This document shows positions 1 to 64,000 of a DNA stretch of 64,000 nt, in pieces; positions within the stretch are counted from its first letter, which is position 1; each line of letters begins with the position of its first letter. Position numbers and translations under genes: made by a program. The notes under the pieces are model-generated. The model did not search any database, was not told the DNA's origin, and was given only the letters and a program-made list of their open reading frames with translations. Source of the DNA: Zhihengliuella sp. (GTDB lineage: Bacteria; Actinomycetota; Actinomycetes; Actinomycetales; Micrococcaceae); the NCBI RefSeq assembly GCF_031178195.1, contig NZ_JAPSJL010000008.1, forward strand, positions 1-64,000. Direction: 5' to 3'.

Positions 1-45
1 TATCAACAAACTTGGCACACTATTGAGTTCTCAAACAACAGACAC
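1..45 (-). promoter_or_regulatory. rRNA operon leader / boxA-like antitermination element; rrn operon presumably continues leftward off the window on the minus strand
   Basis: Reverse complement reads TGTTGTTTGAGAACTCAATAGTGTGCCAAGTTTGTTGATA, the conserved leader found upstream of 16S rRNA in many Micrococcales. Confidence 0.7.
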
Positions 46-499
46 CCCGGACTACCACAACCAGGACCATTCATCCCGACCGCTTCGCTCCGAAGCAACT
101 CGAATACCTTACCCGCATCCCCCCGCCAATGCAAACCGCAGAACCTGCGACCCGCACCACACCGGAGAACCCGCAACCCCCTTTCCCCGCCACCATTCCC
201 AGGGCGTTCGAGAACACCCGCCGAAACGGTTCAGAGAAAAAGGAAAAAGGATTCCGCCACCGCTTCGATCCTCAGCCCCGGATCTCTCCGTGCTGTCCTC
301 GTCGCGACGACTCGAAATACTCTACACAGAAACCAGCACCCCGCAAAATCGGGCGGCCACCCCCTCCCGCGGGCCTCTCAGCCGCGCCATTCCGGGGATT
401 TGGGCCGCTCTGCCGGTCGAGACGGGGCCCGGCGGAAAATGCGTACTGCGTCACATCGCTCCCTTCTCCGCCGGCTCTTCCGGCGCAGTCGGGAAACGT

Positions 500-1489
500 C
501 TATCGGACGCCGTCGGTGAGTGGCATGTTGTCGATGAGTCGGACGGAGCCGACACGGGCGGCCACCAGGGCGAGGGCCGTTCCCGTGAAGGGAGTGTCCT
601 GGCAGTTGAAGGCGAGCACCTGGAGCGTCTCGGGATCGACGATCTCGAAGTAGTCGAGCTCCACTCTCGGCTCGGAGGCGATGAGCGCGACGGCGTCGTC
701 CGGCTGCAGGGGGAGCCGGGACTCGGCGCGCTCCTTCATGAGGAACAGCGCCCGCGACAGGACGAGGGCCGCCTCGCGGTCCTCGTCCGTGAGGAACTGG
801 TTGCGGCTCGACAGCGCCAGCCCGTCCTCCGCCCGGACGATCGGCACCGGCCGGATCTCCACCGGGTAGGCGAGGTCCTTGACCAGTCGCTGCACGATAG
901 CGAGCTGCTGCGCGTCCTTCTGCCCGAAGTAGGCGCGGTACGGGGTCGGCACGGCCGTGGCCGCCTCCGGATTCCCGTAGTGGAGGAGTTTGGCGACGAC
1001 GGCGAGCATGCCGTCGAAGTGTCCCGGGCGGGACCGCCCCTCGAAGCGCGCGCCCAGATCCCCGGCGGAGACGAGCACCCGCGGAGTCCCGTCCGGATAG
1101 ACCTCGTGCTCCTCGGGGGCGAAGACGACGTCGGCGCCGGCCTCCCCGGCGAGCGCCGCGTCGGCGTCGAGCGTGCGCGGGTACCGCTCGTAGTCCGCCG
1201 GGTCGTCGAACTGGAGACGGTTGACGAAGACCGTGACGACGACGACGTCGTTCTCCGCGCGGGCCTGCCGGATGAGCGTCGCGTGCCCGGAGTGGAGGGC
1301 GCCCATGGTGGGCACGAGCCCGAGCGACACCGGTTCCGCGCCCTCCTCGCCCACCCGACCGGCGGCCTCCAGCAGCTTCCGCGAGGCCGTCTTCAGCTCG
1401 GCGACCGTGCGGACGATGCGCGGTGCCGGTCCGGGGACACCGCTCTCACTGGCTCGGGCGGACTGGGCGGGGCGCGGTTCCGTGTTCAC
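500..1489 (-). CDS. panC: pantoate--beta-alanine ligase
   Basis: [48 protein letters not shown] motifs. Confidence 0.95.
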
Positions 1490-1493
1490 GGCG

Positions 1494-2363
1494 TCAGTCT
1501 AGGAGGTCGAGGATCCCGTCGGCCTGCGCCCGGGTGAGGCGTCCGCGGTCCACGGCCCGCAACGCGGTGGCCCGCGCCATCGCCTGGTAGGCGAGGCGGA
1601 CGTCGTCGTCCTCGGCGCGGAGGGCCTCCCCGTGCGCGGCGACGGTGCCGGTGTCCCCCCGGGCCACCGGACCCGTGAGGGCGCTCTCCCCGGAGGCGAG
1701 CGCGTTCTCCAGCGACGCCCGCATCAGCGGGGCGAGGACGCGGTCCGGCCGCTCCACGCCGACGGCGCCGAGCATCTGGGCGGCCTGTCCGGCAATGGTG
1801 ACCAGGTGGTTGGAGGCGTGGGCGAGCGCCGCGTGGTAGCGGACCCGGTCCTCCTCGGCGACGACGACGGGCTCGGCGCCCATCTCCACCACGAGCGCCT
1901 GCGCGATGGGGAGCATCATGTTGTCCGCCGTGACCCCGAAGACGCAGTCGGACAGGCGCGCGAGGTCCATCGACAGGCCGGTGAACGTCATCGCGGGGTG
2001 GATGGCGAGCGGGACGGCCCCCGCCGCGCGGACCGGCTCGAGCACTCCGACGCCGTAGCGGCCCGCGGTGTGCACGACCAGCTGCCCGGAGCGCCAGTGG
2101 CCGCCGTCGGCGAGGCCCTGCACGAGCGGGCCGAGCTGATCGTCCGGCACGGCGAGCAGGACGAGCTCGGCCCGCCGCAGGATCTCCGGGATCTCGAGGA
2201 CCGGGGCCCCGGGCAGCAGGGTCTCGGCGCGGTCGCGCGACTCCTCGGAGACGGCGTGCACGCCCACCACCTGGTGCTCCGCGGCCCGCAGGGCGTAGCC
2301 GAGCACGGCGCCGACCCGCCCCGCGCTCACGATCCCGATGCCGAGGCGTCCGGGCTTGCTCAT
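1494..2363 (-). CDS. Rossmann-like / DUF2520 domain oxidoreductase
   Basis: [34 protein letters not shown]; adjacent to panC. Confidence 0.85.
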
Positions 2364-4126
2364 CGCTCTCCTTCCGCGACGGGGCCGCGCTGCGGGGCAC
2401 CGTACGGGTCGTCGTCCAGCCAGTGGTCGTGGTCGTGCAGGTGCCGCGCCTCGGCCGCGCGCTCGGCCTGCTCGAGGAAGAACCGGCGCGCCTCGGCCGC
2501 TCCCGCCTGGGTGATGGCCGGATGCACCGGCCCGTCCGTGGTCACCAGGGAGACGTCCGCGACGCCGCGCCAGCGCTCGAGCGGCCCCTGGGTCAGGCGG
2601 ATGCCCTGGGTCCGCTCGTGCGGCACCATGAACAGACTGCGGACCAGGAACCCGGACCGGGCGAAGACGGCCGTGCGCGTGACGGTGTAGCCCTGCCGGC
2701 TCCATGCGAACGGTGAGAGGAGGCGGGCCGTGCGCGGCGACGTCGTGAAGCCCTCCCCCGTGCCGCGGCCGGCGATACCGGCGTCGATCAGCTCCAGCGG
2801 GCGGTCCGTGCCGGGGTTCGGCAGGATGATCGCCAGGACGTTCAGCACGTCCTGACGGGTGCCGACGGGCAGGACGGTGGACCGGGCGGCGCTGCCGCCG
2901 GTGGCCTCGCCGTACCCAGCGACGTTGACCGTGACCTTGTGCCACCCGAACAGCTTCCAGATCACGCCCTGCGTCACCTGCACCGCCTGCACGCGGCCGG
3001 GCGGGACGGTCTGGTGGTGCGTGTCCAGCAGGCCGTAGCTCATGCGCAGGCCGTCCGGGCTCACGCCGGCCCGGAAGTTGAAGCCGTTGGAGAATTCGGT
3101 CCACAGCCACGGCAGGATCCCGAAGAGACCGGGCACGAGGTACACCGTCCGGAACGCCCCCTCCGTGAGGACCTCCCCCACGATGCCGCCGGCCAGGGCC
3201 GCGAACACGAACCAGAGCCACGGGCTCACCAGCAGCGACAGGACCAGACGGCCCGGCGGGACGCGGACCAGGACGTTCTCCGGCGCCTCGAGGTCTGCGT
3301 CGGTCAGCACCGGGGCGGCACCGGTCGTACCGGCCACGGAGGTCCCGGGATCCGGCAGCGTGCCCGCGGGAGCGACGTCGTCGGCCCCGGCCGGCGGCGC
3401 GCCGCCCGCCCCGGTGCCGGACGGCGACTCGGCGGGGCGGGCCGTCCCCGACTGGGCGGCGCGCAGACCCCCGGCCCGGGCGAGGATCCGATGGCGCAGC
3501 CGCTTGGCCTCCGCGAGCTTGAGGTAGGACAGCTTCATGGCGGTGCTGCCGCCGTCGGCGACCTCGAACTTGAGCTCGCCCAGGCCCGTGATCCGGGCGA
3601 CCAGGGGCTGACCGATGTCGATGGCCTGGACGCGGTCGATCCGCGCCTGGCGCTGCTGGCGGAAGAGGATGCCGGAGCGGACGTTCACGTGTCCCTCGGT
3701 CACCTGGTACTTCGTGAACCGCCAGGACAGGAAGAACCCGAGCAGGATCAGCAGCAGCACCCCGAGGGAGATACCGACGACCCAGAGCAGGCCCTCCTGG
3801 GTCGCGGCGAGCTCGGCCGGATTCCACGTCCCGGACTCCTCGGGCTCGTCGCCGCCGATGCCGGTCAGGTCGGAGAACAGGTTCTCCGCCCACGACTGCC
3901 CGAAGAAGTAGACGATCGCCACCAACGCGATCCAGCCCCGCACGAGGGGCGAGATCGGATGCACCCGGTGCCACTCGTCCGCGGCGTCCGTGAGAGCCGG
4001 GTCGGCGGAGGCCCCCGGCGGGTCCTCGGCGGCGTTCTCTGGAGCGCCCTCGCGGGCGCTCCTTCCGGGAGGCACGACGGCGTCCTCGTCAGGGGGCACG
4101 ACGGCGTCGGGGTCCTGGTGGCTCAT
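2360..4126 (-). CDS. PH domain (bPH2, YdbT-like) membrane protein
   Basis: Start MSHQDPDAVVPP; TM segments and repeated YQVTEGHVNVRSGILFRQQRQARIDRVQAIDI-type PH2 motifs. Confidence 0.8.
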   Translation of the reverse strand: MSHQDPDAVVPPDEDAVVPPGRSAREGAPENAAEDPPGASADPALTDAADEWHRVHPISPLVRGWIALVAIVYFFGQSWAENLFSDLTGIGGDEPEESGTWNPAELAATQEGLLWVVGISLGVLLLILLGFFLSWRFTKYQVTEGHVNVRSGILFRQQRQARIDRVQAIDIGQPLVARITGLGELKFEVADGGSTAMKLSYLKLAEAKRLRHRILARAGGLRAAQSGTARPAESPSGTGAGGAPPAGADDVAPAGTLPDPGTSVAGTTGAAPVLTDADLEAPENVLVRVPPGRLVLSLLVSPWLWFVFAALAGGIVGEVLTEGAFRTVYLVPGLFGILPWLWTEFSNGFNFRAGVSPDGLRMSYGLLDTHHQTVPPGRVQAVQVTQGVIWKLFGWHKVTVNVAGYGEATGGSAARSTVLPVGTRQDVLNVLAIILPNPGTDRPLELIDAGIAGRGTGEGFTTSPRTARLLSPFAWSRQGYTVTRTAVFARSGFLVRSLFMVPHERTQGIRLTQGPLERWRGVADVSLVTTDGPVHPAITQAGAAEARRFFLEQAERAAEARHLHDHDHWLDDDPYGAPQRGPVAEGER

Positions 4127-4662
4127 AGGCCGGCCAGCCTCGCCTCGCCGCGGGCGGAGAGCTGCTCGCGCAGCCTGGCCCCCTCCTCCTCGGGAACCCC
4201 GGGGATGGTGGCCGTCACGGACGAGGACGCGGTGTGCAGCTCGACCTTGCAGAGCCCGAACGCGCGGTCCAGCGGACCGGCCTGCACGTCCACGTACTGC
4301 ATCCGGCCGTAGGGGACCACCAGCAGGCGGCGGAAGAGGATGCCCTGCTTGACCAGCAGGTCCTCGTGCCGCTCCGCGTAGCCGATGGCCCGCACCTGGC
4401 GCGGAGTGATCGCCAGCCCGATGAGGAACCACAGGAGGACGACGCCGGGGACGGACCAGGCCAGCCACCCGGGGTAGCCCGCCCAGACGCCGGTGGACCG
4501 CAGGACGAGCGGCACCGAGAGCACGCCGACGACGACGACCATCCAGACGGCCCCGCTGATGAGGCGGACCGTGATGAGCTTGTCCGACACCGGCAGCCAG
4601 TCGACGCCCTCCGGATCCACGGCCTGGTCAGGCGCCTGCCGGGAATCCTTCTCCGCGTTCAT
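4123..4662 (-). CDS. PH domain (bPH2, YdbS-like) membrane protein
   Basis: MNAEKDSRQAP..; RHEDLLVKQGILFRRLLVVPYGRMQYVDVQAGPLDR. Confidence 0.8.
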   Translation of the reverse strand: MNAEKDSRQAPDQAVDPEGVDWLPVSDKLITVRLISGAVWMVVVVGVLSVPLVLRSTGVWAGYPGWLAWSVPGVVLLWFLIGLAITPRQVRAIGYAERHEDLLVKQGILFRRLLVVPYGRMQYVDVQAGPLDRAFGLCKVELHTASSSVTATIPGVPEEEGARLREQLSARGEARLAGL

Positions 4663-5245
4663 CCGTGTCCCCCAGGTTCGCCGCCGGGTCGTCCGGCGGA
4701 AGCTTGCAGAATTGTTCCACCACCCATCCCACCACACTCATGACGACGCCGGCGCCGAGCATCACCCAGGCGGTGATCACGGTGGCGGAGGCGGGCGCCA
4801 TGGCCCCGAGCAGGTCCACCAGGACGCCGCCGTGCCAACCGCCCACCACGGAACCCGCGTAGGCCACGGCCTGCGCGAGGATCAGGGTGCGTGCCGCGAG
4901 CAGCGGGCTCATCTCGACCGGGTCCCGACGGGGGGCGGGCCTGCGGTCGGACTGGCCGCGGTCCTCGGAGCCCGGGCCCTCGGGAGCACGCCCGGCCGCG
5001 GCCTGCTCGGAGGCGGCCTGACGGCGGCGCTCCTCGGCCCAGCGGCGGCGCTGCGCCTGCACGGCGCGCACGCGCAGCCCGAGGACCAGGACGATCAGGG
5101 TGGCGGCGCCGACGGTGATCAGGCTGGTCGGGTGCAGGACCGGCGCCGGGGCCGAGTGGGACGCGGCGATCAGGCTCGCGCCCCAGCCCAGAACCGCCGC
5201 GATGACGGCGGTCAGGCCGAGCCCGGCCGGGCGGATCTGGTTCAT
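4628..5245 (-). CDS. DUF3180 family membrane protein
   Basis: MNQIRPAGLGLTAVIAAVLGW, TM pattern and conserved position after folK. Confidence 0.75.
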   Translation of the reverse strand: MNQIRPAGLGLTAVIAAVLGWGASLIAASHSAPAPVLHPTSLITVGAATLIVLVLGLRVRAVQAQRRRWAEERRRQAASEQAAAGRAPEGPGSEDRGQSDRRPAPRRDPVEMSPLLAARTLILAQAVAYAGSVVGGWHGGVLVDLLGAMAPASATVITAWVMLGAGVVMSVVGWVVEQFCKLPPDDPAANLGDTDERGEGFPAGA

Positions 5246-5252
5246 GCGGCGG

Positions 5253-5771
5253 TCAGTCCCCGTACTCGTCGGCCTCGACGTCGTAGAGGGAGACGTCGTC
5301 GCGGTCCGAGGCCTGCTGCGCGAGCTCCGCGACGCTCTGCCCGGCGAGCGTGGCCTCGGGGTCCATCCAGGCCCAGGGCTGCAGGACGAACGCGCGCTCG
5401 GCGGCCCGGGGGTGGGGCAGCGTCAGGTCGTCGTCGTCCAGGGTCAGGTCGCCGTAGGTGACGATGTCGACGTCGAGCGTGCGCGGGCCCCAGCGGACCT
5501 CGCGGGTCCGCAGGTGCTTGTCCTCGACGTCCTGGCAGTGGGCCAGCAGCTCGTAGGGCTCGAGCGTGGTCTCCACCTCGAGCACCATGTTCAGGTAGTC
5601 GGGCTGGCCCTCCGGGCCGCCGACCGGCTTGGTCTGGACCACCTCGGAGACCTGCAGCAGGCGCACCTGCTGGTGGGCGATCAGGTCGCCCACGGCCAGG
5701 GAGAGCGTGTCGCTCCGCTCGCCGAGATTGCTGCCCAGCGCCAGGAGGCACTTCACTGGTGTCCGGCTCAT
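5253..5771 (-). CDS. folK: 2-amino-4-hydroxy-6-hydroxymethyldihydropteridine diphosphokinase
   Basis: LLALGSNLGERSDTL, RWGPRTLDVDIVTYGDL, LPHPRAAERAFVL. Confidence 0.95.
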   Translation of the reverse strand: MSRTPVKCLLALGSNLGERSDTLSLAVGDLIAHQQVRLLQVSEVVQTKPVGGPEGQPDYLNMVLEVETTLEPYELLAHCQDVEDKHLRTREVRWGPRTLDVDIVTYGDLTLDDDDLTLPHPRAAERAFVLQPWAWMDPEATLAGQSVAELAQQASDRDDVSLYDVEADEYGD

Positions 5772-6169
5772 GCTCGCGTGCCTGCTTCCCGCTCCCGATG
5801 GATGCTGATGCTGACGTCCCCGAACGGCACCGGGATCGGCGCCTGGGGCTTGTGCACGGTGACATCGACCGCCGAGACCGTCCGGAAGACTGCCAGAATC
5901 GCATCCGCGATGCCCTGGGTCAACGTCTCGATGAGGTCGTGCGGGCCGCCCTCGATCCGGTCCCGGACCAGCTCGGCGGCCTTCCCGTAGTCGGTGGTCA
6001 GCGCGAGGTCGTCCGCTGCGGCGGCGGGGCGGATGTCCGTGTGCAGGACGAGGTCCACCACGAACGGCTGGCCGTCGCGCTTCTCATGGTCGAACACCCC
6101 GTGGTGGCCGGTGGCCGTGATGCCGGTGAGGGCGATCCGGTCCCGCGCCGCGGGTGCGGCCGCGCTCAC
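5768..6169 (-). CDS. folB: dihydroneopterin aldolase
   Basis: GTG start overlapping the folP stop; IALTGITATGHHGVFDHEKRDGQPFVVDL, VDVTVHKPQAPI. Confidence 0.92.
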   Translation of the reverse strand: MSAAAPAARDRIALTGITATGHHGVFDHEKRDGQPFVVDLVLHTDIRPAAAADDLALTTDYGKAAELVRDRIEGGPHDLIETLTQGIADAILAVFRTVSAVDVTVHKPQAPIPVPFGDVSISIHREREAGTRA

Positions 6170-7191
6170 GCGGTTCCGCCGGCGGGAACGCCCGCGGCCG
6201 GGTCCGCCTCGCGCTGGCCGCCCTCCGCCTGCCCGTCGCTCTGGGCCGGGCCGCGCTGGGAGTCGTGGATCCCGTCCGCGCCGGCGCCGCCGCCGCTCAT
6301 CCACGCGGTGGCGACCTTGACGGCGTCGTACGACGCCGGGACGTCGTGCACGCGCACGGCCCAGACACCCGCGGCGGCCGCGAGGGCGCTCGTGGCGGCG
6401 GTGGCGTGGTCGCGCTCCTTGGGTGCGGCGGGCGTGCCGCCCTGGGACAGCAGTGCGCCGAGGAACCGCTTGCGGGACGTCCCGATGAGGACCGGGTGGC
6501 CGAAGTCGGAGAACTCGCCGATGCGGTGCAGCAGCTCCCAGTTGTGGTGGGCGTTCTTGGCGAAGCCCAGGCCCGGGTCCACGATCAGCTGCTCCGGCTG
6601 GACGCCGGCGTCGAGGAACGTCCGGCGCAGCCCGGCGAGCTCGTCCCTCACCTCGGCCACGACGTCGTCGTAGTCCGCGTAGTCGCTCATGTTCTGCTGG
6701 TCGCCTCGGCGGTGCATGAGCACGTACGGCACGCCCAGCTCGGCCACGAGGGCCGGCATCTCCGGCTCGTGGGTGAGCCCGGAGACGTCGTTGATCAGGT
6801 GCGCGCCCGCCTCGACGGCCGCCCGGGCCGTGCCGACGTGCATGGTGTCCACCGAGACCACCGCGCCGGCCTTCACGAGCGCCTCGATCACGGGGACGAC
6901 GCGCTTGCGCTCCAGCTCGGGGTCGATGAACGCGGCGCCGGGGCGCGTGGACTCCCCGCCCACGTCGATGATGTCCGCTCCGGCGTACATCATGCGCAGC
7001 CCGTGCTGGATGGCGTCGTCGACGGAGACGAACTCGCCGCCGTCGCTGAAGGAGTCCTCCGTCACGTTGAGCACGCCCATGACGAGGGTGCGTCCCACGG
7101 GCAGGTCACCGAACTTCTTGACCCTGGACGGACGGACGACGGGCAGCGGACTGGTGGCCGGACCGGTACCGGGGACGGCTCCGAGGTTCAT
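6166..7191 (-). CDS. folP: dihydropteroate synthase
   Basis: VMGVLNVTEDSFSDGG, DIIDVGGESTRPGA, LINDVSG. Confidence 0.95.
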   Translation of the reverse strand: MNLGAVPGTGPATSPLPVVRPSRVKKFGDLPVGRTLVMGVLNVTEDSFSDGGEFVSVDDAIQHGLRMMYAGADIIDVGGESTRPGAAFIDPELERKRVVPVIEALVKAGAVVSVDTMHVGTARAAVEAGAHLINDVSGLTHEPEMPALVAELGVPYVLMHRRGDQQNMSDYADYDDVVAEVRDELAGLRRTFLDAGVQPEQLIVDPGLGFAKNAHHNWELLHRIGEFSDFGHPVLIGTSRKRFLGALLSQGGTPAAPKERDHATAATSALAAAAGVWAVRVHDVPASYDAVKVATAWMSGGGAGADGIHDSQRGPAQSDGQAEGGQREADPAAGVPAGGTA

Positions 7192-7212
7192 TGCTCTCCT
7201 ACCGGGTTGGGG

Positions 7213-7815
7213 TTACTTGCCGAGGATGAGGCTCATGGCCTCGGCGCGCGTGGCGGATTCGAGCAGCTGCCCGCGCACGGCTGACGTGACGGTGCGGGCT
7301 CCGGGCTTCTGGACGCCGCGCATGGACATGCACATGTGCTCGCACTCGACCACCACGATCACGCCGCGCGGAGCGAGGTGCTCCACCAGCGCGTCCGCGA
7401 TCTGCGTGGTCAGGCGCTCCTGGACCTGCGGCCGGCGGGCGTAGAGCTCCACCAGACGGGCCAGCTTGCTCAGGCCCGTGACCTTGCCGTGCTCGCCGGG
7501 GATGTAGCCGACGTGGGCGGAGCCGTGGAACGGGACCAGATGGTGCTCGCACGTGGAGTAGAACGGGATGTCCTTCACCAGCACGAGCTCGGAGTGGTCG
7601 ATGTCGAACGTCGTGTCCAGCAGGTCCCCCGGCCGCTCGTGCAGGCCGGAGAAGAACTCCGCGTACGCCTTGGCCACGCGCTTGGGCGTGTCCAGCAGGC
7701 CGTCGCGGTCCGGGTCCTCGCCGATCGCCTCGAGGATCTCGCGCACGGCGCGCTCGATCCGCGGCTGGTCGACGACGAAGCCGGCCGACGGATCCGTCTC
7801 TAGGTTCTGAGTCAC
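7213..7815 (-). CDS. folE: GTP cyclohydrolase I
   Basis: [55 protein letters not shown]. Confidence 0.97.
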
Positions 7816-7867
7816 AACGACGATCCTAACGAAGTCTGGGTGCCGGCTGCTCGCCGGGTGCGGGTAC

Positions 7868-7907
7868 GCGGCAGGCGGGGCACCCCGGGGGATGCCCCGC
7901 CTGCCGC
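7868..7907. terminator. perfect 15-bp stem hairpin between ftsH and folE (first of two)
   Basis: gcggcaggcggggca / tgccccgcctgccgc. Confidence 0.65.
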
Positions 7908-7945
7908 GACGACGGCGGCGTGACCGGGGCCACGCCGCCGTCGTC
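7908..7945. terminator. perfect 15-bp stem hairpin directly abutting the previous one
   Basis: gacgacggcggcgtg / cacgccgccgtcgtc. Confidence 0.65.
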
Positions 7946-8018
7946 CGTCCTCCGCGGCCGTCGTCATGCGACGCCGCAAAGCGTCACGGGCGGGCCGACG
8001 GGGCGGTCCGGTCCCGGG

Positions 8019-10142
<2,124 letters not shown>

Positions 10143-10301
10143 GCGGCAGCCGTTCTCCGGGCCGTCGACGCGATCGAATCGATGCGTCGGCCTGCGGGGC
10201 CCGAGCCCTCCAGTGGCGATGCACCGCTTCCTAGCTTTGCACTCACCACTGTTCGACGCACAACGGAGCCCGAAAGTTCCCTGAGGGCGTAGCGGGCACG
10301 G

Positions 10302-10343
10302 CAGGAGCCGGGCACCGTCCTCGTCGACGGTGCCCGGCTCCTG
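10302..10343. terminator. 18-bp perfect-stem terminator hairpin downstream of hxlA
   Basis: caggagccgggcaccgtc / gacggtgcccggctcctg with 6-nt loop. Confidence 0.7.
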
Positions 10344-10392
10344 TGCGTGCGGCTCGAGTCGGGCGCGCCGGCCCGGTCCTGGAGGCCTGGGG

Positions 10393-11019
10393 TCAGTTCA
10401 GTTCGCCCTGGAGGGCCGCGGCGGCGAGGGCCGGGTCCACGGCCCCGTAGATGGCGCCGCCGGCCACGGCGACGTCGGCTCCGGCGGCCTGGACGGCCGC
10501 GATGGAGTGGATGTTCACGCCGCCGGCGACCGAGAAGCGCACCTCGGAGGCGACGCCGGCCTCGAGCAGGGTGGTGAGGCTGAAGCCCGGCTGGGCCTGC
10601 TCGTCGAGTCCGGCGTGGAACTCGACGAACTCCGCACCGAGCTCCACGACCTGGCGGGCGCGGGCGGCCTTGTCGGCGACGCCGATCAGGTCCACGACGA
10701 CGCCCTTCCCGACCTCACGGGCGGCCTCGACCGCGCCGCGGATCGTCGAGTCGTCCGCCGTGCCGAGCACGGTCACGAGGTCGGCACCGGCCTCGAAGGC
10801 GATCCGCGCCTCGAGGGCGCCGGCGTCGGCCGTCTTGAGATCGGCGAAGACGATCTTGTCCGGATGGGCGTCCTTCACGGCGCGGATGACGCCGAGGCCC
10901 TCGCTCTTGATGAGCGGGGTGCCGAGCTCGATGATGTCCACGTGCGGGGCGACCTTCTCGGCGAGGGCGAGCGCGTCGGCGGTGGTCAGAAGGTCGATGG
11001 CGACCTGGAGTTTCGTCAT
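10393..11019 (-). CDS. hxlA: 3-hexulose-6-phosphate synthase (RuMP pathway)
   Basis: [77 protein letters not shown]. Confidence 0.93.
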
Positions 11020-11065
11020 ATCAGTTCCTTTGGTGAGTGGGGGATCCCGGGGATGGGCGGATGGT

Positions 11066-11707
11066 TCATTCGAGGTTGGCGTGCCGCGTCCACAGCTCCT
11101 CGGCGGCGGCGCCGCTGCGCTGCCAGAGGGCGTGGAAGACGGCGTCGCCGGTGAGCATCACCGTCTGCTCGAAGAGGCTCCCGGCGTACTGCGCGGACGC
11201 GGTGCCGCCGTGGTCGGTCTTCGCCGCGGCCTCGACGGTGATCGTGCAGGCCGCCATGCGCCCCACCGGCGAGTCGGCCGCCGTCGTCAGCGCGACGACG
11301 ACGGCGCCCTCGCCGGCCGCGGCGACCGCGGCGCGGACCACCGAGCCGGTGGTCCCCGATCCCGAGGCGACGACGAGGACGTCGCCCGCGCCGATCGACG
11401 GCGCGGTGGCGTCCCCGACGACGTGCGCCGCGAGGCCGAGGTGCATGAGGCGCATCGCCAGACCGCGCAGGGCGATCCCGGACCGCCCCTGGCCGAAGAC
11501 GAAGACCCGGCGCGCCCCCTCGATCAGATCGGCCGCCTCGGCGAGCGAGGCCGGGTCGAGGGCGCGGACCGCGCCCACCGCCTCAGCCGCGACGAGGTCG
11601 AGCGCGACCTGCTCGGGTGACTCGACCGTCTGCACGGTGTCGACGGGGTGCACGGTGTCGACGGGGTGCACGGCGTCAACTGTCTGCTCAGCGTCAACAG
11701 TCTGCAC
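11066..11707 (-). CDS. hxlB: 6-phospho-3-hexuloisomerase with N-terminal hexapeptide-repeat extension
   Basis: SIS domain: RRVFVFGQGRSGIALRGLAMRLMHLGL, VLVVASGSGTTGSVV; GTG start preceded by GGAAGGAG. Confidence 0.9.
   Translation of the reverse strand: MQTVDAEQTVDAVHPVDTVHPVDTVQTVESPEQVALDLVAAEAVGAVRALDPASLAEAADLIEGARRVFVFGQGRSGIALRGLAMRLMHLGLAAHVVGDATAPSIGAGDVLVVASGSGTTGSVVRAAVAAAGEGAVVVALTTAADSPVGRMAACTITVEAAAKTDHGGTASAQYAGSLFEQTVMLTGDAVFHALWQRSGAAAEELWTRHANLE
11631..11702. repeat. four degenerate 18-bp tandem repeats in the 5' end of hxlB
   Basis: tgcacggtgtcgacgggg x2, tgcacggcgtcaactgtc, tgctcagcgtcaacagtc. Confidence 0.8.
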
Positions 11708-11843
11708 GGGGCTCCTTCCAGCAGTGCGTGTGGGTGCCGATCCATCCCATCGCAGGCGCGGGCCGCGGGAACCCGCCCGTTGCGCCGGATCTGCTACCCG
11801 AATGGGTAGGCCGCGGCGGGTGGGGCGTCCATACTGTTGAACC

Positions 11844-13151
11844 ATGAGTTCGCTTCGGCTCCAGACCCTGCCCGACGACGGCGCCGACCACGGGGCGCGG
11901 GACGCAGCGGGTGCCGCGCAGCTGCGGCTGGCACTGGCGGTGGCCCGGATCGTGGAGGCGCCCCTGCGGGAGATCGCCGCCGCGCTGAGCGACGCCGTCG
12001 CACTGGCGCTCCCGCACCGGGCACTGGTGATCCTCACGGAGGACTGCACGGGGCGCCCCCAGAAGAAGGCGGGCGATCCCGCGATCACCGAGCGGGTGAC
12101 GGTGCTGGAGATGGACGCGATCCGCCGTCGGCTCCGCGACGGCGAGGAGATCGCCACCGCGACGCTCGCCGGCGGGGAGCAGCAGGTGCGGGCCTGGGAG
12201 GCGGCCACCGGGGCGGTGCTGGCGCTGTGCGATCCGGGGGCGGCCGAGGGGCCGTCGGTGCGCGAGACGGTCCAGGCGGTCTGGGAGATCACGGCGACGT
12301 GCATCCGGCGGCAGGTGGCCGGGGCCTCGCCGGCGGACCTGGTCGACTCGAATGCGGTCTCCAGGGAGCGCGTCCGCGTGACGACGGAGCTGACCGAGCG
12401 CCACGCGACGGACCTCGAGTCGCTCCTGGCGGTCCTGCGCAGCCGGGACCTGGACGACCGGCGGACCAGGACGGCGGCGACGGAGCTGGCGTCGTCGGCC
12501 CTGGTCCGGACCCGGACCGCCAACGACGTGATGATGGCCCTCTCCGAGGAGCCGGTGGTCGGCGCGTTCTCGCGACTGCGCACGGACCTGCGCCCGCTGA
12601 CGCAGTACGGTCGCCTGGACGTCCAGTTCATCGAGCCGCCCGCCGAGGGCCGGGCGCTCCCGGGCGAGATCGCCTACGCGGCCCGGTCGATCGTCCGCAG
12701 CGCGGTGCTGGCCATGAACGAGCAGGAGGACATCACCCGGGTGCGGGTGCAGTGGGACTGCGACGGCCGGAACCTGCTGATCAACATCCGCGACGACGGT
12801 CCCGGGCGGCTGGACGCCGGCACGCCGGGCCTGCACCAGGCGCAGGCCAACGTGGCGGCGCTCGGCGGCGCGGTCGGCGTGAAGCGCGTCCCCGGCTGGG
12901 GGACGGAGCTCGATGTGACGCTCCCCATCGACGCGCCGCGCGCCGGGGCGGCCGGCGAGTGGGACCTGGCGCCCCGGGAGCTCGAGGTGCTGCGCCTGGT
13001 CGTGCGCGGCCGGAAGAACCGGCAGATCGCCGAGGAGCTGTTCATCAGCGAGAACACGGTGAAGTTCCACCTCACGCAGATCTACCGCAAGCTCGGCGTG
13101 GGGTCCCGGTCGGCCGCGGCGGCCGCCGCCGCGGCCGGCGGACTGGCGTGA
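11844..13151 (+). CDS. LuxR-type HTH regulator with N-terminal degenerate histidine kinase-like (HATPase) region
   Basis: IRDDGPG and GWGTELDVTLPI ATPase boxes, then LAPRELEVLRLVVRGRKNRQIAEELFISENTVKFHLTQIYRKLGV HTH. Confidence 0.85.
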   Translation: MSSLRLQTLPDDGADHGARDAAGAAQLRLALAVARIVEAPLREIAAALSDAVALALPHRALVILTEDCTGRPQKKAGDPAITERVTVLEMDAIRRRLRDGEEIATATLAGGEQQVRAWEAATGAVLALCDPGAAEGPSVRETVQAVWEITATCIRRQVAGASPADLVDSNAVSRERVRVTTELTERHATDLESLLAVLRSRDLDDRRTRTAATELASSALVRTRTANDVMMALSEEPVVGAFSRLRTDLRPLTQYGRLDVQFIEPPAEGRALPGEIAYAARSIVRSAVLAMNEQEDITRVRVQWDCDGRNLLINIRDDGPGRLDAGTPGLHQAQANVAALGGAVGVKRVPGWGTELDVTLPIDAPRAGAAGEWDLAPRELEVLRLVVRGRKNRQIAEELFISENTVKFHLTQIYRKLGVGSRSAAAAAAAAGGLA

Positions 13152-13204
13152 CGGCGGGCGGTGCGAGCAGTCCGGGGTGTCGCCGCGCGCAGGACGGCTC
13201 GACG

Positions 13205-13243
13205 GCGGAGCGCCGCCGCCGGGGACCGACGGCGGCGCTCCGC
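13205..13243. terminator. bidirectional terminator between convergent genes
   Basis: gcggagcgccgccg / cggcggcgctccgc. Confidence 0.6.
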
Positions 13244-13282
13244 TGAGCTGAATTCCGCTGTGCCGTGCTCTGCTCCGGCCGA

Positions 13283-14335
13283 CTACTCGGCGGCGTTGAA
13301 GACGGGCACCACGTGCTCGATGAACAGCTCGAGCGACCGCTTCTTCTCCTCGTGGGTGAGACCGTTGTCCGACCAGAGGCTGAACTCGTCGATGCCGAGC
13401 TCCTCGTAGCGGCGCACCCGCTCGATGACTTCCTCCGGCGTGCCGATGACGGCGGACTTGTGGAGCGCCTCGGGCGCGAACTCCGGCTTGTCGGCGAACG
13501 CCTCGGCGGGCGTCGGCTCGAGGAAGCCGTTGACCGGCGTCGTCTTGTTCATGAACCAGGCGTGGAACGTGCGGTAGTACCGCTGGACGGCCTCCGCGGG
13601 ACGGCGCCAGCCCTCGGGGTCCGCCGCGTCGTGCACGTGGGTGTGCCGGAGCATCATGAGCTCCGGGCGGGAGACCTCCGGGTGGGCCTCGACCGCCGTC
13701 TCGAACTTCCGGACGAGGTCCTCGACCTCCTCGTCGCCCTTCATCAGGGGCGTGACCATGACGTTGCAGCCGTTGGCCACGGCGAAGTCGTGCGACGCCG
13801 GGTCCCGGGCCGCGACCCACATCGGCGGCGTCGGCTGCTGGACCGGCTTGGGGACGCTGGTCGACGTGGGGAACTGCCACACCTCGCCGTCGTGCGCGTA
13901 GTCGCCCTGCCACAGTTTGCGCACCGCCGGGACGAGCTCCCGCAGGTGCTTGCCGCCCTCGGCCGCCGGGAGCCCGGGCGCCAGCCGGTCGAACTCGAAC
14001 TGGTGCGCGCCGCGGGCGAGGCCGACCTCGGCCCGGCCGCCGCTGATCACGTCGAGCAGGGCGGTCTCGCCGGCGACGCGGATCGGGTTCCAGAACGGAG
14101 CGATGATGGTCCCCGCGCCGAGCCGGATGGTGGACGTGCGGGCGGCCAAGTAGGCGAGCTGGGGCATCGGGCTCGGCGAGACCGAGTACTCCATGGCGTG
14201 GTGCTCGCCGATCCAGACGGTACCGAATCCGCCGGCCTCGGCGAGGAGCACGAGCTCGGTGAGGTTCTCGAAGGCCTGCTGGTGGCTGACCTCGTCGTCC
14301 CATCGCTCCATGTGCACGAAGAGGGAGAATCGCAT
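13283..14335 (-). CDS. LLM class flavin-dependent monooxygenase (bacterial luciferase-like)
   Basis: MRFSLFVHMERW, GTVWIGEHHAMEYS, GRAEVGLARGAHQFEF, PPMWVAARDPASHDFA. Confidence 0.9.
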   Translation of the reverse strand: MRFSLFVHMERWDDEVSHQQAFENLTELVLLAEAGGFGTVWIGEHHAMEYSVSPSPMPQLAYLAARTSTIRLGAGTIIAPFWNPIRVAGETALLDVISGGRAEVGLARGAHQFEFDRLAPGLPAAEGGKHLRELVPAVRKLWQGDYAHDGEVWQFPTSTSVPKPVQQPTPPMWVAARDPASHDFAVANGCNVMVTPLMKGDEEVEDLVRKFETAVEAHPEVSRPELMMLRHTHVHDAADPEGWRRPAEAVQRYYRTFHAWFMNKTTPVNGFLEPTPAEAFADKPEFAPEALHKSAVIGTPEEVIERVRRYEELGIDEFSLWSDNGLTHEEKKRSLELFIEHVVPVFNAAE

Positions 14336-14337
14336 GG

Positions 14338-14562
14338 CTAAAGCTCCTTTGCTCTGGTGTTCTCCGCCGAGGCCGCCTGGCGCTCGGCGATGGTCCTGTC
14401 CGCCTTGGACCAGTGCGAGGCGGGCACCTCGCGGATGATGACGGTGGTGTTCTCGGGCAGGGCGCCGACGGTCTCCTCGGCCGCCCGGTGCAGGGCGGTC
14501 ACGAGGCGGCGCAGGTCCTCGGCGGTCCGACCCTCGGCGATGGAGACGTCGATCAGCGGCAT
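14338..14562 (-). CDS. 4-oxalocrotonate tautomerase-like protein
   Basis: MPLIDVSIAEGRTAEDLRRLVTALHRAAEETVGALPENTTVIIREVP; Pro-1 after Met. Confidence 0.85.
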   Translation of the reverse strand: MPLIDVSIAEGRTAEDLRRLVTALHRAAEETVGALPENTTVIIREVPASHWSKADRTIAERQAASAENTRAKEL

Positions 14563-14565
14563 GCG

Positions 14566-16047
14566 CTAGCTCCTCAGCGTGAACGGATCCGCGACGGGAC
14601 CCTCGTCGGTGTTGATCCACACGCTCTTCAGGCGCGTGTACTCGTGCATCGACTCGAGGCCGTGCTCGATCCCCACGCCGCTGGACTTGAAGCCCTGGCG
14701 CGGCGACATCGGGGACATGGCGCGGTACGTGTTGACCCAGACGGTCCCGGCGTCGAGCCGCCGCGCCATGCGGTGCGCCCGGGCCAGGTTCTGCGTCCAG
14801 ACGCCGGCGGCGAGGCCGTACTGCGTGTCGTTGGCGAGGGCGAGGACCTCGTCCTCGGTGTCGAACGGCATGACGGCGGCGACCGGGCCGAAGATCTCCT
14901 CGCGGACCACGCGCATCCCGTTGTCGACATCGGTCAGGACGGTCGGCTCGAAGAAGTAGCCCGGCAGGCCGGTCTCCGGCCGCGACCCGCCCGTGGCGAT
15001 CCGCGCACCCTCGTCCACGCCGAGCCGAACGTAGGAGGACACCTTGTCGAGCTGGTCCTGGAAGGCCAGCGGCCCGAGCTCGGTGGCCTCGTTCTTCGGG
15101 TCGCCGATGACGATGCTCCGGGCGCGCGCCGCGACCTTCTCCAGGAGCTCCTCGTAGACGGAGCGGTGCGCGAACACGCGGCTCCCGGCGATGCAGGTCT
15201 GCCCCGCGGCCGCGAAGATGCCGGCGACCACGCCCATCGCGGCGTTGTCCACGTCGGCGTCGTCGAACACGATGTTGGGGCTCTTGCCGCCGAGCTCCAG
15301 CGTGCAGCCGATGAACCGCGAGGCCGTGGAGGCCGCGATCCGGGCTCCTGTGGCCGTGGATCCGGTGAACGAGATCTTGGCGATGCCGGGGTGGTCCACG
15401 AGGGCGGCGCCCGCCTCCGCGCCCAGCCCCGTCACGACGTTGACGACCCCGTCCGGGAAGCCCGCCTCGACGGTCAGCTCCGCGAAGCGCAGGATGGTCC
15501 GCGACGTGTACTCGGACGGCTTGATCACCAGCGTGTTCCCCGCGGCGAGCGCGGGCGCCAGCTTGGAGGTGGTGAGCGTCAGCGGCGAGTTCCACGGGGT
15601 GATGGCGCCGACGACGCCGAGCGGCTCGCGCTGCGTGTAGTTGAGGACCTGGATGGAGCTGGTGGGGATCTGGCTGCCCTGCACCTTGTCCGCGAGGCCT
15701 GCGTAGTAGTAGAGGTACTCGGGCAGCCCGGTCAGCTGGCCGCGCATCTCGCGCAGCAGCTTCCCGTTGTCCTCGGTCTCCTGCAGGGCCAGCTCCTCGG
15801 CGTTCGCGGCGACCAGGTCGCCGAGGCGGCGGAGCAGGTGGCCGCGCTTCGTCGCGGAGAGGTCCCGCCACAGCGGGTTCCGGAAGGCCTCGGCGGCAGC
15901 GGAGACGGCGCGGTCGACGTCCTCGGACGTGCCCCGGGCCGCCTCGTAGAGGACCTCGAGGGTCGCGGGGTTGGTGCTGGTGAAGTACTCGCCGCCGGCG
16001 GGGGCGGAGGACTGCCCGTTGATGAAGTGGTCGTAGCGCTCAGTCAT
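14566..16047 (-). CDS. aldehyde dehydrogenase
   Basis: VVGAITPWNSPL, ISFTGSTATG, LELGGKSPNIVF, AAGQTCIAGSR. Confidence 0.93.
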   Translation of the reverse strand: MTERYDHFINGQSSAPAGGEYFTSTNPATLEVLYEAARGTSEDVDRAVSAAAEAFRNPLWRDLSATKRGHLLRRLGDLVAANAEELALQETEDNGKLLREMRGQLTGLPEYLYYYAGLADKVQGSQIPTSSIQVLNYTQREPLGVVGAITPWNSPLTLTTSKLAPALAAGNTLVIKPSEYTSRTILRFAELTVEAGFPDGVVNVVTGLGAEAGAALVDHPGIAKISFTGSTATGARIAASTASRFIGCTLELGGKSPNIVFDDADVDNAAMGVVAGIFAAAGQTCIAGSRVFAHRSVYEELLEKVAARARSIVIGDPKNEATELGPLAFQDQLDKVSSYVRLGVDEGARIATGGSRPETGLPGYFFEPTVLTDVDNGMRVVREEIFGPVAAVMPFDTEDEVLALANDTQYGLAAGVWTQNLARAHRMARRLDAGTVWVNTYRAMSPMSPRQGFKSSGVGIEHGLESMHEYTRLKSVWINTDEGPVADPFTLRS

Positions 16048-16795
16048 GCTCGGTGCTCGATTCTTCGATGAAGTGGTGGATGGTCTCGGCGAGTTCGCGG
16101 GGCGCCTCCACCGGCAGCATGTGCCGGGCGCCGGGGACGACGACGGCCCGCGAGCCGGCGATGCGCTCCGTGAGGCGGTGTGTCATCTCCGGCGTGGACC
16201 CGGGGTCCGACGCGCCGGTGACGTTGAGGGTGGGCTGCCGGATCCGGCCCAGGTCCGGGCCGATCTCGGCATCGCCCCACGCGAAGACGCCGTAGGCGGC
16301 CAGGAACGATTCGACGTCGTTCCCCAGGAGCACGGTGCGCGTCCGCTCGACCGTGTCGGCGTCGACCGAGGTGCCGGCGGGGTACCAGCGGTCGATCGAG
16401 GCCTCGGCGGCCGCGTCGAAGTCCGCCACGGCCTGCTCGAGCCGGGCGAGCACGGCGGCGCGCTCCGCCTCGGTGCGCCGGCAGACCGAGCTGACGTTCA
16501 CCAGGCTGGCCACGCGGCCGCCGTGGCGGACGGCGAGCGCCTGGCCGATCAGCGCACCGAGCGAGAAGCCCACGAGATGGGCCCTCGGTGGCAGCCGGTC
16601 GGCGACGTCGTCCGCGTAGACCGCGAGATCCGCCGTCCCCCGCCAGGGCGGTCGTTCGCCGTGGCCGGGCAGGTCGAGCGCCAGGACCTCGCGGTCGGAG
16701 AGGCGGCCGAACTCCGTGCGGAATCCGTCCCACACCGTCCGGTCCAGGCCCACCCCGTGCAGCAGCACCAGCGGCGTCGGCTCGTTCCCGGCCAC
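16040..16795 (-). CDS. alpha/beta hydrolase (enol-lactonase/deformylase-like)
   Basis: LVLLHGVGLDRTVWDGF, LVGFSLGALIGQALA, PGARHMLPVEAP. Confidence 0.88.
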   Translation of the reverse strand: MAGNEPTPLVLLHGVGLDRTVWDGFRTEFGRLSDREVLALDLPGHGERPPWRGTADLAVYADDVADRLPPRAHLVGFSLGALIGQALAVRHGGRVASLVNVSSVCRRTEAERAAVLARLEQAVADFDAAAEASIDRWYPAGTSVDADTVERTRTVLLGNDVESFLAAYGVFAWGDAEIGPDLGRIRQPTLNVTGASDPGSTPEMTHRLTERIAGSRAVVVPGARHMLPVEAPRELAETIHHFIEESSTEHD

Positions 16796-16800
16796 GACTG

Positions 16801-17352
16801 CTACTGCTCCGTGCTCAGCGGCGCGAGGCGCTGCTGCGGCCGTCCCTGCGCCGCCGCCGCCAGCGCGATGACGATCTCGCCCGGATGCGGCGCATCGGCC
16901 AGCCGGACCTCGATGGTCTGGTGGTGCGAGCGGACCGTGGCGTCGGTCTTGTGCTTGAGGGGAATGTCGAAGACGACGCCGGCGGGGCCGCGCTTCTCGA
17001 CGGCCGGCAGCAGGGTGGTGGCCTCGGCGGCCTTGCGGAAGTGGTCGCCGAACTTCAGGGTGTGGATCAGCGCGGAGCCGTGCTCGACCTCTCCGTTCAG
17101 GCCCACGATCGCGGCCTTGCCGTACGCCTCGACGGGCTCGCCGAGCGCTTCGATAACCCGTGGCGCGAGGAGGGCTCCGACGTCGGACGCCACGGCGTCG
17201 ATGCCCGCCGTGAGGTCCTCGACGAACCCCTGGCCGTCCCAGGGGTTCGGGATCACGGCCGCCACGACGGCGACGCGCGCGACGGTCTCGACGGGCCGGC
17301 CGCCCTCGGTGTGCGTCTCTTCGACGATGGTCACGATCTTGCGCGGGTTCAT
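16801..17352 (-). CDS. amino acid synthesis family protein (PF06684/DUF1185), copy 1
   Basis: MNPRKIVTIVEETHTEGGRPVETVARVAVVAAVIPNPWDGQGFVEDL; EAYGKAAIVGLNGEVEHGSALIHT. Confidence 0.8.
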   Translation of the reverse strand: MNPRKIVTIVEETHTEGGRPVETVARVAVVAAVIPNPWDGQGFVEDLTAGIDAVASDVGALLAPRVIEALGEPVEAYGKAAIVGLNGEVEHGSALIHTLKFGDHFRKAAEATTLLPAVEKRGPAGVVFDIPLKHKTDATVRSHHQTIEVRLADAPHPGEIVIALAAAAQGRPQQRLAPLSTEQ

Positions 17353-17963
17353 GCTTCTGCTCCTTCGAGGATCGCCGAGGTCACGGCGGGGTCCGTGGTC
17401 CGGTCGCCGATCCGCGGGTGCGGACGGGGGCCGGTGGACGCGGCGGCCACGACGACGATCTCGTCGGGTGCGGGGCCGTCGCTGACGCGGGTGGTCATGG
17501 TCTGGTAGTGGCTGCGTGTGGCCGCGGCCGTCTTGTGCCACAGGGGCACGGTGAGGCTCTGGCCGGCATCGGCGCGCTCGTCCGCGAAGCAGAGGATCGA
17601 GGTCCCCTCCAGGAATTCGCGCACGAGGTTGCCGAAGTAGGGGGTGTGAATGAGGGCGCTGCCGTGCTCGATCTCGCCCGCGGTCCCGACGATCGCGGCC
17701 TTGCCGAAGGCCTCGATCGCGTCGACTCCCCCGAGCCCCTCGATCAGGCGTGCGGAGACGATGCGCGCCAGCTGCGGCGCCACCCGCTCCGCCTCGGCGG
17801 AGAGGTCCTGGTCCGGGCCGGTCCCGTGCCATGGATTCCGGATGACGACGGCGACCGAGGCGCGGGTGGCCGGCACTGCCGGCGCTGCGCCGGCCTCCAG
17901 GAGGACCTCCTCCTGGAGGTAGACGACCTTGCGGACCTCGGGGAGGCCGGTGCGGGGGGTCAT
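17349..17963 (-). CDS. amino acid synthesis family protein (PF06684/DUF1185), copy 2
   Basis: Paralogous to the adjacent gene: VRKVVYLQEEVLLEAG..VVIRNPWHGTG..EAFGKAAIVGTAGEIEHGSALIHTPYFG. Confidence 0.8.
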   Translation of the reverse strand: MTPRTGLPEVRKVVYLQEEVLLEAGAAPAVPATRASVAVVIRNPWHGTGPDQDLSAEAERVAPQLARIVSARLIEGLGGVDAIEAFGKAAIVGTAGEIEHGSALIHTPYFGNLVREFLEGTSILCFADERADAGQSLTVPLWHKTAAATRSHYQTMTTRVSDGPAPDEIVVVAAASTGPRPHPRIGDRTTDPAVTSAILEGAEA

Positions 17964-18092
17964 GCGTGAGCTCCTCTCCGGCGGTGCCGGGGGCGGGGCG
18001 GTGCTGGAAGGCTCATGCCTGTCCTTTCGAGCCGACGGGGTCGGCGGTACGTGGTGTCTGGAGTGGGCGGGGCCGCGCGGCGGCGGGCTTCC

Positions 18093-18785
18093 TCAGAGGA
18101 GCGAGGACTCGTGGGCTGTGGCCGAGTCGGTGAGCAGCTCCCGCGAGGAGGCGTACACGTGGTTGCGCATGGCGGCCTCGGCGCCGAAGTGGTCCTTGGC
18201 CATGATCATGTCCAGGACAGCGCGGTGCTCCTCCGTGGAGGTCCGGATCCGGCCCGGGTGCTCTGCCGTGCGCACCACCATCCGGTGGTAGGCGAGCTGG
18301 TTCATGAGCCGGTCGTAGTGCTCCACGAGCTTGCGGTTGTCCGAGCCACGGATGATCGTCCAGTGGAACTCGTGGACGAGGGAGGCGTACCGCTCCGCGT
18401 CCTGCTCGGCCGCGGCGACCACCGAGTCCTCGACGTTCCGCTCGAGGACGTCCAGTTCCGGCACGGGGCCCCGGCGGGCCAGCAGCCCGGCCGCCAGCCC
18501 CTCCAGACCCTCCTTGAGCTGGAAGAGCTCGACGATCTCGCGGCGGGTCGGCTCCCGGACGAAGGTCCCGACCTTCGGGCGGATCTCGACGAGGCCCTCG
18601 TGCTGGAGCTGCTTGAGCGCCTCGCGGATCGGCGTCCGGCTGACGCCGAACTCCTCGGCCAGGAGCACCTCCGACAACGGTGCCCCCGGCGGATACTCCC
18701 CGCCGAGGACCAGGCTGCGGACGCGGTCCAGGAGCGTCCCCTGCTCCGCTGGCCGTGGGAGAGCCTCAGTCACGTTCTCTTGCAT
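18093..18785 (-). CDS. GntR family (FCD subfamily) transcriptional regulator
   Basis: SEVLLAEEFGVSRTPIREALKQLQHEGLVEIRPKVGTFVREP plus all-helical C-terminus. Confidence 0.9.
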   Translation of the reverse strand: MQENVTEALPRPAEQGTLLDRVRSLVLGGEYPPGAPLSEVLLAEEFGVSRTPIREALKQLQHEGLVEIRPKVGTFVREPTRREIVELFQLKEGLEGLAAGLLARRGPVPELDVLERNVEDSVVAAAEQDAERYASLVHEFHWTIIRGSDNRKLVEHYDRLMNQLAYHRMVVRTAEHPGRIRTSTEEHRAVLDMIMAKDHFGAEAAMRNHVYASSRELLTDSATAHESSLL

Positions 18786-18793
18786 GCAACAGA
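18772..18793. repeat. 22-bp element, copy A (overlaps GntR start codon)
   Basis: acgttctct-tg-catgcaacaga. Confidence 0.75.
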
Positions 18794-18914
18794 ACGTACG
18801 TCAGTCATCCGGACCTCGTCAAGCATTCCTCCGAAACTGCTGGTATTCAGCGACTTACGGCGTGAGACGGGCCGAGTTCCGCAACGCTCTTGACGCGACG
18901 TTGTGACTGGCATT

Positions 18915-18936
18915 ACGTTCTCTACCATGCAACAGA
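18915..18936. repeat. 22-bp element, copy B (overlaps start of the SnoaL-flavin reductase gene)
   Basis: acgttctct-ac-catgcaacaga; 20/22 identical to copy A. Confidence 0.75.
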
Positions 18937-19871
18937 CATTAGCTCCCTCCCTGACATCCGCCTGGATCGACGCCTGGAACGACGGCGACGTCGCGACCTT
19001 CCGGAAGGTGGTGACCGACGACTACGCGCGCGTCAGCCGCTCGACCGGCACGTCCCACACGCTCGAGCAGATCCAGGAGGACATCTCCGCGATCCGCTCG
19101 GGATTCCCCGATCTGACCACCCGGATCGACTCCGTGGTCGAGGGCGAGGACCAGGCCGTCATCTTCTGGACGAGCGTCGGGACGCACACCGAGGCCTTCC
19201 TCGGGGTTCCCCCGACCGGCCGCCGCGTGGAGACGCGGGGCTGCAACCACGTGCGCCTCGCCGACGGGCGGATCCAGCGCGAGGAGGTCACGTGGGACAG
19301 CTCCGAGCTCCTGCACGCCCTCGGCGTCCGGCACCTGAGCGACGCCGCTCCCCAGGCGACCGACGTCGTCGTCGACGACCTCTCCGGCGAGCCGGACCCG
19401 GACGTGATGAAGACGTTCAACCGGCAGTTCGTCACGGGCGTCACCGTGGTCACCACCCGCGACGGGGAGACGCCGAAGGGCCTGGCCGTGAACGCCTACG
19501 CCTCGGTGTCGCTCGAGCCGCCGCTCGTCATGGTCTGCGTGCAGAAGACGTCGTCCACCTACCCGGCCCTCTTCTCCGGGACCCACCTGGGGATCAACAT
19601 CCTGGGCACCGACCAACGGGATACTGTTGCTACTTTCGCGTCGAAGACCGCGGACAAGTTCGCCGATCTGGATTGGCACGCCGGCCCCCACGGAAGTCCG
19701 CTCATCGACGGCTCGCCGGCCTGCATCGAGGCCGAGATCCGCGAGCGGTTCCAGGCCAAGACCCACACGGTGTTCATCTGCCGCGTCCGCCATGCCGAGG
19801 TCTCCGAGGCCAGCCCGATCGTCTACAAGGCCGGTCGCTTCTTCGACAGCGACGACCTCCAACCGCTCTGA
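18927..19871 (+). CDS. SnoaL-like (ester cyclase/NTF2) domain fused to flavin reductase-like domain
   Basis: N-term TSAWIDAWNDGDVATFRKVVTDDYARVSR..; C-term FVTGVTVVTTRDGETPKGLAVNAYASVSLEPPLVMVCVQ..INILGTDQ. Confidence 0.85.
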   Translation: MQQTLAPSLTSAWIDAWNDGDVATFRKVVTDDYARVSRSTGTSHTLEQIQEDISAIRSGFPDLTTRIDSVVEGEDQAVIFWTSVGTHTEAFLGVPPTGRRVETRGCNHVRLADGRIQREEVTWDSSELLHALGVRHLSDAAPQATDVVVDDLSGEPDPDVMKTFNRQFVTGVTVVTTRDGETPKGLAVNAYASVSLEPPLVMVCVQKTSSTYPALFSGTHLGINILGTDQRDTVATFASKTADKFADLDWHAGPHGSPLIDGSPACIEAEIRERFQAKTHTVFICRVRHAEVSEASPIVYKAGRFFDSDDLQPL

Positions 19872-19921
19872 CCCAGCTCAGGGCACCCCTTCACTCGCCG
19901 AACCAAGAACTGGAGAACACC

Positions 19922-21511
19922 GTGGTCCAACAGAGCTCCCCGCCGGCCGAGGCCCAGGCCCGGGCTTCCGCACGACGGCCCGCCATCGGCGGAGTCATGT
20001 ACGCCTCCGTCGGGCTCATCGCGGTGTTCGTCCTCTGGGCGTCCATCTCCCCGGAGAGCCTCGGCTCCGCCATGGGCTCGTCCATGGCCTGGGTCGCCGA
20101 GACCATCGGCTGGAGCTATCTGGTGGTCCCGCTGCTGTGCATCGGACTGCTGGTCTACCTCTTCTTCAGCCGGTACGCCGACGTGCGGCTCGGATCCGAC
20201 GACGCCCGGCCCGAGTACAGCACGTGGTCCTGGCTCGCGATGATCCTCGCCGCCGTCATGGGCATCGGCCTGGTCAGCTACGGCGTGGCGGAACCGATCT
20301 CCCACTTCATGGCGCCCCCGCACGGCCTCGCCGAACCGGAGACCATGGACGCCGCCGTCCGCGCCCTGCAGTTCAGCTACTTCGACTGGGGGCCACACGC
20401 CTGGGCCGTCTTCGGCGTCTTCGGGCTGGCCATCGGCTACTCCACGCACCGCAAGGGGCGCCCGGGCCTCGTGTCCCCAATGCTGCGGCCCGTCCTCGGC
20501 CGGCTCGTGGACGGCTGGTTCGGCAAGGCGATCGACGTGTTCGCGGTCATCGCCACGCTGTTCGGCACCACCACCTCGCTCGGCCTCGGGGCCTCGCAGA
20601 TCAACGAGGGACTCGCGCGGACGTTCGGGCTGCCGAGCGGCCTCAGCATGCAGATCGTCATCATCGCGGTGATCACCGTGCTCTTCACCGTGTCGGCGCT
20701 GACCGGCGTCAGCCGAGGCATCAAGTACATCAGTCAGACGACCATGGCCGCGTCCATGATCATGGCCCTGTTCGTCCTGTTCGCCGGACCCACCAACTTC
20801 GTCACCAATCTGTTCTTCCGCTCGGTCGGCCGCTACTTCAACGACTTCTTCGCCATGAGCCTCACGACGCCCACGACGCCGGCGGACATGGAGTGGATGC
20901 AGTGGTGGACGTACTTCATGATGGCGTGGTGGCTCAGCTGGGGCGCCTTCGTCGGCATCTTCCTCGCGAAGATCTCCCGCGGCCGCACCATCCGCCAGTT
21001 CGTCGCCGGCACGCTCGGCGTACCGACTCTGGTGTTCTTCGCCTGGTTCGCGATCTTCGGCGGGTCGGCCATCAACTTCGACCTGCAGGGCGCGGGCATC
21101 GGCGCCGCGACCACGGAGAACATCAATTCCGCGTTCTTCTCGCTCCTGGACCAGCTGCCGCTGACGCACTTCATGTCGATCGTGACCGTGCTGCTGGTGG
21201 TCCTGTTCTTCATCTCGGGCGCTGACTCCAACACGTTCGTCCTGAGCACCCTGTCCTCGAACGGGGACCTGAATCCGCGCAAGCCCGTGCTGACCCTGTG
21301 GGGCGGGCTGACCGGCCTCTGCGCCGTGCTCCTGCTGATCGTCGGGGGGCTCAACGCATTGCAGCAGGCGGCCATGCTCTCCGCCCTGCCCTTCACCATC
21401 ATCGTCGGACTGCTCGGCATCTCGCTGGTGATCGAGCTGCGCCAGGACCCCGAGTTCAAGCTCCTCCGCCGGGCCCGGCTGCGGGAACTGGTGGCCCGGG
21501 ACCAGGACTGA
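19922..21511 (+). CDS. BCCT family (betaine/carnitine/choline) transporter
   Basis: GVAEPISHFMAPP, DWGPHAWAVFG, WWLSWGAFVGIFLAKISRGRTIRQFV; GTG start. Confidence 0.92.
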   Translation: MVQQSSPPAEAQARASARRPAIGGVMYASVGLIAVFVLWASISPESLGSAMGSSMAWVAETIGWSYLVVPLLCIGLLVYLFFSRYADVRLGSDDARPEYSTWSWLAMILAAVMGIGLVSYGVAEPISHFMAPPHGLAEPETMDAAVRALQFSYFDWGPHAWAVFGVFGLAIGYSTHRKGRPGLVSPMLRPVLGRLVDGWFGKAIDVFAVIATLFGTTTSLGLGASQINEGLARTFGLPSGLSMQIVIIAVITVLFTVSALTGVSRGIKYISQTTMAASMIMALFVLFAGPTNFVTNLFFRSVGRYFNDFFAMSLTTPTTPADMEWMQWWTYFMMAWWLSWGAFVGIFLAKISRGRTIRQFVAGTLGVPTLVFFAWFAIFGGSAINFDLQGAGIGAATTENINSAFFSLLDQLPLTHFMSIVTVLLVVLFFISGADSNTFVLSTLSSNGDLNPRKPVLTLWGGLTGLCAVLLLIVGGLNALQQAAMLSALPFTIIVGLLGISLVIELRQDPEFKLLRRARLRELVARDQD

Positions 21512-21524
21512 TTGAACTCATGGC

Positions 21525-21579
21525 GCGGGACCGCGTGCCGCGTCAGCCCTCCAGGTGCTGGCGCGGCACGCGGTCCCGC
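21525..21579. terminator. 18-bp perfect inverted repeat between convergent BCCT and thioesterase genes; right arm lies inside the thioesterase coding end
   Basis: gcgggaccgcgtgccgcg / cgcggcacgcggtcccgc, 19-nt loop. Confidence 0.7.
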
Positions 21580-21965
21580 TCGTATGTGATCTCGGTGTAG
21601 CCGTGCGGGGCGGGCTGCCCGTCCTCGCCGAGGTTGACGAACACCAGCTTCTCGATCGTCAGGATCGACTGGCGCGTGAACATGTTCCGGACCTCGGCCC
21701 GCATGGTCAGGGACGTGCGACCGAAGTGCGTGGCGGCCAGCCCCATCTCGATCAGGTCGCCCTGCTGGGCCGAGCTGACGAAGTTGATCTCCGACATGTA
21801 CTTGGTCACCGCGCGCCCGTTGCCGAGCTGGATGATCGCGTAGATCGCCGCCTCCTCGTCGATCCAGCGCAGGAGCGAGCCGCCGAAGAGCGTGCCGTTC
21901 GCGTTGAGGTCCTCGGGCCGGACCCACTTGCGGGTGTGGAATGAGATGTCGCCGTTCTCTGGCAT
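21543..21965 (-). CDS. hotdog-fold acyl-CoA thioesterase
   Basis: VRPEDLNANGTLFGGSLLRWIDEEAAIYA..GRAVTKYMSEINFVSSAQQGDLIE. Confidence 0.88.
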   Translation of the reverse strand: MPENGDISFHTRKWVRPEDLNANGTLFGGSLLRWIDEEAAIYAIIQLGNGRAVTKYMSEINFVSSAQQGDLIEMGLAATHFGRTSLTMRAEVRNMFTRQSILTIEKLVFVNLGEDGQPAPHGYTEITYERDRVPRQHLEG

Positions 21966-22112
21966 GGGTCGCCTGTCCTTCCGCCGTGGCCGGGAGGGCG
22001 GCGATCCGCCGCGGACACCGTTCCGGCCGCCGGATTCCTCACCCTAGCCATTGCCGTCCGGCCGCGGCAGACCCTGCGCGGGAGATCACAGCCGCAGCGG
22101 AACACCACGACG

Positions 22113-22158
22113 GGCGAGGGGTACGACGGCGGTGCGCACCGCCGTCGTACCCCTCGCC
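22113..22158. terminator. 46-bp perfect palindrome downstream of the pectinesterase gene
   Basis: ggcgaggggtacgacggcggtgc|gcaccgccgtcgtacccctcgcc. Confidence 0.7.
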
Positions 22159-22176
22159 GAACGTCGGGCCCGCGAC

Positions 22177-24054
22177 CTATGCGTAGCTGAGCAGCGCGGT
22201 GCTGTCCGCCGGGGTGCCCGCCAGTTGGGGCGCCCAGCCGTCGGCGCCCCCGAGGTACCGCGCCGCGGTGTACTCCGCCGCCTCCGCGACGGAGAGCTGC
22301 GGCCGGTCCGCGCTGACGGCCGAGCCCGGGCCGCTGTTGTGGAACTCCGCGAAGCGGGCGTCCTTCCAGGAGAAGCCGCTCATGTCCGTCCACGGCGAGG
22401 CCTTGATGTGTGCCCCGAGACGGGAGTCGCGCACCAGGACCTGCGCGATCGCGTCCGGGTCGCCGCCCGGATGCCACGGTCGGCCGAGGTGCACGGTGCC
22501 GCGCGAGGCCGGCGAGGTGAACTCGCAGCCGTCGAACAGGTAGCCGTGCTGGATAGACTGGTCCACGCTGTTCGCAGTGACGTACCCGTTGTTCGCCTCG
22601 CCGCGGTCCAGCGAGACGATCCGGCAGGAGTCGAACACGGCGGTGCCGCGGCCGAAGATGAAGTCAACGTCCCCCTCCACGTAGCAGGAGTCGAAGAGGA
22701 AGCGCGCCTGGACGCCCGTGTCCGGCGAGTTCACGTAGAGCGTGTCCTGGTTGCCCAGGCAGCGCACGTTGCGCAGCACCGAGTAGTCGCCCGCGAGCCG
22801 CAGCGCGACCGCCTGGCGGCTGGTGATCTCCGGGTGCGCGTCCTCGTCGAAGTCGTTGGCGAACGTCAGGTTCTCCGCGTGGAAGTAGGCGGCGTCGACC
22901 CGGATGGACGTGCTGCCCGTGGTCCCGTACGTGCCGCCGTCCGGGTGCGGGGTGCCGGACGCATTGTTGTAGACCAGTACCGTGTCCTCCGGCGTCGAGC
23001 CGAGGCCGAGGAACGTGACGCGCTGCTTGTCCGAGCGCACGCGGACGACTTCGCGGTACTCGCCCGGCTGGATCCGGATGACGGTGCGCGTCCCGCTGTA
23101 GGACGGGACGGCGTCGACGGCGGCCTGCACGGACGTGTAGTCACCGCTGGGGCCGACGTCGAGGATCCGCACCTCGTCCACGGGCCGTTCCGGCGGCCAG
23201 TAGGTCTCGGTGAGCGGGTCGATCTCCATGTCGAGGCGCGTGAACCAGCTACCCGGCGTGATGCCCTGCGCCACGAGGTCGCGGGCCACGAGCCGGGCTA
23301 CGGCGAGCGCGCCGACCGCGTGGAAGTGCGTGTTGTCCTCGCTGCCGTCAGGGAACTGGGGGTGCTCGCCGGGGGCGAGGTGCAGGAAGTGGGACAGGGT
23401 CCCCTCCGGCCCGAGCTGCTGCCACAGCCGCAGCGACAGCTCGGTCAGGTCGACGAGCGGCGTGCCCGTCGCCTCGGCGAGCTCGCGCATCGCCCGCGGG
23501 TACTCGCTGTGGGACGTGCGGGCGTTGCCCGCCGCGTCGAATCGGCGCCGCTCCACCGGGGTGACCAGGACGGGGTCCGCCCCACGCGAGTGCGCTCCGT
23601 CGATGTAGCGGGTCAGATACTCCTTGTAGGTGGTGTCCGGGTCGGTACCGCGGTTCGGGTCGGTCGTCTTGGAATCGTTGTGCCCGAAGGAGATGAGCAG
23701 GGTGTCTCCCGGCTGCATCAGGGGCAGCACGGTGTCCAGCTTGCCGGCGTCCGCGAAGCTCTTGGACGAGGCGCCGGACCACGCGTAGTCGAACACGGAT
23801 GCCTTGCCGCCGGTCAGCAGCGGCAGGGCCTGGCCCCAGCCTGTGCGGGGGCGCAGACCGTGCTCGTAGGCGCTGGCCGTCGAGTCCCCGACGACGAACA
23901 CCACGGGGTCGCGGCGCGGGGCGGCCGACGTCGAGGCCGTCGTCGGGGCGGCGGGCCCGGCCAACGCGCCCTGGGCGCCGACGAGGACCGCGGAGCCGGC
24001 GGCCAGGCCGAGGGTGCGCAGGATGGCGCGGCGGGAGAGCGTGAGGACGTCCAT
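22177..24054 (-). CDS. Tat-exported SGNH (rhamnogalacturonan acetylesterase-like, CE12) + pectin methylesterase (CE8) fusion
   Basis: SRRAILRTLGLAAGSAV signal; FVVGDSTASAYE..SFGHNDSK; then DYTSVQAAVDAVP, ALRLAGDYSVLRNVRCLGNQDTLY, GDVDFIFGRGTAVFD, LGRPW. Confidence 0.9.
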   Translation of the reverse strand: MDVLTLSRRAILRTLGLAAGSAVLVGAQGALAGPAAPTTASTSAAPRRDPVVFVVGDSTASAYEHGLRPRTGWGQALPLLTGGKASVFDYAWSGASSKSFADAGKLDTVLPLMQPGDTLLISFGHNDSKTTDPNRGTDPDTTYKEYLTRYIDGAHSRGADPVLVTPVERRRFDAAGNARTSHSEYPRAMRELAEATGTPLVDLTELSLRLWQQLGPEGTLSHFLHLAPGEHPQFPDGSEDNTHFHAVGALAVARLVARDLVAQGITPGSWFTRLDMEIDPLTETYWPPERPVDEVRILDVGPSGDYTSVQAAVDAVPSYSGTRTVIRIQPGEYREVVRVRSDKQRVTFLGLGSTPEDTVLVYNNASGTPHPDGGTYGTTGSTSIRVDAAYFHAENLTFANDFDEDAHPEITSRQAVALRLAGDYSVLRNVRCLGNQDTLYVNSPDTGVQARFLFDSCYVEGDVDFIFGRGTAVFDSCRIVSLDRGEANNGYVTANSVDQSIQHGYLFDGCEFTSPASRGTVHLGRPWHPGGDPDAIAQVLVRDSRLGAHIKASPWTDMSGFSWKDARFAEFHNSGPGSAVSADRPQLSVAEAAEYTAARYLGGADGWAPQLAGTPADSTALLSYA

Positions 24055-25454
24055 CAGCGATCACCCTCCGGGCTTCCGGCGGTGAGGATGGGTCCGGCCG
24101 TGCGCTCGAGCAGCGCCGGCAGCGCCTGCGGGGCGTGGACCGTGGTGCGCAGCTCCGGGGTCCACGACGTGTCCACGGCGAGCTGCTGGGAGGCGTCGAC
24201 GGAGGCGTTGTGGGCGGCCAGCAGATCCGTCCTCTCCCCGTCCACCAGGTTGTTCGCGGTGTAGATGCCGGTGCCCCGCCAGTTCTTGATGACGCTGGAG
24301 GCCTCGACGCCCTCGATCGCGTTGTCGGTGACGTGCAGGTGGGACTCGGCGCCGGCGCCGAAGAGGTAGCTGTACTCGACCGGTGCGTCGTCGGTGGAGA
24401 CGAAGTGGTTGTTGTAGACGTCGACCTGGCCGTAGCGGACGCGCGGGGCGCGCTGGCCGATGTCCTCGAACACATTGTGGTGGAGGGTGACCTTCAGCTT
24501 CCCGGGGTCGCCGCGGGTCGGCGAGTCGGTGGAGCCGATCAGCATCAGCTTGTCGTGGTCCTCGAACCGGTTGTAGGACATGGTCACGTAGTTGGAGCCG
24601 TTGGTGACGTCGACGGCGCCGTCGTGCATCTGGAAGGGGCGGCCGAAGTACTCGGGGAGCTCGTCGTCGAAGTTCGGCGCGTCGGTGAACGTGCTGTGGT
24701 CGATCCAGACGTTGGTGGAGCCGTTGATGACCTGCAGCAGGTCGTACTCGCTGTTCCAGCTGCCGGTGTCGCCGTCGGTGGGGTCCCAGGCGGGGAAGCA
24801 GTCCTTGGAGTCGCTGATGGTCAGGTTGCGGACGATCACGTTGTGCTCGCCGTTGATGCGGAGGGCGGCGCCCGTGATGCCGCTGTCCGGGTCGGCCCCG
24901 ACGAGGGTGGTGTTGCTGGGGATGTCCCAGCGGATGTAGTCCTGCTGATGGCTCGCGGCAGCCTGCCGCGCCTCCTCCTGCGGCCCGGCGGGATCCTCCT
25001 CCCAGCCCCAGACGGCGGGGTCGTAGGCGGCGAGGTAGGCCTCGAGGCTGTACCCGGTGCCCCCGGCGTAGGCGTCGCAGGTCTGCGGGGCGCCGCCGGC
25101 GTCCTCGCTGGCGTCGATGACGCCGTGGACGCGGATGATCTTCTCGTCGTCGCCGGCCTCGAGGGCGGCGAGCAGCTCGGCCCGGAAGTCGACGTCGTAC
25201 ACGCGGTCCGCCGCCGCGGCTGCTCCGCCGGTAGTGCCGCCGTCGGCCGAGGCCCAGCCGTCGCCGTCGGGCAGGACCTGCCGCTCGAGCGGCGTGCGGG
25301 CCGTCTGGCCCGTCGGGTCCGCCTGGGTGCTGGGCGCCCCCGTGGCGGCCGCGGCGCCCGTGCCGAGGAGGGCCGCCGCGAGGAGGACGGCCGCCGCGGT
25401 GCGGGCGGGATGGATGGGAGTGCCGTGCGTTGCCGTGCTGCTTCGCCGTGCCAT
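24054..25454 (-). CDS. secreted pectate lyase (PL1 family)
   Basis: Signal peptide; VIVRNLTISD, NVWIDHSTFTD, DGAVDVTNGSNYVTMSYNRFEDHDKLMLIGSTD, LHHNVFEDIGQRAPRVRYGQVDVYNN. Confidence 0.92.
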   Translation of the reverse strand: MARRSSTATHGTPIHPARTAAAVLLAAALLGTGAAAATGAPSTQADPTGQTARTPLERQVLPDGDGWASADGGTTGGAAAAADRVYDVDFRAELLAALEAGDDEKIIRVHGVIDASEDAGGAPQTCDAYAGGTGYSLEAYLAAYDPAVWGWEEDPAGPQEEARQAAASHQQDYIRWDIPSNTTLVGADPDSGITGAALRINGEHNVIVRNLTISDSKDCFPAWDPTDGDTGSWNSEYDLLQVINGSTNVWIDHSTFTDAPNFDDELPEYFGRPFQMHDGAVDVTNGSNYVTMSYNRFEDHDKLMLIGSTDSPTRGDPGKLKVTLHHNVFEDIGQRAPRVRYGQVDVYNNHFVSTDDAPVEYSYLFGAGAESHLHVTDNAIEGVEASSVIKNWRGTGIYTANNLVDGERTDLLAAHNASVDASQQLAVDTSWTPELRTTVHAPQALPALLERTAGPILTAGSPEGDR

Positions 25455-25522
25455 GGAGGGTCTCGTCTCTTTCCGTCGTTGGAAGGGAAACTGCGGCGCT
25501 CCAGCGGGCCGACGAGCGGTGA

Positions 25523-25538
25523 TGTGACCCCCGTCACC
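25523..25538. promoter_or_regulatory. candidate CRP/GlxR-type site upstream of pectate lyase
   Basis: TGTGA-cccccg-TCACC vs TGTGA-N6-TCACA. Confidence 0.45.
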
Positions 25539-25565
25539 GGAAGAGCGCTGCTCAGGAACCTAACA

Positions 25566-25577
25566 GCAAGCGCTTTC
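25566..25577. promoter_or_regulatory. candidate LacI-family operator upstream of pectate lyase
   Basis: gcAAGCGCTTtc palindrome core. Confidence 0.4.
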
Positions 25578-25619
25578 CCAGCGGGAGGGTCGATGCCTGA
25601 TCGGTACGGCACGAGTCCC

Positions 25620-25832
25620 TCAGGGTTCGTCGTCCACCCACTCCAGAATGTCGCCCGGCTGGCACTCCAGGACCCGGCAGATGGCCTCGAGCGTGCTGAA
25701 CCGGATGGCCTTGGCGCGGCCGTTCTTGAGGACCGCGACGTTCGCCGGGGTCAGGCCCACCCGCTCGGCGAACTCGCCCACCGGCATCTTGCGCCTGGCC
25801 AGCTCGACGTCGAGCCGCACGACGATCGCCAT
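25620..25832 (-). CDS. Xre/Cro-type (YozG-like) HTH regulator
   Basis: MAIVVRLDVELARRKMPVGEFAERVGLTPANVAVLKNGRAKAIRFSTLEAICRVLECQPGDILEWVDDEP. Confidence 0.88.
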   Translation of the reverse strand: MAIVVRLDVELARRKMPVGEFAERVGLTPANVAVLKNGRAKAIRFSTLEAICRVLECQPGDILEWVDDEP

Positions 25833-26347
25833 CAGATCACCCCTTCCATGTCGGTGCGCAGACGGGTGGCCTGGCGCAGCAGGGCGCGCATCACGAGCAT
25901 GAGCAGGAAGAGGACCAGCCCGCCGAGCCCGACGACGCCGATCGCGATCACCAGGCCCGGAGCGACCCCGTCGTCGGAGCCGAAGTACGCCACGAGCCCG
26001 GCGAAGAGGCCGAGGCAGCCCCAGAGGACCAGTGCGACGGCGATCGCCCACAGGATGCCGTCCACCCAGCGGAACGCACTCTCCGAGAAGATCTCGCCCT
26101 CCTTGACCATGGAGAGCAACCGCCAGGTGCATCCGAGGACCACCTGGACGCAGAGGATCTCCACGATGAAGAACGCGATGAAGGGGATTCGCAGGGCGGC
26201 GGCGGGCGTTCCGTCCTCGCCCATGTCGTGGAACTGGCCGGGGACCATGAGGCACTGCGCCACCAGGAGGCCCGCGAACAGCAGGACCATGAGCACGCGG
26301 AGCGGCGTGACGAGTCGGTTGTCGATCATGGGTTGATTCTCGATCAC
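25832..26347 (-). CDS. DUF2975 family membrane protein
   Basis: TM-rich, overlaps an Xre-like HTH gene (canonical pair); start could be the internal Met at ~26329. Confidence 0.75.
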   Translation of the reverse strand: MIENQPMIDNRLVTPLRVLMVLLFAGLLVAQCLMVPGQFHDMGEDGTPAAALRIPFIAFFIVEILCVQVVLGCTWRLLSMVKEGEIFSESAFRWVDGILWAIAVALVLWGCLGLFAGLVAYFGSDDGVAPGLVIAIGVVGLGGLVLFLLMLVMRALLRQATRLRTDMEGVI

Positions 26348-26376
26348 AACCTATCGAAAGTCAACAGATAGTCTTC

Positions 26377-26949
26377 TCAGATCGCTTCTGCCGGACTGGC
26401 TACCTCGAGGACGGCTCGGATGTAGTCATCGCCGAAATCGACACGCGTCAAATGCCTGAACTTCACCTTCGTGAGGTAGTCATTCCAAGTACAGTCCGGA
26501 TCGATCATCCTCACCAGGATCGATTTCTGCCCCACCTCGGTCGGCGCCGCGATCCACAGCATGTCCGGCCGTCGGGCCTCCTCATGCAGAGCCAGGGCGG
26601 GAACCTGCCGTGCGATGCCGGCGAGGAACCCTGCGGGATCACTGAGGTCGAGGGGGCCGGCCGGCGCGGACGGCGGCCAGGTGTGGCCCGTCCGGAGGGC
26701 CGGCAGGAACGTGGGATCGACCTTGACCCGGCGGATGTCCTCGAGACGCAGGAGCGTGAACCCGTCGAAATAGGCAGCGTCCCGCAATGATGCGAGCAAG
26801 ACCCAACGCGCTCCGATATCGAGCACGATGCCCTCCACCCGCTCCTGCGGATCGAACCGGCGCCTGACGGCGACCGGCACTTGCTCGGCCGCCGACCGCC
26901 GCAAGCGAGCGCGGATCTTCTGAGGCGACATGCTCTTCTTCACCGCCAC
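26377..26949 (-). CDS. hypothetical protein
   Basis: Complete 190-aa ORF, no family recognised. Confidence 0.55.
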   Translation of the reverse strand: MAVKKSMSPQKIRARLRRSAAEQVPVAVRRRFDPQERVEGIVLDIGARWVLLASLRDAAYFDGFTLLRLEDIRRVKVDPTFLPALRTGHTWPPSAPAGPLDLSDPAGFLAGIARQVPALALHEEARRPDMLWIAAPTEVGQKSILVRMIDPDCTWNDYLTKVKFRHLTRVDFGDDYIRAVLEVASPAEAI

Positions 26950-26998
26950 ATCGTCCCATGAGCCAAGCGGCTACTGGCCGTCGTCTCAGACTCATGAA

Positions 26999-27424
26999 CT
27001 AGTGCTCGGTAAAGGTGAACGTGCTTCGACGCAGTCTCCAACGTCGAGCGCTGGTCTCGATCGTCAGTGTAGGGACCGGACGTCGTCGAATGAGACTTGG
27101 CCGGTAGGTGATCTGGGCTTCCGCCCGCAAATAAGCGAGGACGAGATGAGCGAGTTCGCGAATCTCGTCCGCCTTCTCCTCTTCGTCGTCGCCATAGTCG
27201 AAGAGAATTGCACCGACATCCAAGTCCAGGATCCGAGCATCGAACCATTCGTAGGTGGCGCGCAGCTCAGCACGCCGAACCCGCCCATCGGGGCCTGCGT
27301 GTGCGCTCAGCTGGAGGCCGTGCATATGCGAGGAGTCGGACGCGAGGTCCTGCCAGGTCACGGGCTCGCCATCGAAGACCTCGGCCACAACCCGGTGCAG
27401 GAGTTCTCGGATGTTGATGGTCAC
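26999..27424 (-). CDS. hypothetical acidic protein
   Basis: Complete 141-aa ORF, start MTINIRELLHRVVAEVFDGEPVTW; no family recognised. Confidence 0.6.
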   Translation of the reverse strand: MTINIRELLHRVVAEVFDGEPVTWQDLASDSSHMHGLQLSAHAGPDGRVRRAELRATYEWFDARILDLDVGAILFDYGDDEEEKADEIRELAHLVLAYLRAEAQITYRPSLIRRRPVPTLTIETSARRWRLRRSTFTFTEH

Positions 27425-27473
27425 GGCTCAAGCTTGGCACGGGTTTCGGCGACTCCGGCCAGAGAACGACCAT

Positions 27474-27530
27474 CGACGTCGCACTCCTGCAGGCCTCCGG
27501 GGCCGGAGGGATGCAGGAGTGCGACGTCGG
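27474..27530. terminator. long interrupted hairpin downstream of hpt
   Basis: cgacgtcgcactcctgca ... tgcaggagtgcgacgtcg (18-bp perfect outer stem) with inner cctccgg/ccggagg stem. Confidence 0.7.
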
Positions 27531-27619
27531 TGGTTCACGGCTGCACGGCTGCGACGCCGATGAAGCGCAGCTGCAGGATCACGACCTCGATGCCGCGGTC
27601 GCGGCCGGGCCGCGGACGC

Positions 27620-28171
27620 CTACTGGTAGACGTGCGGCGCGAGCGTGCCGATGAAGTCCAGGTTGCGGTACTGCTCGGCGAAGTCGAGCCCGTAGCCCAC
27701 CACGAACTCGTTGGGGATGTCGAAGCCGACGTACTTCACGTCGATGTCCACCTTGGCGGCCTCCGGCTTGCGGAGCAGCGCGCAGACCTCCACGGAGGCC
27801 GGGCCGCGGGAGACGAGGTTGGACTTCAGCCAGGACAGGGTCAGGCCCGAGTCGATGATGTCCTCGACGATGAGGACGTGCTTGCCCATGAGGTCCGTGT
27901 CCAGATCCTTGAGGATGCGGACCACGCCAGAGCTGGTGGTGCCGGAGCCGTAGGAGGAGACGGCCATCCAGTCCATGGTCACGTGCGAGTGCAGCGCGCG
28001 GGCCAGGTCGGCCATGATCATCACCGCGCCCTTGAGCACTCCGACGACCAGCAGGTCCCGGCCCTCGTAGTCCTTGTCGATCTGCGCGGCGAGCTCGGCG
28101 ACTTTCGCGTCGATCTCTTCCTTGGTGTACAGCACATGCGCCAGATCGGCGCTGACGTCATTCGAATCCAC
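27620..28171 (-). CDS. hpt: hypoxanthine phosphoribosyltransferase
   Basis: [51 protein letters not shown] start. Confidence 0.95.
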
Positions 28172-28276
28172 GAACGGGCTCCTGAAGTGTCGGGTGTCCC
28201 GCTCCGGCGCGGTGGCCGGGCGGGCGGCGGCTACACCCAAGGTTACCGCGCGGCCCGGACCGGTTCCGTCTCGCCC

Positions 28277-29542
28277 TCAGGCCGTGACCGGGACGCGGCG
28301 GAGGACCAGCACCGGCCCCTGGAACCCGTGCCCCCGTCCGTCGCGCACGCGGTACGCGGCGACGTGGCCGGCGAGCTGCACGGGACCCGCCGATCCGCGG
28401 CCCACCGCGAGCCGCTCCAGCGCCGCGGTGCGCTCGAATGTCGGTGCCTCCCCGCCCGCAGCGCGGACGGCGAGGCGCAGGACGCGCGGCCGCAGCGCCG
28501 CATCGAGATCCCGCACCGCGGGCAGACGGAGCACGACGTCGCCGCTCGCCGGAGCGCCCGTGTCCGATCGGCTGCCACCCGGCGGAAGGCGGAGTCCGGC
28601 GAGCGCCTGCTCGGCCTCGGCGTCGAGGTGGTCGGCGTCGGCCGCGGCGAGGGCCGCAGTGCGGGCGAGGTTCGCGGCCACGCCGCCGCCCAGCTCCCGC
28701 TCGAGGTACGGAAGGACGTCGAGGCGGACCCGGTTCCGGAGGGCGTCGCGCTCGGCGTTCGTCGGGTCGTGCCAGACCTGCAGCCGCTCGTGGGCGCAGA
28801 TCGCCTCGGTGTCCGCGCGCCAGAGGCCGTCTGCCCGGCCCTCCGTCCCGGCCGGAGCCGAGCCGGCGTCCCCCCGGGAGGGTGTGCCGAGGAAGGGGCG
28901 CAGGAATCGCCCGCGCCGGGCGGGAATGCCGGCCAGGGAGCGCGTCCCGGACCCGCGCGCCAGCCCCAGGAGGACCTGCTCGGCCTGGTCGGAGAGGGTA
29001 TGGCCGGTGAGCACAGCGACCGGCGGCCCGGGCTCGGCCGTCTCCCAGCGCCGCGCTGCCGCCTCGAGCGCGGCGTAGCGGGCGGCGCGGGCCTGCTCCT
29101 CCGTCCCCGGGGCCGGCACATCGACGGCTAGGACCTCCACCGGGGAGAGGCCTCTGTCCGTGAGCTGGTCGGCGGCTCGCCGGGCAGCATCGGCGCTGCC
29201 CGCCTGGAGTCCGTGGTCCACCACCACGGCGCCGGCCGCGAGCCGTCCCCTGCTGGCCAGGAAGGCGCAGGTGACGGCGAGCGCCAGGGAGTCGGCTCCC
29301 CCGCTGCAGGCCACGAGCACCCGCGGGGGCTCGATGCGCGGGGAATCGGAGCGCTGGGGCTCGCGACGCAGCGGCTCGAGGCTCGTCGGTTCACGACGCG
29401 CCGGCGGTGTGGCCGCGGGCCGGGGCGCGTCGTCGTCGTACCGGTAGTCGTCCCGCTGGGCTTGCGGCAGCTGCCAGGCGGCCACGGCCTCCCGGACGGC
29501 GGCCCGCGCGGCAGCGAGCTGGGGCGGCAGGTTCCCGCCCAC
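28277..29542 (-). CDS. tilS: tRNA(Ile)-lysidine synthase
   Basis: [51 protein letters not shown]. Confidence 0.93.
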
Positions 29543-29543
29543 G

Positions 29544-30593
29544 CTAGGCCTGCATGCGGTCGACCCACTCCTGCGGGTGGTGCAGCTCGTGCTCGGTGGG
29601 CAGGTGCTCCGGGCGCTCCCACACCCGGTTGAACCCCTCCATGCCGATCTGCCGCACCACCGCGGAGACGAACTTCTGGCCGTCGGCGTACTGGCGCATC
29701 TTGGCGTCCAGGCCGAGGACCCGGCGGAGCCAGTTCTCGATCGCCCCGCGGTCCGCGCCGCGGCGGGCGAAGCGCTGGCGGATGGTCTTCACGCTGGGAA
29801 CGATCGAGCAGTCGACTCCGTCCATGACCACGTTCGCGTGGCCCTCGAGCAGGCTCATCACGGCGGTGAGGCGACTCATGATCTCGCGGTCGTGCTCGTC
29901 GCGGATGAGCTCGGTCAGGGGCGTCTTCTCGGTGAAGAGGCGGGTCAGCCGCTCGCCGAGGCTGTCCGCCTTGCCCAGCATGCCCTCGACCAGCTCGGCG
30001 ATGCTGCCCAGGAGGTAGTCGCGCAGCCAGGGGGCGGCCGCGAACTGGACCCGGTGGGTCTGCTCGTGGAGGCAGACCCAGAGCCGGAAGTCGGCGGGCT
30101 CCACGTTGAGCTCGCGTTCGACCTCCACGATGTTCGGGGCGACCAGCAGGAGCCGGCCGGCCTCGGGCAGGTGGGGGCGCTTCAGGGGCGCGAACGGATC
30201 GAACTGGCCCAGCACCTTGGAGGAGAGGAAGGAGAGGATGGCGCCCATCTCCGCGCCCGTCGCCCGCGCGGTGACCGCCGCGGAGGTGGCGCTGAGCTTC
30301 TCCGAGTGCTTGGCGGCGGCCTCGCGCAGCGGGCGGTCGATGATCGCCTCGAAGCTGTGGACGTTCGCCCGCGCCCAGCTGGCCCGGTCGACGATCAGCA
30401 CGTCGGAGTCCCGCAGGTCGCGTGCCGCCTCCAGCCGGGTGATCTCGTGGACGTGCCCGACGGCGGCATCGGCGTGGCGGCGCAGGTCCGCCACCACGGC
30501 GCTCGCCTCGGCGGGAGTGAGCTTGGGGCCGGGGGTGCCGAGCGTGGCGGCCGTCTTCGCGGCGAGCTCCCAGTGGATGAGGCGGTGATCCAT
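29544..30593 (-). CDS. zinc-dependent metalloprotease (DUF2342/coenzyme F420-associated family)
   Basis: [22 protein letters not shown]; conserved position upstream of tilS. Confidence 0.87.
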
Positions 30594-30839
30594 GGGCCCA
30601 TCCCATCACGGATGGAACCCCGTCGCTACGCGCAGCGGGCCGGCGGGAGGCCCCGACGGTGGCACCCGGGCACCGACTGATCGAGCCTGGGAGATCGCTG
30701 AACGATCCGCCCGCTCCCCTTTCGACGAGCGGCTGCCCCTTGTTAGCGTCCGGAGGGTACGCGGAAAGCACGCAGGGCGGCCGGCCCTGGGCAGAACGGC
30801 GTCGGCGGCCTGCGACCCAGCGAGAAGAGGAGCAGTGCC

Positions 30840-31262
30840 ATGAACGATCTCATCAGCAGCATGCAGGCGACGCACCCCCGCGAGTTCACGGTGGGCGGCT
30901 CCGCAGTGGATCCGGCAGCTCTGGCCGAGTGCCTGGCCGCCTGTGTCGAATGCGCCCAGACCTGCACCACCTGCGCGGACGCCTGCCTCTCCGAGGACAT
31001 GGTGGCGGACCTGGTGGGTTGCATCCGCCTCAACGCGACCTGCGCGGACATCTGCGCCGCGACCGCCTCGGTCCTGTCGCGGCGGCCGGAGGGCGACGCA
31101 GCCTACCTGCGCTCGCTCCTGGAGGCCTGCCGCGACGTGTGCGAGCGCTGCGCCCAGGAATGCGGCAGCCACGCCGAGATGCACGAGCACTGCAAGGTCT
31201 GCGCGGAGGCCTGCCGACGCTGCGCCAAGGCCTGCGCGGACCTGCTCTCGGCACTGGGTTGA
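30840..31262 (+). CDS. Cys-rich four-helix-bundle copper-storage-like protein (DUF326/Csp)
   Basis: 18 Cys in 140 aa with CxxxC spacing (AECLAACVECAQTCTTCADAC..CRDVCERCAQEC..CKVCAEACRRCAKAC); no signal peptide. Confidence 0.85.
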   Translation: MNDLISSMQATHPREFTVGGSAVDPAALAECLAACVECAQTCTTCADACLSEDMVADLVGCIRLNATCADICAATASVLSRRPEGDAAYLRSLLEACRDVCERCAQECGSHAEMHEHCKVCAEACRRCAKACADLLSALG

Positions 31263-31302
31263 GCGCGGCAGTGCAGCCTACCCCGCACCCCAGCGCCACC
31301 AG

Positions 31303-32673
31303 CTAGAGCGTCGTCAGGGCCGCTGCGGCGCGGTCGAGCTCCGCTCGGGCGGCGCCCAGACTGCCGGGCACGTCCCGGGCGAAGAAGGAGAAAGCCACCA
31401 GGCGGCCGTTCTCCGTCACCGCCAGACCCGTGAGGGTTACGACGCCGGCCAGCGTGCCCGTCTTGGCGCGCACCCGTCCGAGCGTCTGCTCCGTGCCGAG
31501 GCGGTTGGCCATGGTCCCCGTCGCGCCGGCGATCGGCAGCAGGTAGCTGACGTCGCGCAGGTCCTCGTGGCCCGCCGTGGTCACGGCGGCCATCATGAGC
31601 GCCAGCTGCTCGGGTGTCACCTGGTTGGCCGCCGCCAGCCCGGAGGCGTCGACGATGCTGGCCCCGGCGGTGTCGATGCCCATGCGTTCCAGCGCGCGGT
31701 TCAGGCCGTGCGCGACCCCGCCGAAGCTCGCCGGCTGGCCGAGCTCGATCGCGACGAGGCGCCCCAGCGTCTCGGCCACGTAGTTCTCCGAGTGCTGGGT
31801 CATCACCTCCACCATCTCGCCGATGGTGGGTGAGACCAGCCGGGCCAGTGGCTCCGCCGACTCCCCGCGGTCACCGCGGACGACCTCGGCGACCACCCGG
31901 CCCTCGCCCAGCTCGGCGGCCAGGGCGTCGCGGAAGGCTAGCGCGGCGGTCATCGCGGGGTCCGAGACGCGCGGCGCACCGGACGCGGCCGAGGCGCGGG
32001 CGGCGAACATGGCGATCGGCATCACGGGCGCGATGTTGTTGCTGGTCAGGAGTGACTCGTCCCAGTGCGGGCTCAGGGTGCTGCCGTCGAACAGGGTGTC
32101 CTCCAGCACCACCTGCACCGGCCCGGCCTCCCCGGAGTCCGGCCCCTCCGGCAGGGCCGCAGCGGTGTCGGCGGCCAGCACGGCCAGGCGCTCGGGCGTC
32201 AGCAGCACGTCGCCCCCGCCGACCAGCACGACGTCGCCCGCAGCGGAGTACGTGGACGTCGCCACGGTGCGGTCTTCGCCGAGGACGCTCAGCGCAGCCG
32301 CCGCGGTCAGCGTCTTCAGGCTCGACGCCGGCGTGCCGGGGTCGTCTCCGCTGCGGGAGAACACCTGGTCGCCGCTGGCGACGTCCACGACGGACCCGGT
32401 GACGTGGCCGGCCGCGGCCGGGAAGCTCTCGAAGACGGGGCCCAGCGCGGCCTCGGCGTCCTCCGCCGTGACCGGATCCTGCCCGAGCGGCGGGGCGACC
32501 GTGACCTGCACCGCCCCCACGGTGGGCAGGTCCTCCTGCGGGACCAGCGGCGTCGTCCGCGTGAGCACGGCCGGCGCCAAGTGGAGGAGATTGATCACCA
32601 GCAGGGCCACCACCAGGAGGACCATGAGGGCGAGGCCCGCGGCGCGGAGGCGGCGGCTGGACTTGCGACGCAT
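31303..32673 (-). CDS. dacB: D-alanyl-D-alanine carboxypeptidase/endopeptidase
   Basis: SRSGDDPGTPASSLKTLTAAAAL (SxxK), QHSENYVAETLGR, VRAKTGTLAGV. Confidence 0.9.
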   Translation of the reverse strand: MRRKSSRRLRAAGLALMVLLVVALLVINLLHLAPAVLTRTTPLVPQEDLPTVGAVQVTVAPPLGQDPVTAEDAEAALGPVFESFPAAAGHVTGSVVDVASGDQVFSRSGDDPGTPASSLKTLTAAAALSVLGEDRTVATSTYSAAGDVVLVGGGDVLLTPERLAVLAADTAAALPEGPDSGEAGPVQVVLEDTLFDGSTLSPHWDESLLTSNNIAPVMPIAMFAARASAASGAPRVSDPAMTAALAFRDALAAELGEGRVVAEVVRGDRGESAEPLARLVSPTIGEMVEVMTQHSENYVAETLGRLVAIELGQPASFGGVAHGLNRALERMGIDTAGASIVDASGLAAANQVTPEQLALMMAAVTTAGHEDLRDVSYLLPIAGATGTMANRLGTEQTLGRVRAKTGTLAGVVTLTGLAVTENGRLVAFSFFARDVPGSLGAARAELDRAAAALTTL

Positions 32674-32805
32674 CGGCGGCACCTCGTGATCGGCGGGACT
32701 TCGGGCGGGCGGGCGGCGCAATATACGCTTGCCATAGCACTTAAACACTAGTCCCGCGGGCCGCTGCCCCACGACTGCCCCGCGGAGCCACATCTAGGAG
32801 AGCCG

Positions 32806-33330
32806 ATGAGCCACGACGTCACCATCGAGATCCCGGCGGGATCGCGCGTCAAGTACGAGATCGACCACGAGACCCACCGCCTGCGGCTGGACCGCGTGCT
32901 GTTCACCTCGATGCAGTACCCGACCCACTACGGATACTTCGAGGACACGCTGGGCGAGGACGGCGACCCGCTGGACGCGATGGTGTGGATCCCGGGCGTC
33001 GACCTGATCCCCGGCGTGATCGTCGAGTCGCGCCCGATCGGCGTGTTCAACATGACGGACGACGGCGGCGGAGACGCCAAGCTGCTGTGCGTGCCGACGG
33101 ACAAGCGGTTCGACCACATCCGCGAGCTCGAGGACGTCGACGAGTGGCTGATCAAGGAGATCGAGCACTTCTTCACGCGCTACAAGGACCTGGAGCCGGG
33201 CAAGTGGGTCAAGGCCGAGGGCTGGCAGGGCCGCGAGGCCGCCGAGGCCGAGCTGGCCGCGTCCGTGGAGCGGTTCGACCGCCTCGGCGAGGAGTCCGAG
33301 GAGGACGAGCCGCAGGGTCGCGACGTCTGA
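32806..33330 (+). CDS. ppa: inorganic pyrophosphatase
   Basis: [56 protein letters not shown]. Confidence 0.97.
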
Positions 33331-33445
33331 TCGACGACGGCGACGACGGCGCGTCCTGATCGACGGCGTAGGGCGGTCCACCGGTTCGGTGGGCCGCCCT
33401 TCGTCGTCTCGGCCGCGCTGCTCGCCCCGGGACGGGTCGGGTTTA

Positions 33446-34129
33446 ATGGATTCGATGCCCTCCGTCCCGCTCCCGCGTCCGTCCCGGCGGCCGCGTCCGC
33501 GCCTGGTCCCGATGACGCCGCTGCAGCAGCTGCGCGCGCCACGCAAGCCGCTGCGCCTGCTGAACCTGACCCTCGGGATCGTGGTGCTGGGCATCGGCGT
33601 GGGCCTGTTCGTGCGCGCGGGGTTCGGCCTCTCGCCCTGGGACGTCCTGCACCAGGGCCTCAGCAGGCTGCTTCCCATCAGCTTCGGCACCGTGATCGTG
33701 CTGCTGGGGCTGCTGATCCTGCTGCTCTGGATTCCGCTGCGGCAGTGGCCGGGGTTGGGCACCGTCGTGAACACCTTCGCCGTCGGGCCGATCGCCGACC
33801 TGACGATCGCCCTGATGCCGCCGATCCACGGGCTCGGGTGGCAGGCCGGCGCCATGGCGCTGGCCACCGTCCTCGCGGCCTTCGGCACCACGCTCTACAT
33901 CGGGGCGCAGTTCGGCGGCGGTCCTCGCGACGGCCTCATGACGGGGCTCCACTTCCGGACCGGGCTGAGCGTCCGCGTCATCCGCACCCTCATGGAGCTC
34001 ACCGCGCTGGCCGTCGGCTGGCTCCTGGGCGGCGTGGTCGGCATCGGCACCGCGGTGTTCGCCCTGTCGATCGGGCCGCTCTGCCAGCTCTTCTTCCGCT
34101 GGACCGTCGTGGACCTCGAGCGCCGCTGA
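33446..34129 (+). CDS. YczE/YitT-like membrane protein, copy 1
   Basis: LFVRAGFGLSPWDVLHQGLS, GTTLYIGAQFGGGPRDGLMTGL, multiple TMs. Confidence 0.82.
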   Translation: MDSMPSVPLPRPSRRPRPRLVPMTPLQQLRAPRKPLRLLNLTLGIVVLGIGVGLFVRAGFGLSPWDVLHQGLSRLLPISFGTVIVLLGLLILLLWIPLRQWPGLGTVVNTFAVGPIADLTIALMPPIHGLGWQAGAMALATVLAAFGTTLYIGAQFGGGPRDGLMTGLHFRTGLSVRVIRTLMELTALAVGWLLGGVVGIGTAVFALSIGPLCQLFFRWTVVDLERR

Positions 34130-34160
34130 CCCGACGGGCCGGTCAGTGGCGCCGGCCGGC

Positions 34161-35615
34161 TCAGCCGGCGACCTCCTCCCAGGCCTCCGCGATGCGCGGG
34201 AGCGCCCACTCGAGCTCGTGCCCGGCCTGGGCGAAGGGGATCCGCATCCAGTGCTCCAGCCCGTGGTCCTCCACGGCGAACATCGAGCCCGGCGCCAGCA
34301 GCACGCCGCGCCGGCCCGCCGCCGCGGCCAGGGCCGTGGACGCCGGCCGCGGCAGCTCGAACCACAGTGAGAGGCCGCCGGCCGGCCGGCGCGCCCTCCA
34401 CTCCGGCAGCAGCTCCGCCGCCCGCTCCAGCACCAGGTCGCGGGTGGCCCCTAGACGCGCCCGCGTCTCCGGCAGCAGGTCGCTGCCGCGTTCCAGGAGC
34501 CGCGCGAGCACCAGCTGGTCCAGCACCGGGGCGCCCAGGTCCAGCGTCATGCGCATCCGCGCGAGGCCGCCGACCAGCGCGTGCGGTGCCCGGATCCAGC
34601 CGAGCCGCAGCCCGCCCCAGTGGGACTTGCTGGCACTGCCGATCGTCACGACGTCGTTGGAGAACCCGGCCATCGGGCGCACGTCGGGCTCGTCGTCCAG
34701 CCACAGGCGCGCGCACGTCTCGTCGACGATCCCCGTGGCCCCGGCCCGCCGCAGCTCCCCGGCCCACCGTTCGCGCACCTCGTCGGAGGCGAGCGTGCCG
34801 ACCGGGTTGTGGAAGTCCGGCAGGCAGAGCATCGCCCGGGCGCCGCTGGAGCGCAGCGCGCCGGCGACGGCGTCCACGTCCGTGCCGTCGGCACCGATGG
34901 GCACGGGCGCGACGCGCACCCCGTGGTGGCGCAGCGACGTGACGCTGTTGGGGTACGTGGGGCTCTCGGCCAGTGCGACGGCGCCCGGCTTCAGCAGGAG
35001 CCGGGCGGCCGCAGCCACGCCGGCCAGGGCGCCGGCGGTCACGAGGACCTGCCCGGCGTCCGTCGGCACGCCGCGGCGGGTGTAGTCGGCGGCGATCGCC
35101 TCGCGCAGCGCCGGGACGCCGAGCGGGAAATAGCCCATGCCGCTGATATAGGCGGGCAGCTCGTCGAGGGCCTCCTGATAGACGGCGGCCAGCCCCACCG
35201 GGGCGGAGGGCGCGGCGCAGGTGAGGTCGACGCCGGTGGGCTCGCCGACGCCGTCGTACGCCCCCGAGGCGCCGCCGCGCGGCCCGAAGCCGCCGAGCGG
35301 CAGGGGCTCCGCGCCCCCGACGACGGGGCCGCCCGGGACGCGGGCGATGGTCCCGGCCCCGACGTGGGCGCTGGCGTAGCCGCGGTCGCGCAGTTCGGCG
35401 TACGCGCGGGAGACCGTGGTCCGGCTGAGGCCGAGCGTGCTGACGAGCTGGCGCTCGCTGGGCAGCGCGGTGCCGTGGATGATGCGGCCGTTGGCGATGA
35501 GCTGGCGGATGGAGTCGGACAGCCACGCGTAGGCCGGCCGCGCCGCATCGGGCTCGCCGAGCATCGCGGCGAGGCGGCCGCCGCCGAGGCGACGGGCGGG
35601 TGTGATGGTGGCCAT
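34161..35615 (-). CDS. MocR-type (GntR-aminotransferase) regulator, YczR-like
   Basis: wHTH LPSERQLVSTLGLSRTTVSRAYAELRDRGY + PLP aminotransferase fold (GSASKSHWGGLRLGW). Confidence 0.88.
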   Translation of the reverse strand: MATITPARRLGGGRLAAMLGEPDAARPAYAWLSDSIRQLIANGRIIHGTALPSERQLVSTLGLSRTTVSRAYAELRDRGYASAHVGAGTIARVPGGPVVGGAEPLPLGGFGPRGGASGAYDGVGEPTGVDLTCAAPSAPVGLAAVYQEALDELPAYISGMGYFPLGVPALREAIAADYTRRGVPTDAGQVLVTAGALAGVAAAARLLLKPGAVALAESPTYPNSVTSLRHHGVRVAPVPIGADGTDVDAVAGALRSSGARAMLCLPDFHNPVGTLASDEVRERWAGELRRAGATGIVDETCARLWLDDEPDVRPMAGFSNDVVTIGSASKSHWGGLRLGWIRAPHALVGGLARMRMTLDLGAPVLDQLVLARLLERGSDLLPETRARLGATRDLVLERAAELLPEWRARRPAGGLSLWFELPRPASTALAAAAGRRGVLLAPGSMFAVEDHGLEHWMRIPFAQAGHELEWALPRIAEAWEEVAG

Positions 35616-35632
35616 GGAGCCATTCTGCTGCA

Positions 35633-35657
35633 ATTGGCTATTTTTTCAAGGTCCAAT
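35633..35657. promoter_or_regulatory. inverted ATTGG-N15-CCAAT in the divergent YczR/YczE promoter
   Basis: attggctattttttcaaggtccaat. Confidence 0.4.
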
Positions 35658-35675
35658 CGCGAGCAGAGTGGAGGC

Positions 35676-36389
35676 ATGGCACAGACGACCCACCCGAGGC
35701 TCCTCCCGCTGACCCCGCTCCAGCAGCTCCGCGCCGGACGGCTCCCGCTGCGACTCGTCAACCTGTTCGTGGGGCTCACCCTGTTCGGCGCCGCCATGGC
35801 GGTCTTCATCCGCGCCGGCCTCGGCCAGGCGCCGTGGGACGTCCTGCACGTCGGGCTCAGCACGCGGCTGCCCCTGAGCATCGGCACCATCATCATCCTG
35901 CTCGGCTTCGTGGTCCTGCTGCTGTGGATCCCGCTGCGGCAGTGGCCCGGCCTCGGCACCATCGCCAACGTCCTGTGGCTCGGCGTGGCCGCCGACCTCA
36001 CCCTGTGGCTGGTGCCGCCCATCGAGGGCCTCGGCTGGCAGATCGCGGCCATCGGGGCGGCGCTGGTGGTCAACGGCATCGGCGGCGCCCTCTACATCGG
36101 CAGCCAGTTCGGGCCCGGCCCGCGCGACGGCCTGATGACCGGCGTCCACCTGCGGACCGGGATCAGCATGCGCCTGGTCCGGACCGTGGTGGAGGTGACG
36201 GTCCTCGCGATCGGCTGGTTCCTCGGCGGGATCGTCGGCGTCGGGACGGTCGCGTACGCCCTGCTCATCGGTCCGCTCACGCAGTTCTTCCTGCGCTGGA
36301 GCGTGGTCGAGCTCCCCGACGCGACCGTTCCGCCGGAGCACGACGCGACCGCCCGCCCCGCCGCCGAGCCCGCGGCCTGCCGCTTGTAG
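35676..36389 (+). CDS. YczE/YitT-like membrane protein, copy 2
   Basis: Paralogous to 33446..34129 (LTPLQQLRAGRLPLRLVNL, PWDVLHVGLS, IGSQFGPGPRDGLMTGVHLRTG). Confidence 0.85.
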   Translation: MAQTTHPRLLPLTPLQQLRAGRLPLRLVNLFVGLTLFGAAMAVFIRAGLGQAPWDVLHVGLSTRLPLSIGTIIILLGFVVLLLWIPLRQWPGLGTIANVLWLGVAADLTLWLVPPIEGLGWQIAAIGAALVVNGIGGALYIGSQFGPGPRDGLMTGVHLRTGISMRLVRTVVEVTVLAIGWFLGGIVGVGTVAYALLIGPLTQFFLRWSVVELPDATVPPEHDATARPAAEPAACRL

Positions 36390-36438
36390 CGGCCGGACCT
36401 GGGCGAGCCCGGGCAGACCCGGCTGGCATACTGACGCC

Positions 36439-37035
36439 ATGTACGTGGTGACCATCAACCAGCGGGACACGCGCGCGGCCGGGGACCGCGTCGACGACCT
36501 CGTCCGCGCCCTCGAGGACCTGCCGACGGCGTCCGCGTTCCGGCGCTCGGTGGCCGACGAGGCGATCGGCATCCTGACCGAGCCGGCCGCCGTCGTCACC
36601 GCGGCCCTCACCGCGCTGCGGGAGCGGCGCTGGAACGTCGGCATCGGCGTCGGATCCCTCCACGAGCCGCTGCCGGAGGAGCTCGACGACGTGCGCGGCC
36701 CCGCGATCGTCCACGCCCGGCGCGCGGTCACCGCCGCCCAGAAGATCGGCGAGCGCGTGCCGCTCGTGGTCGCCGGCCCGGACCCGGACCTCGCCGCCGA
36801 GGCCGAGGCAGTCCTGCGCCTGCTGGGCCACCTCGTGGCCCATCGCACCGCGGCCGAGTGGGCCGTCGTCGACCTGCTGGTCCCCGGGGTGCGCGGCCAG
36901 CACAAGGACATCGGCGCGGCCCTCGGGATCACCAGCCAGGCCGTGTCCAAGGCGGTCCTCCGCGCCCAGGCGAAGGAGGAGTGGGCCGCCCGGCCCGCCG
37001 CCGCGCGGCTGCTCGGCCTGCTGCACGCCTCCTGA
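36439..37035 (+). CDS. SatD-like / C-terminal HTH protein of unknown function
   Basis: MYVVTINQRDTRAAGDRVDDLV.. and C-term HKDIGAALGITSQAVSKAVLRA HTH. Confidence 0.5.
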   Translation: MYVVTINQRDTRAAGDRVDDLVRALEDLPTASAFRRSVADEAIGILTEPAAVVTAALTALRERRWNVGIGVGSLHEPLPEELDDVRGPAIVHARRAVTAAQKIGERVPLVVAGPDPDLAAEAEAVLRLLGHLVAHRTAAEWAVVDLLVPGVRGQHKDIGAALGITSQAVSKAVLRAQAKEEWAARPAAARLLGLLHAS

Positions 37036-37183
37036 CGAGGCTGCCGGGCCGACGGGCGGGGCCGGTGCGCGCCGGACCTTAAGGAAATCCTCGGAAACCG
37101 CGTCACGATCCGCGGGCCGGGCGCTCTTTAAGGGTGACGCAGCAACCGCCGGCCCCGCCCGGGCCACCACCGCAGGAGACCGT

Positions 37184-37402
37184 ATGTCAGCCACCGCCCG
37201 CCACCTGGCCCCCGCAGCACCGTCCGGCCTCGCGCGCCGCCGGGGCCCGAAGCCACCGGCCGGAGGGTCCGGATCGCCGTCGCAGTGCGGCCTCGTCGCC
37301 CGGCGGATGGTCGCGATCGGCCTCGGCGTCATCGCCATGGGCGTACTGCTCGTCGCCGGCGCGCTCTCCGCCGTCGGGGCACTCCTCGCCACCGCGGTCT
37401 GA
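37184..37402 (+). CDS. small hypothetical membrane protein
   Basis: 72-aa ORF with one C-terminal TM segment. Confidence 0.4.
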   Translation: MSATARHLAPAAPSGLARRRGPKPPAGGSGSPSQCGLVARRMVAIGLGVIAMGVLLVAGALSAVGALLATAV

Positions 37403-37496
37403 GGGCTGCCGAAAGCCTGTCCCACTGGGGACGATCGTGCCTAGACTGGCGGCACCGGCGCCCCCGCGGCGCGCAGCCGACCGCTAGGAGATCCCC

Positions 37497-37913
37497 ATGG
37501 TTCCCGACATCAACATCTGGGCCGTCCTCGTCGCCACGGTGGCGTCGATGGTGGTGGGCATGGTCTGGTACACGCCCAAGACCTTCGGCAGCGCCTGGAT
37601 GCGACTGGCGCGCGTGGAACCCGGGCAGGGGAAGAGCATCGCGGGGCCGCTGATCGTCAGCGCGATCGCCGCGTTCATCACCGCCTGGGTGCTGGCCGGG
37701 TCCGCGTTCATCGCCCAGGAGTTCTACGGCGGGTCGTTCCTAGCCAACACGCTCATCACGGGCGTGATCCTCTGGGCCGGTTTCACGCTCGCCCGATTCT
37801 TCACGCACGACGCGTTCGAGGGCCGGCCGGCCGCCCTGACCCTGCTCAACGCCGCTCACGAGCTCGTCGCCGTGCTGGCGATGGGCCTGGTGATCGGGCT
37901 CTTCGGCGTCTGA
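37497..37913 (+). CDS. DUF1761 family membrane protein
   Basis: VVGMVWYTPKTFGSAWMRLA, four TMs, AAHELVAVLAMGLVIG. Confidence 0.85.
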   Translation: MVPDINIWAVLVATVASMVVGMVWYTPKTFGSAWMRLARVEPGQGKSIAGPLIVSAIAAFITAWVLAGSAFIAQEFYGGSFLANTLITGVILWAGFTLARFFTHDAFEGRPAALTLLNAAHELVAVLAMGLVIGLFGV

Positions 37914-37970
37914 GGCCCCCGGGCGCGCGATCCGGTCCGCGCACCCGCCCGGACACCTGCCCGCTCCCCC

Positions 37971-38001
37971 TTGACCTTGACGTCGCGTCAACTTCTACCG
38001 T
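37971..38001 (+). promoter_or_regulatory. MerR-type promoter with palindrome inside a 17-19 bp spacer
   Basis: TTGACC-TTGACGTCGCGTCAA-ctTCTACC/TACCGT. Confidence 0.6.
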
Positions 38002-38057
38002 GGTGATCACGCCGCCGGAGCACCAGGCGGGAGGGACGAGACGGAAGGAGCGCCGTC

Positions 38058-38894
38058 GTGACGAGCGCGCAGCACGGAGCCGCCGCACACGGTGGAGCGG
38101 ACCGCGAGTGGTCCATCCAGGAGGTCGCCCGGCTCACGGGGACCACCAGCCGGACGCTGCGGCACTACGACGACGTCGGTCTCCTGCCGCCGTCGCGCGT
38201 GGGGTTCAACGGGTACCGCTACTACGACGCCGACTGCCTCCTCCGCCTGCAGCGGATCCTCCTGCTGCGCGGGCTTGGCCTCGGCCTGCCGGCGATCCGG
38301 GAGGCCCTGGACGCCTCGGCGACCGGGACGGCGGCCTCCGCCCCAGGGCGGGCGGCGCAGGCCCGGGCGCTGGACGCGCACCTGGGCGTGCTCCGCGGCG
38401 AGCAGGAGCGGCTGGCGCGGCAGATCGCGTCGGTCGAGCGGACCATCACCACATTGAAGGGAGGTGGCGATCTCATGGCGGACACCATGTTCGACGGGTT
38501 CGACCACACGCAGCACAAGGACGAGGTGACCGAGCGCTGGGGAGCCGATGCCTACCGGGCGCGCGACCGCTGGTGGCGCGGCCTGGGCGACGAGGAGCGC
38601 GCCGCGTGGAAGGCCCGCGTGCGCGAGCTCGGCGAGGACTGGGCAGCGGCCGCCGCGGCGGGCGAGAGCCCGGCGTCGGAGCGCGCCCAGGCGCTCGCGG
38701 CCCGCCACGTCGAGTGGCTGGGCTCCGTGCCCGGCACGCCCGGGGCCGGTGGGGCGCCGGACACGGGCTACATCGCCGGGTTGGCGGATCTGTACGTCGC
38801 GGACGAGCGCTTCGCCGCGAACTACGGCGGCGCCGAGGGCGCAGGATTCGTGCGCGACGCCCTGCTCGAGTGGGTGCGCCGGCACGACGGCTGA
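38058..38894 (+). CDS. MerR regulator with C-terminal TipAS antibiotic-recognition domain
   Basis: WSIQEVARLTGTTSRTLRHYDDVGLLPPSRVGFNGYRYYD..; TipAS-like FDHTQHKDEVTERWG..YVADERFAANYGG. Confidence 0.9.
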   Translation: MTSAQHGAAAHGGADREWSIQEVARLTGTTSRTLRHYDDVGLLPPSRVGFNGYRYYDADCLLRLQRILLLRGLGLGLPAIREALDASATGTAASAPGRAAQARALDAHLGVLRGEQERLARQIASVERTITTLKGGGDLMADTMFDGFDHTQHKDEVTERWGADAYRARDRWWRGLGDEERAAWKARVRELGEDWAAAAAAGESPASERAQALAARHVEWLGSVPGTPGAGGAPDTGYIAGLADLYVADERFAANYGGAEGAGFVRDALLEWVRRHDG

Positions 38895-39065
38895 ACCCAG
38901 GGGGGAGGCCGGGCAGGCCAGGGGCGGGACCTGCCCGGCCCGCCCGGCCACACCGAGCGGGCCGAGCGGGCCGAGCGGGCAGGGCCGACTATTTAGGGCC
39001 GATCATGCCCGGGATTTCCCCACCGAGTCCATCAATATAGGCGCGCGGGCTTTTCCGTAATCGAC

Positions 39066-39084
39066 TTAGGTTCGGCTAAGCTCG
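39066..39084 (+). promoter_or_regulatory. candidate DtxR/IdeR/DmdR iron box
   Basis: TTAGGTTCGGCTAAGCTCG vs TWAGGTWAGSCTWACCTWA (15/19). Confidence 0.65.
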
Positions 39085-39135
39085 GTCATCGACGCGGGCG
39101 GTCCCGCGGCCTGATTCCGAGCCCCTGGAGCACTC

Positions 39136-40182
39136 ATGAGGATCCGCACCCTCGCCTACGCCGCCCTGACGGCGACCCTGACCGCTGCCCTCGCCGGATG
39201 CGGGGCCTCCGAGCCCGTCCCGGAGGAGTCGGCCGCGTCCTCGGCCGCGGGCGAGGGCGTCACGGAGTACCCCCTGACCATCGACAACTGCGGCACCGAG
39301 GTCACGGTCGACGCCCCGCCGGAGCGCGTGGTGTCCCTGGACCAGAACTCCACCGAGATCCTCCTCTCCCTCGGGCTCGAGGACCGCGTGGTGGGCACGG
39401 CGTCCTGGACGGACCCGATCCTGCCGGAGCTCGAGGCCGCCAACGAGGACGTCCCGCGACTGGCCGACAACGCCCCCACCTACGAGGTCGTCCTCGGCGC
39501 CGATCCCGACTTCATCACCGCCTCCTTCGGCCGCCACCTCAACGAGACCGGCGTCGCCACCCGCGACCGCTTCGCCGAGACGGGCATCGAGACCTACCTG
39601 TCCCCCACCGACTGCGAGGGCGACGTCTCCATCAACGGCGGCGGCACGCGCACACAGCTGCTGGACGTCGAGTCCCTCTACACGGAGATCCGCGAGATCG
39701 CGGCCGTCTTCGACGTCCCCTCCCGCGGCGACGCGCTGGTCGCGGACCTGGAGGAGCGCACGGCCGCGGCGCTCGACGGCGTGGACGCCGACGGTGCGAC
39801 GGTCGCCTTCTGGTTCGCGGACACGCGCACGCCGTACATGGCCGGCGGCTACGGATCGGCGGCGATGCTCGCCGACATGTCCGGCATGGAGAACGTCTTC
39901 GCGGACACCCCCGACGACTGGCCGGCCATGGGCTGGGAGGCCGTCGTCGAGAAGAACCCGGAGGTGCTGGTCCTGGGCGACCTGCAGCGGGCGCGCTTCC
40001 CCGGCGACCTGCTCGAGGAGAAGATCGCGTTCCTCGAGTCGGATCCCCTGACCAAGACCATGGACGCGGTGAAGAACAAGCGGTACATCGCCCTCCACGG
40101 CGCCGAGATGAACCCGTCCATCCGCTCCGTCGACGGTCTGGAGAAGATCGCGGAGTTCTGGAAGGAGCAGGACGCTGGCTAG
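39136..40182 (+). CDS. FecB/BtuF-like ABC transporter substrate-binding lipoprotein
   Basis: Lipobox LAGC; PPERVVSLDQNSTEILLSLGLEDRVVGTASW. Confidence 0.9.
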   Translation: MRIRTLAYAALTATLTAALAGCGASEPVPEESAASSAAGEGVTEYPLTIDNCGTEVTVDAPPERVVSLDQNSTEILLSLGLEDRVVGTASWTDPILPELEAANEDVPRLADNAPTYEVVLGADPDFITASFGRHLNETGVATRDRFAETGIETYLSPTDCEGDVSINGGGTRTQLLDVESLYTEIREIAAVFDVPSRGDALVADLEERTAAALDGVDADGATVAFWFADTRTPYMAGGYGSAAMLADMSGMENVFADTPDDWPAMGWEAVVEKNPEVLVLGDLQRARFPGDLLEEKIAFLESDPLTKTMDAVKNKRYIALHGAEMNPSIRSVDGLEKIAEFWKEQDAG

Positions 40183-40189
40183 CGCGGTC

Positions 40190-41335
40190 GTGACGGACGA
40201 GGAGAGGACCGGCGTGGCCGGCTCGAACCGGGGCGCGGTCGCGGCGACCGTCGGCGCGCGGAGCACGAACGCCGCCGGCGCCGCGGCGCCGCGCGTCCTG
40301 CGCACGCGACGGCGTCTGCGCACCGCGCTGCTGGGCACCGTCTTCACCCTCGGCGGCCTGGCCCTGCTGGTCCTGTCGGTCGGTGTGGCGATCACGCTGG
40401 GCCCGGCCGACGTCTCGCTCGTCAACGTGCGCGACGTGGTCCTGAACCACCTGGCGGGTGCGCAGATCCCCGTGCGCGTCTCCGAGGACGCGATCGTCTG
40501 GCAGGAACGCCTGCCCCGCGCCCTCGTCGCGGCCGCCTGCGGTGCCGGCCTCGGCCTCTGCGGGGCGATCATGCAGTCGCTGCTGCGCAACCCCCTGGCC
40601 GACCCCTACGTCCTCGGCGTCTCCTCGGGCGCCTCGACGGGCGCCGTCGCTACGGGCGTGCTGGGCCTCGGCGGTGCGGCCCTCGGCCTCTCCGGCGGCG
40701 CGTTCATCGGCGCGCTCGTTGCGTTCGCCCTGGTGCTGGCGCTGGCCCGGATGGCCGGCGGCGGCAACGACCGCGTGGTCCTCGCCGGCGTCGCCAGCAC
40801 GCAGCTGTTCTCCGCGCTGACCTCGCTGGTCGTGTTCGCGTTCGCGGATTCCGACGAGACCCGCGGGGTCATGTTCTGGCTGCTCGGCTCGCTGGAGGGC
40901 GTGCGCTGGGACGACGTCGGGCTCTGCCTCGCCGTCGTCGCGGCGGGGACGCTCATCTGCCTGCGCTACGCCCACGCGCTGGACGCGTTCGCGTTCGGCG
41001 ACGAGGTCGCCTCCTCGCTCGGGCTCAACGTGCGCCGCGTGCGCCTGCTGCTGCTGCTCATGACCGCGCTCATCACGGCCACCCTGGTCAGCGTGGCCGG
41101 GGCGATCGGCTTCGTCGGCCTCGTCCTGCCGCACGCGGCCCGCCTGCTCTTCGGCTCCAGGCACACGCGCGTGGTTCCGGCCACGGCCGTCCTCGGCGCG
41201 ATCTTCATGGTCTGGGTCGACGCCGGTTCCCGCGTAGCCTTCGCCCCCACCCCGCTCCCCGTGGGCGTCGGCACCGCGCTGATCGGTGTGCCGGTGTTCA
41301 TCGCCCTGCTCGCCCGACGCCGGAGGGCCGCATGA
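40190..41335 (+). CDS. FecCD-family iron-siderophore ABC permease
   Basis: LPRALVAAACGAGLGLCGAIMQSLLRNPLADPYVLGVSSGAS, GLVLPHAARLLFG. Confidence 0.94.
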   Translation: MTDEERTGVAGSNRGAVAATVGARSTNAAGAAAPRVLRTRRRLRTALLGTVFTLGGLALLVLSVGVAITLGPADVSLVNVRDVVLNHLAGAQIPVRVSEDAIVWQERLPRALVAAACGAGLGLCGAIMQSLLRNPLADPYVLGVSSGASTGAVATGVLGLGGAALGLSGGAFIGALVAFALVLALARMAGGGNDRVVLAGVASTQLFSALTSLVVFAFADSDETRGVMFWLLGSLEGVRWDDVGLCLAVVAAGTLICLRYAHALDAFAFGDEVASSLGLNVRRVRLLLLLMTALITATLVSVAGAIGFVGLVLPHAARLLFGSRHTRVVPATAVLGAIFMVWVDAGSRVAFAPTPLPVGVGTALIGVPVFIALLARRRRAA

Positions 41336-42138
41336 GCCTCACCGCCGAGAACGTCAGCTGGGAACGCGAGGGCGCGCTGATCGTCGACGGCGTGACCCTG
41401 CGCCCCGAGCCCGGAGCGACCGTCGGCCTGCTCGGCCCCAATGGGTCCGGCAAGTCCTCCCTCCTGCGCCTGATGCAGGGCGTCACCAGGCCGTCCGCCG
41501 GCGCGATCGAGCTGGACGGCGAGCCCCTCTCCTCGATCCCGCGCCGTGCCATCGCGCGCACGGTCGCGGTCGTCAGCCAGCACGCGCAGACCGACATGGA
41601 CATCCTCGTCGAGGATGTCGTGCGCCTCGGCCGGATCCCCCACCGCGGCACCTGGGGCGGCGACCCGGACGCCGACCGCGCCGCCGTCGTGCGCGCCCTC
41701 GAGCAGACCGGCCTGAGCGACAAGGCCGACCGGCTCTGGCACACGCTCTCCGGCGGCGAGCGGCAGCGGGCGCAGATCGCCCGCGCGCTGGCGCAGGAGC
41801 CGCGCGAGCTGCTGCTCGACGAACCCACCAACCACCTGGACATCCGGCACCAGCTGGAGCTGCTCACGCTCGTCACCCGGCTGCCGATGACCACCGTCGT
41901 CGCGATGCACGACCTCAACCTCGCCGCGATGTTCTGCGATCACCTGGTGGTCCTCCACGGCGGATCGGTCGTCGCCGGCGGCACGCCGCGGGAGGTGCTC
42001 ACGCCCGAGCTGATCCGCGAGGTCTACGAGGTGGAGGCGGAGGTCGCGTACGACGACGTCCGCGGCCGCGTGGTCATCTCCTTCGAGCCCGCCGTGCTCG
42101 CCAGCCGCTGCCCCCTGCCCGCCCTGCAGGGGCAGTGA
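41332..42138 (+). CDS. iron-siderophore ABC transporter ATP-binding protein
   Basis: GLLGPNGSGKSSLLRLMQG, LSGGERQRAQIARALAQEPRELLLDEPTNHLD. Confidence 0.95.
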   Translation: MSLTAENVSWEREGALIVDGVTLRPEPGATVGLLGPNGSGKSSLLRLMQGVTRPSAGAIELDGEPLSSIPRRAIARTVAVVSQHAQTDMDILVEDVVRLGRIPHRGTWGGDPDADRAAVVRALEQTGLSDKADRLWHTLSGGERQRAQIARALAQEPRELLLDEPTNHLDIRHQLELLTLVTRLPMTTVVAMHDLNLAAMFCDHLVVLHGGSVVAGGTPREVLTPELIREVYEVEAEVAYDDVRGRVVISFEPAVLASRCPLPALQGQ

Positions 42139-42275
42139 CGACGCCGCCCGGAACCGGGTGACGGACTCCTCCCAGGCCGCTATGCTCGCCGCACAGGCCT
42201 GACGCCACCCCGCGCACGGCGGATGCGGCGGCCCCGGGCCGGACCAACGGACTCGACCGCCAGGAGGGCCGCGCG

Positions 42276-42632
42276 ATGCCCAGCGATGCCGAACGGAACG
42301 ACGCCGGGGGCGTGGTGCTCCACGCCTCCCACAGCCATCTCTTCCCGGGCGCACGGCTCGCGGCGCCGGGGATCGACGGGCCGCTCGCCGGCGGCTCCCG
42401 CCCTCGATCGCGCGAGGCGCGGATCGTCTTCTCCGACTTCTCGGAGGCCGACGCCGAGCTGAGCCGCCCGGACGACGCGCCCTCCGGCCACCTGCTGCTC
42501 GACGTGGCCGAGTACCGCACGGCGCCCGGCCGGGTGATCTCGGCCCGTGCCTGGCTCGTGGAGCAGCAGTCCACCGGCGGCGACGGCGCGGCGGCGGGGC
42601 TCCGCGTCGTCGCCCGGGCCGATCTCCCCTGA
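42276..42632 (+). CDS. hypothetical protein
   Basis: 118-aa ORF in a gap between annotated genes. Confidence 0.45.
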   Translation: MPSDAERNDAGGVVLHASHSHLFPGARLAAPGIDGPLAGGSRPRSREARIVFSDFSEADAELSRPDDAPSGHLLLDVAEYRTAPGRVISARAWLVEQQSTGGDGAAAGLRVVARADLP

Positions 42633-42783
42633 GAGCACCCGGCGGCCGACCGGCGGCAGCACTCGGTGGGCCCCCGCCGGCGGGATAGACTCCGCCGGGA
42701 TCGGACCGGACCGCACGGAGTCGCGGGATGAGGCGTGGAGCACGTTGTGACGTCCGGCTTCCGGGCGGTCTGGGCGCACGACC

Positions 42784-42800
42784 TGACACGTGTCAAAATG
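42784..42800 (+). promoter_or_regulatory. TGACACGTGTCA palindrome / GTGTCAAAATG element upstream of M20 peptidase gene
   Basis: Perfect 12-bp palindrome; GTGTCAAAATG shared with 49027-49037. Confidence 0.5.
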
Positions 42801-42843
42801 GTGCGCCTGCGCCCACCCCTGCCCATCTGAAGGAGCTGCAGCC

Positions 42844-44010
42844 GTGACCCACACCCCCGCGAGCCTGGCGGAGATCGAGCGTCTCATCCGGTTCGACACC
42901 ACCAGCCGGGACTCCAACCTCCCGCTCATCGAGCACGTCGTCGGCCGACTCCGGTCCGCCGGCGTGGAACCCACCCTGATCCACAACGCCGAGGGCACCA
43001 AGGCCAATCTCCTGGCTACGTTCCCGGCCGCCGACGGATCGACGCGTGGCGGGACCGTCGTCTCGGCGCACACCGACGTCGTCCCCGTCGACGGCCAGGA
43101 CTGGTCGAGCGACCCGTTCGCCCCCGAGACCCGCGACGGCCGCCTGTACGCGCGCGGCAGCGCCGACATGAAGTCCTTCCTGGGCGTCGCCGTGGCGAAG
43201 ATCGACGACATCGCCTCCCAGCCGCTCGCCGAGCCGATCCACTTCGCCTTCTCCTACGACGAGGAGGTCGGCTGCATCGGCGCGGTGTCCCTCGTGGACG
43301 CGATCGTCGAGGCCGGCCTCGAGCCCACCGGCTGCGTGGTCGGCGAGCCCACGAGCATGCGGATGATCCGCGGGCACAAGTCCGTCAACGTCCTGCAGGC
43401 GCACTTCCGGGGCGTCGCCGCCCACTCGTCGCTGCCCACCGAGGGCGTCAACGCGATCGCGCACGCCGCCGAGTTCGTCCGGTTCGTCCACGGCGTCGCC
43501 GCCGAGTTCGCCCAGGACGGCCCCTTCGACGACGGCTACCTCGTCCCCTACACCACCACCACGGCCAACCGGATCGACGGCGGCATCGCCGTGAACACCA
43601 TCCCCGCCGACTGCACGGTGACGTTCGAGTTCCGCTCGATCGCCGCCGTCGACCAGGAGGCCCTGATCGAGCGCTTCCGCGCCGAGGTCCAGCGCATCGG
43701 CGCGCTCATGCGCGAGCAGGACGGCTCCGCCGGCGCCGAGTTCACGATCGTCTCCACGGCCCCGGGGCTGGAGACGGCCGACGACGCCGCCATCGTCTCC
43801 CGGGTCGTCGAGTGGGGCGCCGACGCGAGCACCGGCAAGGTCACCTACGGGACCGAGGCCGGCCTCTTCTCCCGCGCGGGCATCCCCACCGTGGTCTGCG
43901 GCCCGGGCGACATCGCCCAGGCGCACGCCCCCGACGAATTCATCGAGCTGGACCAGATCGCCCGGTGCGAGTCCTTCTTCGACCGCCTCATCGCCGCGCA
44001 CCGCGCCTAA
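42844..44010 (+). CDS. acetylornithine deacetylase (ArgE)/M20 family amidohydrolase
   Basis: VSAHTDVVPVDGQDWSSDPFAPETRDGRLYARGSADMKSFLGVAVA; GTG start. Confidence 0.92.
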   Translation: MTHTPASLAEIERLIRFDTTSRDSNLPLIEHVVGRLRSAGVEPTLIHNAEGTKANLLATFPAADGSTRGGTVVSAHTDVVPVDGQDWSSDPFAPETRDGRLYARGSADMKSFLGVAVAKIDDIASQPLAEPIHFAFSYDEEVGCIGAVSLVDAIVEAGLEPTGCVVGEPTSMRMIRGHKSVNVLQAHFRGVAAHSSLPTEGVNAIAHAAEFVRFVHGVAAEFAQDGPFDDGYLVPYTTTTANRIDGGIAVNTIPADCTVTFEFRSIAAVDQEALIERFRAEVQRIGALMREQDGSAGAEFTIVSTAPGLETADDAAIVSRVVEWGADASTGKVTYGTEAGLFSRAGIPTVVCGPGDIAQAHAPDEFIELDQIARCESFFDRLIAAHRA

Positions 44011-44021
44011 GGAACGGAACC

Positions 44022-45311
44022 ATGACCACCACCGCACCCCTGGAAGTTACGCCCGAGCGGCTCAAGACCGCCAAGAAGGCCGTCATCAGCAGCTCCATCG
44101 GCGCCGCCCTCGAATGGTTCGACTTCACGGTCTACGCCGCGTTCGCCGTCGTCATCGCCGCGAACTTCTTCCCCGCCGAGGGCGAGAACGCCCACGTCAT
44201 CGGACTGATGCAGACGTTCGCCGCGTTCGCGCTGTCCTACCTCATCCGCCCCCTCGGCGCGATGATCCTCGGCAGCTACGCGGACCGCAAGGGCCGCCGC
44301 AACGCCCTGACGCTGACCATGATGCTCATGATGGTCGCGACCCTGATCATGGCGCTGGCGCCCACGTACGACCAGGTGGGCGTGTGGGCCGCCGCCGCGA
44401 TCCTGCTCTCGCGACTGGTGCAGGGCTTCTCCGCCGGCGGCGAGTTCGGCACGGCCACGACGTTCCTGATCGAGTCGGCGCCGCACCGGAAGGCCTTCTA
44501 CGCCTCCTGGCAGATCGCCGCCCAGGGCGCCTCGCTGCTGCTCTCCTCCGCCTTCGGGTTCGCGCTGTACACGTGGATGTCCGAGGAGGACCTGTACGCG
44601 TGGGGCTGGCGCATCCCGTTCTTCTTCGGCCTGCTCGTGGGCCCCGTCGGCCTCTACATCCGCGCGCGGATGAGCGAGACCGAGGAGTTCGTGAACACGG
44701 TCAAGGAGAAGACCCCGCTGAAGACCGTGCTGACGCAGCACCTCGGCCGCACGCTGGCCGGCATCGGGGTCATCGGCGTCGCGACGATCTCCGTCTACAT
44801 GATCTTCTACATGCCGACGTTCGCGATCGAGCACCTCGACGTCCCGGCCACGGCCGGCTACCTCGGCGGTCTCGTCGCCGGCATCGTGATGCTGGTCGGC
44901 TCCCCGTTCGTCGGGGCGCTGGCCGACCGGGTCGGCGCCGGGCGCGTCATGACCGTGTCCGCCCTCGCCGCGCTCGTGCTCGCCTGGCCCCTGTTCGCGT
45001 TCCTGGTCGCGTTCCCGAGCGTGGCGACGCTGGTGGCCGTGATCGTGATCCTCGGCATCGTGATGACGTTCTACTTCGCCCCGCTGCCGGCGCTGCTCTC
45101 CGCGCTGTTCCCGGCGGCGATCCGCGGCTCGGGCCTGTCGGTGTCCTACAACATCGGCGTCACGCTCTTCGGCGGCATCGCGCCGCTGGTGCTGACGTGG
45201 CTGCTGGATGCCACCGGGGTCCTGGAGACGCCGGGCTACTACTACCTGATCATCGCGGTGGTCTCCCTGGTGGGCCTGCACTTCGTGCGGACCCGCTACC
45301 AGGACCGCTGA
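44022..45311 (+). CDS. MFS transporter, MHS (metabolite:H+ symporter) family
   Basis: ISSSIGAALEWFDFTVYAAFAVVIAANFF, LIRPLGAMILGSYADRKGRRNAL, RLVQGFSAGGEFG. Confidence 0.93.
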   Translation: MTTTAPLEVTPERLKTAKKAVISSSIGAALEWFDFTVYAAFAVVIAANFFPAEGENAHVIGLMQTFAAFALSYLIRPLGAMILGSYADRKGRRNALTLTMMLMMVATLIMALAPTYDQVGVWAAAAILLSRLVQGFSAGGEFGTATTFLIESAPHRKAFYASWQIAAQGASLLLSSAFGFALYTWMSEEDLYAWGWRIPFFFGLLVGPVGLYIRARMSETEEFVNTVKEKTPLKTVLTQHLGRTLAGIGVIGVATISVYMIFYMPTFAIEHLDVPATAGYLGGLVAGIVMLVGSPFVGALADRVGAGRVMTVSALAALVLAWPLFAFLVAFPSVATLVAVIVILGIVMTFYFAPLPALLSALFPAAIRGSGLSVSYNIGVTLFGGIAPLVLTWLLDATGVLETPGYYYLIIAVVSLVGLHFVRTRYQDR

Positions 45312-45353
45312 CGGGCCGAGACCCGGACGCGCGGAGCAGATCCCCCGACGACG

Positions 45354-45401
45354 GACGCAGGGCCGGTCGATCCCGATTCCGGGGTCGACCGGCCCTGCGT
45401 C
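45354..45401. terminator. bidirectional terminator hairpin
   Basis: gacgcagggccggtcga / tcgaccggccctgcgtc. Confidence 0.7.
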
Positions 45402-45443
45402 TCGTCCGGGCCCTGCCCGCGGCGAGTCGCGGCGATCCTGCGC

Positions 45444-46305
45444 TCAGGCGGCGCGGACCGACTCGGTGAGGATGTCGCGCAGGATGTCGGCGAGTCCGTC
45501 CTCCTCGACCGGGGCCGTCACCTCGTCGGCGACGTCCTTGACCTCCTCGGGGGCCTGGCCCATCGCGACGCCGCGGGCGGCCCAGGCGAGCATCTCGATG
45601 TCGTTGCGGCCGTCGCCGGCGGCGACCGTGACGGACGGGTCGACATCCAGCATGATCCGCAGCTCCTCGAGCGCGGTGGCCTTGCTGACGCCCTGCGCGG
45701 CGATGTCCAGCCACGCGGTCCAGCCCACGGAGTAGGTCACGCCCGCCAGGCCGATGCTGCGGACGGCCTTGCCGAACTCCTCGGCGGTCGAGTCGGTGGA
45801 GAAGACCACCAGGCGCGTGGCGGTGGCCTCCATCATGTCCTCGAAGTCCACGCCGCGGGCCTCGACGCCGAAGCTGGCATCCTGGAACCGCTCCGTGGAG
45901 AGGAACTGGCCCTCGTCGTCCTCCAGGGCGAACTTCGCGGTCGGCAGCGAGTGGCGCAGTGCCTTCAGGGCCGGCGCGGGGTCGAAGGTCTTCCGGTCGA
46001 TGACCTCGTAGGCCTCCGGCAGCGAGGTGTCGATCCGCAGCGTCACGCCGCCGTTGGAGCAGACCGCGTAGCCCTCCTCGATGCCGAGCAGCTCCACGAT
46101 CGGGAGCGTGGCCCCGAGCGAGCGGCCGGTGGAGACCACCACGGTGTGCCCGGCCTCGACGACGGCGCGTGCGGCCTCGCGGACGGCCCCGCTCATGTGC
46201 CCCTCGTGGTCCACCAGGGTCCCGTCCACGTCGAGGCAGATCATCTTCTTGTCATTCATCTTCCGGTCTTCGGTGCCGGTAGCCAGTGTTTCGATCATCT
46301 CCATA
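45444..46305 (-). CDS. HAD-IIB family (Cof-like) hydrolase
   Basis: MICLDVDGTLVDHEG, VVVSTGRSLG, VAAGDGRNDIEML; exact start uncertain. Confidence 0.9.
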
Positions 46306-46441
46306 GTGAAGCACTTTCGGACGCGGCGCGCGACGCGCCACGGCACACCACCACCCCGCGGCAGCGGTTCTTCACCGGGGTTTCACCGGCTGCTCGCCGC
46401 CCCGTCCACCGCCGGTCGCGCCGCGGACGGGGCGGGGCGGG

Positions 46442-47995
46442 TCAGCGCTCCTCGGCCGCCGTCGTCAGCGTCTCGCCGCGGAAGAACGCGGGCCGGCGGA
46501 CGTACTGGACCACCATGATGACGACCCCGATGCCCAGCACGGCCATGCCGAGCACGAAGACCAGGCCGAGGCCGAAGAGGTGCGAGCCGGAGCCGTAGGC
46601 GGGATCCATGCTGTCGATGATGGTGGTGAAGAACAGGATCATCAGGATGATCCCGCCGATGCCCGGGCAGAGCAGCTGGAACACGAAGTTCCGCACGGAG
46701 GCCGTGAACGTCCGGCGGAAGTACCAGACGCTCGCGAAGGCGGTGATGCCGTAGTACAGGCAGATCATCATGCCTAGGGCCGTGATGGTGTCCCAGAGGA
46801 CGTTCTCCGAGACGAAGCGCATCACGGCGTAGAAGGCCGACGCGACGACGGCGGAGACGATCGTCGCGTAGCCGGGCGTGAAGAACCGCGGGCTGATACG
46901 GGCGAACTTCGGCGAGATGGCCCCGTAGTGGCCCATGGCCAGCAGGGTGCGCGCCGGCGAGACGAACGTCGACTGGAGCGAGGCCGCCGAGCTGGAGAGC
47001 ACGGCCAGCGAGACCAGCCAGGCGAACGGGCCGAGCACCAGGTGCGAGAGGTGGAAGAAGACGTTCTCCTGGATCTCCTCGTTGCCCAGGCCGTACTCGC
47101 CCGTGCCGACGCCGGCGAAGGCGATGAGTGCCACCGAGAGCAGCAGGTACAGGCCCACGATGATGAGGACCGTCAGGGTGGCGGCCTTGCCCGGCGTGGA
47201 CGCGGAGCCCTTGGTCTCCTCGTTCATCGTCAAGGTCACGTCCCAGCCCCAGAAGATGAAGATGGAGAGGGACAGGCCGGCCGCCACGGCGGAGAAGGAG
47301 TCGACGGCGAACGGGTTGAACCACTCGAGGGCGATCGGCGTCGCGTCGAACGCGCTGCCGTCCGCGACGTGCCTGAGCGCGGCGACGGCGAAGACCACCA
47401 GCACGGCGATCTGGAAGCCGACCAGCAGATACTGCACCCGCTGGGTGGTCTGCATGTCGCGGTAGGAGATGGCCGTCGCCGCCGCCATGAACGCCAGACA
47501 GGTGGCGACGTTGATCAGGGGGTTGCTCGTCAGGTCGGCGATCCCCGCGTTGCCCGTGATCTGGGCCAGGAGCAGATAGAGGAAGTCGACGGCGACGCCG
47601 GCGAGGTTGGACAGGACCAGGATGGTCGCGGCGATGAGGCCCCAGCCTCCCAGCCAGCCGATCCACGGTCCGAAGGCCCGGGTGGCCCAGGTGAAGGAGG
47701 TGCCGCTGTCCGGCATGGAGCGGTTGAGCTCCCGGTAGCCGAAGGCGACGAGGAGCATCGGGATGAAGCCGACCAGGATGATGGCCGGGACCTGCAGCCC
47801 GACGGCGGACGCCGTCGGGCCGATCGCGGCCGTGAACGTGTAGGCCGGGGCGATGCAGGAGATGCCGATGACGATCGCGCCGATCAGCCCCACGGAGCCC
47901 GCGCTGAGGCCCTTCTTGCTCAGGCCGCCGGACTGCTCGGCCGGCTCGCCGCCGGGGGCGGGCGCCGCGGCCCGCTGCGCTTCGGTGCTGCTCAT
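46442..47995 (-). CDS. APC family amino acid permease
   Basis: GLIGAIVIGISCIAPAYTFTAAIGP, SMPDSGTSFTWATRAFGPWIGWLGGW. Confidence 0.92.
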   Translation of the reverse strand: MSSTEAQRAAAPAPGGEPAEQSGGLSKKGLSAGSVGLIGAIVIGISCIAPAYTFTAAIGPTASAVGLQVPAIILVGFIPMLLVAFGYRELNRSMPDSGTSFTWATRAFGPWIGWLGGWGLIAATILVLSNLAGVAVDFLYLLLAQITGNAGIADLTSNPLINVATCLAFMAAATAISYRDMQTTQRVQYLLVGFQIAVLVVFAVAALRHVADGSAFDATPIALEWFNPFAVDSFSAVAAGLSLSIFIFWGWDVTLTMNEETKGSASTPGKAATLTVLIIVGLYLLLSVALIAFAGVGTGEYGLGNEEIQENVFFHLSHLVLGPFAWLVSLAVLSSSAASLQSTFVSPARTLLAMGHYGAISPKFARISPRFFTPGYATIVSAVVASAFYAVMRFVSENVLWDTITALGMMICLYYGITAFASVWYFRRTFTASVRNFVFQLLCPGIGGIILMILFFTTIIDSMDPAYGSGSHLFGLGLVFVLGMAVLGIGVVIMVVQYVRRPAFFRGETLTTAAEER

Positions 47996-48870
47996 GCTGT
48001 GGTTTCCTCGTCGTCGAAGGTCAGTTCGGTCTCCCGCGGCACGATCACCAGCGGGACGGGCAGGGCGCGCAGCATCTTGCCGGCGGTGCTGCCCAGGAAG
48101 ATGCGGCCGCGGGAGGCCAGGCGGGAGGAGCCGACGACGACGAGGTCGCCCGGCTGCCACTCGGCCCGGCGGACGGCGTCCTCGATGCCGCGGCCCGTCG
48201 CGACGGCGACGTCGGTCACCGCCACCTCGGGCGCGGCGGCCTCGAGGAAGCCGCGGACGCGCTCGGCGTGCTCGTTCGCCGTCGCGGCCGCCTCGGGGGC
48301 GGCGGGGTCCTTGGCGTCGAGCGGGACGAGCGAGAGGACCCGCAGGTCGGTGCCGGTCCGGGCGGCGGCCGCCGCGGCCGCGCGCATGACCTCCTCGGCG
48401 CCGGGGCGCAGGCCGACGGCGGCGGTCACGCGCGTCAGGGGCGCCTCGGCCGGCGTCCCGCCCCCAGCGCCCCCGGCCGTGGTCGGTGCCACGGCGACGG
48501 GGACCCGGGAGGCGTGCAGGAGCGAGTTGGCGACGCTCCCGGTGCGCTCGCGCCCGCCGACCACGATCAGCGTGGTGCCCAGTCGGCGGCTCGCCGACAG
48601 CAGCCCGCCGGCGGCCGAGTCCGCCTGCTCCACGTGGGTGCCCACGCGGACGTCGTCCGGCACCGTGCCCGCCGCCTCGGCGAGCCACGACTCTGCGGCG
48701 GTGCGCACGTGCTGCGTGTAGCCGGCGTCGCGCGGCACCAGGGCGCCCCGCTCCGACGTGAGGACCATGACCAGCTCGAGCGTCGCGTCGAGCGCGCGCG
48801 CCAGGCGGACGCCGAGGCGCACGGCGTCGCCTCCGCCCGCGGTATGGGTGTAGCCCACCAGAATCTTCAT
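47992..48870 (-). CDS. universal stress protein (two UspA domains)
   Basis: MKILVGYTHTAGGGDAVRLGVRLA, LIVVGGRERTGSVANSLLHASRVPVAVAP, VVGSSRLASRGRIFLGSTAGKMLRALPVPLVIVP. Confidence 0.9.
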   Translation of the reverse strand: MKILVGYTHTAGGGDAVRLGVRLARALDATLELVMVLTSERGALVPRDAGYTQHVRTAAESWLAEAAGTVPDDVRVGTHVEQADSAAGGLLSASRRLGTTLIVVGGRERTGSVANSLLHASRVPVAVAPTTAGGAGGGTPAEAPLTRVTAAVGLRPGAEEVMRAAAAAAARTGTDLRVLSLVPLDAKDPAAPEAAATANEHAERVRGFLEAAAPEVAVTDVAVATGRGIEDAVRRAEWQPGDLVVVGSSRLASRGRIFLGSTAGKMLRALPVPLVIVPRETELTFDDEETTA

Positions 48871-49007
48871 GGGGATGCCTGTCCTCTTCCTCGTCGGCAC
48901 CGGGCCGGGCCGGTTTCCGGCCCGGGGGTCTGTGCGTGGCCCGCTGCCGGCGCCCTGTGATCGGGCGCACCACGCGGGGCACAGGGACGAGCGTAGAGTT
49001 GTGCGGA

Positions 49008-49037
49008 ACACATCTGCGGTGCCAATGTGTCAAAATG
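49008..49037 (+). promoter_or_regulatory. ACACAT-N11-ATGTGT inverted repeat with GTGTCAAAATG in the divergent UspA/PucR intergenic region
   Basis: acacatctgcggtgccaatgtgtcaaaatg. Confidence 0.45.
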
Positions 49038-49082
49038 AACGACTTTCTTTAGCCAAAACGGCATGACCCGGACGGAGCCGTC

Positions 49083-50687
49083 GTGACCGCGACCCTGCGC
49101 AGCCTCCTGGCGGATCCCGACCTGGGACTCCGCCCGCTGACCGCCCCGGAGGACGGCGGATGTCTCGACACGCCGCTGACCTGGGTCGCGGGAAGCGATC
49201 TGGCGGATCCGACCCCCTTCCTCGGCGTCGGCAACGCCGTCCTGACCACCGGCGCCCAGTTCGGCGGCACGTCGCCGGCGCGGTTCAAGGACTACGCGGC
49301 CCGGCTGCGGGACAGCGGGATCGTGGGACTGGGCTTCGGGACCGGCGTGCTGCGCCCGGACGTGCCGCCGGAGCTCGTGGCCGCGTGCCGCGCGGCCGGC
49401 CTGCCGCTGTTCGAGGTCCCCTACCGCATCCCGTTCCTGGCGGTGATCCGCCGCGTCGCGGACAGCGTCTCGGCGAACCGGCACGCCCGCGAGAGCTGGG
49501 CCCTCGGCGCGCAGCGCGCCATCTCCTTCGCGTCCCTCCGCGCCGACGGCGTGGACGCGAGCCTCGCCGAGCTCGCCCGGCAGCTGGACCGCTGGGTGGC
49601 CCTCCACGACGCGGACGGGCGCCGGACCCACCTGGTTGGGGCCGGCGCGGGGCGGGCGGAGGATCCGCTCGTGGCCGAGCCCCTCGCCGTCGAGGTCTCG
49701 CGCCTGCTGGGGCGCGGTCAGCGCTCCGGATCCACGGTGGTCTGCGACGGCGACGCCCTCGAGTTCCAAACCATCGGCCGTCGCGGCGAGCTCCGTGGCG
49801 TGCTGGTCATCGGCGCCGGGAGCGACGGCGGGGGACGCGACGACGAGGGGGACGACGGAGGAGCGAACGATGGCGGAGCGAACGACGGCGGAGCGAACGG
49901 GGCCCTCGACCAGGCGGCCCGTTCCGTAGTCGCCAGCGTCATCGCGCTCGTGGGGCTCGCCCTGGAGCAGAACCGGGCGCTGAACCGCTCGCGCGCCGCG
50001 CTGCGCACCGGCCTGATGACGGCCCTGCTGGCCGGTGATCTGGCCCTCGTGCGCGACATCGCCCAGCGGATGGGGTCGCCGCTGCCCGCGGAGCCGGTGC
50101 GGGTCCTCTTCTTCAGAGCGCCGGAGGCCGGTCCGGACCGTCTCGACGGCTGGCTGGAGGACGCGATCGCCTCCGCCCCCGGGCGCCTGTTCGGAGCCTC
50201 GCACCGGGACGGCGTCGTGCTCGTGGCCGACGAGGCGGAGGCGCGCCAGGCCCTGCGGGCCGCGCGTCGCAGCCCGGCTACCCACACGGGGATCTCCGAC
50301 GCCGTCGTCTACGCCGAGCTTCCGTCCGGGATCCGGCAGGCCGAGCAGGCCCGGGACCACGCGGAGCTGGTCGGCGCTCCCAGCGCGGCGATCTCCGACG
50401 TCGCCGAGAACGGCATGGCGGGGCTGCTCCCCGAGCTGCGGGCCCGGGAGGTCGCCCGGCGGCTGCTGGCCCCGCTGTCCCGCCACGACGACGGCTCCCA
50501 GCTGGTGGACGACCTGCGCACGTGGCTGGAGCACAACGGGCAGTGGGACCCGGCGGCCCGGGAGCTCGGCATCCACCGCCACACCCTCAAAGCGCGCATC
50601 GGCAGAGCCGAGCGCCTCCTGAGCCTGGACCTGTCCACCTTCGCCGGGCGGGCGGAGGTGTGGCTGGCGCTCCAGGCCGCCGGCTGA
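49083..50687 (+). CDS. PucR family transcriptional regulator
   Basis: N-term PucR-like domain (LADPDLGLRPLTAPEDGGCLDTPLTWVAGSDLADPTPFL); C-term HTH_30 LRTWLEHNGQWDPAARELGIHRHTLKARIGRAERLL. Confidence 0.9.
   Translation: MTATLRSLLADPDLGLRPLTAPEDGGCLDTPLTWVAGSDLADPTPFLGVGNAVLTTGAQFGGTSPARFKDYAARLRDSGIVGLGFGTGVLRPDVPPELVAACRAAGLPLFEVPYRIPFLAVIRRVADSVSANRHARESWALGAQRAISFASLRADGVDASLAELARQLDRWVALHDADGRRTHLVGAGAGRAEDPLVAEPLAVEVSRLLGRGQRSGSTVVCDGDALEFQTIGRRGELRGVLVIGAGSDGGGRDDEGDDGGANDGGANDGGANGALDQAARSVVASVIALVGLALEQNRALNRSRAALRTGLMTALLAGDLALVRDIAQRMGSPLPAEPVRVLFFRAPEAGPDRLDGWLEDAIASAPGRLFGASHRDGVVLVADEAEARQALRAARRSPATHTGISDAVVYAELPSGIRQAEQARDHAELVGAPSAAISDVAENGMAGLLPELRAREVARRLLAPLSRHDDGSQLVDDLRTWLEHNGQWDPAARELGIHRHTLKARIGRAERLLSLDLSTFAGRAEVWLALQAAG
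49854..49898. repeat. three 15-bp in-frame tandem repeats (GGAND linker) in pucR-like gene
   Basis: gacggaggagcgaac / gatggcggagcgaac / gacggcggagcgaac. Confidence 0.8.
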
Positions 50688-50706
50688 GCGCGGCGGCGGT
50701 GGAACC

Positions 50707-51993
50707 CTAGAGGACCGGCAGGACCTCGAGGCCGCCGAGGTACGGGCGGAGCGCCTCGGGGACCGTGACGGAGCCGTCGGCGTTCTGGTGCTGCTCGAGG
50801 ATCGCGACGATCCACCGGGTGGTGGCCAGCGTGCCGTTCAGCGTGGCCACGGCGCGGGTCCGGCCCGGCTTGCCGTCGGCGTCGATCTGGCGCTCGCGGA
50901 TGTTCAGCCGCCGCGCCTGGAACGTGGTGCAGTTCGAGGTGGACGTCAGCTCGCGGTACTTGCCCTGCGTGGGCACCCAGGCCTCGCAGTCGAACTTGCG
51001 GGCGGCGCTCATGCCGAGGTCGCCGGCGGCGGTGTCGATCACGCGGTACGGCAGCTCGACCTTCGCGAGCATCTGCTCCTCCCAGGCGAGCAGGCGGGCG
51101 TGCTCGGCCTCCGCGTTCTCGACGGAGGTGTAGATGAACATCTCCAGCTTGTTGAACTGGTGGACGCGGATGATGCCGCGGGTGTCCTTGCCGGCCGACC
51201 CGGCCTCGCGCCGGTAGCAGGAGGACCAGCCGGCGTAGCGCAGGGGCCCGGCGGAGAGGTCCATGATCTCGTCGGCGTGGTAGCCGGCGAGGGCGACCTC
51301 GGACGTGCCGGTCAGGTACAGGTCGTCGCGCTCGAGGCGGTAGATCTCGTCGTCGTGCGCGACGTCGAACCCGGTGCCCTGCATGGTCTCGGGCCGGACC
51401 AGCGTGGGCGTGATCATGGGCGTGAACCCGTTCTCCAACGCCAGATCGAGCGCCATGTTCATCAGCGCGATCTCGAGCCGGGCGCCGACGCCCTTGAGGA
51501 AGTAGAACCGCGAGCCGGAGACCTTGGCGCCGCGCTCCATGTCGATCGCGCCGATGAGCTCGCCGATCTCCAGGTGGTCGCGCGGCTCGAAGCCGTCCGC
51601 GGAGAAGTCGCGCGGCTCGCCGACGTGCTTGAGTACGGTGAAATCGTCCTCGCCGCCGGCCGGGACACCGTCGGCGATGAGGTTCGGGAAGGACCGCTGG
51701 AGCCCCGTCAGCTCCTCCTGGGCCGCATCGGCCGCGGCCTCGGCGGCCTTGACCCGCGAGGCGAGGTCCTTGACCTCGGCCAGGAGGGCCTGCTTCTCCT
51801 CGCCCTTGGCCTGCGCGACCCGCTTGCCGAAGGCCTTCTGCTCGGCCCGCAGCGACTCGAACTCCGCGATCGACTCCCGCCGGGAGGCGTCCGCCGCGAT
51901 GATGCGGTCCACGAGCGACTCGTCCGCGCCGCGACTGCGCTGCGACGCGCGGAAGGCGTCCGGATTCTCTACCAGTTCTCTGACGTCGATCAC
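50707..51993 (-). CDS. serS: serine--tRNA ligase
   Basis: [55 protein letters not shown]. Confidence 0.97.
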
Positions 51994-52048
51994 GCGTACA
52001 GCCTAGCGAATCGCCGCGCCGCCGGGTCGCCGCCTATAGGCTGAGCCC

Positions 52049-53116
52049 ATGCCGTTCGAAATGGTCGTCATCGTCCTCCTCGTCATCGCGATCGCCCTGG
52101 CCGTCGTGGCCCTGTTCTACGCCCGCTCGGTGGGCCGGCGCATCGCCTCCGCACCGGACGGCCCCGAACCTGCCGCCGAGGCGTCGGATGCGGTCGAGCT
52201 GCCCCAGGGGGCGCACCGCATCGCCGTCATCCTCAACCCGTCCAAGAACAAGGCGGCCTCGGCCAAGCGCCGCCTCGTCGAGGCCTGCGCCAGCGCCGGA
52301 CTGGAGCCTCCCGTCTTCTTCGAGACCACCCCGGACGACGCCGGCTACCAGATGACACGCGACGCCCTCGAGGGAGACTTCGACACCATCATCGCCGCCG
52401 GCGGGGACGGCACCGTCCGCGTGGCGGTCGAGGTCATGACCGGTCACGACAAGGTCATGTCCGTCCTGCCCCTGGGCACGGGCAACCTGCTGGCCCGCAA
52501 TCTGGACATCGACGTGGATGACGACGAGGAGGCCCTCTCCCAGGCGGTCTTCGGCACCGAGCGCAAGGTGGACTCGGCCCGCGTGCGGCTCACCCGGGCC
52601 GACGGCACCGTGGAGGAGAAGGTCTTCGCCGTCATCGCCGGCGTGGGCTTCGACGCCGAGATGATGGAAGCCACGGACAGCGAGCTGAAGGCCCGGCTGG
52701 GCGCCGTCGCCTACGCCGAGGCCGGGTTCCGCCAGATGGCCGGGCACCGCAAGACCGTCCGCATCACGATCGACGACGCCGAGGAGATGGTGGTCAAGAC
52801 CCGCTCGGTCATGGTGGCCAACTGCGGCAAGCTCCAGGGCGGGCTGGTCCTGGCACCCGACGCCGTGATCGACGACGGCCTGCTGGACGTGGTGGTCATG
52901 AGCCCGCGCTCGGTCTTCGGGTGGGGGTGGATCGCCCTGCGCGGCATGCTGAAGCACCGGTCCAAGAAGGACCCGATCATCGACTACTACCAGGGCAGGC
53001 GCGTCACGCTGCGCGTCGACGAGGCGATCGCCGCGCAGCTCGACGGCGACACCGACGGCGAGGTGGTCCGGATGGACGTCGAGGTGCTCCCCGGCGCGCT
53101 CGAGGTTCGCTGCTGA
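52049..53116 (+). CDS. diacylglycerol kinase family lipid kinase
   Basis: IAVILNPSKNKAASAKRRL, IIAAGGDGTVRVAVEVM, LPLGTGNLLARNL. Confidence 0.92.
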   Translation: MPFEMVVIVLLVIAIALAVVALFYARSVGRRIASAPDGPEPAAEASDAVELPQGAHRIAVILNPSKNKAASAKRRLVEACASAGLEPPVFFETTPDDAGYQMTRDALEGDFDTIIAAGGDGTVRVAVEVMTGHDKVMSVLPLGTGNLLARNLDIDVDDDEEALSQAVFGTERKVDSARVRLTRADGTVEEKVFAVIAGVGFDAEMMEATDSELKARLGAVAYAEAGFRQMAGHRKTVRITIDDAEEMVVKTRSVMVANCGKLQGGLVLAPDAVIDDGLLDVVVMSPRSVFGWGWIALRGMLKHRSKKDPIIDYYQGRRVTLRVDEAIAAQLDGDTDGEVVRMDVEVLPGALEVRC

Positions 53117-53134
53117 GGCCTGCCTGAGCGCCGC

Positions 53135-54082
53135 TCAGGCGTGGCGGGCGCGGAGCTCCTCGATCCACCGGGCGGCGGCGGCGAACGCCTCGTCCGTGTT
53201 GTGCCGCTCCACCGAGGGGCGGTCCACGGGCACCGCGTCCTCGCCGGGCAGCCCGGCGGCCGGGTAGGAGCCGAGGAACCGCAGGTCCGGGCTGATCCGG
53301 TGCAGGCCGGCCAGCGCGTCGGCCATCCGGGCCTCGTCCACGTGGCCGTGGGCGTCGATCGAGAAGAAGTAGTTGCCCAGCCCCTTGCCGGTGGGCCGGG
53401 ACTCGATCCGGGAGAGGTTCACGCTCCGGGCGGCGAACTGCTCCAGGATCCCCATGAGCGCCCCCGGGTGGTCCTCAGGCAGCGGGATGACCACGGTGGT
53501 CTTGTCCGCGCCGGTCGCCGCCGGCAGGGAGCCCGGCCGGCGGACGAGCACGAAGCGCGTCACCGCCTCCGCGTTGTCCTCGATCCCGCGGCGGAGGACC
53601 GTCAGCGGGTACTGCTCCGCGACCAGCGGGGAGCAGATGGCGGCGTCGACGTCGTTCTCCTCCAGCAGGAGCATGGCCCCCGCGGCGGTGGACGAGGACA
53701 GCATGAATTCCGCCTGCGGCATCTCGGCCTCCGCCCAGCGGCGGCACTGCGCCCACGCGTGCCCGTGGGTGGCGACGGTCCGGATTCGGGACGGGTCGTC
53801 GATCCCGTCGCGGGCCACCAGGTCGAAGGAGATCTGGACCAGGGCCTCGGCCACGATCTGCAGCGAGTGGCCGGTCGCGATCGCGTCGAGCGTCGCGGAG
53901 ACGCCGCCCTCCACGGAGTTCTCGATCGGCACCATCGCCGCGTCGGCCGCGCCGGAGCGCACGCGGTCCAGGGCGTTGTCCACGCTGCTGGCGGGGACGC
54001 GCTCGGCGTCCGCGGCCCCGGGGACCTGCAGGAGGGCGGACTCGGTGAAGGTCCCGGCGGGGCCGAGGTACGTGTAGATCAT
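53135..54082 (-). CDS. pheA: prephenate dehydratase
   Basis: MIYTYLGPAGTFTESALLQ, VPIENSVEGGVSATLD, ACT domain HPGALMGILEQFAARSVNLSRIESRPT. Confidence 0.96.
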   Translation of the reverse strand: MIYTYLGPAGTFTESALLQVPGAADAERVPASSVDNALDRVRSGAADAAMVPIENSVEGGVSATLDAIATGHSLQIVAEALVQISFDLVARDGIDDPSRIRTVATHGHAWAQCRRWAEAEMPQAEFMLSSSTAAGAMLLLEENDVDAAICSPLVAEQYPLTVLRRGIEDNAEAVTRFVLVRRPGSLPAATGADKTTVVIPLPEDHPGALMGILEQFAARSVNLSRIESRPTGKGLGNYFFSIDAHGHVDEARMADALAGLHRISPDLRFLGSYPAAGLPGEDAVPVDRPSVERHNTDEAFAAAARWIEELRARHA

Positions 54083-54405
54083 CGGATGATGGGATCCTCG
54101 CCGGTCTCGCTCTGCAGCGGCAGGCCGGCCTCGAGCCAGGCGCCGGAGCCGCCGGCGACGTTGAAGGCCGTGTAGCCGTTGACCGTCAGGTACTGGGCCA
54201 CCTGGGCCGAGCGGCCGCCGGTGCGGCAGATGACGTAGGTGTCCTCGTCCGGATCCAGCTCGTCGAGGCGCTCCGGGACCTCGTTCATGGGGATGTGCAC
54301 GGCGCCGGCCGCGTGGCCGGCCTCCCACTCGTAGTCCTCGCGCACATCCAGGACCTTCGCCCCCTCGGGGATCTCGGTCGGCCGGACGGTCTCGAACTCG
54401 CTCAT
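54079..54405 (-). CDS. rhodanese-like domain protein
   Basis: KVLDVREDYEWEAGHAAGAVHIPMNEVPERLDELD, YVICRTGGRSAQVAQYL. Confidence 0.92.
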   Translation of the reverse strand: MSEFETVRPTEIPEGAKVLDVREDYEWEAGHAAGAVHIPMNEVPERLDELDPDEDTYVICRTGGRSAQVAQYLTVNGYTAFNVAGGSGAWLEAGLPLQSETGEDPIIR

Positions 54406-54506
54406 TCTGGGCTCCTCAGCAGTCGCTTCTACCGGTTCGACGGTGTCCCCAAGCCTATAGTGGGGAGCGATTGGCCGGCACACCACGGGACAGATCGGGG
54501 AGCCAC

Positions 54507-56057
54507 ATGACACAGGGTCCGAGGCCTGCCGACACCGACGGCGTCACGTCGCTGACGCTGCGCGAGTTGCGGGAGGCGCTGCGCTCCGGAGCCCTCTCCG
54601 CGCGGGAGGCCGCCGGGGCGTTCCTGGGCCGCGTCGCTCAGCGGAACCCGCGGATCGGCGCGTTCACCCGGGTCACCGCCGAGACCGCACTGGACGAGGC
54701 GGCCGCCCTCGACGAGCGCTGGGTCGCCGTCCGCCGCGCCGGCGCCGGCGATCCCGCCGGGCTCGCGCCGCTGCACGGGGTTCCGGCGGGGTGGAAGGAC
54801 CTCTGGGACGTCGCCGGGGTCCCCACCACCTACGGGACCGCTGCGGTCCCGCCGCAGACGCCGGCGGGCGACCACCCCGTCGTCGCACAGCTCCGCGCCG
54901 CCGGCACCGTGAGCCTGGGCAAGACGCAGATCCCGGAGTTCGGGCTGAACTCCTACTCGGAGAACCTCGTGGCGCCGCCGGCGCGGAACCCCCTGGACCC
55001 GGCCCTCTCCGCGGGCGGCTCCAGCGGCGGCAGCGCGGCGGCGGTCGCGGTCCGGATGCTGCCGGCGGTGATCGGGAACGACGGCGGCGGGTCCGTCCGG
55101 ATCCCGGCCGCGGCGTGCGGGCTGGTCGGGCTCAAGCCTGGCTTCAACACCGTGCCGGCGGACCGCTCGGCGCTCGCGGCGAGCGACACCGACGCCGGCG
55201 CCCGGGACGGCGAGCTGTATGTGGACGGCTACGGCGCCCCGCGCTTGGTGGTCTCCGGGCCAATCGCACGCAGCGCCGCCGACGCCGGAGCTCTGATGGA
55301 CGCGTTGATGGGCACGGCGGTCGGCGCAGCCGCCGGGCCGAGACCCGGGAGCCCCGTCGGGCCTCCGGTCGGCGCAGGCCCGTTCGAGCGCGCTGCGCTC
55401 GGGCTGGAGCCGGAGCTCGAGCGCCCCCTGCGGATCGGCGTGAGTCTGACGAGCCCCTTCGAGTCCGTCTATCCGATCAGCGTCTCGGCGCCGGCGCGGC
55501 AGGCGCTGGAGGCGGGCATCCGCGCCCTGGAGGCCGCGGGCCACCGGATCGAGGAGGCGCGCCTGCGCTACGACCCGCGCTACCCGGACGCGTTCCACAG
55601 CGTCTGGACCTCCCGGCTGGCCGACCTGCCTCTGCCCGACGGTGCCGAGCAGGAGCTGACCGGGCTGACCTACCAGTTCCGCCGACGTGCGCTCGAGCGC
55701 ACCGAGGACGCCAAACGTGCCGCCTCCGCCGTGCTCCTGGAGATCGCCCGCGACCTGCGTGCCCAGTGGGGGCGCTACGACGCGGTGCTCACGCCCGCCA
55801 TGGCGCAGACGCCGCGGCCGATCGGCTATTTCACCGGGCCCGATCCGCGGCACGCGGACGGCGACCTGGACTACCGCCTGCAGTGCCAGTACACGCCCTA
55901 CACGTCGATGGTGAACGTTTCCCAACTACCGGCTGGAGTCGTTCCCAGTCTCACGACCGCGGACGGACTGTCGATGGGCGTGCATCTGATCGGCCGCGCC
56001 GGCGCGGAGGCACGGCTGCTGGCGCTGATGGGCCGGATCGAGCGCGAACTGGCGTAA
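54507..56057 (+). CDS. amidase (amidase signature family)
   Basis: LHGVPAGWKDLWDVAGVPTTYGTA, SAGGSSGGSAAAVAVRMLPAVIGNDGGGSVRIPAA. Confidence 0.93.
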   Translation: MTQGPRPADTDGVTSLTLRELREALRSGALSAREAAGAFLGRVAQRNPRIGAFTRVTAETALDEAAALDERWVAVRRAGAGDPAGLAPLHGVPAGWKDLWDVAGVPTTYGTAAVPPQTPAGDHPVVAQLRAAGTVSLGKTQIPEFGLNSYSENLVAPPARNPLDPALSAGGSSGGSAAAVAVRMLPAVIGNDGGGSVRIPAAACGLVGLKPGFNTVPADRSALAASDTDAGARDGELYVDGYGAPRLVVSGPIARSAADAGALMDALMGTAVGAAAGPRPGSPVGPPVGAGPFERAALGLEPELERPLRIGVSLTSPFESVYPISVSAPARQALEAGIRALEAAGHRIEEARLRYDPRYPDAFHSVWTSRLADLPLPDGAEQELTGLTYQFRRRALERTEDAKRAASAVLLEIARDLRAQWGRYDAVLTPAMAQTPRPIGYFTGPDPRHADGDLDYRLQCQYTPYTSMVNVSQLPAGVVPSLTTADGLSMGVHLIGRAGAEARLLALMGRIERELA

Positions 56058-56201
56058 GGGAACGCCGCAGGTCGGCCGGCACTCCAGCTTCTGAGGTCCT
56101 GCTGACAGCCCATATGCGACGCACGGCATAGAGTCATCTCACAATGTGACACGCATCATAAAAGTATGCGAATGACTTCTGGGTGGCGTTTCATAGGGAA
56201 A

Positions 56202-57671
<1,470 letters not shown>

Positions 57672-57881
57672 CCGCACGCGACACGACGCACCCTCACGAC
57701 GGCGTCGGACCGTCCCCCTCCACCGGAGCCGGGACCGGGCCGGCGCCGTCGTCCTGCTCGGGGAGCCCCCGCCACGTCCTGACCCCACGGCTCCAAGCCG
57801 TCGGGAGTGGCCACTAGACTGCCGGGAACGGGCCCCGCACAGCCGTGCGGGCCGAGGGCAGGCCGCACGGAGGTCGAGCGC

Positions 57882-59246
57882 ATGGAACGGTTCCACCGGA
57901 TCGTCGACGCGGTCCGCCACGAGCTCTGGCCGCTGCCGGCGGTCGGCATCGGCCTGGGCCTGGTCCTCGGCTTCGTCCTCCCGGCAGTGGACGGACGGCT
58001 GCCCGGCGCCCGCACGTGGCTCTCCGACTGGGTCTTCGGCGGCAGCGCCGAGGCCGCCCGGTCCATCCTCGGCACCATCAGCGGCTCGGTCGTCACCGTC
58101 ACGACGCTGACGTTCTCGCTGACGCTCGTAGTGCTGCAGCTGGCGTCGAGCCAGTACACGCCGCGGCTGCTCCGCAAGTTCACCGGCGACCACGTGGTCC
58201 ACGGGACGCTGGCGGTCTTCCTCGGGACCTTCGCCTACTCGCTCGGCGTCCTGCGGACCGTGCGGAACGAGCGCGCCGGGGAGGCGGCCTTCGTGCCCGG
58301 GATCAGCGTGACGGTCGCATTCCTGCTCGCCGTCGTCGTGGTGGTCCAGCTGGTGGTCTTCCTGTCCCACGTGGCGACCTCCATCCGGCTGGAGACGATC
58401 CTCCAGGACGTCGCGGAGGAGGGTCGGGCCGCCCTGCGCCGCGCGTACCGCGGCTCCCGCCCCGCCGACCCGTCGTTTCCCCAGGCCCATCCGGCCGCCG
58501 CGATCCCCGCGAGCGGGACCGGCTTCGTCACGGAGGTCGACGCCGCGTCGATCGCCTCCGCGGCGTCCGGGGGCGGCTGGACGGTCGAGATGACGGTGAG
58601 CCCGGGGGACTTCATCACCGCCGGCCAGACCGTGGGCCTGGTCCGCCGCGCGGAGACCGCGCACCGCCTGACCGGAGACGAGACGGCCGCGGCCGCCGGG
58701 AGCCTGAACGGGGCGATCGCCCTGGGCCGCGAGCGGACGGCGCTGCAGGACCCGCTGTTCCCGGTCCAGCAGATGGTGGACATCAGCAACCGCGCCCTCT
58801 CCCCCGGGGTCAATGACTCGACGACGGCGCTACACTGCCTCCACTACCTGGGCAGCGTCCTGACCGCCGCCGCCGCGCTCGACGTCCGGGACGACCACCA
58901 GTACGACGACGGAGGCACCCTGCGGGTGGTGACGCCACGGCCCGCCTTCCGGGAGATCGCCGGGCTGATGGTGCATGACGCCGTCGCCTTCGGCCGGGAC
59001 CACGTCCACATCCTCTGCAAGGTGTTCGACCTGCTCCACGAGGCCGCCCTGTGCGACACCGCAAACCGGTACTCGTCCGACTTCCACGAGCTGATCGACG
59101 ACCTGGTCGCCGCTCTGGACCCCGCCGACCGCACGCCGCGCGACGCCGAGCGGATCCGCCGCGCCGTCACCGGGGCGCGGGAGGCCGCCGTCGGCCGCCA
59201 CGACCTCCTGGCCGGCGACGTCGCGGAGCGCACCGGCGACGCGTAG
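57882..59246 (+). CDS. DUF2254 family membrane protein
   Basis: ILGTISGSVVTVTTLTFSLTLVVLQLASSQYTPRLLRKF, PGVNDSTTALHCLHYLG. Confidence 0.88.
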   Translation: MERFHRIVDAVRHELWPLPAVGIGLGLVLGFVLPAVDGRLPGARTWLSDWVFGGSAEAARSILGTISGSVVTVTTLTFSLTLVVLQLASSQYTPRLLRKFTGDHVVHGTLAVFLGTFAYSLGVLRTVRNERAGEAAFVPGISVTVAFLLAVVVVVQLVVFLSHVATSIRLETILQDVAEEGRAALRRAYRGSRPADPSFPQAHPAAAIPASGTGFVTEVDAASIASAASGGGWTVEMTVSPGDFITAGQTVGLVRRAETAHRLTGDETAAAAGSLNGAIALGRERTALQDPLFPVQQMVDISNRALSPGVNDSTTALHCLHYLGSVLTAAAALDVRDDHQYDDGGTLRVVTPRPAFREIAGLMVHDAVAFGRDHVHILCKVFDLLHEAALCDTANRYSSDFHELIDDLVAALDPADRTPRDAERIRRAVTGAREAAVGRHDLLAGDVAERTGDA

Positions 59247-59333
59247 CGGGCCGGGGCGCCGCCACCGAAACAATGCCGCTGAATTGCCCCGCGCCCCTAC
59301 TGCCCACGCCGAAGGCGTGGAAGGCTAAGGCCC

Positions 59334-60989
59334 ATGGCTCACGAACGCGCAGGCACCACCGCTCAACCCCAGGACCTGATCGACGTCGACGCCCTCGTCG
59401 CCGCGTACTTCGACACTGCACCCGATCCGGACGACCCGGGACAGAAGGTCGCGTTCGGCACCAGCGGCCACCGCGGCACGTCCCTGAACGGATCGTTCAA
59501 CGAGAATCACATCGCCGCCATCACGCAGGCGATCGTGGACTACCGCAACGGGCAGGGCATCGGCGGGCCGCTGTTCCTCGGCCGCGACACCCACGCCCTC
59601 TCGGGGCCCGCGCAGGACACGGCGCTCGAGGTCCTCGCCGCCAACGGCGTGCACGTGCTGATCGACTCCCGCGACCGGTTCACCCCGACGCCGGCGCTCA
59701 GCCACGCGATCCTCGCCCACAACCGCGGGCGCACCAACCCGGCCCACCATGCCGACGGCGTCGTCATCACGCCGAGCCACAACCCGCCGCAGGACGGCGG
59801 CTTCAAGTACAACCCGCCGCACGGCGGTCCCGCGGACTCGGACGCGACGGGGTGGATCGCCGGGCGCGCCAACGAGTACCTCTCCGGTGGGCTCGCCGGC
59901 GTGAACCGCGTCCCGCTGAAGGCGGCGAAGTCGGCCGAGACCACGGACGGCTACGACTTCCTGGACCGGTACGTGGGCGATCTCGGCAACGTGATCGACC
60001 TGAACGTCATCCGCTCGGCCGGCGTCCGGATCGGCGCGGACCCCATGGGCGGCGCCTCGGTGGACTACTGGGCGGCCATCGGCGAGCGCCACGGCCTCGA
60101 CCTCACCGTGGTGAACGACGCCGTCGACCCCCGCTGGTCCTTCATGACGCTGGACTGGGACGGCAAGATCCGCATGGACTGCTCCTCGCCCTACGCCATG
60201 GCGTCGCTGATCTCCCGCGTCGAGGACGGGGCCGGCTTCGACATCGCCACGGGGAACGACGCCGACGCGGACCGCCACGGGATCGTCACCCCGGACGCCG
60301 GGCTGATGAACCCGAACCACTTCCTGGCCGTGGCGATCGACTACCTGTACCGCAACCGCCCGGACTGGCCGCAGGGCGCGGGCGTGGGCAAGACCCTGGT
60401 GAGCTCCTCGATGATCGACCGGGTCGCCGCGTCCCTGGGCCGGGAGCTGGTGGAGGTGCCCGTGGGGTTCAAGTGGTTCGTGCCCGGCCTGCTGGACGGC
60501 ACGGGGGTCTTCGGCGGCGAGGAGTCCGCGGGGGCGTCGTTCGTCCGGTTCGACGGCAGTCCGTGGAGCACGGACAAGGACGGGATCCTGCTCTGCCTGC
60601 TCGCCTCCGAGATCCAGGCGGTCACCGGCTCCTCCCCGAGCGACCACTACCGCGGTCTGACCGCCGAGTTCGGCTCGCCGTCGTACGCGCGGATCGACGC
60701 GCCGGCGACGCGCGAGCAGAAGGCCTCCCTGGCGAAGCTCTCGGCCGCGGACGTGCCCGCGACGGAGCTGGCCGGCGAGGGCATCACCGCGAAGCTCACG
60801 GAGGCCCCCGGCAACGGCGCGGCAATCGGCGGGCTCAAGGTCACCACCGAGAACGCGTGGTTCGCCGCCCGGCCGTCCGGCACGGAGGACGTCTACAAGA
60901 TCTACGCGGAGTCATTCCGCGGCGACGAGCACCTGGCGCAGGTGCAGGCCGAGGCGAAGGCCCTGGTGGACTCGGTCATCGGCGGCTGA
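59334..60989 (+). CDS. pgm: phosphoglucomutase (alpha-D-glucose phosphate-specific)
   Basis: [59 protein letters not shown]. Confidence 0.97.
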
Positions 60990-61025
60990 CCGCGGGCGGG
61001 ACTCCGCGGCCGGGAGCGGCCCTGG

Positions 61026-62615
61026 TCAGGCGGGGGATTCGGGGCCGATCTCCCGGTGCCCGCCGGCCGACGGCTCGGCCCCGTCCGCTCCACCGTCGCC
61101 CTCGAGGAGCGACGGTGCTCCGCCCGTCTGCCGCGCGGCGGCGGCCTGCTTCGCCGACCCGGCGCGCACGGTTCGCATGACGTGGGCCTTGCCGCGACGG
61201 TAGGGCGGGTAGGCGATGCGCAGCGTGTCCACCATCGCCGTCTTCGAGAGCACGGGCCGTAGCTGGCTGAACGTCGCGAAGCCGTACCGTCCGTGGTAGC
61301 TGCCCATCCCGGAGGCCCCGACGCCGCCGAACGGCAGTGTCGGCACGGCCACGTGCAGGTTGCAGACGTTGTATGCGATCCCGCCGGCGCGGACCCGGTC
61401 CTCGAATGCGGTGTGCCAGCGGGGCCGGTCGCTGAACAGGTAGGCCGCGAGCGGCTCCGGGCGGGCCGCGATGAACTCGAGGGCGGCGTCGAACGACTCG
61501 ACGGAGAGGATCGGCAGGATGGGGCCGAAGATCTCCTCCTGCATCACCGCGTCGTCGGGCGAGACGCCGAGGAGCAGGGTCGGCTCGATGTACAGCGACT
61601 CCGCATCGAAGTCGCCGCCGACCACCGTCACGTTGGGGTCGATCTCGGCGTCCTCGATGTAGCGGACCAGGCGGTCGAACGCCGCCCGGTTCACGATCCG
61701 CCCGTAGTCGCGGTTCTTCGCCGGGTTCTTCCCGTAGAAGGAGGCGAGGGCGCGGACCAGCTGGGCCGGCAGCCGCTGCGCGTCGGCGCCGACGAGCAGG
61801 ACGTAGTCCGGCGCCGTGCAGGTCTGCCCGGCGTTGATGAACTTCCCGTGCGCGATCCGCCGGGCGACGGCCGCCATGTTCCCGTCGCCGACGACGGCGG
61901 GGCACTTGCCGCCGAGCTCGAGCGTCACCGGGGTCAGGTGCTCGGCCGCGGCGCGGGCCACGATCCGTCCCACCCGCTCGCTGCCGGTGAAGAGGATGTG
62001 GTCCCACGGCTGCTCCAGCAGGGACTGCGCCACGTCCGGGCCACCCTCGACGACGGCGACGACCCGCCGGTCCAGATACCGCGGGACCAGCCGGGCCAGC
62101 AGCGCGGACGTGGCCGGCGCCAGCTCGGAGGGCTTCAGCGCCACCGTGTTCCCGGCGGCGAGGGCGCCGACCAGCGGACTCAGCAGCAGCTGCACGGGGT
62201 AGTTCCAGGCGCCGATGATCAGCACCATGCCCTTGGGCTGCGCCTCCGTCTTGCCCATCGCCGGCTGCAGCGCCAGCGGCACCTTGACGTGCTTGGCCTC
62301 CATCCACTCCGTCAGATAGAGCTGGGCGTGGTGGATCTCGTCCTTGAGCAGCTCCAGCTCGGTCAGCCGCGCCTCCGCGGGGTGCTTCCCGAGGTCGGCC
62401 TCCAGCGCCTCCAGCAGGTCCTGCGTGTTCTCCTCGAGCAACCGGTCCAGGGCGCGCAGCTGCCCGGCGCGCATCCGCCGCGGGTGCATCAGGCGCGTGG
62501 ACCTCGCGTCCTTCAGCCGTGCGTGCACCTCGGCGACGCCGGGCACGTGGGGCGCGCCGGCGTCGGACGCCTCCTCCGCAGGCGGGGCGGGGCGGCGGCG
62601 TGAGAAGAGACCCAT
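61026..62615 (-). CDS. aldehyde dehydrogenase family protein
   Basis: LIIGAWNYPVQLLLSPLVGALAAGNTVALKPSE, LFTGSERVGRIVARAAAEHLTPVTLELGGKCPAVV, INAGQTCTAPDYV. Confidence 0.93.
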   Translation of the reverse strand: MGLFSRRRPAPPAEEASDAGAPHVPGVAEVHARLKDARSTRLMHPRRMRAGQLRALDRLLEENTQDLLEALEADLGKHPAEARLTELELLKDEIHHAQLYLTEWMEAKHVKVPLALQPAMGKTEAQPKGMVLIIGAWNYPVQLLLSPLVGALAAGNTVALKPSELAPATSALLARLVPRYLDRRVVAVVEGGPDVAQSLLEQPWDHILFTGSERVGRIVARAAAEHLTPVTLELGGKCPAVVGDGNMAAVARRIAHGKFINAGQTCTAPDYVLLVGADAQRLPAQLVRALASFYGKNPAKNRDYGRIVNRAAFDRLVRYIEDAEIDPNVTVVGGDFDAESLYIEPTLLLGVSPDDAVMQEEIFGPILPILSVESFDAALEFIAARPEPLAAYLFSDRPRWHTAFEDRVRAGGIAYNVCNLHVAVPTLPFGGVGASGMGSYHGRYGFATFSQLRPVLSKTAMVDTLRIAYPPYRRGKAHVMRTVRAGSAKQAAAARQTGGAPSLLEGDGGADGAEPSAGGHREIGPESPA

Positions 62616-62624
62616 GGCGTCAGA

Positions 62625-63311
62625 CTACCGGCGGCGCGTGGGGCGCACGGCCAGCGTCTCGACGGTGCCGCGCGGGGGCATGTCGACGGCGGCGCGGACG
62701 GCCGCGGCGACGTCCTCCGGGGCCAGGTAGTAGGCGGCGTCGTACTCCTCGCCCAGCTTCTCCACCAGGCCGTGCTGCATGTCCGTGTCCACGCGCCCGG
62801 GGTGCACGCTGGACACGCGGACGCCATGGCCGCGCTCCTCCTCCCGCAGGGCGTCCGTGAACGCCCGCAGTGCGAACTTGGACGCCGCGTAGGTGCTGGA
62901 CTTCGGCGACGCGGTGAACCCGGAGCCGCTGTTGATGGCGACCACCAGGCCGCCCGCCGCGCGGAGGGCGGGGAGCGCCTGCCGGGTCAGCTCGGCCACG
63001 GCGAAGACGTTCAGGCGGAAGACCCGCTCCCAGGTCTCGTACGACGTCGTCTCCACCGTGTTCCCGTCCTCCACCCCGGCAGAGTGGACCAGGACGTCCA
63101 GGCGCGCCGGCAGGGCCGCGTAGGGCGGGTGCTCGAGGTCGGCGACCCACGGTTCGGCCGACGGGAGCTCGCGCACCAGCGCGTCGACCGCGTCGGCGCC
63201 GCGGCCGCCGACCAGGACGTGGTGCGTGGCGCCGAGGTCGAGCGCGACGGCGCGGCCGATCCCGCGGGTGGCTCCGGTGACGAGGGCGACGGGACGGTCG
63301 GCGGTGCTCAT
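62625..63311 (-). CDS. SDR family oxidoreductase
   Basis: VALVTGATRGIGRAVALDLG, INSGSGFTASPKSSTYAASKFALRAFTDALR. Confidence 0.92.
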   Translation of the reverse strand: MSTADRPVALVTGATRGIGRAVALDLGATHHVLVGGRGADAVDALVRELPSAEPWVADLEHPPYAALPARLDVLVHSAGVEDGNTVETTSYETWERVFRLNVFAVAELTRQALPALRAAGGLVVAINSGSGFTASPKSSTYAASKFALRAFTDALREEERGHGVRVSSVHPGRVDTDMQHGLVEKLGEEYDAAYYLAPEDVAAAVRAAVDMPPRGTVETLAVRPTRRR

Positions 63312-63366
63312 GGGCGCTCCTTCGATGGCGGGACGTGGGTTCCTCCAAGCTACTCGCTGCGCGAGG

Positions 63367-63519
63367 CTCGCGAGATGCCGGTGGAGCACCTGGGCCTCGC
63401 GAGGCGCCGGAACAGCACCCGGGGCTCCGCGAGGTCGCACTCCAGCACCAGTACCCGGCCGTGGCCGGTGCTGGAGTGGCATCTCGCGGCGTCGAACGTG
63501 CTGGAACGCGACCTCGCAG
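63367..63519. repeat. cluster of five ~24-bp related units (three direct, two inverted), ~29-30 bp period
   Basis: ctcgcgagatgccggtggagcacc; ctcgcgaggcgccggaacagcacc; ctccgcgaggtcgcactccagcacc; rc: ccgcgagatgccactccagcacc; rc: ctgcgaggtcgcgttccagcacg. Confidence 0.8.
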
Positions 63520-63611
63520 CCCGGTCGGGGGGGGACACCGCCCCTACGCCCGCGCCCGATGTGACGGCTCCGGAGATGACGCCGCACACGCGGCGGCGTA
63601 CGCTGGATGGC

Positions 63612-63688
63612 ACGGCACGGGGTGTCCCCAGAGGACTGAGATCACACCCGCATGCACCTGATCTAGCTAGTACTAGCGGAGGGATGTC
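63612..63688 (+). ncRNA. TPP riboswitch (THI element)
   Basis: cacggggtgtcc...ggactgagatcacaccc...acctgatctagctagtactagcggaggga matches the THI-box consensus. Confidence 0.93.
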
Positions 63689-63693
63689 GCTTC

Positions 63694-64000
63694 ATGGAGT
63701 CCATGGCGCCTCAAGACACGTCTGTATCCACCCCCGAGACCACGGCGCCCGGCGCCGCCCGCGACTGGGCCGGCCTGGCCGCGGAGCACCTCGCGGCCTT
63801 CCGGGCGGCGAGCCCGCTGGTCCAGTGCGCGACCAACTCGGTGGTCACCAACTTCACGGCCAACGTCCTGCTCGCCTCGGGTGCCGCGCCGGCCATGGTG
63901 GACGTCCCGGGCGAGGCCGGGCCGTTCGCGGCGATGGCCTCGGCGGTCCTGGTCAACCTGGGCACGCCGATGGACCGGCAGCGCGAGGGCATGCTCGAGG
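63694..64000 (+). CDS. thiM: hydroxyethylthiazole kinase, truncated by window end
   Basis: [53 protein letters not shown], downstream of TPP riboswitch. Confidence 0.88.

Follow-up and report, generated by a model that had tools for sequence, protein, structure and literature searches.

Here, we find that a PucR-family regulator encoded in a 64,000-nucleotide stretch of a Zhihengliuella sp. contig (the window) is preceded by a 44-bp inverted repeat whose position, length, and half-site sequence are conserved among its relatives. We consider it probable, with moderate confidence, that PucR acts through this repeat on its own gene and on a divergent operon for a universal stress protein and an APC permease (usp-APC), and that an 11-mer shared with the promoter of a nearby M20 hydrolase-MFS transporter pair is mainly a core promoter element at that second place. 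A sequence-only reading of the same DNA had joined these genes in a nitrogen-compound scavenging regulon under PucR; comparison with relatives suggests that the remnant of a GABA/putrescine (GabR-like) regulon is the better description of what is seen.

The regulator gene, pucR (49083..50687, plus strand), encodes a GabR-type PucR-family protein of 534 aa with an N-terminal PF07905 and a C-terminal PF13556 domain, both above cut-off, and no further domain was found in it. By GTDB, the host genome is congeneric with Zhihengliuella salsuginis, and three of the four congeners carry a pucR orthologue, including Z. salsuginis KCTC 19466 (G048) and a record named Kocuria polaris MS50-16 (G093). The latter record (L048) falls in the GTDB genus of Z. 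salsuginis, and its strain name may be wrong. Identity between window and congeners is 62% for PucR, 92% for SerS, and 91 to 92% for the APC permease, against 84 to 93%, 94 to 99%, and 93 to 98%, respectively, among the congeners themselves; judged by these values, PucR in the window has diverged much faster than the products of neighboring genes. Its linker (residues about 245 to 275) carries a Gly/Asp/Asn-rich repeat insertion, GGGRDDEGDDGGANDGGANDGGANGA, that is absent from the congeners. The helix-turn-helix (HTH) segment, AARELG(I/V)HRHTLK(A/G)RI, barely differs between the window and the congeners, and a common DNA specificity is therefore likely.

Among described proteins, the closest is Corynebacterium glutamicum GabR, a PucR-type activator of gabTDP that is divergent from gabT and binds two 21-bp inverted repeats (PMC7652997). 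Like GabR, the window protein combines a PucR N-terminal domain with a C-terminal HTH, its congener orthologues are divergent from gabT, and inverted-repeat sites spanning about 45 to 55 bp lie in the intergenic region, a likeness that concerns geometry. Unlike in the GabR system, the window has usp-APC as the divergent operon in place of gabT-gabD and putrescine oxidase, and the ancestral cluster here includes a putrescine oxidase. Traits of the GabR type besides domains and operator are GABA-dependent activation, DNA binding, and the octamer; for PucR we infer both the DNA binding and the effector and suggest that it is a GabR-type regulator of GABA/putrescine use. Bacillus subtilis PucR, which governs purine catabolism, is of the same Pfam family but is reported to bind a non-palindromic site (PMC7652997), whereas the window has an inverted repeat and shows no purine genes in the vicinity. 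Membership in PmfR, a PucR-family activator (NCBIfam NF045769), was ruled out, with a weak match of 55 bits, strongest in the C-terminal DNA-binding region, against a curated cut-off of 800.

The candidate operator, an inverted repeat of the form TGCC...GGCA (49020..49063, plus strand), reads TGCCRAWNNGTCRAA-N14-TTYGACNNWTYGGCA, with arms of the type TGCCAATGTGTCAAA-N14-TTTAGCCAAAACGGCA; that of one congener (G020) reads TGCCGAATCGTCGAA-N14-TTCGACGGATCGGCA. A 44-bp inverted repeat is found at -64 before pucR orthologues in three Mycetocola genomes as well as in three congeners; when the upstream sequences are aligned, it ends 19 to 20 bp ahead of the pucR start, and the spacing is fixed in all seven operators. 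The geometry holds in the three Mycetocola species, whose PucR proteins are 40 to 41% identical, and the right arm in Mycetocola saprophilus, taken from the opposite strand (TGCCAATGTGTCGAA), is nearly identical to the window's left arm. In a weight matrix built from the six relatives only (congeners and Mycetocola), with the window sequence left out, the window's left arm scores 22.1 bits and leads all 127,970 positions (runner-up, 13.9 bits). The full operator, at 32.3 bits, leads as well (runner-up, 9.6 bits), but its right arm is weak at 10.2 bits, which counts against the operator reading. Across five whole genomes, the operator pattern matches at pucR every time, and its only other matches fall within ilvE-like coding sequences. 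PucR thus would most likely bind this repeat in the pucR-usp intergenic region, and control of PucR over its own gene, proposed from the sequence alone, is supported by the conserved operator before pucR and by the gene order of relatives. That earlier proposal had also placed each copy of the 11-mer on one half of an inverted repeat. Both repeats exist, but the one near pucR, ACACAT (49008-49013)-N11-ATGTGT (49025-49030), is not kept in relatives and was rejected as the operator, the conserved element there being the different, 44-bp repeat.

Directly divergent from pucR lies usp (47992..48870, minus strand; PF00582), and the start of the gene for an APC-family amino acid/amine permease (46442..47995, minus strand; PF13520) overlaps the usp stop. 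In the congeners, the gene order is serS, pucR, divergent gabT, a succinate-semialdehyde-type dehydrogenase, putrescine oxidase, usp, APC permease, and HAD, and it is to the permease of this gabT-puo cluster that the window permease is 91 to 92% identical. GabT was named by TIGR00700 (above cut-off), the dehydrogenase (gabD) by TIGR01780 (its best match, below cut-off), and the putrescine oxidase by PDB 3rha/2yg3. A gabT-like start, read from the sequence, is likewise divergent from pucR in Mycetocola. The window has no gabT, dehydrogenase, or putrescine oxidase gene between pucR and usp; pucR is divergent from gabT in three congeners and not in this genome, which makes the window protein, by gene order, a GabR-like orthologue without its gabT neighbor and not a gabT-linked GabR.

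The likely -10 element of the divergent promoter is TACGCT (48990..48995, minus strand), whose plus-strand form, CGTAGAGT/CGTAGGGT, is conserved in all four congeneric sequences, and CGTAGAGT is retained in the window despite the loss of gabT. Because three genes are missing and CGTAGAGT was kept, a deletion most likely left usp-APC adjacent to the PucR operator and to what had been the gabT promoter. Since usp-APC is now directly divergent from pucR, with the operator and the predicted divergent promoter both in the shared intergenic region, it is the best-supported target of PucR; its control, raised as a possibility by the sequence-only reading, gains support from the conserved operator, the divergent -10 element, and the gabT-gabD-puo-usp-APC order of relatives. 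PucR would accordingly control its own gene and a divergent promoter that formerly served gabT-gabD-putrescine oxidase and, since the deletion, serves usp-APC. A hairpin of the GGGCCGG-AAA-CCGGCCC type lies between the divergent promoter and usp (48870-48960); it resembles one after the putrescine oxidase of congeners and may mark the deletion joint. On another contig, this genome has a second GABA/putrescine cluster (L040; G000:C6:15001-35000) in a different arrangement, with a PucR-family gene of its own, an aldehyde dehydrogenase gene, and more distant gabT-like and putrescine oxidase-like genes (64% and 68% identical).

The 11-mer that first drew attention to these promoters, GTGTCAAAATG, is found on the plus strand at 42790-42800 and, within the left operator arm, at 49027-49037. 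The two copies begin 54 and 56 bp, and end 44 and 46 bp, upstream of the GTG codons at 42844 and 49083, which confirms what had been seen in the letters. Pattern searches, used for all genome-wide questions on motifs, found exactly two copies in 3,146,349 bases, at these two promoters, and likewise exactly two of the inner 9-mer, TGTCAAAAT; one-mismatch versions of the 11-mer add just two sites, one within a coding sequence and the other a few hundred bases upstream of a gene. Sharing an 11-mer means little by itself, as shared 11-mers are frequent in the upstream regions of this GC-rich DNA (50 among the 44 upstream regions of the window, compared with a mean of 25 in dinucleotide shuffles). 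A common 11-mer with at least seven A/T arose in 18 of 1,000 shuffles, and one that also lay at equal start distance (within 2 bp) arose in 0 of 1,000, both thresholds (A/T content and distance) being post hoc, set after the motif was seen.

The second promoter precedes an ArgE-like M20-family deacetylase gene (42844..44010, plus strand; NF005710 and TIGR01892 above cut-off), followed by a gene for an MFS metabolite:H+ symporter-like transporter (44022..45311, plus strand; PF07690, with TIGR00883 below cut-off). This pairing is seen in many Micrococcaceae, at most loci read, with neighbors that vary among other genera, and the 11-mer was not found in the upstream regions examined of M20-MFS pairs of other Micrococcaceae. 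Z. salsuginis is the only congener with the M20 gene and has both M20 and pucR; its M20 is 91% identical and lies on a different contig, without an MFS gene in the flank seen. That location, together with the varied neighbors elsewhere, rules out an ancestral linkage of M20-MFS and PucR. Set against G093, the window (38058-45311) additionally has, between a MerR-like gene (38058) and a HAD gene (45444), a siderophore-type ABC operon together with M20-MFS, so that the pair seems to be a later neighbor of the pucR cluster.

Upstream of the Z. salsuginis M20, GTGTGAAAATCG takes the place of the 11-mer, with GTGTGAAAATC at the site matching 42790..42800 and GTGTGAAAATCGTTCGCC aligned with GTGTCAAAATGGTGCGCC of the window. 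There, GTGTSAAAATSGTNCGCC is kept, the GTC core is changed to GTG, and the palindrome TGACACGTGTCA (42784..42795 in the window, its sole exact copy in the genome) is not kept. Both in distance and in sequence, TGTSAAAAT before M20 resembles an extended -10 element. A strict sigma-70 consensus scan detected no promoter at either 11-mer site, so that what supports the -10 reading is position and the comparison with Z. salsuginis. The M20-side copy is probably mainly core promoter (extended -10-like TGTCAAAAT) and not a conserved PucR operator; the pucR-side copy, part of the left operator arm, may also serve pucR as an extended -10 element. Counting against a core-promoter role are the identity of the two 11-mers, their matched distance in both promoters, and the 0 of 1,000 shuffles. 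Among six loci (L090, L091, L093, L095, L097, and L030), TGTGAAAAT precedes the M20 gene at L030 of Z. salsuginis and, in another genus, at L091 and L093, a hint that the M20 gene has a conserved promoter element of its own.

Control of M20-MFS by PucR, also part of the sequence-only reading, is a tentative alternative. On this view, the M20 copy would be one degenerate half-site of the operator, shorter by a base between TGAC and GTGTCAAAA, that this lineage acquired once the pair lay near pucR. The exact 11-mer, present twice in the genome at a matched distance to the start, is consistent with such a site, as are its rank of 3 of 128,002 by the relatives' motif when a one-base deletion is allowed and the weak binding of a single site by C. 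glutamicum GabR (PMC7652997). However, the rank of 3 mostly follows from the shared 11-mer itself: given the 11-mer, the conditional chance of the gapped match is p 0.02 to 0.04, and ungapped the site ranks 1808. Moreover, the relatives-only motif found no second arm at the M20 site, which rules out a full 44-bp operator there; all seven operators keep a fixed spacing; and Z. salsuginis has the GTC-to-GTG change though both genes are present. The 1-bp shift and the absence of the motif before the M20-MFS pairs examined in other Micrococcaceae likewise weaken this part of the proposed regulon.

A broader version, in which a GabR orthologue that lost gabT-gabD-puo diverged fast and took on a new regulon made up of a permease, a stress protein, and an ArgE-like deacetylase/transporter pair that had newly become its neighbor, strikes us as rather unlikely. 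We think it improbable that TGACACGTGTCA before M20 serves a different regulator as its operator, such as one of the LacI family (it is a palindrome with a central CG), with GTGTCA shared with the PucR operator by chance: a one-mismatch form, TGACACGTGTTA, lies upstream of a LacI-like gene (L105) and, at L107, immediately ahead of another gene's start, but there are only four such places genome-wide, against one for a control pattern, and upstream of the Z. salsuginis M20 the left half of TGACACGTGTCA has not been kept. The L105 promoter also carries CAGTAACACGAGTTACTG; together with TGACACGTGTTA at L105 and L107, this suggests a small LacI regulon whose motif resembles the M20 palindrome. Finally, although TGTCAAAAT looks like an extended -10 element at the expected position, we give almost no credence to the 11-mer as a general promoter or sigma-factor element lying before many unrelated genes, which is ruled out for the exact motif by its lack of any third copy and by the equally few 9-mer and one-mismatch sites in 3.15 Mb.

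With PucR acting mainly at its own divergent intergenic region, as we favor, the comparison gives the GabR-type PucR regulators of Micrococcaceae and Microbacteriaceae a concrete operator consensus. It would also offer a natural case in which a local regulator kept its operator after the loss of its catabolic operon.
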